Below are positions 1 through 41,142 of a DNA stretch of 41,142 nt, in pieces; position 1 is the stretch's first letter, and every line of letters begins with the position of its first letter. The notes beneath the pieces are model-generated. The model did not search any database. It saw only the letters and a list, made by a program, of their open reading frames with translations, and was not told where the DNA came from. The position numbers were made by a program, and so were the translations under genes. Source of the stretch: a virus; the IMG/VR virus record IMGVR_UViG_3300047557_002300, positions 1 to 41,142 of that record; one strand, given 5' to 3'.

Positions 1-60
1 AAAAAAATTAATTTATAACATTTATAAACACGTGTTTTAGAGTTTATTTAATAGCTCTAA
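1..60 (+). promoter_or_regulatory. AT-rich leader with hairpin before the endolysin gene
   Basis: This stretch is very AT-rich and holds two TTTATAA words about 10 bases apart (about 11-27). It also has an inverted repeat, TTTAGAG (36-42) with CTCTAAA (55-61), just before the start codon. It probably carries the endolysin promoter or a processing hairpin. No consensus -35 is visible and the start has no Shine-Dalgarno site. The left part may be cut by the window edge. Confidence 0.3.
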
Positions 61-61
61 A

Positions 62-1075
62 TTGATGACGATAAAACTTACGGATGCTGCAAAGTTTTAT
101 GAGGAATTACCTCATCAGAAAGAAGCTTGGGAATGGCTGCAGAAATCAACATCGACTGAAACCTTGGCTGAATTTGCCAAGCGTTATCGAAAGGAAACAA
201 AGCAAGAAATTGAAAACAGCTGGGACGGTGTGTACGCTGCTGCCAAAAAAGCCGGGGCAAAATTCCCTGAATGTGTCGCTGCTCAGTGGGCACTCGAATC
301 AGGATGGGGCAAGCATTTCTCTGGCACCTTCAACGCATTTGGTCTGAAGGGATCTGGTAGTGCTGTCAGCACCCAGGAGTTTATCAACGGTAAATGGATC
401 ACAATTACCGATAGTTTTATTGATTTTCCAGATCTTGAGACTTGTGTTTTCTATCTAGTAGATCGGTGGTACAAAGACTTTGGTCGTTTTAAAGGTGTCA
501 ACCGTGCCAAGACACGTAATGAGTGCGCTCAACTTTTAGTTGTTGAAAAATACGCTACAGATCCTGATTACAGTACCAAGCTAATCCAGATCATGGATCG
601 TCAGCTTGGAACACCAGGAAACATTGAACAAGCAAAAGAACCAGATAAGAAAACAGGTTTCAATCCCTGGAGCCCCTTTACATTTAAAGTGACGCCAAAT
701 ATTACGTATGGTGAGTTAACCCTTAACCAGGAAGCACGCCGTTTTACCAAGCAATATCAGTGTGATACAGCATTAGAGATCTGTGAGTTCCTTGAAAAAG
801 TACGCAGTGCATTCGGCAATAAACCTTTGATTATTACCAGTGCCTCTCGACCCGAACCCATCAACACACAAGTTGGTGGCGCCAAGAACAGCGAGCACAC
901 TTACAATGCACCATCAAAAGGGGCTGTTGATTTCTACATTAAAGGTGCCAATATCTATGTCGTACAGGATTGGTGTAATAAAAACTGGCGCTACTCATTA
1001 GGATATGGTGCACTAAAAGGATTTGTCCACATTGGAATCAGAGAAAGTCGTCAACGAATTCGCTGGGACTACTGA
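62..1075 (+). CDS. Two-domain endolysin (glucosaminidase-like plus M15-type peptidase)
   Basis: This is a probable cell-wall lysis enzyme with two modules. Residues about 45-180 resemble the muramidase/glucosaminidase (FlgJ/GH73-like) fold: the stretch FPECVAAQWALESGWGKH has the catalytic-type Glu, followed by NAFGLKG and a VDRWYKDFG segment. Residues about 218-335 resemble the M15A/D-Ala-D-Ala carboxypeptidase fold, with ITSASRP, NSEHTYN, AVDFYI and FVHIGIR supplying the likely zinc ligands. The first half would cut glycan and the second half peptide. There is no signal peptide, so export would need a holin; a small holin-like gene lies convergently at 1239-1403. The start is TTG at 62 or ATG at 65, and neither has a clear ribosome site. 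The domain calls are by motif reading only. Confidence 0.8.
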   Translation: MMTIKLTDAAKFYEELPHQKEAWEWLQKSTSTETLAEFAKRYRKETKQEIENSWDGVYAAAKKAGAKFPECVAAQWALESGWGKHFSGTFNAFGLKGSGSAVSTQEFINGKWITITDSFIDFPDLETCVFYLVDRWYKDFGRFKGVNRAKTRNECAQLLVVEKYATDPDYSTKLIQIMDRQLGTPGNIEQAKEPDKKTGFNPWSPFTFKVTPNITYGELTLNQEARRFTKQYQCDTALEICEFLEKVRSAFGNKPLIITSASRPEPINTQVGGAKNSEHTYNAPSKGAVDFYIKGANIYVVQDWCNKNWRYSLGYGALKGFVHIGIRESRQRIRWDY

Positions 1076-1076
1076 A

Positions 1077-1238
1077 ATGAAAAAATATAAGGAGCCCTGC
1101 ATCAGGGTAAACCTGTGTTGGCAAGTGGGAGACGAAAAAAAATGCGTAACCCTGTCAAAAGAACAGGCCTACGCAACAAGGGAATGGGTTGAAGAGAATG
1201 ACGGGACAGTGTTCTGGTTTCAGGCTTTGCCTGATTGA
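1077..1238 (+). CDS. Small hypothetical protein (53 aa)
   Basis: The ATG start is two bases after the endolysin stop, so the two are probably co-transcribed. The 53-residue product starts MKKYKEPCIRV and holds WQVGDEKKCVTLSKEQAY and TVFWFQALPD. It looks like a small folded cytosolic protein with no membrane segment. I do not recognise the family. The frame is open further upstream (to 1023) inside the endolysin gene, but ATG 1077 fits the spacing better. Confidence 0.6.
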   Translation: MKKYKEPCIRVNLCWQVGDEKKCVTLSKEQAYATREWVEENDGTVFWFQALPD

Positions 1239-1403
1239 TCAGCGCTGCTTGGCGCGTCCGATCACAAGAGCAGCAATCTCAATCAACTTATAGAGTTTAC
1301 CGACAAGCTTGTCGTCGGAAGGGGTTGGGGTCAGTGCCACAATGGCGGAAGCAGCGGCATGAATGGCCAGTGCAACTTCGAGGTAACGGTTAAGGTCGTG
1401 CAT
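1239..1403 (-). CDS. Holin-like small hydrophobic protein (54 aa)
   Basis: This 54-residue protein has a hydrophobic alanine-rich helix at about residues 8-26 (VALAIHAAASAIVAL), a TPTPSDDK turn and a second amphipathic or hydrophobic helix (LYKLIEIAALVIGRAKQ). A good ribosome site, GGAG, lies 7 bases before the ATG. It is the convergent neighbour of the endolysin (its stop is at the endolysin operon end), so a holin or other lysis accessory role is plausible. Similar small proteins are common in marine phages, but that memory is not a database result. Confidence 0.6.
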   Translation of the reverse strand: MHDLNRYLEVALAIHAAASAIVALTPTPSDDKLVGKLYKLIEIAALVIGRAKQR

Positions 1404-1455
1404 AATTGATCTCCTGATCTTTTTGTATTCTAATGGTTTGTGTTAACTATTTTAT

Positions 1456-1593
1456 TTAATCTTCATAAACACGGCAGCTTCTTTCCCAAGGATTTTTATC
1501 ACAGTAGCTCTTGAACTTTTGGGAGGTTGGCAAAGGTTTACCAAGATGGAAACGTTTAGATAATTTACAAACCAACCAGTTGTAGATATTCAT
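1456..1593 (-). CDS. Small basic hypothetical protein (45 aa)
   Basis: This 45-residue product starts MNIYNWLVCKLSKRF and ends SYCDKNPWERSCRVYED. It is basic, with three cysteines and a strongly hydrophobic-aromatic start. Its ATG overlaps the stop of the upstream gene by one base (TAATG), which implies translational coupling and supports a real gene. The family is not recognised. Confidence 0.5.
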   Translation of the reverse strand: MNIYNWLVCKLSKRFHLGKPLPTSQKFKSYCDKNPWERSCRVYED

Positions 1594-2333
1594 TACGGCA
1601 CAGTTGTCAATGGTACAAAAATAGCTGGGAACCGGTCATCTTGTGCGTGGTCACGTTCCCATGCAGTAGTCCACTCACTTAAAGAGTGTTGGTGAGTGTC
1701 TTGTCCATCATAGATATCAGATTTATCATTCAATATAAAGTCACCATTCTCTAATAAAAGTAGGTCATAGTTTTCAAGGGCAATATTAAAGTCAGCAGTG
1801 GGAAACTCAATAACAACGCCAACCTGGTAATCAATGGGTTCATTGCGTGTTGCAAAGACACACAAAAGATATGTGCCCCGCTCCAAGGGGAAATACCTCT
1901 CATCGCCCTTGTCCAAACGATTTGGATCATAAGTGTTGTATAGGTCTGATTCTTCTCCCATCACGTTACCGAGATAGGGATTACGCTTTTTGCCGTCAAC
2001 CGTAATCTCAATGCTGTCAGCCTGGAAGATTGACCTGCCATCAATTGGAGTGATGTTCAAGTCATAGACAGAAAAGTCAATAAACTTCGAACGGGTACCC
2101 GCTTTGGTAACAATAATCCAAGCTGGGGAAGTAATCGTGAAGCTAAACCAGTGGTTATAGGTACCGCCGCCATAGCCGCCGTTTGAATTTTGGTTTGTAT
2201 CACGACGCCCAATCACCTGGTACGTAGGACCAAGCTTGCCTTTTAAATTACGCAAGGACAATTGGCTAAATTGCCCCATATTTAGTGGATTGTTTTGACT
2301 TCTTTGACGTTGAGAAGGGTTATCAGATGCCAT
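1593..2333 (-). CDS. Probable virion protein with PPC-like beta-sandwich
   Basis: This 246-residue protein starts with a polar, Asn/Gln-rich stretch. Residues about 60-180 read like a bacterial pre-peptidase C-terminal (PPC) or jelly-roll beta-sandwich: HWFSFTITSPAWIIVT, FIDFSVYDLNI, then FPLERGTYLLCVFATR and YQVGVVIEF. Residues about 187-205 (NYDLLLLENGDFILND) resemble short repeats seen in phage appendage proteins. The C-terminal segment is His/Trp-rich (HQHSLSEWTTAWERD). It is probably a decoration, fibre or tail-tip protein. The next gene (1456-1593) is coupled to it by TAATG. Confidence 0.5.
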   Translation of the reverse strand: MASDNPSQRQRSQNNPLNMGQFSQLSLRNLKGKLGPTYQVIGRRDTNQNSNGGYGGGTYNHWFSFTITSPAWIIVTKAGTRSKFIDFSVYDLNITPIDGRSIFQADSIEITVDGKKRNPYLGNVMGEESDLYNTYDPNRLDKGDERYFPLERGTYLLCVFATRNEPIDYQVGVVIEFPTADFNIALENYDLLLLENGDFILNDKSDIYDGQDTHQHSLSEWTTAWERDHAQDDRFPAIFVPLTTVP

Positions 2334-2361
2334 CTATAACTTTTAAACCAGTAGATCCATT

Positions 2362-3024
2362 CTACTCTTCTGGTATTTCTATGTTTTCGGGGAAGGTAAT
2401 TGACTGTTTGAATGCCTTGTTAAATACAAGGGGGTTGTCCTTATTCCTGCCGTAGGACATCAGCTTCTCCGCTTTGAACTCAACTTCAAAAGGATTGACG
2501 GTCTCCGGGTAGAACAATTTATTCCAGCTGGAAATCAAGTGCAGTGGGTTGCCACATCTTGGGTTGCCACACAGGTGAGTGACGACCATGCTTCCGATGT
2601 CACCCCAGGCACAGTTGTAAATAGCTTTATGAAAGCTTAAGTTTTCAGCCTTCTGGTGGCTGTATGCAGATCGATAAGAAGGCATACAGATTCTCTTGGG
2701 TGTGTAGGGACCAGGGGATTGGATGGGCCAGCACTCATCCATCGACCCCTTGGTGACCTTCGCCCATAACTTTTGATACCTGGCCTTGTATTCGATATTC
2801 AAGTAGTTGATGTCAAATCCACAGAGGTTGGATTGGATCTTGTGGACGCAGTGATAGCACCAGTGCCGTTCCTTATCCCGGATGTGGTGGTTATGAGGAC
2901 AGACAAAGCCCCTGTAGTAGCCACGGTCATCAAGCTCCTCATCGGATAGCTCATCGATACCGACCACAAACCGGAAGTCCGTTGCCTTGGCAAGCTTGCG
3001 TTCTGAACGGTGTATGTTTGCCAT
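2362..3024 (-). CDS. HNH endonuclease-like protein with zinc motifs
   Basis: This 220-residue protein has an N-terminal Cys/His cluster (CPHNHHIRDKERHWCYHC, about residues 42-59) that looks like a zinc knuckle. Towards the C-terminus, VVTHLCGNPRCGNPLHLI (about 146-163) matches the zinc-binding HNH core in which His-Leu-Cys-x3-Cys-x3-Pro-x-His forms the active centre. It is probably a free-standing homing-type nuclease. A second HNH-like gene follows 6 bases upstream on the same strand. Confidence 0.7.
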   Translation of the reverse strand: MANIHRSERKLAKATDFRFVVGIDELSDEELDDRGYYRGFVCPHNHHIRDKERHWCYHCVHKIQSNLCGFDINYLNIEYKARYQKLWAKVTKGSMDECWPIQSPGPYTPKRICMPSYRSAYSHQKAENLSFHKAIYNCAWGDIGSMVVTHLCGNPRCGNPLHLISSWNKLFYPETVNPFEVEFKAEKLMSYGRNKDNPLVFNKAFKQSITFPENIEIPEE

Positions 3025-3030
3025 TTTTTA

Positions 3031-3396
3031 CTAACAGGAATAAGAAGGAACTTTCTTTTCCTCAGGGACCGCCCTTGGTTTTTTGTTCGTACGTTTTGTC
3101 GGCACCAGCTTCATTCGGTTGTCTTTATTCACATTATTTTTTTCATGAATGATATCGATGTGCAAAGGGTCTTCTTCCGTTTGCAGGAAGTAAACGAGTC
3201 GATGCGCCAGGTAAACAGTGTTGTCGATGCAGACCATATAGAAGCCGGTCACCTTGTTCATGCGTCCAGCCTGAGTCCCAGCCTTATTACAAGCCTTGTC
3301 GACCACCCACTCCAATCCACTGGGGTAACGGTCCGACAGTTTGATCAGTTCCTGTACGCGCCAGAGGGGCGGCATTTCCTTTCGGTTGCTTGGCAT
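3031..3396 (-). CDS. HNH_3-like endonuclease, possibly degenerate
   Basis: This 121-residue protein carries the layout of HNH_3 homing nucleases: GRMNKVTGFYMVCIDN, then VYLAHRLVYFLQTEED, then IDIIHEKNNVNKDNRMKLV. The usual 'HxDxNxxNN' centre reads HEKNNVNKDN here, so it may be altered, and catalysis is uncertain. The basic tail (RTNKKPRAV) could bind DNA. It sits beside another HNH gene at 2362-3024, so the two may be one insertion or a pair of independent ones. Confidence 0.6.
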   Translation of the reverse strand: MPSNRKEMPPLWRVQELIKLSDRYPSGLEWVVDKACNKAGTQAGRMNKVTGFYMVCIDNTVYLAHRLVYFLQTEEDPLHIDIIHEKNNVNKDNRMKLVPTKRTNKKPRAVPEEKKVPSYSC

Positions 3397-3670
3397 AGCT
3401 GGTCATAGGGCCATTCCGAGATTTTATCAGCTTTTCTCCTGGCGTCTAGTGCAGCAAAAAACTAGGAATGAAATAGGAGAATTCTATATATAGAGTAAAT
3501 GACGCCGCTTGACCAAAGTGTACGTACTTTATTTCTCTTTACTTTCCTCGGAAACCTTCAAAACTTACAGTACTTTCCTAAAGTGTCATTTGCTTCTAGG
3601 GGGGATACACGCGGTACTCATTCTTAGTTCTTACGCACCGCATTCAAGTCCAACCTTGAGATTAACCTCA
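3397..3670. other. Non-coding stretch of about 270 bases
   Basis: I find no convincing gene here on either strand. Visible items are the AT-rich palindrome TCTATATATAGA (3482-3493), which could be a promoter element for the minus-strand HNH gene at 3031-3396, and scattered TACTTT/GTACGTAC words. The region ends at the terminator for the sugar operon. Confidence 0.4.
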
Positions 3671-3697
3671 CAAAAAAGGGGCCCCGTCCAGGCCCCT
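3671..3697 (-). terminator. Rho-independent terminator of the PMI/glycosyltransferase operon
   Basis: On the minus strand a 7-bp stem AGGGGCC/GGCCCCT with a 7-base loop is followed directly by TTTTTT. It lies 25 bases after the stop of the cupin gene, so it ends the minus-strand transcript of 3723-5338. Confidence 0.85.
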
Positions 3698-3722
3698 CCT
3701 CGTCTCCAGGCAGACTTTACCC

Positions 3723-4064
3723 CTACTTGCGACCGTAGTCGTCACTTAGTCGCGTAATGTCTTCTTCGTACAGCTGGGAGCCCCTCTGGACCTCAATCAA
3801 AGTGAGCTCCTTGTCCTCAGCCTCGAGCCTGTGAACCTCCCCTGGTGGGATGAAGGCTGTGGTACCGGGGTAGGCGGGGACAGTCTGATCACCAACCGTA
3901 ATCGTGCCGACACCACCCACCACAACCCAGTGCTCCTCTCGGTGCTCATGCTTTTGAAGACTGAGTCTCGAGTGAGGCTTAACTGAGATCACCTTCACCT
4001 TGTACTTGGGACCTGAACAAATTGTTTCAAAAGATCCCCAAGGCCTTTCTTCTGAGTAGGTCAT
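3723..4064 (-). CDS. Mannose-6-phosphate isomerase, type II cupin domain
   Basis: This single-domain cupin of 113 residues matches the C-terminal isomerase domain of ManC-type enzymes: RPWGSFE, YKVKVISVKPHSRLSLQKH, HWVVVGGVGTITV, FIPPGEVHRLEA, IEVQRG, then DITRLSDDYGR. It would interconvert fructose-6-phosphate and mannose-6-phosphate with a metal held by the His residues of the LQKHEHREEHW motif. The guanylyltransferase half of ManC is absent, so GDP-mannose itself must come from the host. Its ATG overlaps the stop of the glycosyltransferase gene by 4 bases (ATGA), and a terminator follows. It fits with gmd at 11261-12283. Confidence 0.85.
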   Translation of the reverse strand: MTYSEERPWGSFETICSGPKYKVKVISVKPHSRLSLQKHEHREEHWVVVGGVGTITVGDQTVPAYPGTTAFIPPGEVHRLEAEDKELTLIEVQRGSQLYEEDITRLSDDYGRK

Positions 4065-5338
4065 GCCTTAGTAGCTGCAAGTTCTTTGGTCTCAACCTCA
4101 TCCGCAGCCTTGGCTTTCTTGCGCTTGCTCACACGGATCTGAGGTTCTTCCTTCTTGGTAAGCACCTCTTTAAATACGTCATCAAAGTCGGATGCCACCG
4201 TATCCCAGTTGAAGCAAGGATCAGTGACCCGCTCATAGCAAGCCTGGGCAACTTGATCTAGCTTTTCCCGGTCCTCATAGAGTTCGTTCAGGATCTCAGA
4301 CAGATGGTTGTCATCCGGGCAAGGCATGATGCGACCGAAGTTGGTATCGACATCAGCATGGAGGTTACGAATCAACATGCCATGACCCTCAAAAATCTCT
4401 TTACAGGACGTGTGATCGGGCACCACCTGGGCAACGCGGCAGGCAGCATGTTCGAAGTTCACCAGACCCCAGCCTTCACCTTTACAGGTATTAACACCAA
4501 CGTCTGCAACGTTATAGATGGTGTTAAGCAGATCCACATCAACGGAAGGACCGTTGGCACTTGGGCTAGTCATGATGATGCGGTTGTTCGGATCTAAGCC
4601 CTGGCGGCGCATCTCACGATCAAATAGCGGCATGACATCCCAGCCCTGATCCTTTTGTCCCATGTGGAGATAGAGCTTGGTATTCGGCTTATCTACCGCA
4701 AATTTTGCAAAGGCCGAGATCGTGATATCGATACGTTTGCGGAACTGGTTGCGGTTACCGTTAAAAACAATGAAGTCATCAGGGTTGAGATTCAACTTTT
4801 TACGACACTCATCTCGATCCTTGGGATAGAACTGACCGGAAGTAACACCGTGAGGAATAACCCAGATCGGCTTCTCAACCCCAGCTTTAATCGTTTCTTC
4901 TGCACCGAATTTGGTGTAGCAGACCGCTGCATCCCACTCATTCATGGTGTCGGTCAAGCAGCCGTACCACCCATAGGAATCCATGGGGTAGTAACCGACA
5001 AACTTAAAGCCCAGCTTTTCGCGCAGGTCTTTGATTTGAGTCCACTGATTATTGATGATCCAACAGTCGTTGATCGTGAAGATCACATCGGGACGCACTC
5101 GTTCCGTGATTTCACGAATCCGAGCTTCACCAAACGGCTGATTCTGGTACATGTTGGAGGCAGGGTACATGAAGTACTCCTGCTGGAGCGGCGTGTAATC
5201 ACCATGCCAATTGCAACCCAGCACATGGATTTCGTATTTATCTTTCAGGCGACTAAGCACGTTTTCAGTAACGCGTGCAAAGCCAGTGGTTGCAACAATG
5301 TCACCAACCCACAGCAATTTGGGTTTATTTTCAGTCAT
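4061..5338 (-). CDS. GT4-type glycosyltransferase
   Basis: This 425-residue protein has two Rossmann-like halves. The N-terminal half starts KLLWVGDIVATTGFARV and includes the linker region VIPHGV (about 165). The C-terminal half has the acceptor phrase FIVFNGNRNQFRKRIDITI and the nucleotide-sugar EX7E-type motif GEGWGLVNFEHAACRVAQV. It would transfer a sugar from a nucleotide donor, probably GDP-linked given the neighbours. The C-terminal 25 residues are lysine/glutamate rich. It lies upstream of, and overlaps, the PMI cupin. The target could be a phage protein or host surface glycan; the sequence does not say. Confidence 0.85.
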   Translation of the reverse strand: MTENKPKLLWVGDIVATTGFARVTENVLSRLKDKYEIHVLGCNWHGDYTPLQQEYFMYPASNMYQNQPFGEARIREITERVRPDVIFTINDCWIINNQWTQIKDLREKLGFKFVGYYPMDSYGWYGCLTDTMNEWDAAVCYTKFGAEETIKAGVEKPIWVIPHGVTSGQFYPKDRDECRKKLNLNPDDFIVFNGNRNQFRKRIDITISAFAKFAVDKPNTKLYLHMGQKDQGWDVMPLFDREMRRQGLDPNNRIIMTSPSANGPSVDVDLLNTIYNVADVGVNTCKGEGWGLVNFEHAACRVAQVVPDHTSCKEIFEGHGMLIRNLHADVDTNFGRIMPCPDDNHLSEILNELYEDREKLDQVAQACYERVTDPCFNWDTVASDFDDVFKEVLTKKEEPQIRVSKRKKAKAADEVETKELAATKA

Positions 5339-5371
5339 TTAACTATTGATTGACTGAAAACAGTATACGAA

Positions 5372-5722
5372 TTATTGAGGAGTTATAGACCGTACCAGTT
5401 CTTTTTCCTCAGATTGATTTGATTTCAGTTTTGTTTTGAGGAATTCAGCTGCCCTATGGGTATTTGTTGTGTCACCACAGGTATATAGATCAATAGCTGC
5501 ATAGCCCAGCTCAGGCCAGGTGTGGATAGATGCGTGAGATTCAGCCAGCAAGGCAAGTAGTGTGACACCTTGCGGCTGAAATTTCTCACCAAAAACACGC
5601 AGGATATTAGCGCCTGCCATATTGAGCGCCACCTGGAGCAACCTCTCCAGCTCTTCGTAATCATCGAGTAGATCTCGATCACAGTTGTAGAGATCGAGAA
5701 TGAGGTGCCGCCCGTTGCTCAC
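5372..5722 (-). CDS. speD: S-adenosylmethionine decarboxylase proenzyme
   Basis: This pyruvoyl enzyme makes decarboxylated AdoMet for spermidine synthesis. The self-cleavage motif is LLAESHASIHTWPE: cleavage at Glu61-Ser62 would turn Ser62 into the pyruvoyl group. The region around Cys82 (LYTCG) supplies the acid needed for processing. The length of 116 residues is normal for the short bacterial class. The start is GTG, overlapping the primase stop by 4 bases (GTGA), so it is coupled to the primase gene. speD is a known auxiliary gene of cyanophages. No spermidine synthase is visible in the window. Confidence 0.92.
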   Translation of the reverse strand: MSNGRHLILDLYNCDRDLLDDYEELERLLQVALNMAGANILRVFGEKFQPQGVTLLALLAESHASIHTWPELGYAAIDLYTCGDTTNTHRAAEFLKTKLKSNQSEEKELVRSITPQ

Positions 5723-8346
5723 AGTTCGTTTGCCAATTCTTCCATTGTCGCATCGGATTCCTTATCCAGCACATCGCCGTAGAAGGTCCGCCACTCTTCT
5801 TTGTTCAAACCAACTTCAACGATGGATGGATACTGCTCATATTTAGGACCAGATGCCCTGAGCGCGAGGTTGACAACCCTCATGCCACGGCTGTTTTTGA
5901 ATTGATAGACGTTCAGCTTGAGCTGATGAACACATACGTCCATCAATAGGGATTCAAAACGGCTGCGACCCAGAATGTTGCTGTTGGAACCACGGGAGAA
6001 TTCACAGTAGCTGGCATAAAGCCACTTATCCCAATTGATGTAAAGGTTTGAGACACCACCAGCGGCATGCTTAGCAAGACCAACGGGCACCGAAATACCT
6101 GGATCAAAGACCACACAGTGCTGCATCCAATCCAGGATTTGGTTGGACTTAAGGATTTGCTCCTTATGGTGTTTAGCAAAGAAGTCAACCTTCTCGTTTG
6201 TTTCCATCAGGTATTCCCGCATCTCAGCTTCCGTCATATCCAGCACCCAATTCACGAGCCCTGGCAGTAAAGCAGCGAACTCACCGAAGGGACGACCCTG
6301 GTCATCCATATCAATAAGGGTGCGTTGTTCAGCTGAACTTCCAGTGAAAGGACGATCGAATGGGATGGTCAGGCGCCGACGCGCCAAACCGGAAGTCGGA
6401 TCAGTCGTCTGGATTGGTTCGTTGGCTGTAATCATCACAAGCCCATTGAACTTAAAGGGCTTCTGGCTACCAGCCTGGAACTTGCGCTCATTACGAATCA
6501 AGTCACGACCTGTGATTGCTTTTAAGACGGAGACCGAGCCGCCGTAACGCTCCACATCATTGAAGAGCAATAGCTTCTTCTTATATAGGTTTGCCGTTTC
6601 AAATCGGTTCTTCTCTAGGTGTTCCAGGGAGGAGATCATGGCGTTGTCATCACCAACCAGGGCATGGGCCAAGTTGCTGTAGGTAGACTTACCAGATTTA
6701 CCGGGGCCGACAATCTCAACAAACTTCTGAATATCCGAATGGCTGAGCAGGACTGCACGCAACCAAGCCCTCAGAACCTGGACCCTACCCCAGCTGTCAT
6801 TTTGTGTGGACTTCAACCACTTAATGATCGGTTCACAACCGGCATAAGGATCGTATTCATACGGAAGTTGTTGCGTGATATGCAGCTCCCGATCGAATGG
6901 CATCAGCTCCCTTGTTTGAACATTCAAGATGCCGTTTGTAAACAATAGGTATTCATTACCTTCATACCAATCGTCAAAAATAGTTGAAATCCTCAATTGC
7001 TCCATTAAGTCGGAGATGAGATTCATGGAGTAGCCGCTGTGAAGCAAGCCCTCCTTAATGGCATCCAACCTTCCCTTGATATCGCCCTTAACTTCATAGT
7101 CCGAAAGTTGTGACCACAGGCCCTTTCGTTGATATTGATACATGAAAAAGGCGCCATGCGACTGGCTGTAGCGCAGATTGCCCTGGTAATCCTGCAACAA
7201 AATTCCAGCGATGACATCAGAGGAAGGGTTACGAGTCTTCTGCTCTTTACCCGAACGCCCCCTTGTAGCCTTCGTCTTCCACCCACTCTTGATTTCGAAA
7301 TGCTCAGTTTCTTCCGTTGTCTTGGAGCTGGTGATATTTAAGTCGTCTTCTAGTTCGCTTAATAGTTTTGCTACGTGATCAAGCATGTTGTCATCCACAT
7401 TCATTGATTTGTGATTCTCAGATGGTTGCCATCCGTTTTCTTTTGCGACGTGCACCAGAGATCCGATGCCACGACCACCACCTTTCGAGAAGGAAAGCCA
7501 GCGCCTGTGGCACTCACCCTCCTGGTATTTTTCAGATTGACGGGACCATTCATCCCAGTGATCAAGCAGTGATTCATCCAGTGAATGAAGCGATTGCCCA
7601 ACCATGATCCAGATGTCGTAATCATCTGTGGCTTCTGGCGGCATTCCCCACATTGCTTCAAGTGCCAGCTGCATGTCCCGTTCGAGGGAGATTTCAGCGT
7701 TAATGGCAAATGATGGGCCGATGATCCGGGTCGTTTCTTTTGCCGGAACACCTTGCTTGACATTCTTTTGAATGATGGCATTCAGCAACCATTCCGGGAA
7801 TTCAGGCAACTGCTGGATCCACTCAAAACCCTGGTCTTCTGCGGTGAAGTACCCCTCTGTCTCAGGGTGTAGACCCATGAGAACACCCTGGTGCTTTTTC
7901 CAGAGGATCTCAAGCTTTTCTTTCTTGCCTTCTGCGTGCCAGGTGTATTTATTCCTGACGATGTGCTTGTGATTATCGCGAGAAAGGCGATACAGCTTCC
8001 GTTCGCGTCCCTCTTTACCGCTAAGAATTGTGAGGGTATCTGGCAGCGCCTCATCAAAAGCCAGCTCAGACAATGATTCGATGAGCGCGTAGACGGTTGG
8101 ACCGTCAACATCAACCCAGATCAGGCCATATGGATTGTTGTAGACAGGACCACCAAGAAGACCGACAGCCTTGCAACGACCAAGCAGTATTTCATTTTCA
8201 ATTTCTTGAGGGCTGAATGGTTTGTTTTGCCAGCCAGCAACGTAAGGATCTTTGTTTGGACCTAAAGGAGTTAAGGGCCAATCAATTGGGATGTAATCGA
8301 GCCTGATTTCACCGGGCTTGAGGGATTGTTTGTTGGTATTGGTCAT
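5719..8346 (-). CDS. PrimPol/SF3 primase-helicase
   Basis: This 875-residue replication protein has at least three parts. Residues about 20-190 are a PrimPol-type AEP primase: VGLLGG at 61, LIWVDVDG with metal-binding Asp79 and Asp81, and HQGVLMGLH at 152. Residues about 225-305 match the PriCT-2 linker (IWIMVGQSLHSL, WSRQSEKYQEGECHRRW). Residues about 500-700 are an SF3 helicase: Walker A GPGKSGKST (545-553), Walker B LLLFNDVE (590-597), sensor GLVMITANEP (633-642) and an RRR arginine finger. It would unwind DNA and lay primers for the phage polymerase at 27646-29511. It is coupled to speD downstream and overlaps the small gene upstream by 4 bases. Confidence 0.92.
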   Translation of the reverse strand: MTNTNKQSLKPGEIRLDYIPIDWPLTPLGPNKDPYVAGWQNKPFSPQEIENEILLGRCKAVGLLGGPVYNNPYGLIWVDVDGPTVYALIESLSELAFDEALPDTLTILSGKEGRERKLYRLSRDNHKHIVRNKYTWHAEGKKEKLEILWKKHQGVLMGLHPETEGYFTAEDQGFEWIQQLPEFPEWLLNAIIQKNVKQGVPAKETTRIIGPSFAINAEISLERDMQLALEAMWGMPPEATDDYDIWIMVGQSLHSLDESLLDHWDEWSRQSEKYQEGECHRRWLSFSKGGGRGIGSLVHVAKENGWQPSENHKSMNVDDNMLDHVAKLLSELEDDLNITSSKTTEETEHFEIKSGWKTKATRGRSGKEQKTRNPSSDVIAGILLQDYQGNLRYSQSHGAFFMYQYQRKGLWSQLSDYEVKGDIKGRLDAIKEGLLHSGYSMNLISDLMEQLRISTIFDDWYEGNEYLLFTNGILNVQTRELMPFDRELHITQQLPYEYDPYAGCEPIIKWLKSTQNDSWGRVQVLRAWLRAVLLSHSDIQKFVEIVGPGKSGKSTYSNLAHALVGDDNAMISSLEHLEKNRFETANLYKKKLLLFNDVERYGGSVSVLKAITGRDLIRNERKFQAGSQKPFKFNGLVMITANEPIQTTDPTSGLARRRLTIPFDRPFTGSSAEQRTLIDMDDQGRPFGEFAALLPGLVNWVLDMTEAEMREYLMETNEKVDFFAKHHKEQILKSNQILDWMQHCVVFDPGISVPVGLAKHAAGGVSNLYINWDKWLYASYCEFSRGSNSNILGRSRFESLLMDVCVHQLKLNVYQFKNSRGMRVVNLALRASGPKYEQYPSIVEVGLNKEEWRTFYGDVLDKESDATMEELANEL

Positions 8347-8528
8347 GCCTGGTTCATCGGTCGAACTTCTACTTTAAAGTTTTTATCCGCAAAACTTGCC
8401 TCTTTCAATAGCAAAAAAGCATGAAGATGCATGTCAGTGGGCAGATAAAAACAGTCCCCATCCGCCGCACTTACCATGCGACTCATGAGACTATTCATCC
8501 ACTCACCCATACAGACATTGATGTCCAT
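8343..8528 (-). CDS. Small hypothetical protein before the primase (61 aa)
   Basis: This 61-residue protein contains SRMVSAADGDCFYLP and HLHAFLLLKEASFADKNF, which reads like a small folded protein. It overlaps the primase start by 4 bases, suggesting coupling. The start is uncertain: ATG 8528 has no ribosome site, and internal ATGs at 8510 and 8498 are alternatives. The family is not recognised. Confidence 0.5.
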   Translation of the reverse strand: MDINVCMGEWMNSLMSRMVSAADGDCFYLPTDMHLHAFLLLKEASFADKNFKVEVRPMNQA

Positions 8529-8602
8529 GGTGAGGGCTTGACTTGTGTGTCTCCTTATCCTACGGCGACCAATCCAGAGGGGCTATTACGATTTCCTGTA
8601 GA

Positions 8603-8755
8603 TCAGCAAGTCTTATTGGACTCATTATTATTCCGTTCCTTATCTTTCATTTCAAATTGTTTCATTAACCGTTCATAAACCAACAGTGCATCCTCTTTGG
8701 TCACTACTGCTGTTTCGCATGCAATTTGCCAAGCGTAACGCTTACGGCTTTCCAT
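8603..8755 (-). CDS. Small charged hypothetical protein (50 aa)
   Basis: This 50-residue product begins MESRKRYAWQIACETAV and continues as an amphipathic, strongly charged helix (ALLVYERLMKQFEMKDKERN). A GGGA ribosome site lies close before the ATG. It overlaps the upstream gene by 14 bases. The family is unknown. Confidence 0.5.
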   Translation of the reverse strand: MESRKRYAWQIACETAVVTKEDALLVYERLMKQFEMKDKERNNNESNKTC

Positions 8756-9020
8756 TTTCCCGTTCGGATTCCAGGCCATCAGTGTACCAAGGTGCTCTCA
8801 GTTCCATTGCCCCACCAAGTTTTTGAGACTCACCGGTCTGTAGCTCTGGATCAATAGGATGTTCAATATAGATTGGTTTGTTCTGTTCTTCACGTTCAAT
8901 TTCAGCTTCAATCTTATTTTCCAGTTCGATCATATCAAGCCGCGCCTTGAGCTTGGCTTCAAACCAAATACGTTTCCACCATTTGATTACGGCATCTAAC
9001 AGGAGAGCTAGTATTTTCAT
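8742..9020 (-). CDS. Membrane-anchored coiled-coil hypothetical protein (92 aa)
   Basis: A short hydrophobic N-terminus (MKILALLLDAVIKWW) is followed by a helical charged segment at about residues 20-47 (EAKLKARLDMIELENKIEAEI) that is likely a coiled coil, then a polar tail. It could be membrane-attached or an i-spanin-like protein, but no lysis genes are adjacent. It starts the minus-strand run toward the primase and faces the plus-strand gene at 9074 across 53 bases of AT-rich sequence. Confidence 0.55.
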   Translation of the reverse strand: MKILALLLDAVIKWWKRIWFEAKLKARLDMIELENKIEAEIEREEQNKPIYIEHPIDPELQTGESQKLGGAMELRAPWYTDGLESERENGKP

Positions 9021-9073
9021 TTCAATTTAATTGATTTCTTTACTTTAAAATAGCAATAGAAAATTAAAAGTCC

Positions 9074-9550
9074 ATGTCATTAGTAGTTCCCGGTGCTGGC
9101 TATACCACCAATTACCCAAATCCAGGAGGCCCAAAACGCCCTGCCCCTGGCACTCCAAATCGTGCTAGCAAGCCGAATGATGCAGGTTCTAAAAAACCAG
9201 TAATTGGCGAAAGGACCAAAGGTTCTACGGAAACCAAAAAGCCTGTTCCCCCACGCCGGCCTGCCAGTGCTCAAAGCAATAACAGGCCTGCTGCACCGGA
9301 AAAGAAACTAAATAAAGAAGCTCTTGCAAATCGTTTGAATAAATTGAACGAGCAAAGGATTAAACTTAAGGAAGAAGGCAGGACTCCACGTCAAACAACT
9401 GGCTCTGCAGGCAAACCTTCGGCAGTTCCAGCTCGGAAGCCAGCTGCTGCAGCAACACCCAAGGCAACACCTAAAGCAGCGCAGCGTCCTGTGCAAAAGA
9501 AAACCCAGCCTGGCAATAAAGGCATTAAGCCTCGCACCACTGGCCGTTAA
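9074..9550 (+). CDS. Basic Pro/Ala/Lys-rich low-complexity protein
   Basis: This 158-residue protein is almost entirely disordered and basic: repeated PGTPNRASKP-, KKPVIGERTKGSTETKKP- and AAAATPKATPKAAQRPV-like stretches, with one short helix at about residues 76-100 (KKLNKEALANRLNKLNEQR). The composition is like histone H1 tails, which suggests a nucleic-acid-binding or virion-packaged role. That is an inference from composition only. It is the only plus-strand gene between 1239 and 10843. Confidence 0.65.
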   Translation: MSLVVPGAGYTTNYPNPGGPKRPAPGTPNRASKPNDAGSKKPVIGERTKGSTETKKPVPPRRPASAQSNNRPAAPEKKLNKEALANRLNKLNEQRIKLKEEGRTPRQTTGSAGKPSAVPARKPAAAATPKATPKAAQRPVQKKTQPGNKGIKPRTTGR

Positions 9551-9551
9551 T

Positions 9552-9620
9552 TCAAATTAGATCAGGATCGTAGACATTACAGTTCTCTATTTGAGAATAG
9601 TATTCAGCTACGATCTTGAT
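9552..9620 (-). pseudogene. Displaced second copy of the 3' end of the RecB-like nuclease gene
   Basis: Read on the minus strand, this stretch encodes IKIVAEYYSQIENCNVYDPD-LI-stop. The intact nuclease gene at 9989-10843 ends YKIVDEYYKQIENCGVYDPD-LI-stop. Of 22 residues 18 are the same, and both copies stop at the same point. The DNA has diverged with many silent changes. The endonuclease gene 9604-10008 lies between the copies and its last codons overlap this remnant in another frame. This looks like the original gene end, displaced when the endonuclease arrived with a replacement end. Confidence 0.85.
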
Positions 9621-10008
9621 CTTTTAAATATTTAATTAATCCTTCTAGTCTTTTGATGTCATCATTAACATGACCAAGAGCAAGATTGCATTTGTGACAA
9701 AGTAAACCGCGTATTTTATTTGTTGCATGGCAGTGATCAATATAGAATCTTGTTCTTCCGGGAGCGCCTGGCTCAGCTGAATTGCACCCAGAATTTGCAC
9801 AACATCCATTCTGAGCTTCCAACATATTCTTATATGTTTCGTAATCAACACCGTATTTGCGTTGAACACGAAGCTCGTTTTGGCATGTTTTGCAATAACT
9901 ACATAAACTTTTTACGCCGTTCTTTTTGACATAACCAGACCATCCAAAGCAGTTTAAATCTTTGTTTTTGTTGCAACGAATGCAAAGTTTAGATGAGATC
10001 TGGATCAT
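9604..10008 (-). CDS. Endonuclease VII-type HNH homing nuclease
   Basis: The protein is about 134 residues from ATG 10008, which has a GGGG-type ribosome site; a longer start at 10044 is open. Zinc ligands come from CIRCNKNKDL and CSYCKTC. The EndoVII core reads YKNMLEAQNGCC, then YIDHCHATNKIRGLLCHKCN and ALGHVNDD, matching the recombination endonuclease VII family. The protein is short and free-standing, which is typical of homing nucleases rather than the T4 resolvase. It overlaps the end of the RecB-like nuclease gene and is followed by a second copy of that gene's end. Confidence 0.85.
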   Translation of the reverse strand: MIQISSKLCIRCNKNKDLNCFGWSGYVKKNGVKSLCSYCKTCQNELRVQRKYGVDYETYKNMLEAQNGCCANSGCNSAEPGAPGRTRFYIDHCHATNKIRGLLCHKCNLALGHVNDDIKRLEGLIKYLKDQDRS

Positions 10009-10843
10009 ATACCCCGCAGTTTTCGATTTGCTTGTAGTACTCATCTACAATTTTGTACCAATCTTCATGCAACGAATCAAGAAATCTCCTGGAGATCTTA
10101 AATACCTGAGTTCGCAAGGGTGTTGAGACAAGAATAGCAGCTTGTTGAACTTTTATTCCCAGTGTCTGGGTAATAGCTATATCGTATGCCGCGAGCTGTT
10201 TGCATGTCTTTTTAAATTTGAGGTGACCGCCCAAGAGATCACGCCATTCAGGCGAACCCTTCTCAAGGTCCTTGGGCCACTTGCGACTGTAAGGTTTGAC
10301 GCTGGTTTTCAAGTCAGCAAGCGTCAGTTTGTTATTGGCAACAGCAATAATATCAGGAGCGCCAGCCCAAGCACGACCTTCGTCATCGCAACCCCAGACG
10401 CGAGCAACGTCATCAGCACCAATAGTAAAATTAAATTTGTCCAGAACAGGAGATTCTGCCCATAAAACTTCCTGGAACTGATCGAGAATTTTTGGCATAC
10501 CCGACCAAAAATCTGCATATTCTTCCGGGATATCAGGGGTTTTATTTCCTTTGAGGTAACATTCCATTCCATAGTGAATTGCCGTACCTCGTTCGGCTGC
10601 AGCTTCTTTAACACCTGGATTATTTTTAGACCACATTTCAAGCTTCCGTTTGTTTGCTTCGGAAGCTGTTTCACTAATGATTGTAGTTACGGACGGCGCA
10701 GGTCCAGTTGGTAACGGAGTTGTATAGTGACGTTTTCCGTTAAGTGTAATCCTGGCTGCGGTCCGATTAATCGACCGCATGACTTCTGGTTGCTCATCCT
10801 TGGCTTTAATCCAAGGATCCTCATTATTTAGTTTAGCAACCAT
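9989..10843 (-). CDS. RecB-family PD-(D/E)XK nuclease
   Basis: This 284-residue protein shows the Cas4/RecB-like nuclease order: AERGTAIHYGMECYL (about 83-97, motif I helix with His), AGAPDIIAVANNKLTLADLKTS (about 161-182, the PD...(D)xK catalytic core), then KKTCKQLAAYDIAI (motif QxxxY). It probably acts as an exonuclease in phage recombination or host DNA breakdown. The C-terminal 22 residues are repeated as a diverged remnant at 9552-9620, on the far side of an EndoVII-type nuclease gene, so its present 3' end may be imported. Its ATG faces the small membrane genes from 10892 on. Confidence 0.85.
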   Translation of the reverse strand: MVAKLNNEDPWIKAKDEQPEVMRSINRTAARITLNGKRHYTTPLPTGPAPSVTTIISETASEANKRKLEMWSKNNPGVKEAAAERGTAIHYGMECYLKGNKTPDIPEEYADFWSGMPKILDQFQEVLWAESPVLDKFNFTIGADDVARVWGCDDEGRAWAGAPDIIAVANNKLTLADLKTSVKPYSRKWPKDLEKGSPEWRDLLGGHLKFKKTCKQLAAYDIAITQTLGIKVQQAAILVSTPLRTQVFKISRRFLDSLHEDWYKIVDEYYKQIENCGVYDPDLI

Positions 10844-10864
10844 TAACAGGTTTTGTATATTGCC

Positions 10865-10870
10865 TATAAT
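10865..10870 (+). promoter_or_regulatory. Candidate -10 box TATAAT
   Basis: A perfect TATAAT lies in the divergent gap between the minus-strand nuclease gene and the small plus-strand membrane gene at 10892. No good -35 is visible at the usual spacing. It is a plausible host-sigma promoter for the plus-strand small genes. Confidence 0.4.
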
Positions 10871-10891
10871 TTAGCAGATCACAAACTAAGA

Positions 10892-10981
10892 ATGAAAGAA
10901 TTCAAGTACCTGATGATCTCGATTTTGTCAGCTATGCTGATCACAACACTGATCGAACTGGTGCCCCATTGGATCCGCTGA
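10892..10981 (+). CDS. Tiny single-span membrane peptide (29 aa)
   Basis: This 29-residue peptide has a hydrophobic stretch at about residues 6-24 (YLMISILSAMLITTLIELV), with a Lys before and His-Trp-Arg after it. It lies just after a TATAAT box. No strong ribosome site is visible. It overlaps a second small hydrophobic frame (10969-11133). Confidence 0.4.
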   Translation: MKEFKYLMISILSAMLITTLIELVPHWIR

Positions 10982-11133
10982 CAAAAATAGGACTATTCAT
11001 ACAGGGTTGGTGGTCCTGCATGACGGTCCTCTTTCAAATTTTATGGACCTGTTTTAAATTGAATTGGGAATTGATCGCAGTATGGTTTGTCACATTAGCC
11101 GTTTTTATTACTGTGATCCTTCGATTGACATAA
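10969..11133 (+). CDS. Small hydrophobic protein, TTG start (54 aa)
   Basis: This frame encodes MDPLTKIGLFIQGWWSCMTV (if TTG is used), then a Trp/Phe-rich hydrophobic segment ending LAVFITVILRLT, so it could be a one- or two-span membrane protein. The same frame stays open upstream to 10870 without a standard start. It overlaps the 29-residue peptide by 13 bases in another frame. The call rests only on composition and is weak. Confidence 0.3.
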   Translation: MDPLTKIGLFIQGWWSCMTVLFQILWTCFKLNWELIAVWFVTLAVFITVILRLT

Positions 11134-11264
11134 AAACGTTCCTGCAAATTGAGCACCGCTCAAGGAACGGTGTTGCATATGACGACATCTCTACCAGTGA
11201 GGCAGATGCTTTTGAAGCAAAGCTCCTGGAAGAACAGGAGCCTTACCTCAGGGTTGATCTTTAA
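11082..11264 (+). CDS. Small acidic hypothetical protein
   Basis: From ATG 11082 the frame gives about 60 residues; the C-terminal part (NGVAYDDISTSEADAFEAKL, then LEEQEPYLRVDL) is acidic and protein-like. It overlaps the hydrophobic frame 10969-11133. A TTG start at 11064 is also possible. It ends at gmd's stop on the other strand. There is no recognised family. Confidence 0.35.
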   Translation: MVCHISRFYYCDPSIDIKTFLQIEHRSRNGVAYDDISTSEADAFEAKLLEEQEPYLRVDL

Positions 11265-12283
11265 ACGGTTGCCAGATCGTAGTTGATCATCTCTTTCACC
11301 ATATCCTCAAAAAGGATACGAGGCTCCCAGCTCAGCTCCCGGTAAGCCTTGGTGCAATCACCCAAGAGAGTATCGACTTCTGCTGGACGATAAAACTGTG
11401 GATTGATCTTGATGATGACACGATCCAACGTCTTGCTGTAACCAATTTCATCAACGCCTTCACCCCGCCATTCAAGTTTTAGGTTGAGGTAGTCAGCTGC
11501 AATCTCACAGAACTGCCGAACACTGTGCTGCATACCCGTTGCAATCACATAGTCATCCGCTGAGTCTTGCTGCAAGATCAGACGCATGGCCTCAACATAG
11601 TCTTTTGCGTGGCCCCAATCACGTTTTGCCTCCAAATTTCCTAGTTCGAGGACAGGAATTTTGCCTCGCATGACCCCCACCAAACCCTTGGTGATCTTCT
11701 TGGTAACAAAATTGTCGCCCCTGATGGGGCTCTCATGGTTAAAAAGGATACCGTTCGACGCAAAAAGGTCGTAGCTTTCTCGGTAATTAACGGTCAGCCA
11801 ATAGCCAAAAAGCTTGGCCACCCCATAAGGACTTCTGGGATAAAAGCCAGTTTCTTCATTCTGAGGAAACGACTGTACCTTGCCGAACATTTCAGAGGTA
11901 GAAGCCTGATAAAACTTGGGAGGACAACCGGCAGCCCGGCATGCCTCCAAAACATTCATGACACCCAATGCATTTGCAGAGGCTGTGCTCACCGGAGATT
12001 TAAAGCTGACACCGACATGGCTTTGAGCTGCCAGATTGTAGACCTCATCAGGAGCAAAATCCTGGATCACCCGGGTCAAAGAAGGTGCATCAGTTAAATC
12101 TGAATATTCAACTGAGACATCACCAGGTATTTTGCCACCGAATACCCACTTGAGTTTCTCAAGATGGTTTGGTTGCGTGTGATTGCGTACGACACCACAG
12201 ACCTTGTAGCCATTATCGATCAGGTTACGCGCCAGATAAGAACCATCTTGGCCAGTGATTCCGGTGATTAGTGCCCTTTTCAT
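11261..12283 (-). CDS. gmd: GDP-mannose 4,6-dehydratase
   Basis: This short-chain dehydrogenase of 340 residues converts GDP-mannose to GDP-4-keto-6-deoxymannose. The NADP-binding motif GITGQDGSYLA is at residues 7-17. The catalytic region includes STSEMFG (Ser/Thr and Glu), YGVAKLFGYW (Tyr-x3-Lys) and LGNLEAKRDWGHAKDYVEAM, all hallmarks of Gmd. ATG 12283 is chosen because the usual Gmd N-terminus (MKRALITGITGQ) starts there; the open frame further upstream runs into the divergent aminotransferase gene. Back-to-back -10 boxes lie in the gap. Its product is the substrate expected for the ColD/RfbH-like enzyme encoded divergently. Confidence 0.95.
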   Translation of the reverse strand: MKRALITGITGQDGSYLARNLIDNGYKVCGVVRNHTQPNHLEKLKWVFGGKIPGDVSVEYSDLTDAPSLTRVIQDFAPDEVYNLAAQSHVGVSFKSPVSTASANALGVMNVLEACRAAGCPPKFYQASTSEMFGKVQSFPQNEETGFYPRSPYGVAKLFGYWLTVNYRESYDLFASNGILFNHESPIRGDNFVTKKITKGLVGVMRGKIPVLELGNLEAKRDWGHAKDYVEAMRLILQQDSADDYVIATGMQHSVRQFCEIAADYLNLKLEWRGEGVDEIGYSKTLDRVIIKINPQFYRPAEVDTLLGDCTKAYRELSWEPRILFEDMVKEMINYDLATV

Positions 12284-12332
12284 TTGCAATATCTGCGTGA
12301 TTAAAGTATAACCATTGAAACAACGCCTGGTT
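12284..12332. promoter_or_regulatory. Divergent promoter region of gmd and the dehydratase gene
   Basis: On the plus strand TTGCAA (12284-12289) and TATAAC (12307-12312) are 17 bases apart, which is a reasonable sigma-70 type promoter for the gene at 12333. On the minus strand TATACT (12310-12305) is a possible -10 for gmd. The two -10 boxes overlap. Confidence 0.45.
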
Positions 12333-13508
12333 ATGACGATCTTTGATTGGCCGCTCCAAAAAAACACGTTGGGATGGAAGGAGCGCCTGGCACTGGCAAA
12401 ATTTGTACTGACTGCTGATCGTTTTACGAACGGTCCTGAGTGCCGCCAGTTCGAAGAAGATTGGAGTAAATGGCAGGGTGCACCGTATTCCTTATATGTA
12501 GCTAACGGTTCTGTTGCCAATTTTCTGCTGCTGGATGCAGTACATGAGCACTACTTTCCAACTAAAAAGCAACTGACCATCTTTGCGCCAGCCATTAACT
12601 GGGCAACCAACATCTCAACTTTCTGTCAGCAAAATCACAATGTGTATTTTTATGACATTGATTACGAGACCTACAGCCCAACCCGAGATTCAGTTCAGAA
12701 CTTGTTCCTCAAGGGCCTGCAGCCTGATGTTGTTTACTTGACGCATGTCCTTGGCATCTCCAATGACATGGAGTTGATCAAGGAGCTGTGGCCGCATGCA
12801 GCAATTATTGAAGACTGTTGCGAATCGCACGGAGCATGTGATTCCAAGACCGGAGTAAAGGTAGGCAACACGGGCCTTGGCTCAACCTTCTCCTTTTATT
12901 TTGGCCATCACATGACCACCGTAGAAGGTGGAATGATCTGCGTTAACAACGAGTCACTGTATAACCTCTTGCGGGCCAAGCGCTCTCACGGTTTGTCCCG
13001 CGAGATGATCCCTTCTTACAAGAACGCTATCCAAGAGAAGTACCCAGACATCGACCCGACTTTTCTGTTCCCAACTAAGGGTTACAACTTCCGAAATGTT
13101 GAGACTGGCGCAGTCCTTGGCAGGGTTCAGCTAAAGAAACTTGACAGCTGGAACGAACAGCGTGCCAAAAATTATGCGCTATTCCGAACCGAGATGCTTA
13201 AGCGACCTTGGTTTGAAGCGCTACCAACAGCCCGTGGTAACAGCGCAATGACACTACCGTTCCATTGCAAAGATGAGAAGACTGCCACTGAAGTCAAGAA
13301 GTTTCTCCAGTTGATTGGCATTGAGACGCGCCCCTTCCTGGTAGGCAACCTGCTACGCCAACCTTTCATGGAGGACTACACGTCCTTAATTCCGCTGCCC
13401 AATAGCGAACGGATGCACACCCATTCGTTCTATATCGGTAACAATCATTTCATTAAAGAAGCTGATATCAAAGATCTTTCCAAGGAGCTAGACCGATGCG
13501 GATTTTGA
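12333..13508 (+). CDS. ColD/RfbH-like PLP sugar 3-dehydratase (DegT/DnrJ family)
   Basis: This 391-residue member of the DegT/DnrJ/EryC1 fold-I PLP enzymes has the start TNGPECRQFEEDWSKWQGA, the PLP-contacting VANGSVANFLLLDA, APAINWATN, and IIEDCCESHGAC with the Asp that binds the pyridine nitrogen. In ordinary sugar aminotransferases the next motif has the PLP lysine (FSFxxxKxxxxxEGG). Here it reads FSFYFGHHMTTVEGG, so His192 replaces the lysine. The same His-His signature is known in ColD (colitose) and RfbH/E1 3-dehydratases. With gmd encoded divergently, the likely product is GDP-4-keto-3,6-dideoxymannose. The start is ATG 12333; TTG 12315 is also open. Confidence 0.85.
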   Translation: MTIFDWPLQKNTLGWKERLALAKFVLTADRFTNGPECRQFEEDWSKWQGAPYSLYVANGSVANFLLLDAVHEHYFPTKKQLTIFAPAINWATNISTFCQQNHNVYFYDIDYETYSPTRDSVQNLFLKGLQPDVVYLTHVLGISNDMELIKELWPHAAIIEDCCESHGACDSKTGVKVGNTGLGSTFSFYFGHHMTTVEGGMICVNNESLYNLLRAKRSHGLSREMIPSYKNAIQEKYPDIDPTFLFPTKGYNFRNVETGAVLGRVQLKKLDSWNEQRAKNYALFRTEMLKRPWFEALPTARGNSAMTLPFHCKDEKTATEVKKFLQLIGIETRPFLVGNLLRQPFMEDYTSLIPLPNSERMHTHSFYIGNNHFIKEADIKDLSKELDRCGF

Positions 13509-14233
13509 TTTGCAGCATCATCCGAAATAGAGAGCCGTTCCTGTTTGGGTGGAAGGATCAGATCCTTTGCCTCAAGGATGAAAACCCTGGCATCACATTC
13601 GACCTATCTGTATTCGAGAATGATTCTCAAGATCGGACAGTTGAGTATCTAAACGAGATAAAACCTGAACTAGAGGAAGAGCTAAACGAAGTCTGGATTC
13701 AAACCTGCAAAAGAGACTGGCCTTACTTCGGTTCCATTCGAGCTGAGGACAGGGTTAAGTATTTAGCGATGGCCCGCAATGAATGCCTGGATAAGGCTGA
13801 TGCAGAAGTTGGGCTCAAGCAGTATGACAAGGTTGTCTTTATTGAGCCAGACATTGATTACGACCCAGAGTTAATTAGTCAATTGTTTTGGGTTGATGAC
13901 GACATTGCATCTCCTTACAGTGTTCATCCCATTGAAATGCATAGCCACCGCTGGATCTATGACAGCTGGGCCACTCGAATCAATCCGGAGGATGACATCT
14001 TTAAAGGACCAAGAATTTTTGATTGCCCACCCCGACTTGATGTAGCAGCAACCTTTAATTGTTTCTGTGTATATTACGCAAAACCTTTTGAGGAAGGCGC
14101 CCGCTTCTCTGGTATCAACCCACTGACTGATTCCTGGGACTGCGATACATCTAATATCTGTTATGAGTTTGCTGCCCGTGGCTATAAGAAGATTGGCCTC
14201 TACAATATTCTTTTAACCCACTTAGGTAACTAA
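13496..14233 (+). CDS. Glycosyltransferase, CAP59/GT69-like (GT-A fold)
   Basis: This 245-residue protein begins MRILICSIIRNREPFLFGW. It has LSVFENDSQDRT (about 38-49), VKYLAMARNECLDKA and YDKVVFIEPDIDYDPELI, where the acidic cluster could serve as the metal/donor-binding DxD. The order resembles the cryptococcal mannosyltransferase CMT1/CAP59 type. It overlaps the end of the dehydratase gene by 13 bases, so the two are one operon. It may transfer the deoxy-sugar made by gmd and the dehydratase. The acceptor is unknown. Confidence 0.75.
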   Translation: MRILICSIIRNREPFLFGWKDQILCLKDENPGITFDLSVFENDSQDRTVEYLNEIKPELEEELNEVWIQTCKRDWPYFGSIRAEDRVKYLAMARNECLDKADAEVGLKQYDKVVFIEPDIDYDPELISQLFWVDDDIASPYSVHPIEMHSHRWIYDSWATRINPEDDIFKGPRIFDCPPRLDVAATFNCFCVYYAKPFEEGARFSGINPLTDSWDCDTSNICYEFAARGYKKIGLYNILLTHLGN

Positions 14234-14276
14234 GGCAAACCGTACTTTTTATTCAAGTTCTCCGTATTTGAAGACC

Positions 14277-14483
14277 ATGGAAAAACTGCCAGAATACATG
14301 CAGGTCATAGAAGAGGGCAAAACTCTTCTTGATAATCACAGCAAACTTTTAGAAAGTTTATTGTTATCTAGGCAAGCAAATGACAACAACGTTTATACTG
14401 ACAAAAACACCGACGGAAGCACAGATGTCTCTATCGAATCAGGTGAAGGATTCAATCTCCCAAGCGACAGCACACCTGCGTGA
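14277..14483 (+). CDS. Small acidic hypothetical protein (68 aa)
   Basis: From ATG 14277 the product is MEKLPEYMQVIEEGKTLLDN followed by a helical segment (HSKLLESLLLSRQAN) and a polar Asp/Ser/Thr-rich tail. It overlaps the next gene by 59 bases in another frame. There is no recognised family. Confidence 0.45.
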   Translation: MEKLPEYMQVIEEGKTLLDNHSKLLESLLLSRQANDNNVYTDKNTDGSTDVSIESGEGFNLPSDSTPA

Positions 14484-14646
14484 CGCCCTGGCCTTTGCCG
14501 CACGATCAGAGCATCCTGTAACGATTAGCTCTTTGTCTGATCTTTTGGTTCGCTGTGAATCACTAGAGCAAATGGATGAGATCATGCAGAGGCTTGGTGG
14601 CGCAGGCAAATCAGGTAACCTGCAAACGCCAAAGGATTTGTATTGA
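14425..14646 (+). CDS. Small helical hypothetical protein (73 aa)
   Basis: From ATG 14425, with GGAAG 5 bases upstream, it encodes MSLSNQVKDSISQATAHLRD, then ALAFAARSEHPVTISSLSDL and LEQMDEIMQRLGGAGKSG. It reads as a mostly helical small protein, perhaps a virion or assembly protein given the neighbours. The stop overlaps the TTG start of the next gene (TTGA). Confidence 0.6.
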   Translation: MSLSNQVKDSISQATAHLRDALAFAARSEHPVTISSLSDLLVRCESLEQMDEIMQRLGGAGKSGNLQTPKDLY

Positions 14647-14819
14647 GCAAACCTGAACGTCATCGTTTAACGGAGGCTGATCGCCTCCAAAAATATTTTT
14701 GGGAACTGGAGAGGTTGATACCCAACCCTCCGGCAAATTGGGCTGTGAATGCTAAGCCATGTAAGTGGGCTAAAATATTAGAAGAACGTAAAAATAATCC
14801 TGATGTCTCAGGAGAATAA
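14643..14819 (+). CDS. Small hypothetical protein, TTG start (58 aa)
   Basis: The TTG start overlaps the previous stop as TTGA, and an AAGGA ribosome site lies about 8 bases upstream. The 58-residue product starts MSKPERHRLTEADRLQKYFW and continues ELERLIPNPPANWAVNAKPC. It is protein-like with conserved-looking Trp/Pro positions. It overlaps the start of the DUF5872 gene. Confidence 0.6.
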   Translation: MSKPERHRLTEADRLQKYFWELERLIPNPPANWAVNAKPCKWAKILEERKNNPDVSGE

Positions 14820-15084
14820 ATATACAAAACCAGGATTACGCGAGAGTATAAAAGATCGTGTGATGGCTGGCTCCAAGGGTGGCAAGCCCGGCCAATGGTC
14901 TGCGCGTAAGGCTCAGCTTGTTGCCCAGCAGTACGAGAAAGCTGGCGGTGGCTACAAAGGTGGCAAGGGAGAAAAGCAAAAGTCCCTGGAGAAATGGGGC
15001 AAGGAGAAATGGATGACCAAGGACGAGTATGAAAAACGTAAAAGCGCTAAGTCTGTTGCAAGTAAATACAAGGAGAGTAAGTGA
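14803..15084 (+). CDS. DUF5872-like small basic protein
   Basis: This 93-residue protein carries the signature VMAGSKGGKPGQWSARKAQL, then GGGYKGGKGEKQKSLEKWGK-EKW, which I recognise as the DUF5872 type found in aquatic phages and some bacteria. Its function is unknown; the Gly/Lys-rich composition suggests nucleic-acid or virion association. The stop overlaps the next start by one base (TGATG). Confidence 0.75.
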   Translation: MSQENKYTKPGLRESIKDRVMAGSKGGKPGQWSARKAQLVAQQYEKAGGGYKGGKGEKQKSLEKWGKEKWMTKDEYEKRKSAKSVASKYKESK

Positions 15085-16262
15085 TGGAAGAAAAAAAATT
15101 TACACTTGGGTCTCCAGAGGTATTAAATTTTTTAAATTTAACTAAACAAGACGTAGCACCTGAGTATCAAAGAGAGAGAATTAAAAAATTTGTAGATCGC
15201 TTTTCAACAGATGACAATATTGAATATGAAAATCAACTTATAAAGCAAGGTGCAAATCCACAGGCGCTTGAATTTTTAAATGATTATATTGAATTTGAAC
15301 CCAACTGGAAAAACGCAGCTTCGGTTGAAAGTATTAATTCTTTAGCAAACATTGCCCAAAATAATCCGAACCCTATTTATTCTTATTCCTTAAAGGAAGG
15401 TCCTTTATATCGAGGCGCAAAGCTTAGTGCTTCTCCTTCTGTAGGAGAGACCATTGAATCATCTCGCTTTAGATCTTTTAGCCCAGATATAAACATTGCA
15501 GGACCGTTTGTTAACGAAGGTCCCCCTTTAGATTTTTCTTTAAGTGACGAAGAGTTTAAAAAACAATTACAAGAGAGCAATAAAAATCAAAAAGTTTTGT
15601 TTCAAGTACAGCCCGATTCCCCCGGACAATTCAATTATTTAATTACACCAGGAGCTGCAGAGCCAGAAGTTCTTTCACGGCCTGGTGCAAAATACGTTGT
15701 AGAAGCAAAAGAGACTTTTCCTTTTCAACAAAGAGGAATGACAGGCGATATTGATTTTATTAAACTAAAACAAATTTATGGACTTGATCCCTTAACTTCT
15801 AGTATTCAAGGCGGTATTAATTTAATAAAAGAAAACGCCCCTGGCGCAACCGCAGGCCTTGCATTATCGGCTTTAAATCCTGATGTTGCAAAAGCTTTAC
15901 AAGATAATAAATATCAAAGAGCTGCACTGTCTCTAGGAAAAGATGTAGCTTTAGGCGCAGGTGCAGAAGCGGGTATTAAATTAGCTGGCAGATATACACC
16001 TGTTTTAGCTAGTGCAGTAGCACCAGTTGCAAATCTTGCCGCGCCTGTTGTTACTGGTGCAGCTTTATTCATGCAAGGCAAACCTGGATCCTTGACAGAT
16101 ATTTTAAGTAAAAAAGCAGCAAACAATCCTGTTTCTTGGTTACCTGCTGTTAAAGCAAACCCCAAGACAGATATAGGGGCAAGAGCTTCACGAGCAATTT
16201 CAAATGAAGCTCGCTATGCAATTGGACAATTGTTAAAAGGACGCCTTCCCTACATGAGGTAA
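15084..16262 (+). CDS. Candidate ADP-ribosyltransferase with hydrophobic C-terminal half
   Basis: This protein is 392 residues from ATG 15084 (AGGAG upstream). Residues about 100-212 show the three sites of R-S-E class ADP-ribosyltransferases in order: GPLYRGAKL with Arg110; FRSFSPD as the STS-like motif (Ser131-x-Ser133); and AAEPEVLSRPGAKYVV with Glu193-x-Glu195 followed by the usual 'pGxxyxV' strand. The enzyme would move ADP-ribose from NAD to a target protein. Residues about 245-335 are Ala/Gly/Leu-rich and hydrophobic, which suits a virion protein injected with DNA. The gene is clearly more AT-rich than its neighbours, pointing to transfer. The family call is by motif and spacing only. 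Confidence 0.6.
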   Translation: MEEKKFTLGSPEVLNFLNLTKQDVAPEYQRERIKKFVDRFSTDDNIEYENQLIKQGANPQALEFLNDYIEFEPNWKNAASVESINSLANIAQNNPNPIYSYSLKEGPLYRGAKLSASPSVGETIESSRFRSFSPDINIAGPFVNEGPPLDFSLSDEEFKKQLQESNKNQKVLFQVQPDSPGQFNYLITPGAAEPEVLSRPGAKYVVEAKETFPFQQRGMTGDIDFIKLKQIYGLDPLTSSIQGGINLIKENAPGATAGLALSALNPDVAKALQDNKYQRAALSLGKDVALGAGAEAGIKLAGRYTPVLASAVAPVANLAAPVVTGAALFMQGKPGSLTDILSKKAANNPVSWLPAVKANPKTDIGARASRAISNEARYAIGQLLKGRLPYMR

Positions 16263-16263
16263 C

Positions 16264-16467
16264 ATGACAGACAAAGCAATACAAAAGGGATACACCAAGC
16301 GTTACCTTCCTGAATCCGCCTGGGCCTCGTTGTCTAAGGAAGAACGTCAGGAGACGGATCAAAAGAAACGAGCTGCTAGCCGAGAAGGAAAACAGTTCGT
16401 ACCAAACACTAAAAAAGCAAAGCTTGCTGGACGTGCAGCAAGACGTTATCGCAACAGTAAATCCTGA
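16264..16467 (+). CDS. Small basic hypothetical protein (67 aa)
   Basis: This Lys/Arg-rich 67-residue protein, YTKRYLPESAWASLSKEERQ then KKRAASREGKQFVPNT, with a C-terminal KLAGRAARRYRNSKS, looks like a nucleic-acid-binding peptide. It lies two bases after the ADP-ribosyltransferase-like gene, and a GAGG ribosome site precedes it. The stop (16465-16467) is embedded in the candidate promoter of the RNA gene that follows. Confidence 0.6.
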   Translation: MTDKAIQKGYTKRYLPESAWASLSKEERQETDQKKRAASREGKQFVPNTKKAKLAGRAARRYRNSKS

Positions 16468-16473
16468 TATACT
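16465..16473 (+). promoter_or_regulatory. Extended -10 promoter, TGATATACT
   Basis: TG-A-TATACT is an extended -10 box. The expected start point is near 16480, exactly where the run of hairpins of the candidate RNA begins. The -35 region is weak (GTTATC). Confidence 0.45.
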
Positions 16474-16479
16474 GACAGA

Positions 16480-16596
16480 CGGAGCAATTCAGCTCTGGGA
16501 CTAATAGTCGAAAAGTCCCTCCACGTTACAAATACGTGGTGCTCACAGAAGAGCGGAAGGAAGCTATGATCCCGGCATGATACACCGGGATTTTTT
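16480..16596 (+). ncRNA. Candidate structured RNA of about 115 nt ending in a terminator
   Basis: Between an extended -10 box and a rho-independent terminator lie four consecutive hairpins: CGGAGC/GCTCTG (16480-16497), GGGACT/AGTCCC (16497-16519), CCACGT/ACGTGG with a 7-base loop (16521-16539) and GCTC/GAGC (16541-16554). An alternative fold pairs GAGCA (16482-16486) with TGCTC (16540-16544), enclosing hairpins two and three as in a tRNA lacking its D-arm. The terminator's U-run ends one base before a GTG start codon. It could be a small RNA, or a leader that controls the gene at 16597 by attenuation. Confidence 0.5.
16569..16596 (+). terminator. Rho-independent terminator/attenuator
   Basis: A 7-bp stem ATCCCGG/CCGGGAT with a 9-base loop is followed by TTTTTT. 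It lies directly before the GTG start of the next gene, an unusual place for a simple terminator. Confidence 0.75.
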
Positions 16597-17271
16597 GTGA
16601 CTACTCTTGTGGCTAACGTACCGCCTGTAAAGGTGTGGGTCAGACGCGAATATCTCAGGGATTTACGTGATGGCCACGGTGAATACACACCTGGTTACTG
16701 GGTAACGTGTAAATCGCTAACTGGTCGAGCACTACAGTTTGAAACTTACCTTACGGAGTACGGCGCTCTTTACGACAAGCTACCCATCAGCGCATTCCTC
16801 GCTTGGGATTCAGATCACCCAGACAAACCAGAAGCACCTACCCCAGACCTGGAGCTGACTGACCTGCAGTTCTGGAATGGATTTGACACAGGGCTTACTG
16901 TCGTAGAAAAAAATCTGATCTATAACATGGAGTTTCAGGTGATGACCAGAAGTGCTGGCATCATGAAAGGTGAGTACTTATTTACTATTGACAACTATCA
17001 CGCCCACCGCAACGAACCTGATTTTTACTTTGCTGAGTTCCCTGATGAGCACAAGTCCCACAACATTGTGGCACTAGAGAACGGTCAGATCGGTGCTTAT
17101 CCCAACAACCGTTGCCGCATGGTTGACCCATCACTCAGCAATCACAATCTCAAGACACCAGACTTTAAGGTATCAACGCGATACTTTGATGTTGAACATG
17201 CCCCAAAATGGGGGAGATTGGGTGAGTGTGATGATTATTTCTGGAAAACACCCAATGAAGCTGTAGAATAA
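16597..17271 (+). CDS. Conserved-type phage hypothetical protein (224 aa)
   Basis: The N-terminal part (KVWVRREYLRDLRDGHGEYT, PGYWVTCKSLTGRALQFETYL, EYGALYDKLPISAF) is strongly protein-like and of a kind I associate with cyanophage hypothetical proteins. The middle has LIYNMEFQVMTRSAGIMKGEYLF, and the end is Asp/His/Trp rich. No enzyme motif is recognised. The start is uncertain: GTG 16597 follows a terminator U-run with no good ribosome site; GTG 16609 is an alternative. tRNA-Pro follows 7 bases after the stop. Confidence 0.7.
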   Translation: MTTLVANVPPVKVWVRREYLRDLRDGHGEYTPGYWVTCKSLTGRALQFETYLTEYGALYDKLPISAFLAWDSDHPDKPEAPTPDLELTDLQFWNGFDTGLTVVEKNLIYNMEFQVMTRSAGIMKGEYLFTIDNYHAHRNEPDFYFAEFPDEHKSHNIVALENGQIGAYPNNRCRMVDPSLSNHNLKTPDFKVSTRYFDVEHAPKWGRLGECDDYFWKTPNEAVE

Positions 17272-17278
17272 TTCAGCA

Positions 17279-17350
17279 CGGGATGTAGCGCAGCGGTAGC
17301 GCATCTGCTTTGGGAGCAGAGGGTCACAGGTTCGATCCCTGTCATCCCGA
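17279..17350 (+). tRNA. tRNA-Pro (anticodon UGG)
   Basis: A full cloverleaf is readable: acceptor CGGGATG/CATCCCG, D-arm GCGCAGCGGTAGCGC, anticodon arm TCTGC-TTTGGGA-GCAGA with TGG, and T-arm ACAGG-TTCGATC-CCTGT. The discriminator is A at 17350; the CCA end is not encoded (TCA follows). It may help decode Pro codons in phage messages. Confidence 0.95.
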
Positions 17351-17365
17351 TCAATCAATTTAGTT

Positions 17366-17611
17366 ATGTGGAGACTCTGGGCAAAAGCACTGGGCGAGAA
17401 GGCGTCTCACCATGATCATGAAGCGGATAGGATTGCCGCTATCCGCACAGTAATTTTTATCAGCTATTTGTTGACAAATGTGTTTATAGTTAGTGGAGTT
17501 ATTCGTCACTGGAATAAGTGCCCTGTTCCAGAAACAAGGAACGCATCCACAAGAATCGACAGAAGCTTCTGCAGTACAAGAAGACTCTGCAATGCAAGCA
17601 ATGTGGGCTGA
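17366..17611 (+). CDS. Small membrane protein with disrupted C-terminus
   Basis: Residues 1-50 (MWRLWAKALGEKASHHDHEA, then ADRIAAIRTVIFISYLL and FIVSGVIRHWN) match a short cyanophage membrane-protein type that usually ends soon after the HW. Here the frame runs on for 31 residues of unrelated, low-quality sequence inside the HNH gene. It seems the nuclease gene entered at the natural 3' end of this gene. One transmembrane helix spans about residues 27-45. Confidence 0.6.
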   Translation: MWRLWAKALGEKASHHDHEADRIAAIRTVIFISYLLTNVFIVSGVIRHWNKCPVPETRNASTRIDRSFCSTRRLCNASNVG

Positions 17612-17844
17612 AAGATCATCGCGTTATTGAGTTTCACCACATCAAGGATAAAGACCAAAACGTCTCACGTATGGTGAGTACTGGCTTGAGCTGGCAAAGA
17701 ATTGAGAATGAAATTAAAAAATGTATTCCTTTATGTTGTAACTGTCACAGGATAGAACACTCTAGACTAATACAAAAGGAAGAAACAAATGCTGTCAACC
17801 GATACACGGCTGAAGGTTCAGTTCATTTGCGATTGTATTGGTAA
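17518..17844 (+). CDS. HNH endonuclease (homing type)
   Basis: The core reads LQCKQCGLKDHRVIEFHHIK, then SWQRIENEIKKCIPLCCNCHRIEHSRL, a classical HNH with two CxxC pairs and the HH/H metal-binding residues. The GTG start at 17518 lies inside the upstream membrane-protein frame, and the last 19 codons overlap the next gene (17789). It is therefore an inserted gene that reads into both neighbours. The true C-terminus may be earlier in function; the end after HSRLIQKEE is run-on. Confidence 0.75.
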   Translation: MPCSRNKERIHKNRQKLLQYKKTLQCKQCGLKDHRVIEFHHIKDKDQNVSRMVSTGLSWQRIENEIKKCIPLCCNCHRIEHSRLIQKEETNAVNRYTAEGSVHLRLYW

Positions 17845-18106
17845 AGGCGCACCAGTTGAATTAAAAGATATGGCATGGGTGCAAAAACTTGCAGCCCGCA
17901 ACCCAACAGTTGATACTTGGTTAAGGCAAGCAAGGCGCAAAGCAATTCAAGCAGACCAACCAACCAATGACATGGATGAGTTTTGCAATGCCTTAGACCT
18001 TGGTGAGCCTGACCCAAGTGATCATCTGGTAGGACCACAAGATCCAGTCACGTTAGCCGAGTGGTTTACTAGCCGGCAGAAGTGGTTTCGTGGACAAGCT
18101 GATTAA
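17789..18106 (+). CDS. Conserved-type phage hypothetical protein (105 aa)
   Basis: The protein begins MLSTDTRLKVQFICDCIGKG and has VELKDMAWVQKLAARNP, a helical basic stretch (LRQARRKAIQAD) and an acidic segment ending DEFCNALDLGEPDPSDHLVG. It looks like a small helical virion or assembly protein. An AAGGA ribosome site precedes the ATG. Its start overlaps the HNH gene. It faces the convergent gene at 18113. Confidence 0.65.
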   Translation: MLSTDTRLKVQFICDCIGKGAPVELKDMAWVQKLAARNPTVDTWLRQARRKAIQADQPTNDMDEFCNALDLGEPDPSDHLVGPQDPVTLAEWFTSRQKWFRGQAD

Positions 18107-18112
18107 ATATTT

Positions 18113-18880
18113 TTATTTGAAAGTAGCTTTAATTTCATAACCAGCTCCGGGTTTAATTAAACCCAAAGCATCTGCTAAAGGAATTGCACCACGAGGATTA
18201 CCTTCTTTTAACATCTGTAGACCAGCAAGAGGATCCCTCATTGAGGGACCAATATATTCAGGGGTGTAGTAATTAAAGTCGTAACGGTCTTTTACTTCTT
18301 TAGTTGTTGGATCAATCCAAAAACGCCCCAAAGACTCTGATAATGCCGATCCTGATCGATAATCTCTTTGTCCAATTGGAACGTTTCCGTTTTTGTCTAT
18401 TACTTCTTGAGATGAAATATATTGTGGAATTTTTGCAGCATTTAAATCACTTATGGCAAACATGCGTGCAATAGTTGGATCTTCGATTTGAGTTAACTTT
18501 TCTTTTGTTTTGGCTTGCAAAGCTGTTTCCCATTCAGGATTTAGTATTTGTTTTGGGGTTGTTGCGTTTGCATAGGCACCTGGTATCTCAGCTTGAAGAG
18601 CAGGCGGCAATTCAGTTAGTGGTTTAGATGTACCACTAAGGAAGCGTGCGTACATTCCTGCAACAGGAGGTACGACACCTGCCGCCAAACCTTTATCCAA
18701 AACGGGAAGCAAGGCAACGTCTCGGACATTTGCCAGCTTGACGGCGTTTTTCACAGGCTGAACTACCCGTGTCACAGGAGAAGCAGTGCCACCCCCTGGC
18801 AACCAACCTCCCAAACTTTTATCAGCTTTTTTGTAACCGGAACTTACTTGGTTCAGAAAATTTTGGAAGATGTTTGGCAT
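18113..18880 (-). CDS. Probable virion-associated protein (255 aa)
   Basis: This 255-residue protein starts MPNIFQNFLNQVSSGYKKAD and has a hydrophobic/amphipathic stretch at about residues 50-80 (VRDVALLPVLDKGLAAGVVPPVAGMYARF). It then has a soluble part ending YTPEYIGPSMRDPLAGLQML. The hydrophobic segment resembles that of the ADP-ribosyltransferase-like protein in composition. It is coupled by TGATG to the Dps-like gene and AT-rich in the same way. It may be an ejected internal protein. No known domain is recognised. Confidence 0.5.
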   Translation of the reverse strand: MPNIFQNFLNQVSSGYKKADKSLGGWLPGGGTASPVTRVVQPVKNAVKLANVRDVALLPVLDKGLAAGVVPPVAGMYARFLSGTSKPLTELPPALQAEIPGAYANATTPKQILNPEWETALQAKTKEKLTQIEDPTIARMFAISDLNAAKIPQYISSQEVIDKNGNVPIGQRDYRSGSALSESLGRFWIDPTTKEVKDRYDFNYYTPEYIGPSMRDPLAGLQMLKEGNPRGAIPLADALGLIKPGAGYEIKATFK

Positions 18881-19431
18881 CAACCGTTCCGCAAAGTAGC
18901 CTTAATAAACCAAGCTGCCTTAAATGCTTGACCACAAAGATCTGCCATGTAATTTTGAATATCAATTGCACCAATACGTGCTGCAATTGGTTCTAGTTTT
19001 TTTGTTTTCATACCTAACTCTTCTAGGTTTTTGTAATACACACTAAGCATTTCTGTGTTTTTATAGCTTGTTACATGTGCAATACCAGGCCCTGCATCTG
19101 CTAATCCACGCGAGCACATAGGCATTAAATAATCCATTGAACGAATGAATTCGGACAATGTATCAAACTGTTCTAAATGAGCTTCGTATTGATCTTTTAA
19201 AAAAGCGTGAAGCCCAAGAAAGTTGGGGCCTTCAATGTTTAAATGGATCAGATGGGCCTGTGTCTGAAGTTCCTTGAGGAAGGAAGCCAGGGAGATGCAC
19301 TGTTGGATAAAGCCCCCAACATCACCATTCTTTGAACGAGCAGGGCCTTTTGGTTTTGCTTGTGGCTCTGGCATGGGTTGTTGTGGAGCCTGCTGAACCA
19401 TTGGTGGTTGCTGGGGACCAGGAGTATACAT
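18880..19431 (-). CDS. Dps-like ferritin-fold protein with Pro/Gln-rich N-terminus
   Basis: This 183-residue protein has a disordered Pro/Gln/Lys tail (1-36), then helices matching Dps. Motif HLIHLNIEGPNFLGLHAFL aligns with the Dps 'HWNVxGxxFxxLH' region, and FDTLSEFIR with the 'DxxAER' region. His63, His75, Asp90 and Glu94 have exactly the Dps ferroxidase spacing (12, 15 and 4 residues). Dps oxidises iron, uses up peroxide and can bind DNA through a basic N-terminal tail; the tail here is PAKPKGPARSKNG-like. It is coupled to the next gene (TGATG) and lies beside virion-type genes. The assignment is by motif reading. Confidence 0.7.
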   Translation of the reverse strand: MYTPGPQQPPMVQQAPQQPMPEPQAKPKGPARSKNGDVGGFIQQCISLASFLKELQTQAHLIHLNIEGPNFLGLHAFLKDQYEAHLEQFDTLSEFIRSMDYLMPMCSRGLADAGPGIAHVTSYKNTEMLSVYYKNLEELGMKTKKLEPIAARIGAIDIQNYMADLCGQAFKAAWFIKATLRNG

Positions 19432-19468
19432 AGTTTTTTCTCAATAGTTCTATTGTAACGGGAATTAA

Positions 19469-20770
19469 TTAGATAATTTCAAACCAAGAAAGGTCTGTAT
19501 AAACTTTTGCACCACTAATTGTTGGAGCAGCAACAACCGTAAAGATGTCACTGACACCAGCTTGAGTGCGACCCAGTTGGAAATTAAAGTCCCTTACATC
19601 ACTTAGCGAGAGGGTACTGTCAGAAACAATGTAACCGCCAACAATATCCGTACCACCACTAACACCTGTGGCAGTAGTATCGTATTGAACATTACCGTTG
19701 TAGTGCGTCTGCCAGTTTGCTCCACTCAGAGTCGCATTAAGTAGAACACGATACTGAATAATATCTGGCTTGTTGTTTTGTGTTTGCTCGAGCGCGATAC
19801 TCAAATTTGCTGGCACAACAACACTATCCGTACGACCTGAGGCCATACGGATAGAAACCAAGGGATAAGTCACACCAGATGATGTAAGTGTTTTTGGTGT
19901 TGTACTTGTTGCAATGTTATAGCGACGGGTAAAACCTTCGTAGCCGCCTTCTGATGCAACGGTATTACAGATCTGCCGGGCAGTACCACTAGTTGCTGTA
20001 GTACCAATGTTTTCAATCTCATGACGGAGCGGTAATACAGCCGTTGTCATGTAAGTTGTGTTCTTTAAATTTTCGTTATGAAAAACGTGAGCAACAACCA
20101 GCGAACCATCAACAACAAAGCCAGTTCTTACATCACCAACACCAAGCCATTCAATATCCATCCAAAAGATATTTCCTTTTGTTGGATCAAGGGTACGAGT
20201 ACTAGCACCAGTGCCATCAAATTTATCTGAGTTCCAGTCTGATTGAGCAACCCTTGTTTCATTCACGCTGCCACTGACGTAGCTGCGTAAAACAAAATAG
20301 TTTGTAGTACCGCTTTGCTCAAAGAAGATACCGTTTTGGGTACCGAAGTAACCAACGCGTTGCCGACGATTTGTAACACCAGATGCAAAGGTAAATGAGT
20401 TTAATACCAACAGAGATTTACCTGGTTGGTAAGGAAACACACGCTTGGTTTCCCTGTAGATGTAATCACCAGATGCAGTAGTGACATTAAGACTTAAAGT
20501 ACTTTCGTTTGGATTGAATACAGTTGTTGCACTGCCACCAGTAATGGTTGTCCACTTATCATTTTCTTGATAACGATGTTGGCTATCAAAAATTGTGTAC
20601 GGTTGCGATACACGTAAACGACCAAAAGCATCCGCTGCAGTAGTACCAGCTGGAGTAAAAGCAACAGAATAACCGCTTACTGTTGTTACCTCGAGCGGGC
20701 GCCCACTGCAGGTTTGCACCTTATGCACTGGGTATAGATTTTCATCAGTGGGATCTCTGTAATTTGGCAT
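19469..20770 (-). CDS. Virion structural protein (433 aa)
   Basis: This is a large beta-rich protein with Ser/Thr/Gly/Asn-rich strands. The N-terminal AFGRLRVSQPYTIFDSQHRY (about 48-67) followed by TTASGDYIYRETKRVFPYQPGK is the pattern of a widespread cyanophage/marine phage structural protein. The middle has FWMDIEWLGVGDVRTGFVVD, reminiscent of lectin-like jelly rolls, and the end is SDIFTVVAAPTISGAKVY. It is probably a capsid decoration or tail-associated protein. No protease or enzyme motif is seen. Confidence 0.75.
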   Translation of the reverse strand: MPNYRDPTDENLYPVHKVQTCSGRPLEVTTVSGYSVAFTPAGTTAADAFGRLRVSQPYTIFDSQHRYQENDKWTTITGGSATTVFNPNESTLSLNVTTASGDYIYRETKRVFPYQPGKSLLVLNSFTFASGVTNRRQRVGYFGTQNGIFFEQSGTTNYFVLRSYVSGSVNETRVAQSDWNSDKFDGTGASTRTLDPTKGNIFWMDIEWLGVGDVRTGFVVDGSLVVAHVFHNENLKNTTYMTTAVLPLRHEIENIGTTATSGTARQICNTVASEGGYEGFTRRYNIATSTTPKTLTSSGVTYPLVSIRMASGRTDSVVVPANLSIALEQTQNNKPDIIQYRVLLNATLSGANWQTHYNGNVQYDTTATGVSGGTDIVGGYIVSDSTLSLSDVRDFNFQLGRTQAGVSDIFTVVAAPTISGAKVYTDLSWFEII

Positions 20771-20815
20771 TGTATTTATATAGCTTTTATTATTCTAAGT
20801 TGAGTAGGTTGATAC

Positions 20816-20843
20816 AAAAAAGCAGTGACCTGACGGCCACTGC
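20816..20843 (-). terminator. Rho-independent terminator
   Basis: On the minus strand GCAGTG...CACTGC, extended by CC/GG around a 4-base loop, is followed by TTTTTT. It lies 20 bases after the stop of the gene at 20863-21267 and separates that operon from the structural gene downstream. Confidence 0.8.
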
Positions 20844-20862
20844 AAAATAAATTTTAATTAGA

Positions 20863-21267
20863 TCAATCCTTGTTTACATTCTGCAATAGTTCAATAAGTT
20901 TTTTATTTTCATCCGCATTCTTTTGATAGAACTGCCAGTTGTCATAGACCACTTCAAGCATTACATCAAAGAATTCATTACCAGAAAGGACGTTGGTATC
21001 AACAAATTCGCTGACCGTATCAGCCAAGTATTCCCGCAGCCTTTCCTTGGATTTGGCCTTGGACTCCTGGAAGAACATCGAGACCTTTCCAGTACCATTC
21101 AATAGAACGTCGGCTTCTGGCTTGAAATTTTCTTTAATGTAGTTGCTCATTTCCTTGGAGGATTCACGAGCAGTCTTTGCATTAGCAGGCGATGGGGTTT
21201 TGATCTTATCGGGGAACTCATTATAGGTTTCCTTATAGATTTGATCAAGGTTTGTGATGGGTTCCAA
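20863..21267 (-). CDS. Hypothetical helical protein (134 aa)
   Basis: This 134-residue protein starts MEPITNLDQIYKETYNEFPD and has charged helical segments (KEMSNYIKENFKPEADVLLNG, FFQESKAKSKERLREYLADTV, then FFDVMLEVVYDNWQFYQKN). It is probably an assembly or scaffold-like small protein, but no family is recognised. Its start overlaps the end of the 58-residue gene by 23 bases. A terminator follows. Confidence 0.6.
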   Translation of the reverse strand: MEPITNLDQIYKETYNEFPDKIKTPSPANAKTARESSKEMSNYIKENFKPEADVLLNGTGKVSMFFQESKAKSKERLREYLADTVSEFVDTNVLSGNEFFDVMLEVVYDNWQFYQKNADENKKLIELLQNVNKD

Positions 21268-21421
21268 AGTAAGTAGCGAGATCAGTAACAGCTTGATGAT
21301 ACCCCTCTAGCCAACCATCTGGTTTAACATCTTTACATTTTGGATTATTTTGTTGTGCAACATATGAGATGTAGTTGATGTCCAGTTGCCTTAGTGCACC
21401 TGTTGCTGTCTGGTCATCCAT
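21245..21421 (-). CDS. Small hypothetical protein (58 aa)
   Basis: This 58-residue product starts MDDQTATGALRQLDINYISY, contains VKPDGWLEGYHQAVTDLATY and ends FGTHHKP. It reads like a helical phage protein. The start is one base before a strong terminator of the gene upstream (21487). The 3' end overlaps the following gene by 23 bases. Confidence 0.55.
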   Translation of the reverse strand: MDDQTATGALRQLDINYISYVAQQNNPKCKDVKPDGWLEGYHQAVTDLATYFGTHHKP

Positions 21422-21460
21422 AAAAAAAGAGGATGCTTATAGTTTGAAACATCCTCTTAT
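21422..21460 (-). terminator. Rho-independent terminator
   Basis: A 9-bp stem AAGAGGATG/CATCCTCTT with a 14-base loop is followed on the minus strand by TTTTTTT. It ends the transcript of 21487-22275. The next start codon is directly downstream at 21421, so some read-through or a promoter inside must serve that gene. Confidence 0.8.
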
Positions 21461-21486
21461 TTTAATTTGTAGTTGGAGTTACGGTA

Positions 21487-21777
21487 TCAAGAAACGATGA
21501 CTTCCTGACCTTCGAACTTACCTGCCTCTAGGTCACGTACAAATTCAAGGCGCCGGAAGTATTCATCCCTGCAATAGGGAGCAGCCTCCCCAAGTGCAAA
21601 AGCTTCCCATAGACCAGTGTATAAACCATTGGTTCGAGCAGAACACTGATACATGTGCTCCATGAAATCAGCTTTCTTTTGCTCAGCTTTAACATCCCAG
21701 CGTTCAAGTTGTTCTTTCAGCCAGGGCGTGTCAAAGGCACCTGCGGTATTGAGTTTCTTTGCGAGGTCTTCAGTCAT
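21487..21777 (-). CDS. Hypothetical protein (96 aa)
   Basis: This 96-residue protein, MTEDLAKKLNTAGAFDTPWL, continues with FMEHMYQCSARTNGLYTGLW and FALGEAAPYCRDEYFRRLEF. It overlaps the previous gene by 8 bases. It is compact and helical with two cysteines. There is no recognised family. Confidence 0.6.
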   Translation of the reverse strand: MTEDLAKKLNTAGAFDTPWLKEQLERWDVKAEQKKADFMEHMYQCSARTNGLYTGLWEAFALGEAAPYCRDEYFRRLEFVRDLEAGKFEGQEVIVS

Positions 21778-21967
21778 TGAAGTTGATGGCGGTTACAGAA
21801 GTATAGACACCAGTGACGTGAGGAGATGCCTCGAAGAGAAGGTTATCAAGCTCTTCTTGTAAGCCTTCAGCAATTTCGTCAGCAGTCTTACCGCCGAAGG
21901 AATTGTACTCAACGTCCAGGTCAACCGAAAATGATACGGTTAACGTTGGCACAGCTACCTTTTCCAT
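21770..21967 (-). CDS. Small hypothetical protein (65 aa)
   Basis: MEKVAVPTLTVSFSVDLDVE then YNSFGGKTADEIAEGLQEEL and LLFEASPHVTGVYTSVTAIN suggests a small alpha/beta protein. It is coupled to the next gene by an 8-base overlap. The family is not recognised. Confidence 0.6.
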   Translation of the reverse strand: MEKVAVPTLTVSFSVDLDVEYNSFGGKTADEIAEGLQEELDNLLFEASPHVTGVYTSVTAINFND

Positions 21968-22011
21968 TGAAAGAAATAAAGACCTAGTTACTGTAGCAGT
22001 AATTAAAGGAT

Positions 22012-22275
22012 TTACTGCTCAAGCAGACGCTCAAGTGAATGAGCCTGATGCTCCTGGTAATAACCAAGCCGTTGTTGAATTAAGTTGTAATAGTTGATGG
22101 CTGCATCGACCATTTCTTCTGCATCCATAGATGCTGCAAGGTTTTCATTGGAAAGCATGGCTGCCGTCAAGATGACGACACCATGCTCAATCTTGGAACC
22201 AATTGTTGCAGAGAGAGGAGTCCCATCACTGGTAAAGCCAGCAATCATTTTGTTGAGAACCGGATCGCCACCCAT
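22012..22275 (-). CDS. Small hypothetical protein (87 aa)
   Basis: MGGDPVLNKMIAGFTSDGTP and a hydrophobic stretch HGVVILTAAMLSNENLAASM are followed by the helical EMVDAAINYYNLIQQRLGYYQ. The segment at about residues 33-45 could be buried or membrane-associated. There is no recognised family. Confidence 0.55.
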   Translation of the reverse strand: MGGDPVLNKMIAGFTSDGTPLSATIGSKIEHGVVILTAAMLSNENLAASMDAEEMVDAAINYYNLIQQRLGYYQEHQAHSLERLLEQ

Positions 22276-22310
22276 GAGACTCTTTACGTGTTTACTTATT
22301 GTATTCGAGT

Positions 22311-22535
22311 TTATTTATCTCCCCGTGCAGTGACATACCAATAGGCATGGCGTGCATTTTGATGGAAGCGCTTACCAGATAACAGCTTAAGTTTTCGCTC
22401 TTCCAGATCATCCAGTCGTGATTCTTGGTAAGGAGGCAACTCTTTACCGTCTTCACAGAGCATGCTGATCTCAATATCAATCATGTCGATCTGCATCTGG
22501 AAGTCATCAACCGATTGCTGGTGACAGCACATCAT
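22311..22535 (-). CDS. Small helical hypothetical protein (74 aa)
   Basis: From ATG 22535 (GGAAG upstream) the protein begins MMCCHQQSVDDFQMQIDMID, followed by the coiled-coil-like ESRLDDLEERKLKLLSGKRF and HAYWYVTARGDK. The frame stays open upstream, but that part overlaps the Gp157 gene in another frame and is low-complexity, so the short start is preferred. Confidence 0.55.
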   Translation of the reverse strand: MMCCHQQSVDDFQMQIDMIDIEISMLCEDGKELPPYQESRLDDLEERKLKLLSGKRFHQNARHAYWYVTARGDK

Positions 22536-22554
22536 GATGTGTGCATCTTCCAAG

Positions 22555-23268
22555 TCAGTTGGCGGAGTCAGATTCTTGTAGAAGCTCTCCGAAATATTCG
22601 GGTGCTTGTGACTCCATCCGCTTGGTAGAGAAGAGTCGGTTTTTTCGGATTGCATACTGTTGTTCGACTTTGACTCCTTGGGGGAGGTGGTCACCGTTTT
22701 GGTAAGCGTCACGGATGGCATCGAGGTTTGGGAGAGTTTCAAGTTTTGTTTTAGGTTCGGTTCGTTCTGAGAGAACTTCTCCTGACATTGAACGTACCAC
22801 GATTCTTTTGGTTGTGGTTGTTTCTTGTTCAATGCAGTATTTGGTTCTTTCGTCAGTGTGCCAAAACTCCGGGTCCGATGTGATCTCGACCGTGAGTTCC
22901 TTTTTCTTTGAAAGGACAAACTCATAGTTTTTGCCTTGTATCCGATTTGAGTCAAGCGGTAGTGCCCGCCTCAACCAGCTTACAAGATTTTTTAGCTGAC
23001 TCAGTTGGGACTCATGATGCCGTTTGGCTTGAGCAATGAGATCAGCTTCTTTCTTAATTCGTTCAAGGGCATCCTCATGGGCAGCCATGGCGTAGTAGAT
23101 GCGATCTACCTTTTCAGATCGCAGGCTTGCACAAGCTTCAAGCTCTGCTTGCGCCAACTGCTGGGACTCAGGAGTAAGGAGAGGAAGAGAGCGTTCCAGG
23201 GCACCATAGTGCTCGTACAGCTTGAGGATGTTGAGATCTTCAAGTTTAGTTTGAGTGATTTTGGACAT
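22555..23268 (-). CDS. Siphovirus Gp157-like protein
   Basis: This 237-residue protein from ATG 23268 has the Gp157 family layout: a helical coiled-coil N-terminal half (MAAHEDALERIKKEADLIAQ, then LSQLKNLVSWLRRALPL) and the later conserved part with NRIQGKNYEFVLSKKKELTV and SDPEFWHTDERTKY. Gp157-type proteins are linked to resistance of phage DNA to host nucleases or to phage DNA handling; the exact role is not proven. The C-terminus is Arg/Glu-rich and less well kept. It lies in the early minus-strand block. Confidence 0.75.
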   Translation of the reverse strand: MSKITQTKLEDLNILKLYEHYGALERSLPLLTPESQQLAQAELEACASLRSEKVDRIYYAMAAHEDALERIKKEADLIAQAKRHHESQLSQLKNLVSWLRRALPLDSNRIQGKNYEFVLSKKKELTVEITSDPEFWHTDERTKYCIEQETTTTKRIVVRSMSGEVLSERTEPKTKLETLPNLDAIRDAYQNGDHLPQGVKVEQQYAIRKNRLFSTKRMESQAPEYFGELLQESDSAN

Positions 23269-23270
23269 GA

Positions 23271-23390
23271 CTAGATTGTGTTGAATTGAGACTGAAATTT
23301 GTTGATGCAATAGGTCAGCAGCATGCCTGCCGCTGCCCAAAGTAAATCTTTAAGAAAAGGAAGTGCGGCAGCAAAAATTGATTCAAACAT
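23271..23390 (-). CDS. Small membrane protein preceded by family A RNA (39 aa)
   Basis: MFESIFAAALPFLKDLLWAA then AGMLLTYCINKFQSQFNTI gives a hydrophobic helix at about residues 5-28. No Shine-Dalgarno is present; instead the family A RNA element ends 20 bases before the ATG, as it does before the genes at 26350, 27475 and 36455. That shared context is the main reason to call it a real gene. Confidence 0.5.
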   Translation of the reverse strand: MFESIFAAALPFLKDLLWAAAGMLLTYCINKFQSQFNTI

Positions 23391-23410
23391 GATGAGATGA
23401 GTTTGATTGG

Positions 23411-23438
23411 TAGTCAGTTTAAGGTCATGACTAGGACG
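23411..23438 (-). ncRNA. Family A RNA element, copy 1
   Basis: On the minus strand: CGTCC, then a 6-bp stem TAGTCA/TGACTA enclosing the loop TGACCTTAAAC. It ends 20 bases before the ATG at 23390. The loop differs at one place from the GACGTTAAAC of the other copies. The stem sequence is unrelated to the other copies but pairs fully, which indicates compensatory change. Confidence 0.6.
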
Positions 23439-23448
23439 CAGAATTAAA

Positions 23449-23640
23449 TCAGTTAATCTCTAAACCTAGAGCATTGTTTAGTGCATTAACTATAAAGGTT
23501 TGCTGGTCATCTTGACCAAGTGATGTCCAGTATTCGAGCTCAGGATCTGTTTCATCCCATTCAATGTGAATAGTCAAAGTTCCATCTGGCTCATCAATGC
23601 ATTCAATCTTTAGCTTTTCGATCCAATTCAGATTCAACAT
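23449..23640 (-). CDS. Small acidic hypothetical protein (63 aa)
   Basis: The product starts MLNLNWIEKLKIECIDEPDG and has TLTIHIEWDETDPELEYWTS. It reads as a small alpha/beta protein, a type common among phage hypotheticals. It overlaps the next gene by 38 bases in another frame. There is no family call. Confidence 0.6.
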   Translation of the reverse strand: MLNLNWIEKLKIECIDEPDGTLTIHIEWDETDPELEYWTSLGQDDQQTFIVNALNNALGLEIN

Positions 23641-23821
23641 GGCCGATTAGTACGTTGATTGCGTAGTCTTCGTGGTGCATCTTAAGGTCAGCAGCTAGCT
23701 TGACAAGTTCCCAATGGGTATCATCTGGGATTTCAATGTCATAGCGTTTGTCGCCAGGAATGGAATCATTGCGTGGTTGCATGGCTAGTTGACGTGCGTA
23801 CTCAAGGATGTCATCCGTCAT
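23603..23821 (-). CDS. Small helical hypothetical protein (72 aa)
   Basis: The product includes MTDDILEYARQLAMQPRNDS and YDIEIPDDTHWELVKLAADL, then HHEDYAINVLIGHVESELDR. Its stop-start overlap with the SWIM-like gene (ATGA) shows coupling. It is compact and probably soluble. There is no recognised family. Confidence 0.6.
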   Translation of the reverse strand: MTDDILEYARQLAMQPRNDSIPGDKRYDIEIPDDTHWELVKLAADLKMHHEDYAINVLIGHVESELDRKAKD

Positions 23822-24759
23822 TTCTTAATAGCTGCTTTGAGTTGTGGAAGTGAGGTTCCGGGGAATGGTGTGTAACCAGCCTCCATCATATTGAAGAACA
23901 AATCCCACGCATGCTCCTGTGTGAAAACCTCCTTGGGTTTGTAGGTACGCCAGTGGGTAAGCGGAGCCTGTGCACCAGATTTGGTGTGTAGTAAAACAAA
24001 GCGCCCATCACTGGTGTGATCAGCAGGAGGTGCATACCACCAAGCCACACACTTATCAGGCGTACCACTGGCGCTGGCATTGCGTGTTTCAGTGCGCTTG
24101 CACAAAAGCTCACGGTATTTATTGAACCAAGTCAGATGGATGCACCATGGCTTGAAGCCCTGGATCTCCTCCTGAAACATGGATAGGTTATTCAGCTGAC
24201 GTTGGAAGGAACCACATGAGCACCATGGCTCACCAAATTGGGCTTGTTGCTCTTGCCCTTCATCAAGATCGCCATCCATATTGAGAGGACGATCAGGCAG
24301 GCGCAGACCATCCGGTGCAACCAGATGACCAAGGTCAGTTTGATCTGACTGCAAAAGCGTGGTCACCTTTGCAGGATCGTTGACATGAATAAAACGATCG
24401 GCCCAATGGGCTTGCAGTTGTGCGTTGGAGGTCAGGTGTCCGAGTGCGTGCGTGTAGTTCCAGCCCTTAAAAAGTATGTAAGCATTGTTATGCCATACAC
24501 TAGGGCCACGATAATTAGGGCCAAGGTAAGAAAAGAAATCTTTGAGTCTATGAGTATAAGTTGAGTATGCCGCTTTGATTAAGTTCCGTGAGTAAGTTTG
24601 CTCACTACCATCATGACGCACCACAAGACAATCATCGCCTCGCAGATAGATCCCAGCAATGCTGGTGTCATCAAAATCCTGGTAGGCACGGCGAATATTT
24701 GTCCGCGTGTAGATACACGCCTGCGCCGAGTTGAGCTCCGTCTGTAGTTGGGTAGACAT
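23818..24759 (-). CDS. SWIM-type zinc-finger protein
   Basis: This 313-residue protein has an aromatic-rich N-terminal half (LKDFFSYLGPNYRGPSVWHN, FKGWNYTHALGH) and a probable SWIM zinc finger (EPWCSCGSFQRQ followed by FKPWCIHLTWFNKY), the CxC-xn-CxH pattern. SWIM fingers are found with nucleases, recombination and transposase-like proteins, so a nucleic-acid role is likely. No catalytic motif was found. The leader before the ATG is CACTCACTCAACCCAACTC-AAAACA, the CAACTC-type sequence discussed in the findings. Confidence 0.6.
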   Translation of the reverse strand: MSTQLQTELNSAQACIYTRTNIRRAYQDFDDTSIAGIYLRGDDCLVVRHDGSEQTYSRNLIKAAYSTYTHRLKDFFSYLGPNYRGPSVWHNNAYILFKGWNYTHALGHLTSNAQLQAHWADRFIHVNDPAKVTTLLQSDQTDLGHLVAPDGLRLPDRPLNMDGDLDEGQEQQAQFGEPWCSCGSFQRQLNNLSMFQEEIQGFKPWCIHLTWFNKYRELLCKRTETRNASASGTPDKCVAWWYAPPADHTSDGRFVLLHTKSGAQAPLTHWRTYKPKEVFTQEHAWDLFFNMMEAGYTPFPGTSLPQLKAAIKK

Positions 24760-24789
24760 TGTTTTGAGTTGGGTTGAGTGAGTGAGGAA

Positions 24790-24999
24790 TCAAACGTGCC
24801 AGAAGGAGTCATCCTCCTGGTCCCTCGCCTTGAGTGTAGCATCGTGCTTTGCCTTTTGGTAAGCAGCTTTGCCCATGCGGTAGGTGCCGTAAAGGACAGC
24901 AGCCCAACACACTGGGTTACCAAGGATAGCTGCAATTGAACCAGCGACAACCGCTGTTGTACCAGCAGCTTTGATAGCAGACTTTTCTTCAGGTTTCAT
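24790..24999 (-). CDS. Small membrane protein (69 aa)
   Basis: MKPEEKSAIKAAGTTAVVAG is followed by a hydrophobic Ala/Gly-rich helix (SIAAILGNPVCWAAVLYGTY) and a charged Lys-rich tail. It is an early-region membrane protein of unknown role. The start lies in a divergent gap opposite the plus-strand gene at 25080. Confidence 0.6.
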   Translation of the reverse strand: MKPEEKSAIKAAGTTAVVAGSIAAILGNPVCWAAVLYGTYRMGKAAYQKAKHDATLKARDQEDDSFWHV

Positions 25000-25079
25000 T
25001 GTGTGATTGTTAACACAAATGGAAGGTTTGAATACGTTTTAAATAGGTGAGTAGAATTAGTGTAACAATTTAATACACA
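25000..25079. promoter_or_regulatory. Divergent intergenic region with inverted repeat
   Basis: The gap holds TTGTGT...ACACAA (about 25002-25017) around ATTGTTAA and an AT-rich stretch towards 25080. It probably carries the promoters of the minus-strand gene and of the plus-strand gene. No clear consensus boxes are seen. Confidence 0.35.
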
Positions 25080-25337
25080 ATGGACGACATCAAATACGTA
25101 CCGTTAACACAATTTCAAATTGAACCAACGCTTGATGATAAGTTTTGGTTAGAAAAAATAAAGCGTTCAATTCAAGATTGTGATTCGGTAAGTACATTGA
25201 AAGAAATGGCGACCTTGCTTGCGCAGATCGCCACTAATCGTCAAGGTGTAATTCGTGGGTTGATCCAAGACATGTTCATTTTCAACAATGTTTCAGTTGA
25301 TCCTGATGGCTTGGCAAACCCAGAGGTTAAGCCTTAG
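25080..25337 (+). CDS. Small hypothetical protein (85 aa), plus strand
   Basis: MDDIKYVPLTQFQIEPTLDD continues with KFWLEKIKRSIQDCDSVSTL and EMATLLAQIATNRQGVIRGL, a helical pattern I associate with phage hypothetical proteins. It is one of only two plus-strand genes in the right half of the window. It meets the minus-strand gene at 25334 with a 4-base convergent overlap of stops. Confidence 0.65.
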   Translation: MDDIKYVPLTQFQIEPTLDDKFWLEKIKRSIQDCDSVSTLKEMATLLAQIATNRQGVIRGLIQDMFIFNNVSVDPDGLANPEVKP

Positions 25338-26350
25338 AGGCTTTCATCCTCACCCGTCATGGGATCACGGGCAGGCAGTGCTTTAACTTCTGCATCACTC
25401 AAAGAACGAGAGACAGGAAGAATCTCGACACCTTGCTTGATGCCATAAGCACCACCAAGCTTTTCAGCATCCTGCTTTGCATGCTGGTTGATGTAATCAT
25501 TGAACATCTCCTGGAACTTCCAGGTTGATTCACGATCTTCATCGGGAATCGAAAGACGGCTCAGTGATTCAACAGCTGCATCTTGTGTGCTGTAATCAGG
25601 AATCTCAAAGGATTCAATGGCGCAGATCTCAACGTTGTTTGCACCGCGCATGTCATTGACAAGCACAGGACAGAACACGGTGGTTGCATAGAACTTCTCA
25701 TTGAAGCTCAAAGGAATCTCAGAGTCCAGCGCTTTAGACAGACACTTGGACATCTCCTTCTCATACATCCGAATCTTCTCGGATGCATCAGTGCCATTGA
25801 GACCCTTCAGCGTTAGCACCATGGGAATGTCATGGGCACGCTTGTTGTCCTGGGTAACGATATAAATCAGATACTTTGTACGTACGCTGTACTTACGCTT
25901 ATACATTTCGCCCTTGCTGTTTGCAAGGTCGGCTGCAATCTTATCGGCTTCCCAAAGTTCTTTGACATCAGGATCATCAAAGGTACCAACCACCTGGCGC
26001 ATCCCAGTGGTTTCTTCGACCATCAGAGGAGAACGCAACAGAACTTGAACGCGTGGTTCAGTAAAGTTCAGTCCTTCCTCAATGGAAGTATTAGGCGCCA
26101 TACCAAAGGTTTGTTTGTAATCCCAGATGACAGAGCCCTTGGTAAAATCCGATTCAGCGGCGTTCCACTTGCAGTTGTCAAGATCAGATTTACGAATAAA
26201 CCAACCGCGTACTTTTGATTTGTTGAGGGGTTGAATGGTGACAAGGTTCTGGTATCCAGATACAAATTCCTTGGATTGGAACATCCGGAAGGAATCAAGT
26301 CCACGGGTTGCAAGCGCAGTTGTTTTCTTGGTGGTCATGGAGGAAGTCAT
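25334..26350 (-). CDS. Phage DNA-metabolism hypothetical protein (338 aa), possibly DUF5895-like
   Basis: This 338-residue protein starts TRGLDSFRMFQSKEFVSGYQ. It has FIRKSDLDNCKWNAAESDF, WDYKQTFGMAP, then LLRSPLMVEETTGMRQVVG and KRKYSVRTKYLIYIVTQDNK. The pattern resembles DUF5895, a cyanobacterial/phage family with a suspected single-stranded-DNA role, but I am unsure. It lies in the replication block, preceded by the family A RNA element 20 bases before the ATG. An alternative ATG is at 26338. Confidence 0.45.
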   Translation of the reverse strand: MTSSMTTKKTTALATRGLDSFRMFQSKEFVSGYQNLVTIQPLNKSKVRGWFIRKSDLDNCKWNAAESDFTKGSVIWDYKQTFGMAPNTSIEEGLNFTEPRVQVLLRSPLMVEETTGMRQVVGTFDDPDVKELWEADKIAADLANSKGEMYKRKYSVRTKYLIYIVTQDNKRAHDIPMVLTLKGLNGTDASEKIRMYEKEMSKCLSKALDSEIPLSFNEKFYATTVFCPVLVNDMRGANNVEICAIESFEIPDYSTQDAAVESLSRLSIPDEDRESTWKFQEMFNDYINQHAKQDAEKLGGAYGIKQGVEILPVSRSLSDAEVKALPARDPMTGEDESL

Positions 26351-26369
26351 GGTTTGTTCAGAGTGAAGA

Positions 26370-26397
26370 TGGACAGTTTAACGTCGTGTCCAGGACG
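26370..26397 (-). ncRNA. Family A RNA element, copy 2
   Basis: On the minus strand: CGTCC, a stem TGGACA/TGTCCA and loop CGACGTTAAAC. It lies 20 bases before the ATG at 26350. Compared with the other copies the stem sequence changes but still pairs fully, while the loop is unchanged. Confidence 0.7.
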
Positions 26398-26402
26398 TGC
26401 AA

Positions 26403-26660
26403 TCAGGATAGATCCTCTTGCTGCAAAGGCAATGGAACCACTGACTTTTCTTTACATTCAAAGTATTCTTTAGCGGCTTGAGCCATGGCGTTGTAAATAC
26501 AATCGTCATGGTGACCAGCACCCCTCATGAAGTTAATCATTTGAAGAACCAAGCGATCTGTAAAGATCTCTCGAAACTCCATCTTTGTTTCAACTTCATC
26601 GGCAATGTGTTGCAAGATAAATAAATCTTCTTGCGCCTCAAGCCTGTTTCGAATGATCAT
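26403..26660 (-). CDS. Small hypothetical protein (85 aa)
   Basis: MIIRNRLEAQEDLFILQHIA, then VETKMEFREIFTDRLVLQMI and HHDDCIYNAMAQAAKEYF: a helical soluble protein of unknown family. The start overlaps the SSB gene stop by one base (TGATG), so they are coupled. Confidence 0.6.
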   Translation of the reverse strand: MIIRNRLEAQEDLFILQHIADEVETKMEFREIFTDRLVLQMINFMRGAGHHDDCIYNAMAQAAKEYFECKEKSVVPLPLQQEDLS

Positions 26661-27475
26661 CAGAAGGGTGCCTCTTCAAGTTCAGGCGCATTGCCGTATT
26701 GACCAGGCAGTTCTGGGAGACCACCACCGGAAGCAATGTTCCAGGGATCCTGGTTCTCCTCAGCAGTTCTGCCGCCCCAGAGTGGCGCCACATTGTCAGA
26801 GTTGGCAACCACAGTCTGAGGTCTGATGGTTTGTGATGCTGTATCACTGGATGCTTTTGGTGCAAGGGTCATTGAGACAAGTTGAATCTTTGTGGCATGA
26901 CGCCGCTCTTTGGTTTCCTTGTCTTGCCACGCATCAGTTACCAACCGACCATTGATGGTCAAGCCAGTTCCTTTGCGCGTAAAGTCAACAAGCAATTGAG
27001 CATTATTTAATTTGTCATTGTGTGAATTGATTGCATAGAAGTTGAATAGGTCAGCTTGATTCCGGCCAGTATTAACAGACAGAGACTGATTACAAATCAT
27101 CAAGCCATCTGCTGTTGTCTTAAATGCACGAGCATCATCCTGCTGGATGTCCTTGACACAACGTCCACTAAGGATAACTGTGTTCAAGATTGGGAATGCT
27201 TCTGTGACTGTGGCAATCACACCACCATGGAGTGAATAGCTGCGCGATTCAAGATCAAAACGCAGCTTGGCACCATGGATATAAATCAGTGCCCCCTTGG
27301 GAGTGCGTGCAAAACGATCAGAGTTTTTGCCGTAGACGTTGAGTTCGATTGGGGTTGGAGCTTTGTTACCTACAGGAGGCAACATGACATTGCAGCGCAG
27401 TGCCGTTGATGTAGCAGAGGTGTAGACCTCACGAGGTTCTTCTGTGGTTTGAGCACAGACAAAAGCTTGGTTCAT
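26660..27475 (-). CDS. ssb: Single-stranded-DNA-binding protein, two OB-like halves
   Basis: This 271-residue protein's first half (ALRCNVMLPPVGNKAPTPIE, IYIHGAKLRFDLESRSYSLH) and second half (NNAQLLVDFTRKGTGLTING, then RLVTDAWQDKETKERRHATK) both read as OB-fold strands. The C-terminus ends ELEEAPF, an acidic tail with a final Phe like the interaction tip of bacterial SSB. It would coat single strands during phage replication. It is coupled to the gene at 26403-26660, and a family A RNA lies 22 bases before its ATG. A second SSB-like gene lies at 40037-40423. Confidence 0.75.
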   Translation of the reverse strand: MNQAFVCAQTTEEPREVYTSATSTALRCNVMLPPVGNKAPTPIELNVYGKNSDRFARTPKGALIYIHGAKLRFDLESRSYSLHGGVIATVTEAFPILNTVILSGRCVKDIQQDDARAFKTTADGLMICNQSLSVNTGRNQADLFNFYAINSHNDKLNNAQLLVDFTRKGTGLTINGRLVTDAWQDKETKERRHATKIQLVSMTLAPKASSDTASQTIRPQTVVANSDNVAPLWGGRTAEENQDPWNIASGGGLPELPGQYGNAPELEEAPF

Positions 27476-27497
27476 GATGTTCCAAAGGGTTGTGTGA

Positions 27498-27527
27498 GAG
27501 GCAGTTTAACGTCTTACCTCAAGGACG
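27498..27527 (-). ncRNA. Family A RNA element, copy 3
   Basis: On the minus strand: CGTCC-TT, stem GAGGTA/TGCCTC (one U-G pair) and loop AGACGTTAAAC. It ends 22 bases before the SSB start at 27475. Stem bases differ from copies 1, 2 and 4, with pairing kept. Confidence 0.65.
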
Positions 27528-27557
27528 GAAGTGATCTTTATCTACTGAAATCTATAG

Positions 27558-27644
27558 TTAAATCTTTTCGATTCCAAGTAGAAAACTAATAACAACCGTT
27601 GCAGTTAAAACAGAAATAGTCAAAGCAAAATAATTTAGATTCAT
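27558..27644 (-). CDS. Tiny single-span membrane peptide (28 aa)
   Basis: MNLNYFALTISVLTATVVIS then FLLGIEKI is one hydrophobic helix with a short charged end. Its ATG is one base after the DNA polymerase stop, so it would be translated from the same message. Short length makes this a low-confidence gene. Confidence 0.4.
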   Translation of the reverse strand: MNLNYFALTISVLTATVVISFLLGIEKI

Positions 27645-27645
27645 A

Positions 27646-29511
27646 TCAATGAGTTTCAGCCCACGACGATCCTACACGAGAGTCTCCTTCTATAAGACAA
27701 CGAAAGCCAAAGAATTCCTGGGCCTGCGGAAAAGCAAGCATGGCCTGCTCACGGATTGCTTCTGTGTGTTGAAGTTTGCATGCGATCTGTACTTCATCAT
27801 GCACCATCAATAGTTGCTGCCAATCATGGTCATAAGCCAAGCCAAGATTCTGTTCAATGTTTTTTTGAATGTTGATGACAACTTGTTTCATGAGGATGGC
27901 ACCAGCTGATTGCAACAACACATTCAATCCTTTGAATGCAGAACGGCAATACAACTGACGGCGATCAAGCCCAATCAAATAACCACGTAGCCCAATTGTT
28001 TTATCAATCTCTAGCTTCAATGCTTTGAGTGCCGGTACGCCACGCATAAAACCATCGATAGCATCACGACCTAGCATGCGCAGTTCATTTTCATCCTTAA
28101 GGTTTGGATCAATAATCGAACCAGCCTTTACAGAACCACAGCCGTAGAGCATGCCATAGAGCAAACGTTTGCTGATGTCCCTGGTTTCTACACCAAATTG
28201 CTTTTGGTTGTAGGTATGAATATCAATTGTTTCATCGGTTACCAGCCGAGCGTATTCTCCGTTATCCCAGATTGCCAAATATCCAGCAAGGCAACGTAGT
28301 TCAAGTGCCTTAGCGTCAATACCAATGAGGTCCCAGCCGTCAGGAGGAGTGAACAGACTTCGACATTCTTTTCCATATGGCGAGTAAGACGCTGGGACCT
28401 GGCCCATATTTGGATTGCGGTGTGAACAGCGCCCAGTAATGCAACCGTTAGTAATAAGGTCGCCGTGGATACGACCAGTGTCATTGTTGTAGAGCTTGAT
28501 CCAAGCATTGTTGCCACTTGCGATTTGGCCAAGACGTTTTTTAACCAACATATATTCTGCCAATGCTTTTGCTTCTGGGTATGGAAGCTTCTCTAATACA
28601 TCATCATCAACAACTGGATTTCCTTTTTCAGTAAACTTCTCTGGTTTCCATCCGTACTTACTGCCAAGTCTTTGAGCAATCTGGTCACGAGATCCAGGAT
28701 TGAATTCTTCGTAGCTGACTTTTGTAAAGGGTTGCCCTTTGACATAACCACGTTTAGTATTGTTGACCTTTGGCACAAACACATGTTCGTGTTTGATGGG
28801 AGGAAAGATTTCCTTTAGCTTTGCCTCAAGTTGTGTTTCTTTTGTTCGTAGCTCATCCACGAGATCAAGAGCAGCATCCAAATCGAAAGGAACACCTGAT
28901 CGAATTTGTCTGTTAATCGCAAGAGCAAAGTCGTGCTCCAAGAGTAGAGACGACTCCGGATACGATTGACACGAGATAAGTTTCCAGAGACTTGAGGTAA
29001 CTGCCACGTCTTGAACGCAGTAGTCAAGCATCTGTTGACTGTATTCCGTGAAGTCTTTGAAGTCGATTTTATGGGTAGCCAAGCGCCATCCCCATGCCTT
29101 AAGTGATGCGGATCCACGTAGGTTCTTTGGAACCTGCGGATATTGTTCCGTGTCAAGTTCATAGAGTACCTCTTTGGGCCAGATCAATCGAGTGCAGATG
29201 AGAGTGTCAATGATGCGTGCATTGATTTGAATATCAGGAAATAATTTCTTTAAGACTGGGATGTCATAAAAACAAATGTTGTGGCCAATAAGAACATCAG
29301 CACGACTGAGATGCTCAAGAGCAGAGTCGATGCTGTCAGGATCAAAAGACAAAGTGGTTGAACGTTGGACATCATGGAGAACCATGCAGTGAACCTTGGA
29401 GGCCTGGTCATAAAGTCCATCTGTTTCAATGTCAAAGACATACCAGATTTCATTTTCTGAACTGGGCTTCATCTCGAACTTGGAGTTCTTCACTGGCAAG
29501 GCTTGTGTCAT
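27646..29511 (-). CDS. Family A DNA polymerase, T7-like
   Basis: This 621-residue replicative polymerase has an N-terminal 3'-5' exonuclease domain with VFDIETDGL (Asp27, Glu29), LIGHNICFYDIP and DYCVQDVAVT. The polymerase domain has motif A GIDAKALELRCLAG (Asp399), O-helix RDISKRLLYGMLYGCG (Arg444, Lys448, Tyr452, Tyr456) and motif C MVHDEV (His571, Asp572). Spacing in the O-helix equals that of T7 Arg518/Lys522/Tyr526/Tyr530, so Tyr452 sits where E. coli Pol I has Phe762; Tyr there is common in lytic phages. There is no 5' nuclease domain. The gene overlaps the one upstream by 62 bases. Confidence 0.95.
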   Translation of the reverse strand: MTQALPVKNSKFEMKPSSENEIWYVFDIETDGLYDQASKVHCMVLHDVQRSTTLSFDPDSIDSALEHLSRADVLIGHNICFYDIPVLKKLFPDIQINARIIDTLICTRLIWPKEVLYELDTEQYPQVPKNLRGSASLKAWGWRLATHKIDFKDFTEYSQQMLDYCVQDVAVTSSLWKLISCQSYPESSLLLEHDFALAINRQIRSGVPFDLDAALDLVDELRTKETQLEAKLKEIFPPIKHEHVFVPKVNNTKRGYVKGQPFTKVSYEEFNPGSRDQIAQRLGSKYGWKPEKFTEKGNPVVDDDVLEKLPYPEAKALAEYMLVKKRLGQIASGNNAWIKLYNNDTGRIHGDLITNGCITGRCSHRNPNMGQVPASYSPYGKECRSLFTPPDGWDLIGIDAKALELRCLAGYLAIWDNGEYARLVTDETIDIHTYNQKQFGVETRDISKRLLYGMLYGCGSVKAGSIIDPNLKDENELRMLGRDAIDGFMRGVPALKALKLEIDKTIGLRGYLIGLDRRQLYCRSAFKGLNVLLQSAGAILMKQVVINIQKNIEQNLGLAYDHDWQQLLMVHDEVQIACKLQHTEAIREQAMLAFPQAQEFFGFRCLIEGDSRVGSSWAETH

Positions 29512-29683
29512 TTTTGTTAATCCACGTCAAGATCTGTTGTGCTCCAGCCCGGTAAGGATGGGAGAAGATCTTGCTTAAAGCTACTTCTGAATCTACTGGA
29601 ATTAACTTGAATGCATTGGCTTTTGCGCAGGCAGTTATGGCAAATGGTGTGCCATCCTTCCAGGTAGCAATGATGTAGGACAT
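29450..29683 (-). CDS. Small hypothetical protein before the polymerase (77 aa)
   Basis: MSYIIATWKDGTPFAITACA then KANAFKLIPVDSEVALSKIF and AGAQQILTWINKNDTSLASE suggest a small alpha/beta protein. It overlaps the polymerase gene start by 62 bases in another frame. There is no recognised family. Confidence 0.6.
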   Translation of the reverse strand: MSYIIATWKDGTPFAITACAKANAFKLIPVDSEVALSKIFSHPYRAGAQQILTWINKNDTSLASEELQVRDEAQFRK

Positions 29684-29699
29684 AACAAATGAAAGACCG

Positions 29700-29735
29700 G
29701 ACAGATGATATCCGATCTTTCATGGGTGGCAAGTG
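29700..29735 (-). other. Hairpin between the Gp88-like and downstream gene
   Basis: GAAAGA...TCTTTC with inner CGGA/TCCG pairs forms a stem-loop in the 55-base gap. There is no T-run, so it is more likely a processing or spacing hairpin than a terminator. The exact ends are approximate. Confidence 0.35.
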
Positions 29736-29738
29736 CCT

Positions 29739-30506
29739 TCAGGTTATCTTTCGTTTTGTGCTGTATCCAACAAATCCACCTTCTTTCTTACGTTGCGACA
29801 AAGCTTGGCTTGCTTCTGATCCAGCCCGCTGGGAACCATGAACCAGAAGTGCGAATGATTTATCGCCAAGGCAATGACTGTCGTCATGGTCAATCGAGAG
29901 ACCAAGGTCAGCAGCCTGATCTTCTGTGTAGACCACGTGGGCAACACGGGTGTAGACATCAGGATACTTGTCGATCAAGTAATCAAGTGTCCCGCCGTGG
30001 GATGCGGTGAGATAGAAGTTGGATGGGATCATGTCACGCAAGTTGTACCACATACCAAGGGACTTGGTGTAGGCATAGAACTTCTGCTTGGGCCTGCCTT
30101 GGGCAACCATCATCCAAGCTTTCATGTAGTTCTCAGTCCAGAAGTCACCAGACTCATGGATGCGAACGAGATCTTTCGGTGGCTGCATTAGCAGCGATAG
30201 GTCGATCAAGTCACGGATCAACACGGCTTGGTTGCCGTTCATGTGAATGGTCTCGCGCAGTAGATCCCAGTTGTGCCAACGTGCTTCCCGCACTGCAGGC
30301 CTGGTCTCAGCCATGGCAGCAAAGCAACGGTAGTCACGTTCTGCTGTCACACCTGTGTACTGAGGCAGGTCAGTGATCTGACCAGTGGTGCGATCAGCAA
30401 ATGTTTTGCATACTCCAGCGTGCGGGCACGCATAACCAGCGGGCAAGTTAAAGATGAGACGGTTCTTAAGCTTGCCGTTACCTGTGGAAAACTTGAGGAG
30501 TTTCAT
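29739..30506 (-). CDS. Gene product 88-like (Gp88 family) protein
   Basis: This 255-residue protein's start LLKFSTGNGKLKNRLIFNLP, then AGYACPHAGVCKTFADR and ERDYRCFAAMAE, matches the mycobacteriophage gp88-type family with its early Cys cluster. The middle is IRDLIDLSLLMQPPKDLVRI and the end PDVYTRVAHVVYTEDQAADL. The function of the family is unknown; the Cys/His residues could bind metal. Its leader has a hairpin ATAAGC/GCTTAT (30527-30541) and CATTCAACTCAATTCACACC before the ATG, without a Shine-Dalgarno. Confidence 0.6.
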   Translation of the reverse strand: MKLLKFSTGNGKLKNRLIFNLPAGYACPHAGVCKTFADRTTGQITDLPQYTGVTAERDYRCFAAMAETRPAVREARWHNWDLLRETIHMNGNQAVLIRDLIDLSLLMQPPKDLVRIHESGDFWTENYMKAWMMVAQGRPKQKFYAYTKSLGMWYNLRDMIPSNFYLTASHGGTLDYLIDKYPDVYTRVAHVVYTEDQAADLGLSIDHDDSHCLGDKSFALLVHGSQRAGSEASQALSQRKKEGGFVGYSTKRKIT

Positions 30507-31098
30507 GGTGTGAATTGAGTTGAATGATAAGCGTAGCTTATAAGTAGTTTAGGGACATGCTCAGGTCCATCTTCTTGATTAGCAATGAAGACTAGGGATC
30601 CTGTACACAGGTATTAAGTAAGGGTCGGCCCTTACTCCCCAGTTCGCTTCATCGTTTTTGTCTAGAGATGCAGCTTCCACCCTGCACCTCCTGGTTGACT
30701 CGCGGCCACGAGTGGTCTGCAGAACCGAACCAAATATAAAACATTTATGTAGGATATGGAAGCCCTTTATACTTCATGGGCGTTACCCGTGATCAGACAC
30801 GGTTAGAGCTTGGTTCCGAGAGACCTTGCTTGATCTGAATCAACGGTAGGCCGTGGTTCCACACACGGCTTACTTGTTGTGTTACACAACGAACGACATC
30901 ATATACATCAATCGTCATATACTTTCCGTATCAATAGATACTAAAAGTTATGACATTAACGTATCGTGGTTGCAAATACAACCAAGAGCAACAGTCCAAG
31001 AAGGATAGAGACTGGTGGAACCTGGCCCATCGCCCCTGGCTCCGGCTGACCTACCGTAACGTACGATACTCTCCGTACACCACCGGAGGTCAGATCAA
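30507..31098. other. Hairpin-rich non-coding region of about 590 bases
   Basis: No convincing gene is seen. Many perfect hairpins lie close together: ATAAGC/GCTTAT (30527), CCTGT/ACAGG (about 30601), GTAAGGG-TCGG-CCCTTAC (about 30618), ACTCG/CGAGT (about 30698), two CCGTG/CACGG stems (about 30787 and 30852), TTGTG-TTA-CACAA (about 30877) and GGTTG/CAACC (about 30967). The region separates the minus-strand early block from the short plus-strand gene at 31099. It may be a large structured RNA, an origin or a divergent promoter region. Near-repeats CATCATATAC/CGTCATATAC occur at about 30897-30922. Confidence 0.5.
30956..31030 (-). CDS. Possible tiny membrane peptide (24 aa)
   Basis: MGQVPPVSILLGLLLLVVFA then TTIR is one hydrophobic helix. 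A GGAG lies 9 bases before the ATG. The region around it is otherwise non-coding, and the peptide may be chance. Confidence 0.25.
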   Translation of the reverse strand: MGQVPPVSILLGLLLLVVFATTIR

Positions 31099-31215
31099 AT
31101 GAACAAGGCATTGATTGTTTATCTGGTTGATAAACGCAGAAAGCTGGCACGCAAGGATGTGGAATCCAAGCATGCCATCAAGGAATTAAAAAAACAAAGT
31201 GCCGCGACCTTTTGA
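31099..31215 (+). CDS. Small basic hypothetical protein (38 aa)
   Basis: MNKALIVYLVDKRRKLARKD then VESKHAIKELKKQSAATF is a basic helical peptide. A strong ribosome site, GGAGGT, lies 8 bases before the ATG, unusual in this part of the genome. It runs towards thyX, which is on the other strand. It is likely real. Confidence 0.6.
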   Translation: MNKALIVYLVDKRRKLARKDVESKHAIKELKKQSAATF

Positions 31216-31225
31216 TCGCCACTCA

Positions 31226-31906
31226 TCAAGATAATCCCTCGGTTGGTCCGGGGGTTTCTTGTTGGAAGGTTGCTTCTCCAATGATGGGGAATTGTTTGCA
31301 GAAGATTGTTTTAATTGCTTCTGCAATTTCTCGGTGCTCGAGTTGGGTTCCTGGGTCACAGCGTAGTTCAAGGTAATGGATCCATGAACGCAGTGTACCG
31401 TTCATAAATAAACGGGTTGGTGTTGCAAGAGGCAAAACGAAACGTGCCGATTCTTTTGCAATGCCTTCGCTGATCATTTCCTGGTACAGATGTTTCGAAT
31501 CTTCCAGGAGTGTGGACATGCGACGGTAATAGTGGGCAAGTTTCTCACCACCAAGACGTTCCTTTAGATCGTCATTGGAGTTCTGTCTGTTTTTGTAGTC
31601 TTGGCTACGGAGATGCGGCATGACAATGCTGCCTACATCAGAGACATCAGCATAACGCTGGCTAAATTCTTGGAATGAGAAGGATCGATGACGCAGGATC
31701 TGAGGTGAGATTGCACGTGTTGTTTCGATTTCAACACACATGTTTGCCATTTCGTAGGGCGAGAAATGCTTGTGCTTGATTAAATACTTTAAAAGTTTTG
31801 GCGCCGTTTCAGTGTTCTTGGCGTTTTTAGGATTTGATACTCGCGCCATTTCGACGATCAGGTTTTCTGCGTTCGGGGTGGCCCACACTAATCTGACCTG
31901 AGACAT
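31226..31906 (-). CDS. thyX: Flavin-dependent thymidylate synthase
   Basis: This 226-residue ThyX enzyme makes dTMP from dUMP with FAD, NADPH and methylene-tetrahydrofolate. The signature RHRSFSFQEFSQRY follows the ThyX RHRxxSxQxxSxRY motif. SPYEMANMCVEIETTRAI and later RFVLPLATPTRLFMNGTLRS, then ELRCDPGTQLEHREIAEAI, match the family order. ATG 31906 is chosen as the family start; the longer frame reads into the nuclease gene. The EndoVII-like gene overlaps its first 80 bases in another frame. Confidence 0.95.
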   Translation of the reverse strand: MSQVRLVWATPNAENLIVEMARVSNPKNAKNTETAPKLLKYLIKHKHFSPYEMANMCVEIETTRAISPQILRHRSFSFQEFSQRYADVSDVGSIVMPHLRSQDYKNRQNSNDDLKERLGGEKLAHYYRRMSTLLEDSKHLYQEMISEGIAKESARFVLPLATPTRLFMNGTLRSWIHYLELRCDPGTQLEHREIAEAIKTIFCKQFPIIGEATFQQETPGPTEGLS

Positions 31907-32339
31907 AGTCGGCTGCTTGTTGTAGAAGAAAGTAGTTGTCGTTAAACTTACCAATTGCTTGGTTGCACCTTAGGCAAAGAAGTCCACGTATTTTACCAGT
32001 TAAATGGCAGTGATCAATGGCCAACCTCTTTCCGGATGTGCACTGCACTGTACCACAAATAGCGCATTGATTATTTTGCGCTTGCAGCATTGTTTCATAA
32101 TCTTCAATTATTAAACCAAATGTTCTAAGATTGGCTATTCTTTTATGTATGTTGTTGTATTTAACGCGTCGTTTTCTAGAATAATTACGATATTGCTCTG
32201 GTTTATTTGCGTAGATTTGCCGCTGTTTTTCTGCACAGCATTGTTTGCATTGGGACCTGGGCTTCTTGTTTGTTTTAGATACACAAGGAAAAAGATTAAT
32301 AGGTTTTAATTGATTGCATCGAGTACAAGTTTTGTTCAT
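31827..32339 (-). CDS. Endonuclease VII-type HNH nuclease (second copy type)
   Basis: This 170-residue protein has CTRCNQLKPINLFP and CKQCCAEKQ zinc pairs, then the core YETMLQAQNNQCAICG followed by LAIDHCHLTGKIRGLLCLRC and AIGKFNDN. It is the same family as the nuclease at 9604-10008 but clearly diverged. The last about 26 codons read into the first codons of thyX in a different frame (…SVGHPERRKPDRRNGASIKS), showing insertion directly before thyX. The longer N-terminal frame is not used because it overlaps the next gene and lacks domain sense. Confidence 0.8.
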   Translation of the reverse strand: MNKTCTRCNQLKPINLFPCVSKTNKKPRSQCKQCCAEKQRQIYANKPEQYRNYSRKRRVKYNNIHKRIANLRTFGLIIEDYETMLQAQNNQCAICGTVQCTSGKRLAIDHCHLTGKIRGLLCLRCNQAIGKFNDNYFLLQQAADYVSGQISVGHPERRKPDRRNGASIKS

Positions 32340-32364
32340 AAACAGCGCAGGAAGTTGTGATACA

Positions 32365-32667
32365 TCACTCAACCTCAAAACCATAGCCTTCAGATTGTAG
32401 CCTTTGTAGCTGATCAACAGGACAGATACGCATCTGTGCATGTTCTGTTGGAGTTTGCAGGTGATCCCATTTGACCATGAGGAACTTTTGTTTGGCACCT
32501 GATTTATTTGGTTTGAGTTTGATGCCAACCACAGTGCCATAACGCTGGAACCTGTACTGCTGAATACGTTCTTTCACTTCATTACGTACAGCAAAAATCC
32601 CATGAGCTTTGGGACGCTCTGCTACACGATCACCAATGGTGTAATCGTACTGACGCTTGGTAGTCAT
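32365..32667 (-). CDS. Hypothetical protein, SH3-like (100 aa)
   Basis: MTTKRQYDYTIGDRVAERPK then VVGIKLKPNKSGAKQKFLMV and KWDHLQTPTEHAQMRICPVD suggest a small beta-barrel with a basic surface, possibly DNA-binding. Its ATG overlaps the next gene's stop by 4 bases (ATGA). No family is assigned. Confidence 0.6.
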   Translation of the reverse strand: MTTKRQYDYTIGDRVAERPKAHGIFAVRNEVKERIQQYRFQRYGTVVGIKLKPNKSGAKQKFLMVKWDHLQTPTEHAQMRICPVDQLQRLQSEGYGFEVE

Positions 32668-33059
32668 TTGGATTTAAAGAGTTGGAAGTGATTGCAGTCG
32701 TACGACTCAGCAGTGTCGTACTCAGGAAAATCAAATGTGCAATAAGAGCCATCGACGTTGTGATGGCAATCGCTACATTTGTTGATTGGTTTGAATTCCA
32801 CCCCAGATGGGGGTGATTCCACCCCGGATGTGAGTGGTTGATTTGCCATAAGCTTTTGTAGTTGCTCAATAAGATAGAGGTTACGCTTAGCTTCTTCAAA
32901 GAAATCTGCTGATACTTCATGGGTTGTAACCCTGTAGTCACAGCAGTCGCACTGCTTGCGTCGCCTTGTTGATAGACCAGTCTTCCTGGATTCAATAACT
33001 CTGAGTCCAGGTTGATTGCATTGAGGACAGTCAGGAAGGATTGTCTTCTGGAACGCCAT
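32664..33059 (-). CDS. NrdR-like zinc-ribbon protein
   Basis: This 131-residue protein's N-terminus CPQCNQPGLRVIESRKTGLS then TRRRKQCDCCDYRVTTHE follows the NrdR-type zinc ribbon (two CxxC pairs, then RRRRxC-xx-C and TT-x-E). The ATP-cone domain of NrdR is absent. The C-terminus holds another Cys/His cluster (INKCSDCHHNVDG, then CNHFQ), so two zinc sites are possible. It could regulate nucleotide metabolism genes such as thyX nearby; that is inference. It contains a short in-frame repeat (SGVE twice). Confidence 0.6.
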   Translation of the reverse strand: MAFQKTILPDCPQCNQPGLRVIESRKTGLSTRRRKQCDCCDYRVTTHEVSADFFEEAKRNLYLIEQLQKLMANQPLTSGVESPPSGVEFKPINKCSDCHHNVDGSYCTFDFPEYDTAESYDCNHFQLFKSK

Positions 33060-33360
33060 TGCTTTGTTCGATGTTCAGTGAATCAAGCAGATCAGTGGTT
33101 TGTTCTGGTCCAATCAAATTAAACGCATCAATAATTAATCGAACATTCGGTACTTCTTTGTAGTGTGTGTTGAGGAATAGTTCAGCAAACTCAAAGTCAT
33201 CAACTGATTTAGTTAATGAAAGCATGATGTCCGACGGCATTTCGTCAACGATACGTTCAACGATTGCACGACGGACTTTATCCCATGCTTCATCAGGGAT
33301 GACATCAGCAATGAGTTGAGTTATGTCTGTTGTTGTTTCAGATTGAAGTGGTGTGATCAT
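33031..33360 (-). CDS. Hypothetical protein (109 aa)
   Basis: From ATG 33360: MITPLQSETTTDITQLIADV, then IPDEAWDKVRRAIVERIVDE and FEFAELFLNTHYKEVPNVRL. It is helical with acidic patches. It overlaps the zinc-ribbon gene by 29 bases. There is no recognised family. A terminator-like hairpin (33362-33388) lies directly before the start. Confidence 0.55.
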   Translation of the reverse strand: MITPLQSETTTDITQLIADVIPDEAWDKVRRAIVERIVDEMPSDIMLSLTKSVDDFEFAELFLNTHYKEVPNVRLIIDAFNLIGPEQTTDLLDSLNIEQSNGVPEDNPS

Positions 33361-33361
33361 G

Positions 33362-33388
33362 AAGAAAAGACCCCTGGCTGAGCAGGGG
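33362..33388 (-). terminator. Terminator-like hairpin with U-rich tail
   Basis: CCCCTG/CAGGGG stem with a 6-base loop is followed on the minus strand by TCTTTTCTTC, only a few bases before the ATG at 33360. It could be a weak terminator of 33409-33771 or a leader hairpin of the next gene. Confidence 0.5.
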
Positions 33389-33408
33389 CCGAACATTCCG
33401 CATGAATC

Positions 33409-33771
33409 TTAGGCAGGTTCTGCCGGTGTGTCCAGGATTTGATCCATCAATCCTGACTCCTTGAGTCGATCCAACATGCCGCACATGATGGTGGCATGGG
33501 CATGGGTTTGTTCCATGAACATCTTTGCCCGCTCTGCGGACATGGTATGGATACGACCGGAGGGTTCCACATAGCGCCAGCTGCCATCAGGCTGGGGATC
33601 ACCTTGGAGGGCAAGACGTTCTGAGTTATGAACGTACCTGAGCTCGAGGTTGTGATAGTCCTTAAGGCCGTCAGCCGCAGTCCAGGTTGCTCCAAGGTTG
33701 TAACGCTGATCGTCGTCAGTGTAGGCGTGGAACTCAGGGATGAGATGTTTGAAAGCAGCAAAGATTTGCAT
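33409..33771 (-). CDS. Hypothetical protein downstream of tRNA-Leu (120 aa)
   Basis: MQIFAAFKHLIPEFHAYTDD then YNLGATWTAADGLKDYHNLE and YVEPSGRIHTMSAERAKMFM read as a folded small protein; the family is not recognised. Its ATG is 23 bases after the tRNA-Leu 3' end (through CCA), with an A-rich leader lacking a Shine-Dalgarno. This is the same spacing as the RNA elements before other genes. Confidence 0.6.
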   Translation of the reverse strand: MQIFAAFKHLIPEFHAYTDDDQRYNLGATWTAADGLKDYHNLELRYVHNSERLALQGDPQPDGSWRYVEPSGRIHTMSAERAKMFMEQTHAHATIMCGMLDRLKESGLMDQILDTPAEPA

Positions 33772-33794
33772 TGTTTTGAATTAAGTAGGTGTGT

Positions 33795-33880
33795 TGGTGG
33801 GGACAGAGAGAATTGAACTCTCACGGCCAATGGCCAACGGATTTTAAGTCCGTTGCGTCTACCTATTCCGCCATGTCCCC
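33795..33880 (-). tRNA. tRNA-Leu (anticodon UAA), CCA encoded
   Basis: On the minus strand: acceptor GGGGACA/TGTCCCC, anticodon arm ACGGA-CTTAAAA-TCCGT with TAA, a long variable arm (TTGGCCATTGGCC-type, typical for Leu) and T-arm GAGAG-TTCAATT-CTCTC. The 3' end ACCA is encoded. It overlaps the last 18 bases of the gene at 33863 and sits directly before the gene at 33409-33771. Confidence 0.95.
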
Positions 33881-34093
33881 ATCACTTGGACTTACCTCAA
33901 CATCAATCGATGATGAGTGCCAAGTGTGATCCTGTGGCAATGGCTCAGTGCCATAGGTCCAGGTATCGTAGTCTTCCTCATTACGAGGATCGGTTTCGTC
34001 CATGAGGATGTAATGAGGTGAGTTGTCTGTGATGTACTCACCAAGATTGGCCATAGCCATGGCGAGTAACTGTTGATCGGTGTAGTCAGTCAT
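33863..34093 (-). CDS. Small acidic hypothetical protein (76 aa)
   Basis: MTDYTDQQLLAMAMANLGEY then PHYILMDETDPRNEEDYDTW and TWHSSSIDVEVSPSDG. The last codons pass through the family B RNA copy (33883-33926) and into the tRNA-Leu gene. Either the C-terminus is read through the RNA structures, or the gene ends by truncation. The leader holds CCAGCC/GGCTGG. Confidence 0.5.
   Translation of the reverse strand: MTDYTDQQLLAMAMANLGEYITDNSPHYILMDETDPRNEEDYDTWTYGTEPLPQDHTWHSSSIDVEVSPSDGDMAE
33883..33926 (-). ncRNA. Family B RNA element, copy 5 (diverged), before tRNA-Leu
   Basis: On the minus strand: P1 CACTTGG/CCAAGTG (7 bp), 5' joining CA, an inner hairpin CTCAtCATC...GATGtTGAG, and 3' joining GTAAGT. 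This matches the other copies except the CAT is reduced and UG becomes GG. It lies 2 bases before the 5' end of the tRNA. Confidence 0.45.
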
Positions 34094-34143
34094 GATTGAA
34101 ACCAGCCCTAGTATCGAGGCTAAGGCTGGTAAGCCGTGCGGGC

Positions 34144-34677
34144 TCAGGCAGATTGTAGCTTATTTAAGCAAGCAAAGCTCCCATGATAAGCAAGAGCTGC
34201 TTCATTGTAAACTTTTGCAGCTTCCTCTAAATCTGTGTATGATCCCAAACAGATTTGTTTTCCATTCGCTTTTATACGAACGTCCCATTTACGCGTATCT
34301 TTCCTAAAACTCACACCTTTGTAACCTGATGTGTTGGAAGCAGGTTTATCTCTGTTAAAAGAGTTGCCTGCCTTGTTGGTAATACGTAAGTTTTCTATTG
34401 TGTTGTTTGATCGATCACCATCGCAATGATCAATGTAATCAAAACCAGGATCTAAATAAGTAGATAAATACCAAACAATTCTATGAGACGAATAGAATAA
34501 ACCCTTTATACAAACCTGGTAGTAACCTTTGCCATTGTTATTACCAGTAACAGCATCTTTGAGAGCCCTTGGATTTCTGGTTATTCTATTTCTCAAGCCA
34601 GAAGGAGAAGAAGGATCAACATAGATCTGTTGTTTTAAAAAGTTTAATTCAGGCATTGGATGAAACTTTTCAGGCAT
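34144..34677 (-). CDS. HNH-AP2 homing endonuclease
   Basis: The first half is HNH_3 (YYQVCIKGLFYSSHRIVWYL, then YIDHCDGDRSNNTIENLRI). The C-terminal part (NTSGYKGVSFRKDTRKWDVR, then ICLGSYTDLEEAAKVYNEAA) is an AP2 DNA-binding domain, a familiar pairing in phage homing nucleases. 177 residues is typical. Family B RNA copy 1 lies 10 bases before the ATG. Confidence 0.9.
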   Translation of the reverse strand: MPEKFHPMPELNFLKQQIYVDPSSPSGLRNRITRNPRALKDAVTGNNNGKGYYQVCIKGLFYSSHRIVWYLSTYLDPGFDYIDHCDGDRSNNTIENLRITNKAGNSFNRDKPASNTSGYKGVSFRKDTRKWDVRIKANGKQICLGSYTDLEEAAKVYNEAALAYHGSFACLNKLQSA

Positions 34678-34687
34678 GGCTTAATAA

Positions 34688-34721
34688 AAAGGACTTACAT
34701 GCAATGTAATGCAATGCCTTT
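34688..34721 (-). ncRNA. Family B RNA element, copy 1
   Basis: P1 AAAGG/CCTTT, joining CAT, P2 TGCA-TTACAT-TGCA, joining TGTAAGT. It lies between the PcfJ-like gene's stop and the HNH-AP2 start, 10 bases before the ATG. Confidence 0.55.
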
Positions 34722-34724
34722 GTG

Positions 34725-36455
34725 TCAATTTGCAGCAAGCTGCTTCTCCCGCTCTTGCAAGACCTGACGGAATGCTTCTGTGTAAGCTTCCCGTTGTTCT
34801 TCTGTCAACCGCTGGTTGGCAACACCAGAGATTTGCTTGACCGACATCAGGCCCATGTCAACCACCAGTTGGATGGTGAACGTGGGCTTACCATCAATCA
34901 TGCATAGCACAATGAAGTGCTTACGTTTCTTGATGTCATCGGCATAGTGGGATGCAGAACCGACGCAGTTGCGTACGGCCTGGCCCCACATTGCCAACTG
35001 ATGTGTGTCAACAGGTTGGAAGAATGACCAGGTCTCGCCGTTGCGTGTAACCCTGATGGGTTCAGGGAATAAGTCCTGACGCAAGGATTCGTTTGGATTC
35101 TGGATCTTCCAAGACTCAGCTTGGACATAGTCATGGAACTCATTGATGCGCCAACGTTTGGGTGGCGCAAGTTCCTTGCCATGACCAAGGATACGGATTG
35201 CCATGGAGAATGTATCATTCAGTTCATGGAATCCAGTACGTGCATAGCCGACTTCAGAGTCTGTCCAACGCATATCTATTTGTTCAAGATTTTTGCGGAG
35301 CATTGTAAACAACGATGCAACAGGCATGTGTTGACGCAACCATTCAATGAATTCATTGGAGGCATCAGCAAAGCTATGTGTTCTTATTTGACTAAGTTTG
35401 ATGTAACGAAGTTCGTTGTAATAAGTTTGGTAATGATCAAGAGGGCAATCGGGCCATATGTTATTAATCCAATCAATTGAATCAATAACTTGAATGAATG
35501 TCCTGAAGCCTTGAGTGATTGGTTTGCGTTCTGCGTTATCAGGATTGTTGTATGCAGTTGTGCAACGATCAAGTTCTGATTGCAGAAGTTTCTTGATTGC
35601 TGGCTTGGAAATGATATGAACAATTCTATTGATTGTTGAATAGGTTGCAGATACACAACCATTGTTATCATTTACATTGAACTTAGTTGCAGCATTGATT
35701 AAGTTATCCACAGTCATACCTTCTGTTTGATCACAGAACTTTGACATAAGCGGTGGCATATCAGCTGCATCAAAGATGTTGTTGCAACGAATGCGATCAA
35801 AGATTCCACGAGAATCACTCCAAGTAGGAATGTTTTCTCGTAGGCTTTTCTCGAATTGATTCGTTACTCGATCAATAATGTTGCGTCCCTTTTGGCAGTG
35901 CAGGTTAGATGCTTGCCATTGGTAAGAACGCCAGCCAGTTGAATCATTAGTAATGATGTCATCCCTGGTTATGTTCATCGAATAAGTAAACAACTGCGAG
36001 CCACGCCCAATGTCGTGGATGATGCACTTGTCTTTACTGTTCCAGATATGGTGCGGTGTGCCCTTAGCAGCAGCCGATGTGTTCTTGAATGCGTAGGCAT
36101 GGCCGTACACATACTGATCAGCTTGCTGCTTGGAAGGCAGCCATGCTGCGTACCACACCTGTTCGTAGTGGTAGAGGATGGCAATAACTTTGAGCCTGGC
36201 CTGTGGGGTTGCTACGTCCACAGGCGTAGTAAACACTTTGTATCGATCTGGTGCTTTCTGCTGGTTGATTTCATCAATCGCAGCTTGCTGATCTGATTCA
36301 CGCACCACGTTATGTGGAATCAGGTGCGGGATGTTACCAAGTGGGTACTTAGCTTTCTTGGTTGTGGTTTGCTTGGCCTGCTTAGCCAACACCTTCAGTG
36401 TTGGGTCATAGGCAAGCAGTTCGGTTTGTAGGTTGGAGGGAAGTTGGAATTGCAT
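34725..36455 (-). CDS. PcfJ-like protein
   Basis: This 576-residue protein's conserved end (MWGQAVRNCVGSASHYADDI, then MIDGKPTFTIQLVVDMGLMS and KQISGVANQRLTEEQREAYT) matches the PcfJ-like domain seen in conjugation and phage proteins; its activity is not known. The first two thirds show repeated Trp/Tyr-rich segments but no known fold. It lies between family A RNA copy 4 (22 bases before its ATG) and family B copy 1 after its stop. Confidence 0.65.
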   Translation of the reverse strand: MQFQLPSNLQTELLAYDPTLKVLAKQAKQTTTKKAKYPLGNIPHLIPHNVVRESDQQAAIDEINQQKAPDRYKVFTTPVDVATPQARLKVIAILYHYEQVWYAAWLPSKQQADQYVYGHAYAFKNTSAAAKGTPHHIWNSKDKCIIHDIGRGSQLFTYSMNITRDDIITNDSTGWRSYQWQASNLHCQKGRNIIDRVTNQFEKSLRENIPTWSDSRGIFDRIRCNNIFDAADMPPLMSKFCDQTEGMTVDNLINAATKFNVNDNNGCVSATYSTINRIVHIISKPAIKKLLQSELDRCTTAYNNPDNAERKPITQGFRTFIQVIDSIDWINNIWPDCPLDHYQTYYNELRYIKLSQIRTHSFADASNEFIEWLRQHMPVASLFTMLRKNLEQIDMRWTDSEVGYARTGFHELNDTFSMAIRILGHGKELAPPKRWRINEFHDYVQAESWKIQNPNESLRQDLFPEPIRVTRNGETWSFFQPVDTHQLAMWGQAVRNCVGSASHYADDIKKRKHFIVLCMIDGKPTFTIQLVVDMGLMSVKQISGVANQRLTEEQREAYTEAFRQVLQEREKQLAAN

Positions 36456-36477
36456 TGAATTGAGTGGGTAAATGGAA

Positions 36478-36505
36478 TGGGCAGTTTAACGTCATGCCCA
36501 GGACG
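36478..36505 (-). ncRNA. Family A RNA element, copy 4
   Basis: On the minus strand: CGTCC, stem TGGGCA/TGCCCA and loop TGACGTTAAAC, 22 bases before the PcfJ-like start. The stem changes from copy 2 are compensatory; the loop is the same. Confidence 0.7.
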
Positions 36506-36510
36506 GTTGA

Positions 36511-36762
36511 TCAATCTAGATCTATGGTGTCAACGAGTTGCCACTGAGGATCGAGGTGATCAAGATAGGTACAGAAGCCATCTTCATCAAGAGGGATTGA
36601 TTCTCCTGGATCCAGTTCAATAGTTGCTTGACATAATGCAGGAGCCCATTCTTCAGGGTCAAGACGAGTTGCCCGATAGAGCAGGCGCATTTCGTCAACA
36701 ACTGCTGTAACTGTGACATGAGTATCAGTGAATGAAGTGTCTTCGATGGCAAGGACTGTCAT
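36511..36762 (-). CDS. Small acidic hypothetical protein (83 aa)
   Basis: From ATG 36762: MTVLAIEDTSFTDTHVTVTA, then VVDEMRLLYRATRLDPEEWA and CTYLDHLDPQWQLVDTIDLD. It is an acidic, probably beta-rich small protein. The ATG overlaps the stop of the upstream gene by one base (TAATG). There is no family call. Confidence 0.6.
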   Translation of the reverse strand: MTVLAIEDTSFTDTHVTVTAVVDEMRLLYRATRLDPEEWAPALCQATIELDPGESIPLDEDGFCTYLDHLDPQWQLVDTIDLD

Positions 36763-36947
36763 TAGTCTTTGTCGATGTAGGAATAGAGTGGTGTTTTGAC
36801 AAGGCGGTACTTCATCCACAGCTGAGCCGTGTGGTACTCGCCATCAAAACGTGTTGAATCCAACACATTTGCTGATGCTCTGCGCCGTGCGCAGTCAGCA
36901 AGATTGATTCGATCAAACAAGTTGAGATTGTCGGTAACAGCAGACAT
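36762..36947 (-). CDS. Small hypothetical protein (61 aa)
   Basis: MSAVTDNLNLFDRINLADCA then SANVLDSTRFDGEYHTAQLW and a basic-Tyr end. It starts 26 bases after family B RNA copy 2, with the leader CCACTTACTCAACTCAAATC before the ATG. Confidence 0.6.
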   Translation of the reverse strand: MSAVTDNLNLFDRINLADCARRRASANVLDSTRFDGEYHTAQLWMKYRLVKTPLYSYIDKD

Positions 36948-36973
36948 GATTTGAGTTGAGTAAGTGGGCAGAC

Positions 36974-37003
36974 ACTGGGACTTACACCTTGCGGATGCCC
37001 AGT
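36974..37003 (-). ncRNA. Family B RNA element, copy 2
   Basis: P1 ACTGGG/CCCAGT, joining CAT, P2 CC-GCAA-GG, joining TGTAAGT. It is 26 bases before the ATG of 36762-36947. Confidence 0.7.
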
Positions 37004-37007
37004 ATCT

Positions 37008-37205
37008 TTAGATTATCTTAATGTTTGGAATGCTAACTCCAGTGTTCGGGATACTGAAAGATCCTTTCACACCATTTGGATTTGCATTGAGTGTTAGTTG
37101 GAATGGACCAAGCTTGATTGCTTTAGTAAATGATTTAATTCCGTGTTCAGTAATGTTCACACCATGAATGGTGCGATCAAAGCTGATGAGTGAACGCTTG
37201 GTCAT
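37008..37205 (-). CDS. Small hypothetical protein, possibly DUF4236-like (65 aa)
   Basis: MTKRSLISFDRTIHGVNITE, then KAIKLGPFQLTLNANPNGVK and GSFSIPNTGVSIPNIKII. The Gly/Ile/Ser beta repeats resemble DUF4236, but the match is weak. Its ATG overlaps the previous gene's stop (ATGA). Confidence 0.5.
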   Translation of the reverse strand: MTKRSLISFDRTIHGVNITEHGIKSFTKAIKLGPFQLTLNANPNGVKGSFSIPNTGVSIPNIKII

Positions 37206-37408
37206 TTGAGGTCATCCGGTAGGAGTGCTTGTGAATCTTCATCGTCCATATTGGACATAACAAACTTTTCTCCATTGGGGGCAATAAAGCCCCCGATGAA
37301 TCCCATACCGAGACGATCGGATGTTTCCTTCATGCGAGCAACAAGTTGCATGGCTTGAAGTCTTTGCATATCCATGGAGTCTGGTATGCGAGGAGTATTG
37401 TTGGTCAT
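37202..37408 (-). CDS. Small hypothetical protein (68 aa)
   Basis: MTNNTPRIPDSMDMQRLQAM, then QLVARMKETSDRLGMGFIGG and KFVMSNMDDEDSQALLPDD: helical with a short Gly-rich centre. The leader has GTTAACTCAACTCAGTTCCA before the ATG and no Shine-Dalgarno. The family is unknown. Confidence 0.55.
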   Translation of the reverse strand: MTNNTPRIPDSMDMQRLQAMQLVARMKETSDRLGMGFIGGFIAPNGEKFVMSNMDDEDSQALLPDDLK

Positions 37409-37536
37409 TGGAACTGAGTTGAGTTAACGATGGAAGTCTATCAGGGTTGTCAAGGGTTGAGTGGAGGGGTAGTACATAAGTTTATCTAATAGAAATTAAA
37501 TGAACTCCTGGTACTCCCCTCCGGGGGTTTGGGGGA

Positions 37537-37812
37537 TCAGCTGTGCATAGCTTGATGTTCTTTCCATGCGGCGGCATGCATCTCAGCCATTGTGATCGGC
37601 GGTTCGCCTACCTCGTCTGGCGCATAGTCCACATCAAGTTCATTCTCAAGCATGCCAATCACTTCCAATACAACATCTGCTGTATATGGAGTGAGATGCT
37701 CGTCCATTTGATGGCGCTTGCTCTCACGTTCTTGGATTGCTTTTAGGAGATCCACCACCTCTTGCAGGCGGTGATACTCGTTCTTCTTCCAGTCAATAGT
37801 TGGTTGTGTCAT
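37537..37812 (-). CDS. Small helical hypothetical protein (91 aa)
   Basis: MTQPTIDWKKNEYHRLQEVV then DLLKAIQERESKRHQMDEHL and ADVVLEVIGMLENELDVDYA: a charged helical protein. Family B RNA copy 3 lies 19 bases before the ATG. There is no family assignment. Confidence 0.6.
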   Translation of the reverse strand: MTQPTIDWKKNEYHRLQEVVDLLKAIQERESKRHQMDEHLTPYTADVVLEVIGMLENELDVDYAPDEVGEPPITMAEMHAAAWKEHQAMHS

Positions 37813-37831
37813 TGGATTAATGTTGAGGTAA

Positions 37832-37876
37832 AGCCTGGGACTTACACACCGAGTTGGCGTCGGTGATGCCCAGGCT
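37832..37876 (-). ncRNA. Family B RNA element, copy 3
   Basis: P1 AGCCTGGG/CCCAGGCT (8 bp), joining CAT, P2 CACCGA...TCGGTG, joining TGTAAGT. It is 19 bases before the ATG at 37812. The clearest example of the family. Confidence 0.75.
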
Positions 37877-37877
37877 A

Positions 37878-38144
37878 TTAGTTAACACTTGCGTGTTTGG
37901 ATTTAGGTTCGCTCATGATCCAGCCAGTGTAGTTATCACTGGTGCGATCAACGCGTATTAAACCGTATTGCTCTAGCTTGACCAATGCCTGAAGATATTG
38001 TTCAAGCCGTGAGCTTTGGGCAGGAAGCTTTGGTACAAAACATGGTGTGTTTCCATGTTTCTTCCTGTGATTCAGGAAGTAGGTGTACAGATTCCTTTGG
38101 TTGATGCTGAGTGCTGGCATCTGGTTCTGGACTTGCATTGGCAT
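37878..38144 (-). CDS. Winged-helix-like small protein (88 aa)
   Basis: Residues about 11-70 (ALSINQRNLYTYFLNHRKKH, then GNTPCFVPKLPAQSSRLEQY and LVKLEQYGLIRVDRTSDNYT) follow a LexA-like winged helix-turn-helix layout with a recognition helix and a wing. It could be a phage transcription regulator. Its start may be at an internal Met. The next gene's start overlaps (TAATG). Confidence 0.55.
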   Translation of the reverse strand: MPMQVQNQMPALSINQRNLYTYFLNHRKKHGNTPCFVPKLPAQSSRLEQYLQALVKLEQYGLIRVDRTSDNYTGWIMSEPKSKHASVN

Positions 38145-38479
38145 TAGATCAAGCCGAGAATCCTAAGCCAGCTGTCGGGATGGTCTGGTTCAACTTCGTC
38201 TTCACCTGGTGTGAAGCAGATGCTGTCGAACGACCACTCCTCGATTTCTTCGTTGGTTGGGATGTCGTACCAGCATTCGAGTTCCTCATTGCCGTCGACT
38301 GGGCTCCAGTAGCAGCGGAGGATGCCACGCTTGTTGCGGTAGACGCTGCCGGTGCTTGGCACTCCACTGGTTTCTGAATCCCAGTTGACTTCGGCTTGGA
38401 ACTGCTGCTGCCCCTCTTCTTCGGAGAAGGGGACATAGTCAAAGGCTGCTGCGATTTCTTGAGTGATGGGGTGAAGCAT
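38144..38479 (-). CDS. Acidic hypothetical protein (111 aa)
   Basis: MLHPITQEIAAAFDYVPFSE, then VYRNKRGILRCYWSPVDGNE and LECWYDIPTNEEIEEWSFD: an acidic Trp-rich protein that reads as real. The whole gene is overlapped by a second long frame that extends from the TM gene at 38559. There is no recognised family. Confidence 0.6.
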   Translation of the reverse strand: MLHPITQEIAAAFDYVPFSEEEGQQQFQAEVNWDSETSGVPSTGSVYRNKRGILRCYWSPVDGNEELECWYDIPTNEEIEEWSFDSICFTPGEDEVEPDHPDSWLRILGLI

Positions 38480-38559
38480 GAGATTAGTTCAGTGATGATG
38501 ATTGAGATGATTGTGATGATGACAATGATGATGTCATGTTCTTGATTAGGTTTGGTCAT
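38149..38559 (-). CDS. Membrane protein with long Ser/Ala/Lys tail overlapping 38144-38479
   Basis: From ATG 38559: MTKPNQEHDIIIVIITIISI, then IITELISCFTPSLKKS is a strong transmembrane helix. After about residue 35 the frame continues for about 100 residues of Ser/Ala/Thr/Lys-rich sequence that lies wholly over the acidic gene. The start overlaps the upstream stop by 14 bases. The TM part is likely real; the tail may be a chance open frame. Confidence 0.4.
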   Translation of the reverse strand: MTKPNQEHDIIIVIITIISIIITELISCFTPSLKKSQQPLTMSPSPKKRGSSSSKPKSTGIQKPVECQAPAASTATSVASSAATGAQSTAMRNSNAGTTSQPTKKSRSGRSTASASHQVKTKLNQTIPTAGLGFSA

Positions 38560-38749
38560 CGTAAGTTTCCTGTTCAGGTGGGTTAAGTTCATCTATTGAT
38601 TGATATGTATTAAAAGGATTGTCGAAGTTTTGATCTGAGTAATTCCAATCATCTTGCGATGATTCACGCATTGCTTGTTCTTGTTGATACGCCATGTCAG
38701 CCATGGCATCAAGCAAGTCTGCGTTGAAGTTGGGATCAAGTTGAGTCAT
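38546..38749 (-). CDS. Small acidic hypothetical protein (67 aa)
   Basis: From ATG 38749: MTQLDPNFNADLLDAMADMA, then EQAMRESSQDDWNYSDQNFD. It is acidic, Asn/Asp/Gln-rich and probably flexible. Family B copy 4 is 30 bases before the ATG. A longer frame extends through that RNA and is not favoured. Confidence 0.55.
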   Translation of the reverse strand: MTQLDPNFNADLLDAMADMAYQQEQAMRESSQDDWNYSDQNFDNPFNTYQSIDELNPPEQETYDDQT

Positions 38750-38779
38750 GGTTGGTTTGAATGAAAGGATTGGTTGAAC

Positions 38780-38828
38780 CTGGGACTTATATCCATTATT
38801 GAGAATGTTCTCAACAAGGAATGCCCAG
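38780..38828 (-). ncRNA. Family B RNA element, copy 4
   Basis: P1 CTGGG/CCCAG, joining CAT, P2 TCC/GGA extended by TTGAGAA/TTCTCAA, joining TATAAGT. It is 30 bases before the ATG at 38749. The inner hairpin is longer than in other copies. Confidence 0.6.
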
Positions 38829-38838
38829 TGTTTGTGGG

Positions 38839-39288
38839 TCAGACTTTGATATGGCTCCAAGCAATACCACGGGCGATGTTGTTGATGGCACAGCCAGTCA
38901 CATTAAACATCTTGCCAATGCGTTGGTACGCCTTGGTCTTGCTTGTGAACTGAGCCATGAATGTTTCGTCGTTCAACATCCCTTTGATGTCACGGACTGA
39001 GGCAGGGTTGAGCTTGGGGGTTGGACCGTTGTAACGAACATGGTTCTTACGACTGCCAACCATAGGTTTGAGCTGCGGCACTACAGCTTCTTGTACCTGG
39101 CGCTTAACCACCACTGGTGATGGTTGCTGCAGGGGGAAGCGGGGTGTAGTGTCGAGTGCATTGCGAATGGGGAAGCCAAGGGTGACTGATGAGCCATCCT
39201 TGACTACCGATACGGTAACCCTGCCATCTTTAGTGATGACACTGACGTGATCAGGGTTTTGAACGTCGAGCTGACTGATGGGTTCCAT
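38839..39288 (-). CDS. HTH DNA-binding protein (149 aa)
   Basis: The C-terminal half (ASVRDIKGMLNDETFMAQFT, then KAYQRIGKMFNVTGCAINNI and ARGIAWSHI) is a helix-turn-helix of the type attached to phage homing nucleases (IK-x-ML ... IGxxFxVTxxxINxIxxGxxW). The N-terminal half (KDGRVTVSVVKDGSSVTLGF, then PSPVVVKRQVQEAVVPQLKP) has a beta part and basic linker. It may be a regulator or a nuclease remnant. The leader holds GCTGGTAC/GTACCAGC (39331-39360). Confidence 0.6.
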   Translation of the reverse strand: MEPISQLDVQNPDHVSVITKDGRVTVSVVKDGSSVTLGFPIRNALDTTPRFPLQQPSPVVVKRQVQEAVVPQLKPMVGSRKNHVRYNGPTPKLNPASVRDIKGMLNDETFMAQFTSKTKAYQRIGKMFNVTGCAINNIARGIAWSHIKV

Positions 39289-39330
39289 TGCGTAGCTTGA
39301 GGTGAGTGCGTTGGATGCAGATGGAGAATA

Positions 39331-39360
39331 GCTGGTACAAACAAGGATGCAAGTACCAGC
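39331..39360 (-). other. 8-bp leader hairpin
   Basis: GCTGGTAC/GTACCAGC encloses 14 bases including TTGCATCCTTGTTT. It lies 42 bases before the ATG at 39288 and resembles the RNA elements in position, though not clearly in sequence. Confidence 0.5.
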
Positions 39361-39402
39361 CGTAGTGGTTCAGGCAGAGATGACACCAGTGATAGTGCGT
39401 CG

Positions 39403-39753
39403 TTACTTCATGTAGAGGTATCCGCCGCACCAGTCGGCATTGTGTAGGCAGGTCTCATACGAAACATCGTCTAGCAGGTTGTACCGCACATGTTTGGCAG
39501 GTGCCTTCCATGATGCGGGCTTATAGACAGCACCTGATTGACGATGGATAAAAGCATGGACACTGCCTTCGTCACCACCAAGACTGTTACGTCTGGTGTT
39601 GCGTTGAATTAGTTTGTAGTACTTAGTACCACGCACGATGTCAAATTCAATGCCATAGTCTCCGTACTGTTTGTTGTAATGTTCCAGAAGCTTATCGATC
39701 AAACAATTGATGCGTGCTTCTAGAACTTTGGTGTGTTCAGCGAGTGAGTACAT
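39403..39753 (-). CDS. Conserved-type phage hypothetical protein (116 aa)
   Basis: MYSLAEHTKVLEARINCLID is followed by YGIEFDIVRGTKYYKLIQRN and AVYKPASWKAPAKHVRYNLL, and ends LHNADWCGGYLYMK. The YKPASWKAPAKxVRYN block is a widely conserved phage/cyanophage hypothetical motif. No function is known. The leader is Pyr-rich with CATTCAACTTCCCTC. Confidence 0.7.
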   Translation of the reverse strand: MYSLAEHTKVLEARINCLIDKLLEHYNKQYGDYGIEFDIVRGTKYYKLIQRNTRRNSLGGDEGSVHAFIHRQSGAVYKPASWKAPAKHVRYNLLDDVSYETCLHNADWCGGYLYMK

Positions 39754-39928
39754 TGTTGTTTGAGGGAAGTTGAATGAGATCTACGCCTACCATTGCAGAG
39801 CCAGTAATGCCTGCAATGATGACGACGAAGATTGTCATGATGATCTTGCTACCAAGAGTCTCACGAGACGCATGGTAAGAGTCAAGGGTCACATACTTGC
39901 CCTTGCCCATGGAGTAGATCTGTTTCAT
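39737..39928 (-). CDS. Small membrane protein (63 aa)
   Basis: MKQIYSMGKGKYVTLDSYHA, then a hydrophobic helix (IIMTIFVVIIAGITGSAMVG) and LIQLPSNNNV. It overlaps the next gene by 17 bases. Its leader holds a two-stem hairpin (39941-39986) and the leader AGGTCAACTCAA before the ATG. Confidence 0.6.
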   Translation of the reverse strand: MKQIYSMGKGKYVTLDSYHASRETLGSKIIMTIFVVIIAGITGSAMVGVDLIQLPSNNNVLTR

Positions 39929-39940
39929 TTGAGTTGACCT

Positions 39941-39986
39941 GTAGGTAAGTGTGTTGGCAGGACATTGAGTCCTGCAGAAAACCTAC
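39941..39986 (-). other. Two-stem leader hairpin
   Basis: An outer stem GTAGGT/ACCTAC encloses GCAGGAC-TCAAT-GTCCTGC. It ends 12 bases before the ATG at 39928. The 3' side holds CACTTACC, near the family B joining sequence in feel, but not the same. Confidence 0.5.
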
Positions 39987-40036
39987 CGCCGATACGAATT
40001 CATATCAACGGAAAGGTTAGGTGCAGGAGTCTGATG

Positions 40037-40423
40037 TCAGAAGGGAATCTCTTCCAAGGTTGCTTCAGCCTTTGGTGCTGTGACCTCAGGCTGTGCCTTG
40101 GGACGAGGGGCAGATCCGATGACAGCACGTACTCTAGTCAGTACCATCTCAGGACACTTCAGTGCCACGAGATCGCCATCCTTGAAGTAGTGCGTACGGA
40201 TGCTGCTAAGTCTGACATCATATTGAGTGAGGATGAGCTGCTGACCAACAACGAGTGTACCGTTGTTATAGGCGGTCATCAGGCCATTGTTGTTATTGAA
40301 CTTAACGCGGCAAGTACCTTCGTACATGTCGTTAACAACTACGGTGATCGCAAGGAACTCGCGACCTTCGTGTGTTGCAAGCTCCATGTAGGAGATGTTG
40401 CCGACGATGGTGTTTGAGAACAT
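40037..40423 (-). CDS. SSB-like OB-fold protein with EEIPF tail
   Basis: From ATG 40423: FSNTIVGNISYMELATHEGR, then EFLAITVVVNDMYEGTCRVK and LILTQYDVRLSSIRTHYFKD: alternating beta strands like an OB fold. The last residues are Ala/Pro-rich and end EATLEEIPF, like the DDIPF tip of bacterial SSB. It is the second SSB-like gene in the window. The leader has hairpins CCCATCC-GCAA-GGATGGG and GCAGAC/GTCTGC, then CCAACTCAACTCAGTTCAATC. Confidence 0.65.
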   Translation of the reverse strand: MFSNTIVGNISYMELATHEGREFLAITVVVNDMYEGTCRVKFNNNNGLMTAYNNGTLVVGQQLILTQYDVRLSSIRTHYFKDGDLVALKCPEMVLTRVRAVIGSAPRPKAQPEVTAPKAEATLEEIPF

Positions 40424-40442
40424 GATTGAACTGAGTTGAGTT

Positions 40443-40500
40443 GGATAGCAGACGGTGAGGTCTGCAGTAACCCATCCTTGCGGATGGGAAAGTGCAAACG
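40443..40500 (-). other. Leader with two strong hairpins
   Basis: On the minus strand CCCATCC-GCAA-GGATGGG with a tetraloop is followed by GCAGAC-CTCACC-GTCTGC, then the CAACTCAACTC leader of the SSB-like gene. The first hairpin follows shortly after the stop of the gene upstream and could also stop transcription, but no T-run is present. Confidence 0.5.
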
Positions 40501-40710
40501 TCACTTGGACTTTAAGTATGCATTGTTGATGCAATAGTACGTATCACCAAGGAAACCTTGGACGTAAATAAGATTGTGATTGGGGCGGGTGTTGCATGTG
40601 TTGACGTAATGCTTATTGATCAGTTTCTGACCAAAGACAGAGATCAACAATCCAACACCTGTGCCCATCACAATGGCAAGTGTTGCATCAACCATGTAGT
40701 GCTTAGTCAT
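40501..40710 (-). CDS. Small membrane protein (69 aa)
   Basis: MTKHYMVDATLAIVMGTGVG then LLISVFGQKLINKHYVNTCN: one transmembrane helix near the start, then a Tyr/Asn-rich outer part ending AYLKSK. The leader is CAATTCAACTCACATC before the ATG. The family is unknown. Confidence 0.6.
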   Translation of the reverse strand: MTKHYMVDATLAIVMGTGVGLLISVFGQKLINKHYVNTCNTRPNHNLIYVQGFLGDTYYCINNAYLKSK

Positions 40711-40737
40711 GATGTGAGTTGAATTGATGGATGGTAA

Positions 40738-40965
40738 TCAGATGTTGCCAGCGACCTGGCAATAGTTGTAGAAGTCAACGAGCTCGGCATGCAGATCAGA
40801 TACTCCTGCTGGTGTACCACCACCAAGAGTACGAACTGCCTGATCAATCCAATCAGGATTGCCGTCGCCATTGTCGACTTCTACTTCGTAGTGCAGCTGA
40901 GTTGATTCACCGCCGTACCATACGACACGGTCGGTGCAGCTGACAGTGGGTTGATAGATGAACAT
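40738..40965 (-). CDS. Small hypothetical protein (75 aa)
   Basis: From ATG 40965: MFIYQPTVSCTDRVVWYGGE, then LHYEVEVDNGDGNPDWIDQA and GVSDLHAELVDFYNYCQVAG: a small alpha/beta protein. It starts 4 bases after the stop of the next gene upstream. There is no recognised family. Confidence 0.6.
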   Translation of the reverse strand: MFIYQPTVSCTDRVVWYGGESTQLHYEVEVDNGDGNPDWIDQAVRTLGGGTPAGVSDLHAELVDFYNYCQVAGNI

Positions 40966-40969
40966 GAGT

Positions 40970-41137
40970 TCAGTTGGGTAAGATGACACTAGAAAGAAAG
41001 ACGCGATAACCATTGACCTCATGGATCAATGCTTGCTTGCGTACTTTGAGCTGAGCTTTGATACGCTCAGGTGTTTGGTCTTGAGCAACCTTGACTGCAC
41101 AGGCAGCAAGGAGTTGCGATAGCTTGGAACGTAACAT
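40970..41137 (-). CDS. Small basic hypothetical protein (55 aa)
   Basis: MLRSKLSQLLAACAVKVAQD, then QTPERIKAQLKVRKQALIHE and VNGYRVFLSSVILPN: a basic helical protein. It is complete within the window. The family is not recognised. Confidence 0.55.
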   Translation of the reverse strand: MLRSKLSQLLAACAVKVAQDQTPERIKAQLKVRKQALIHEVNGYRVFLSSVILPN

Positions 41138-41142
41138 GAATT

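Follow-up and report, generated by a model that had tools for sequence, protein, structure and literature searches.

Five related hairpins on the minus strand of a 41,142-bp virus record that carries phage genes (the window) raise the question of what kind of element they represent and what such an element might do for a phage. An initial annotation had described them as an RNA with variable stems around the fixed joining bases CAU and UGUAAGU, placed in five leaders, and had suggested a core that binds a ligand or a protein.

Copies of the element in the window

All five copies were found, each on the minus strand, four of them clear and one diverged. They are given below with the scores of the covariance model (see under distribution), together with the tRNA gene that adjoins the last of them.

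36974 to 37003, minus strand: copy 1, tetraloop form, ACTGGG-CAU-CCGCAAGG-UGUAAGU-CCCAGU (49.5 bits, E 8e-11)
37832 to 37876, minus strand: copy 2, as DNA AGCCTGGG-CAT-CACCGA..TCGGTG-TGTAAGT-CCCAGGCT, as RNA AGCCUGGG-CAU-CACCGA..UCGGUG-UGUAAGU-CCCAGGCU (37.5 bits, E 1e-7)
38780 to 38828, minus strand: copy 3, long P2 and UAUAAGU core, CUGGG-CAUU..-UAUAAGU-CCCAG (25.1 bits, E 2e-4 with default filters; 12.5 bits with filters off)
34688 to 34721, minus strand: copy 4, A-U rich P1, AAAGG-CAU-UGCA..UGCA-UGUAAGU-CCUUU (15.3 bits, E 0.08; alone not significant)
33883 to 33926, minus strand: copy 5, diverged (CAC / GGUAAGU), CACUUGG-CAC-P2-GGUAAGU-CCAAGUG (9.4 bits, E 2.9; alone not significant)
33795 to 33880, minus strand: tRNA-Leu(UAA) gene, directly downstream of copy 5 (ARAGORN, Rfam RF00005)

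The motif TRTAAGTCC occurred four times in the window versus 0.46 times expected, and four occurrences were reached in 0/100 shuffles. The folding z-scores were -3.8, -4.2 and -4.3 for the three strong copies and were weaker for the copies at 34688 (-1.6) and 33883 (-3.0). The consensus of the window copies, read on the minus strand, is CUGGG-CAU-[P2]-U(G/A)UAAGU-CCCAG.

An upstream stop codon was located 0-10 nt before the start of the element in four of the five copies. Copy 1 starts directly after the stop codon of gene 37205-37008, its P1 can be extended to 10 bp (37007-36970), and its end is about 27 nt from the ATG of gene 36947-36762. For copy 2, the stop codon of gene 38144-37878 lies 1 nt upstream and the ATG of gene 37812-37537 about 20 nt downstream; for copy 3, the distances are about 10 nt from the upstream stop codon (gene 39288-38839) and about 30 nt to an ATG near 38752 (gene ending at 38546). 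Copy 4 is separated by 3 nt from the upstream stop codon of a PcfJ-like gene (36455-34725) and by about 10 nt from the downstream ATG of an HNH/AP2 endonuclease gene (34677-34144). This endonuclease gene (34144-34677, minus strand), directly behind copy 4, is perhaps a recent insertion.

Copy 5 overlaps the 3' end of ORF 34093-33863, and 2 nt separate the copy from the tRNA-Leu(UAA) gene behind it. We accepted it as a copy of the element because two other loci (L025 and L039) carry, at the same place and adjoining tRNA-Leu, a canonical CAT/TGTAAGT element with a near-identical P1 (ACACTTGG/CCAAGTG). In these two loci and in the window (33863-34093, minus strand), an ORF of 73-76 aa crosses the element and extends into the tRNA-Leu(UAA) gene, which would make the mature tRNA and the intact mRNA mutually exclusive. 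The description of the five sites as leaders is incomplete, as four of them are post-stop and the fifth lies in the end of an ORF before tRNA-Leu(UAA).

Fold and conserved core

The element is made up of a P1 stem of 5 bp closed by invariant G-G/C-C pairs, an asymmetric internal loop that is constant (CAU / U[G/A]UAAGU), and a P2 cap that can be as short as a 2-bp tetraloop hairpin or as long as a 12-bp stem; the minimal (tetraloop) form has the 5-bp core P1 and a 2-bp P2. Its orientation is fixed relative to transcription. The parsed set contained 34 distinct 5-bp combinations of P1 and 103 distinct P2 sequences of 7-36 nt.

Comparison of 103 distinct sequences showed pairing in 85.7% of the cells, versus 52% when the partner was slid by one column, and changes on both sides in 173 cells, versus 60 in shuffles, although kinship among the 103 sequences inflates these cell counts. 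The alignment points to strong covariation in both P1 and P2, in agreement with the proposal of variable stems in a folded RNA. The joining bases also behaved as had been claimed and remained constant when they were left free in the search: the four core bases were GUAA in 51/55 matches and AUAA in the other 4/55, and CAU was recovered in 51/56. When P1 was left free, the G-G/C-C pairs beside the core were present in 23/24 matches.

The first U of the core covaries with the U of CAU (U-U, G-U, C-G and G-C), which argues for a pair extending P2. This covariation also speaks against a T-loop-like reading of GG-UGUAAGU-CC, which was entertained as an idea only. Extra C-G and A-U pairs beside P2, present in the predicted fold, were rejected when the A and the G were found to change without compensation.

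The pairs of the element are almost purely Watson-Crick. G-U pairs represented 2/295 pairs at positions 4-5 of P1 and 4/208 at positions 3-6 of P2, versus 31/398 in the acceptor stems of the tRNAs of the same loci (Fisher P 3e-6 and 0.003, respectively). Compensatory changes are thus abundant while G-U is nearly absent, a combination that bears on whether the structure is formed by RNA or by DNA; the near-absence of G-U could mean that the hairpin is formed by DNA, or that such very short stems are selected to be stable.

Distribution and position relative to genes

A search of IMG/VR with the pattern GGGCATN{7,37}TGTAAGTCCC gave matches in at least 119 stretches, and the reversed pattern, used as a control, gave 0 matches. 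Among the matches listed, a gap length of 8 was found in 49 parsed pattern matches, far above an even spread, because this length corresponds to the CC-tetraloop-GG form. A covariance model trained on 21 tetraloop copies from the metagenomic matches then extended the search that the initial annotation had called for; it returned 258 matches (129 + 129) in 164 loci, nearly all on virus contigs, from which 165 distinct copies were parsed. The further copies that the model added were diverged; they cluster on the contigs already matched and share a single orientation.

The nearest named relative of the window, by its DNA polymerase, is Synechococcus phage S-EIV1 (67.8% identical); short blastn searches against named phages had given no real match. 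The isolate S-EIV1 carries two copies, located on the minus strand of KJ410740 at 40726-40787 and 41436-41478 and each between annotated genes of the same strand. Most records of the S-EIV1 group contain 2-6 copies, and those of the other groups mostly one. No element was found near the gene examined in S-CBWM1, S-TIM5 and Lsp-JY19 (relatives by the capsid) or in two phages related by phrog_4652. The photosystem gene psbA was present in two carriers, from two groups, which identifies those carriers as cyanophages; the carriers are many phages, several of them clearly cyanobacterial phages. The exact pattern had 48 matches in 84,980 bacterial and archaeal genomes, which were judged to be due to chance as they were mostly unpaired and without tetraloop enrichment. 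As judged from these searches, the element is virus-specific.

Analysis of the flanking genes, for which simple ORF calls were used so that individual distances may be off, showed a stop codon 1-8 nt before P1 in 90 of the 148 copies with an identified upstream ORF (mode 3-4), while the UAA of the core (UGUAAGU) was itself the stop codon in 12 more. One or the other of these anchors was observed in 34 of 44 unrelated upstream gene families and was kept in 29 of the 36 copies without a start codon within 60 nt downstream. The anchor is not absolute: the stop codon is located 20-80 nt upstream of some copies in the S-EIV1 group, and the gaps between stop codon and element are about 30 and 41 nt in S-EIV1 itself. 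The stop-to-P1 spacing shifts by a few nucleotides and the frame is not fixed, and a recoding signal was rejected on this basis.

On the other side of the element, the next AUG or GUG is 18-34 nt downstream in 96 of the 165 copies, the expected ribosome footprint lies beyond the end of the element, and the downstream genes are unrelated to each other. The 5' end of a tRNA gene is located 0-3 nt downstream in several unrelated phages: tRNA-Leu(UAA) in the window, L025, L039, L228 and L188, tRNA-Asn(GUU) in L108, L186 and L192, and tRNA-Thr in L030. The copies of L007/L121 and L077 have no downstream cistron: a stop codon precedes them, an intrinsic terminator comes next, and a convergent gene lies beyond it. 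The element is thus intercistronic or post-stop, and more than a leader. It was rejected as an intrinsic terminator (GC hairpin and U run) itself, as a CA-rich leader follows most copies and the true terminators of L007 and L077 are separate, behind the element. No conserved promoter-like block was found before it.

Several features of the surrounding regions were also recorded. Most genes of the S-EIV1-like group, including the minus-strand genes of the window from 33000 to 41142 and those of related loci, have a CA-rich sequence of the CAACTCAA type before the start codon and no Shine-Dalgarno sequence. In a GC-rich group (L227, L023, L045, L059, L196, L199 and relatives), about 250 nt of GGCNNGGC-like repeats, apparently non-coding, are located behind the element, between the phrog_4652 gene and the head-tail joining gene. 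In one cyanophage group, the element is found upstream of the gene for the major capsid (major head) protein, whose nearest named relative is that of Synechococcus phage S-CBWM1. L057, L084, L044, L063 and their relatives have a second conserved part behind the element and before the major head protein gene, made up of a short hairpin followed by CATTTGAAG(T/A)C and a GGAG ribosome-binding site; a similar TTTTTGAAC is present in S-CBWM1, where the hairpin before it is a different one.

Possible functions and known counterparts

The property shared by the copies, a location behind one coding RNA and before the next RNA, leads us to favour, tentatively (probability of about 0.42), a virus-specific element for processing or end protection that would split polycistronic phage RNA. 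It would be a small cis-acting structured RNA serving as a junction signal between the cistrons of a polycistronic transcript. Its core may be recognised by a nuclease or an RNA-binding factor, probably the host's, as the carrier phages were not found to have any gene in common: clustering of the proteins of 14 carriers, which remote homology could escape, revealed no shared nuclease or RNA-binding gene, and a phage-encoded partner was rejected as no family was common to all 14. From the observed location we infer that the RNA could be cut at the element or have its ends protected there. The hairpin would then remain on the upstream mRNA, immediately past the stop codon, and the next mRNA or tRNA would start just behind the element with a defined 5' end. 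The stop anchor, the tRNA 5' ends, the copies followed only by a terminator, the AUG spacing, the site before the major capsid gene in another cyanophage group, the covariation, the fixed core, the empty reversed-pattern control and the restriction to viruses all speak for this reading. Against it, simple end protection would need no conserved internal loop, and G-U pairs are far rarer than expected for RNA; compact phage genomes favour short gaps anyway, yet copies without a close downstream gene keep the anchor. The element is an intercistronic hairpin between a stop codon and the next gene, as expected of an RNase III site, but its minimal form of 5-bp P1 and 2-bp P2 does not provide about 20 bp or more of helix and is too short for a classical site of this enzyme. 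A mechanism that blocks initiation does not fit, since the usual ribosome footprint lies downstream of the element.

The constancy of the internal loop beside a freely variable P2 cap would also be expected of a binding site or decoy, bound in trans by a host or phage RNA-binding protein, for which position would matter only for being transcribed and not unwound by ribosomes. This possible but somewhat doubtful reading would explain the sites behind stops, before tRNAs and upstream of strongly expressed genes; the multiple copies in the S-EIV1 group (one in most others), the copies without any downstream cistron and the presence of the element before the major capsid gene are in its favour. 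A pure decoy, however, would not need tight spacing to the stop codon, the AUG and the tRNA 5' end, and the 14 clustered carriers offered no candidate protein. Another reading is a translational insulator, a post-stop roadblock keeping terminating or scanning ribosomes off the next ribosome-binding region or tRNA: stop codons mostly end 3-4 nt before P1, tRNAs directly follow the element and most leaders of the S-EIV1 group have no Shine-Dalgarno sequence. We nevertheless consider an insulator improbable, as there is nothing to insulate where only a terminator follows, and a simple hairpin would suffice, which leaves the constant core over.

The near-pure Watson-Crick pairing (2/295 and 4/208 G-U, versus 31/398 in tRNA stems) and the many G-U pairs of a second hairpin family in the same niche, described below, would suit a hairpin acting at the DNA level, extruded or single-stranded, for a recombinase, a replication protein or an unusual polymerase promoter. 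Such a role is distinctly improbable: the orientation is fixed to transcription and the spacing to the stop codon, AUG and tRNA end, there is no conserved promoter-like sequence upstream, and short stems alone may select against G-U. The suggestion of the initial annotation, a riboswitch that binds a ligand or a leader under protein control, either of them acting on the downstream gene, agrees with the constant core within variable stems and with the start codon at 18-34 nt in 96/165 copies. It has very little chance of being correct, given the unrelated downstream genes and leaders that showed neither a terminator nor Shine-Dalgarno sequestration, with no expression platform seen; a riboswitch is unlikely because of the copies that directly adjoin tRNAs or stand at the end of an operon, after the last gene and before the terminator. 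The ligand-binding leader thus conflicts with the tRNAs, the terminators and the upstream-stop anchor, while a protein-binding core is possible. We also regard as doubtful a new virus-specific class of RNA, possibly self-acting (a minimal self-processing or exonuclease-blocking fold) or read by a single, widely conserved host factor, that would serve unrelated phages as a standard junction mark between the stop codon and the next RNA, with at least one second, pseudoknot-like fold in the same niche.

The favoured role in processing or end protection has known counterparts. The RNase III sites of phage T7 are hairpins with an asymmetric internal loop, located between cistrons and close behind a stop codon; cleavage leaves the upstream mRNA with a 3' hairpin and the next gene with a short leader. 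These sites are long (about two helical turns), and their sequence is little conserved. The element is likewise a post-stop intercistronic hairpin with an asymmetric internal loop, but its minimal form has 5+2 bp and its internal loop is nearly invariant. In the cip-cel operon of C. cellulolyticum, selective RNA processing and stabilisation involves intergenic stem-loops at processed sites, which set the abundance of the upstream transcript and act through their folding energy (PMC4423207). The element shares their intergenic location behind a gene; unlike them, it has a specific core that is conserved across unrelated phages. The manA and wcaG motifs (RF01745 and RF01761) are, like the element, structured RNAs of phages of cyanobacteria; their function is unknown, manA RNAs being found in 5' UTRs of metabolic genes and wcaG RNAs appearing to regulate exopolysaccharide or high-light genes (PMC2864571). 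The L17 downstream element, a structured RNA domain behind a stop codon, was termed highly unusual in bacteria (PMC2864571). It shares the post-stop location, but it is a different family and is tied to one ribosomal protein gene. The PeSL cassettes of T4-type phages (attributed to Arbiol 2010) are reportedly stem-loops at gene junctions that carry an early promoter; the element is also found at phage gene junctions, but no promoter was seen at it and the distance to the start codon is mostly about 18-34 nt.

The claim that no named RNA class has this pattern stood up to an Rfam 15 scan of the window, which gave only tRNAs and two weak matches within the tRNA region and none at the elements (E<=1). 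The scan of S-EIV1 gave no match at the elements either, and in cmscan the element matched neither manA, wcaG nor any other Rfam family. No description of it was found in a literature search that covered neither bioRxiv nor most subscription journals. The element appears to be new as an RNA family, and the way in which it probably works is of a known type. It combines compelling covariation with a nearly invariant 10-nt core in several unrelated phage groups and is present in at least one isolate, S-EIV1, where it can be tested. A processing or protection signal of this type would be a general punctuation of polycistronic RNA in the carrier phages; it would give a handle on RNA control by cyanobacterial phages and perhaps a compact tool for operon splitting in Synechococcus.

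A second intercistronic RNA family, CGUCC-[stem UGGGCA]-N-GACG-UUAAAC-[UGCCCA], was observed on the minus strand of the window at 36499-36479, about 27520-27500 and about 26394-26372, as well as in S-EIV1 (L171), upstream of the gene for the ssDNA-binding protein, and in many other loci. The window copy at 36479-36499 had no match in Rfam. Its upstream CGUC can pair with the GACG of the loop, which suggests an H-type pseudoknot. In the 143 distinct copies that were parsed, the stop codon is mostly 10-12 nt before the stem, the AUG is mostly 19-28 nt after it, and G-U pairs are common.
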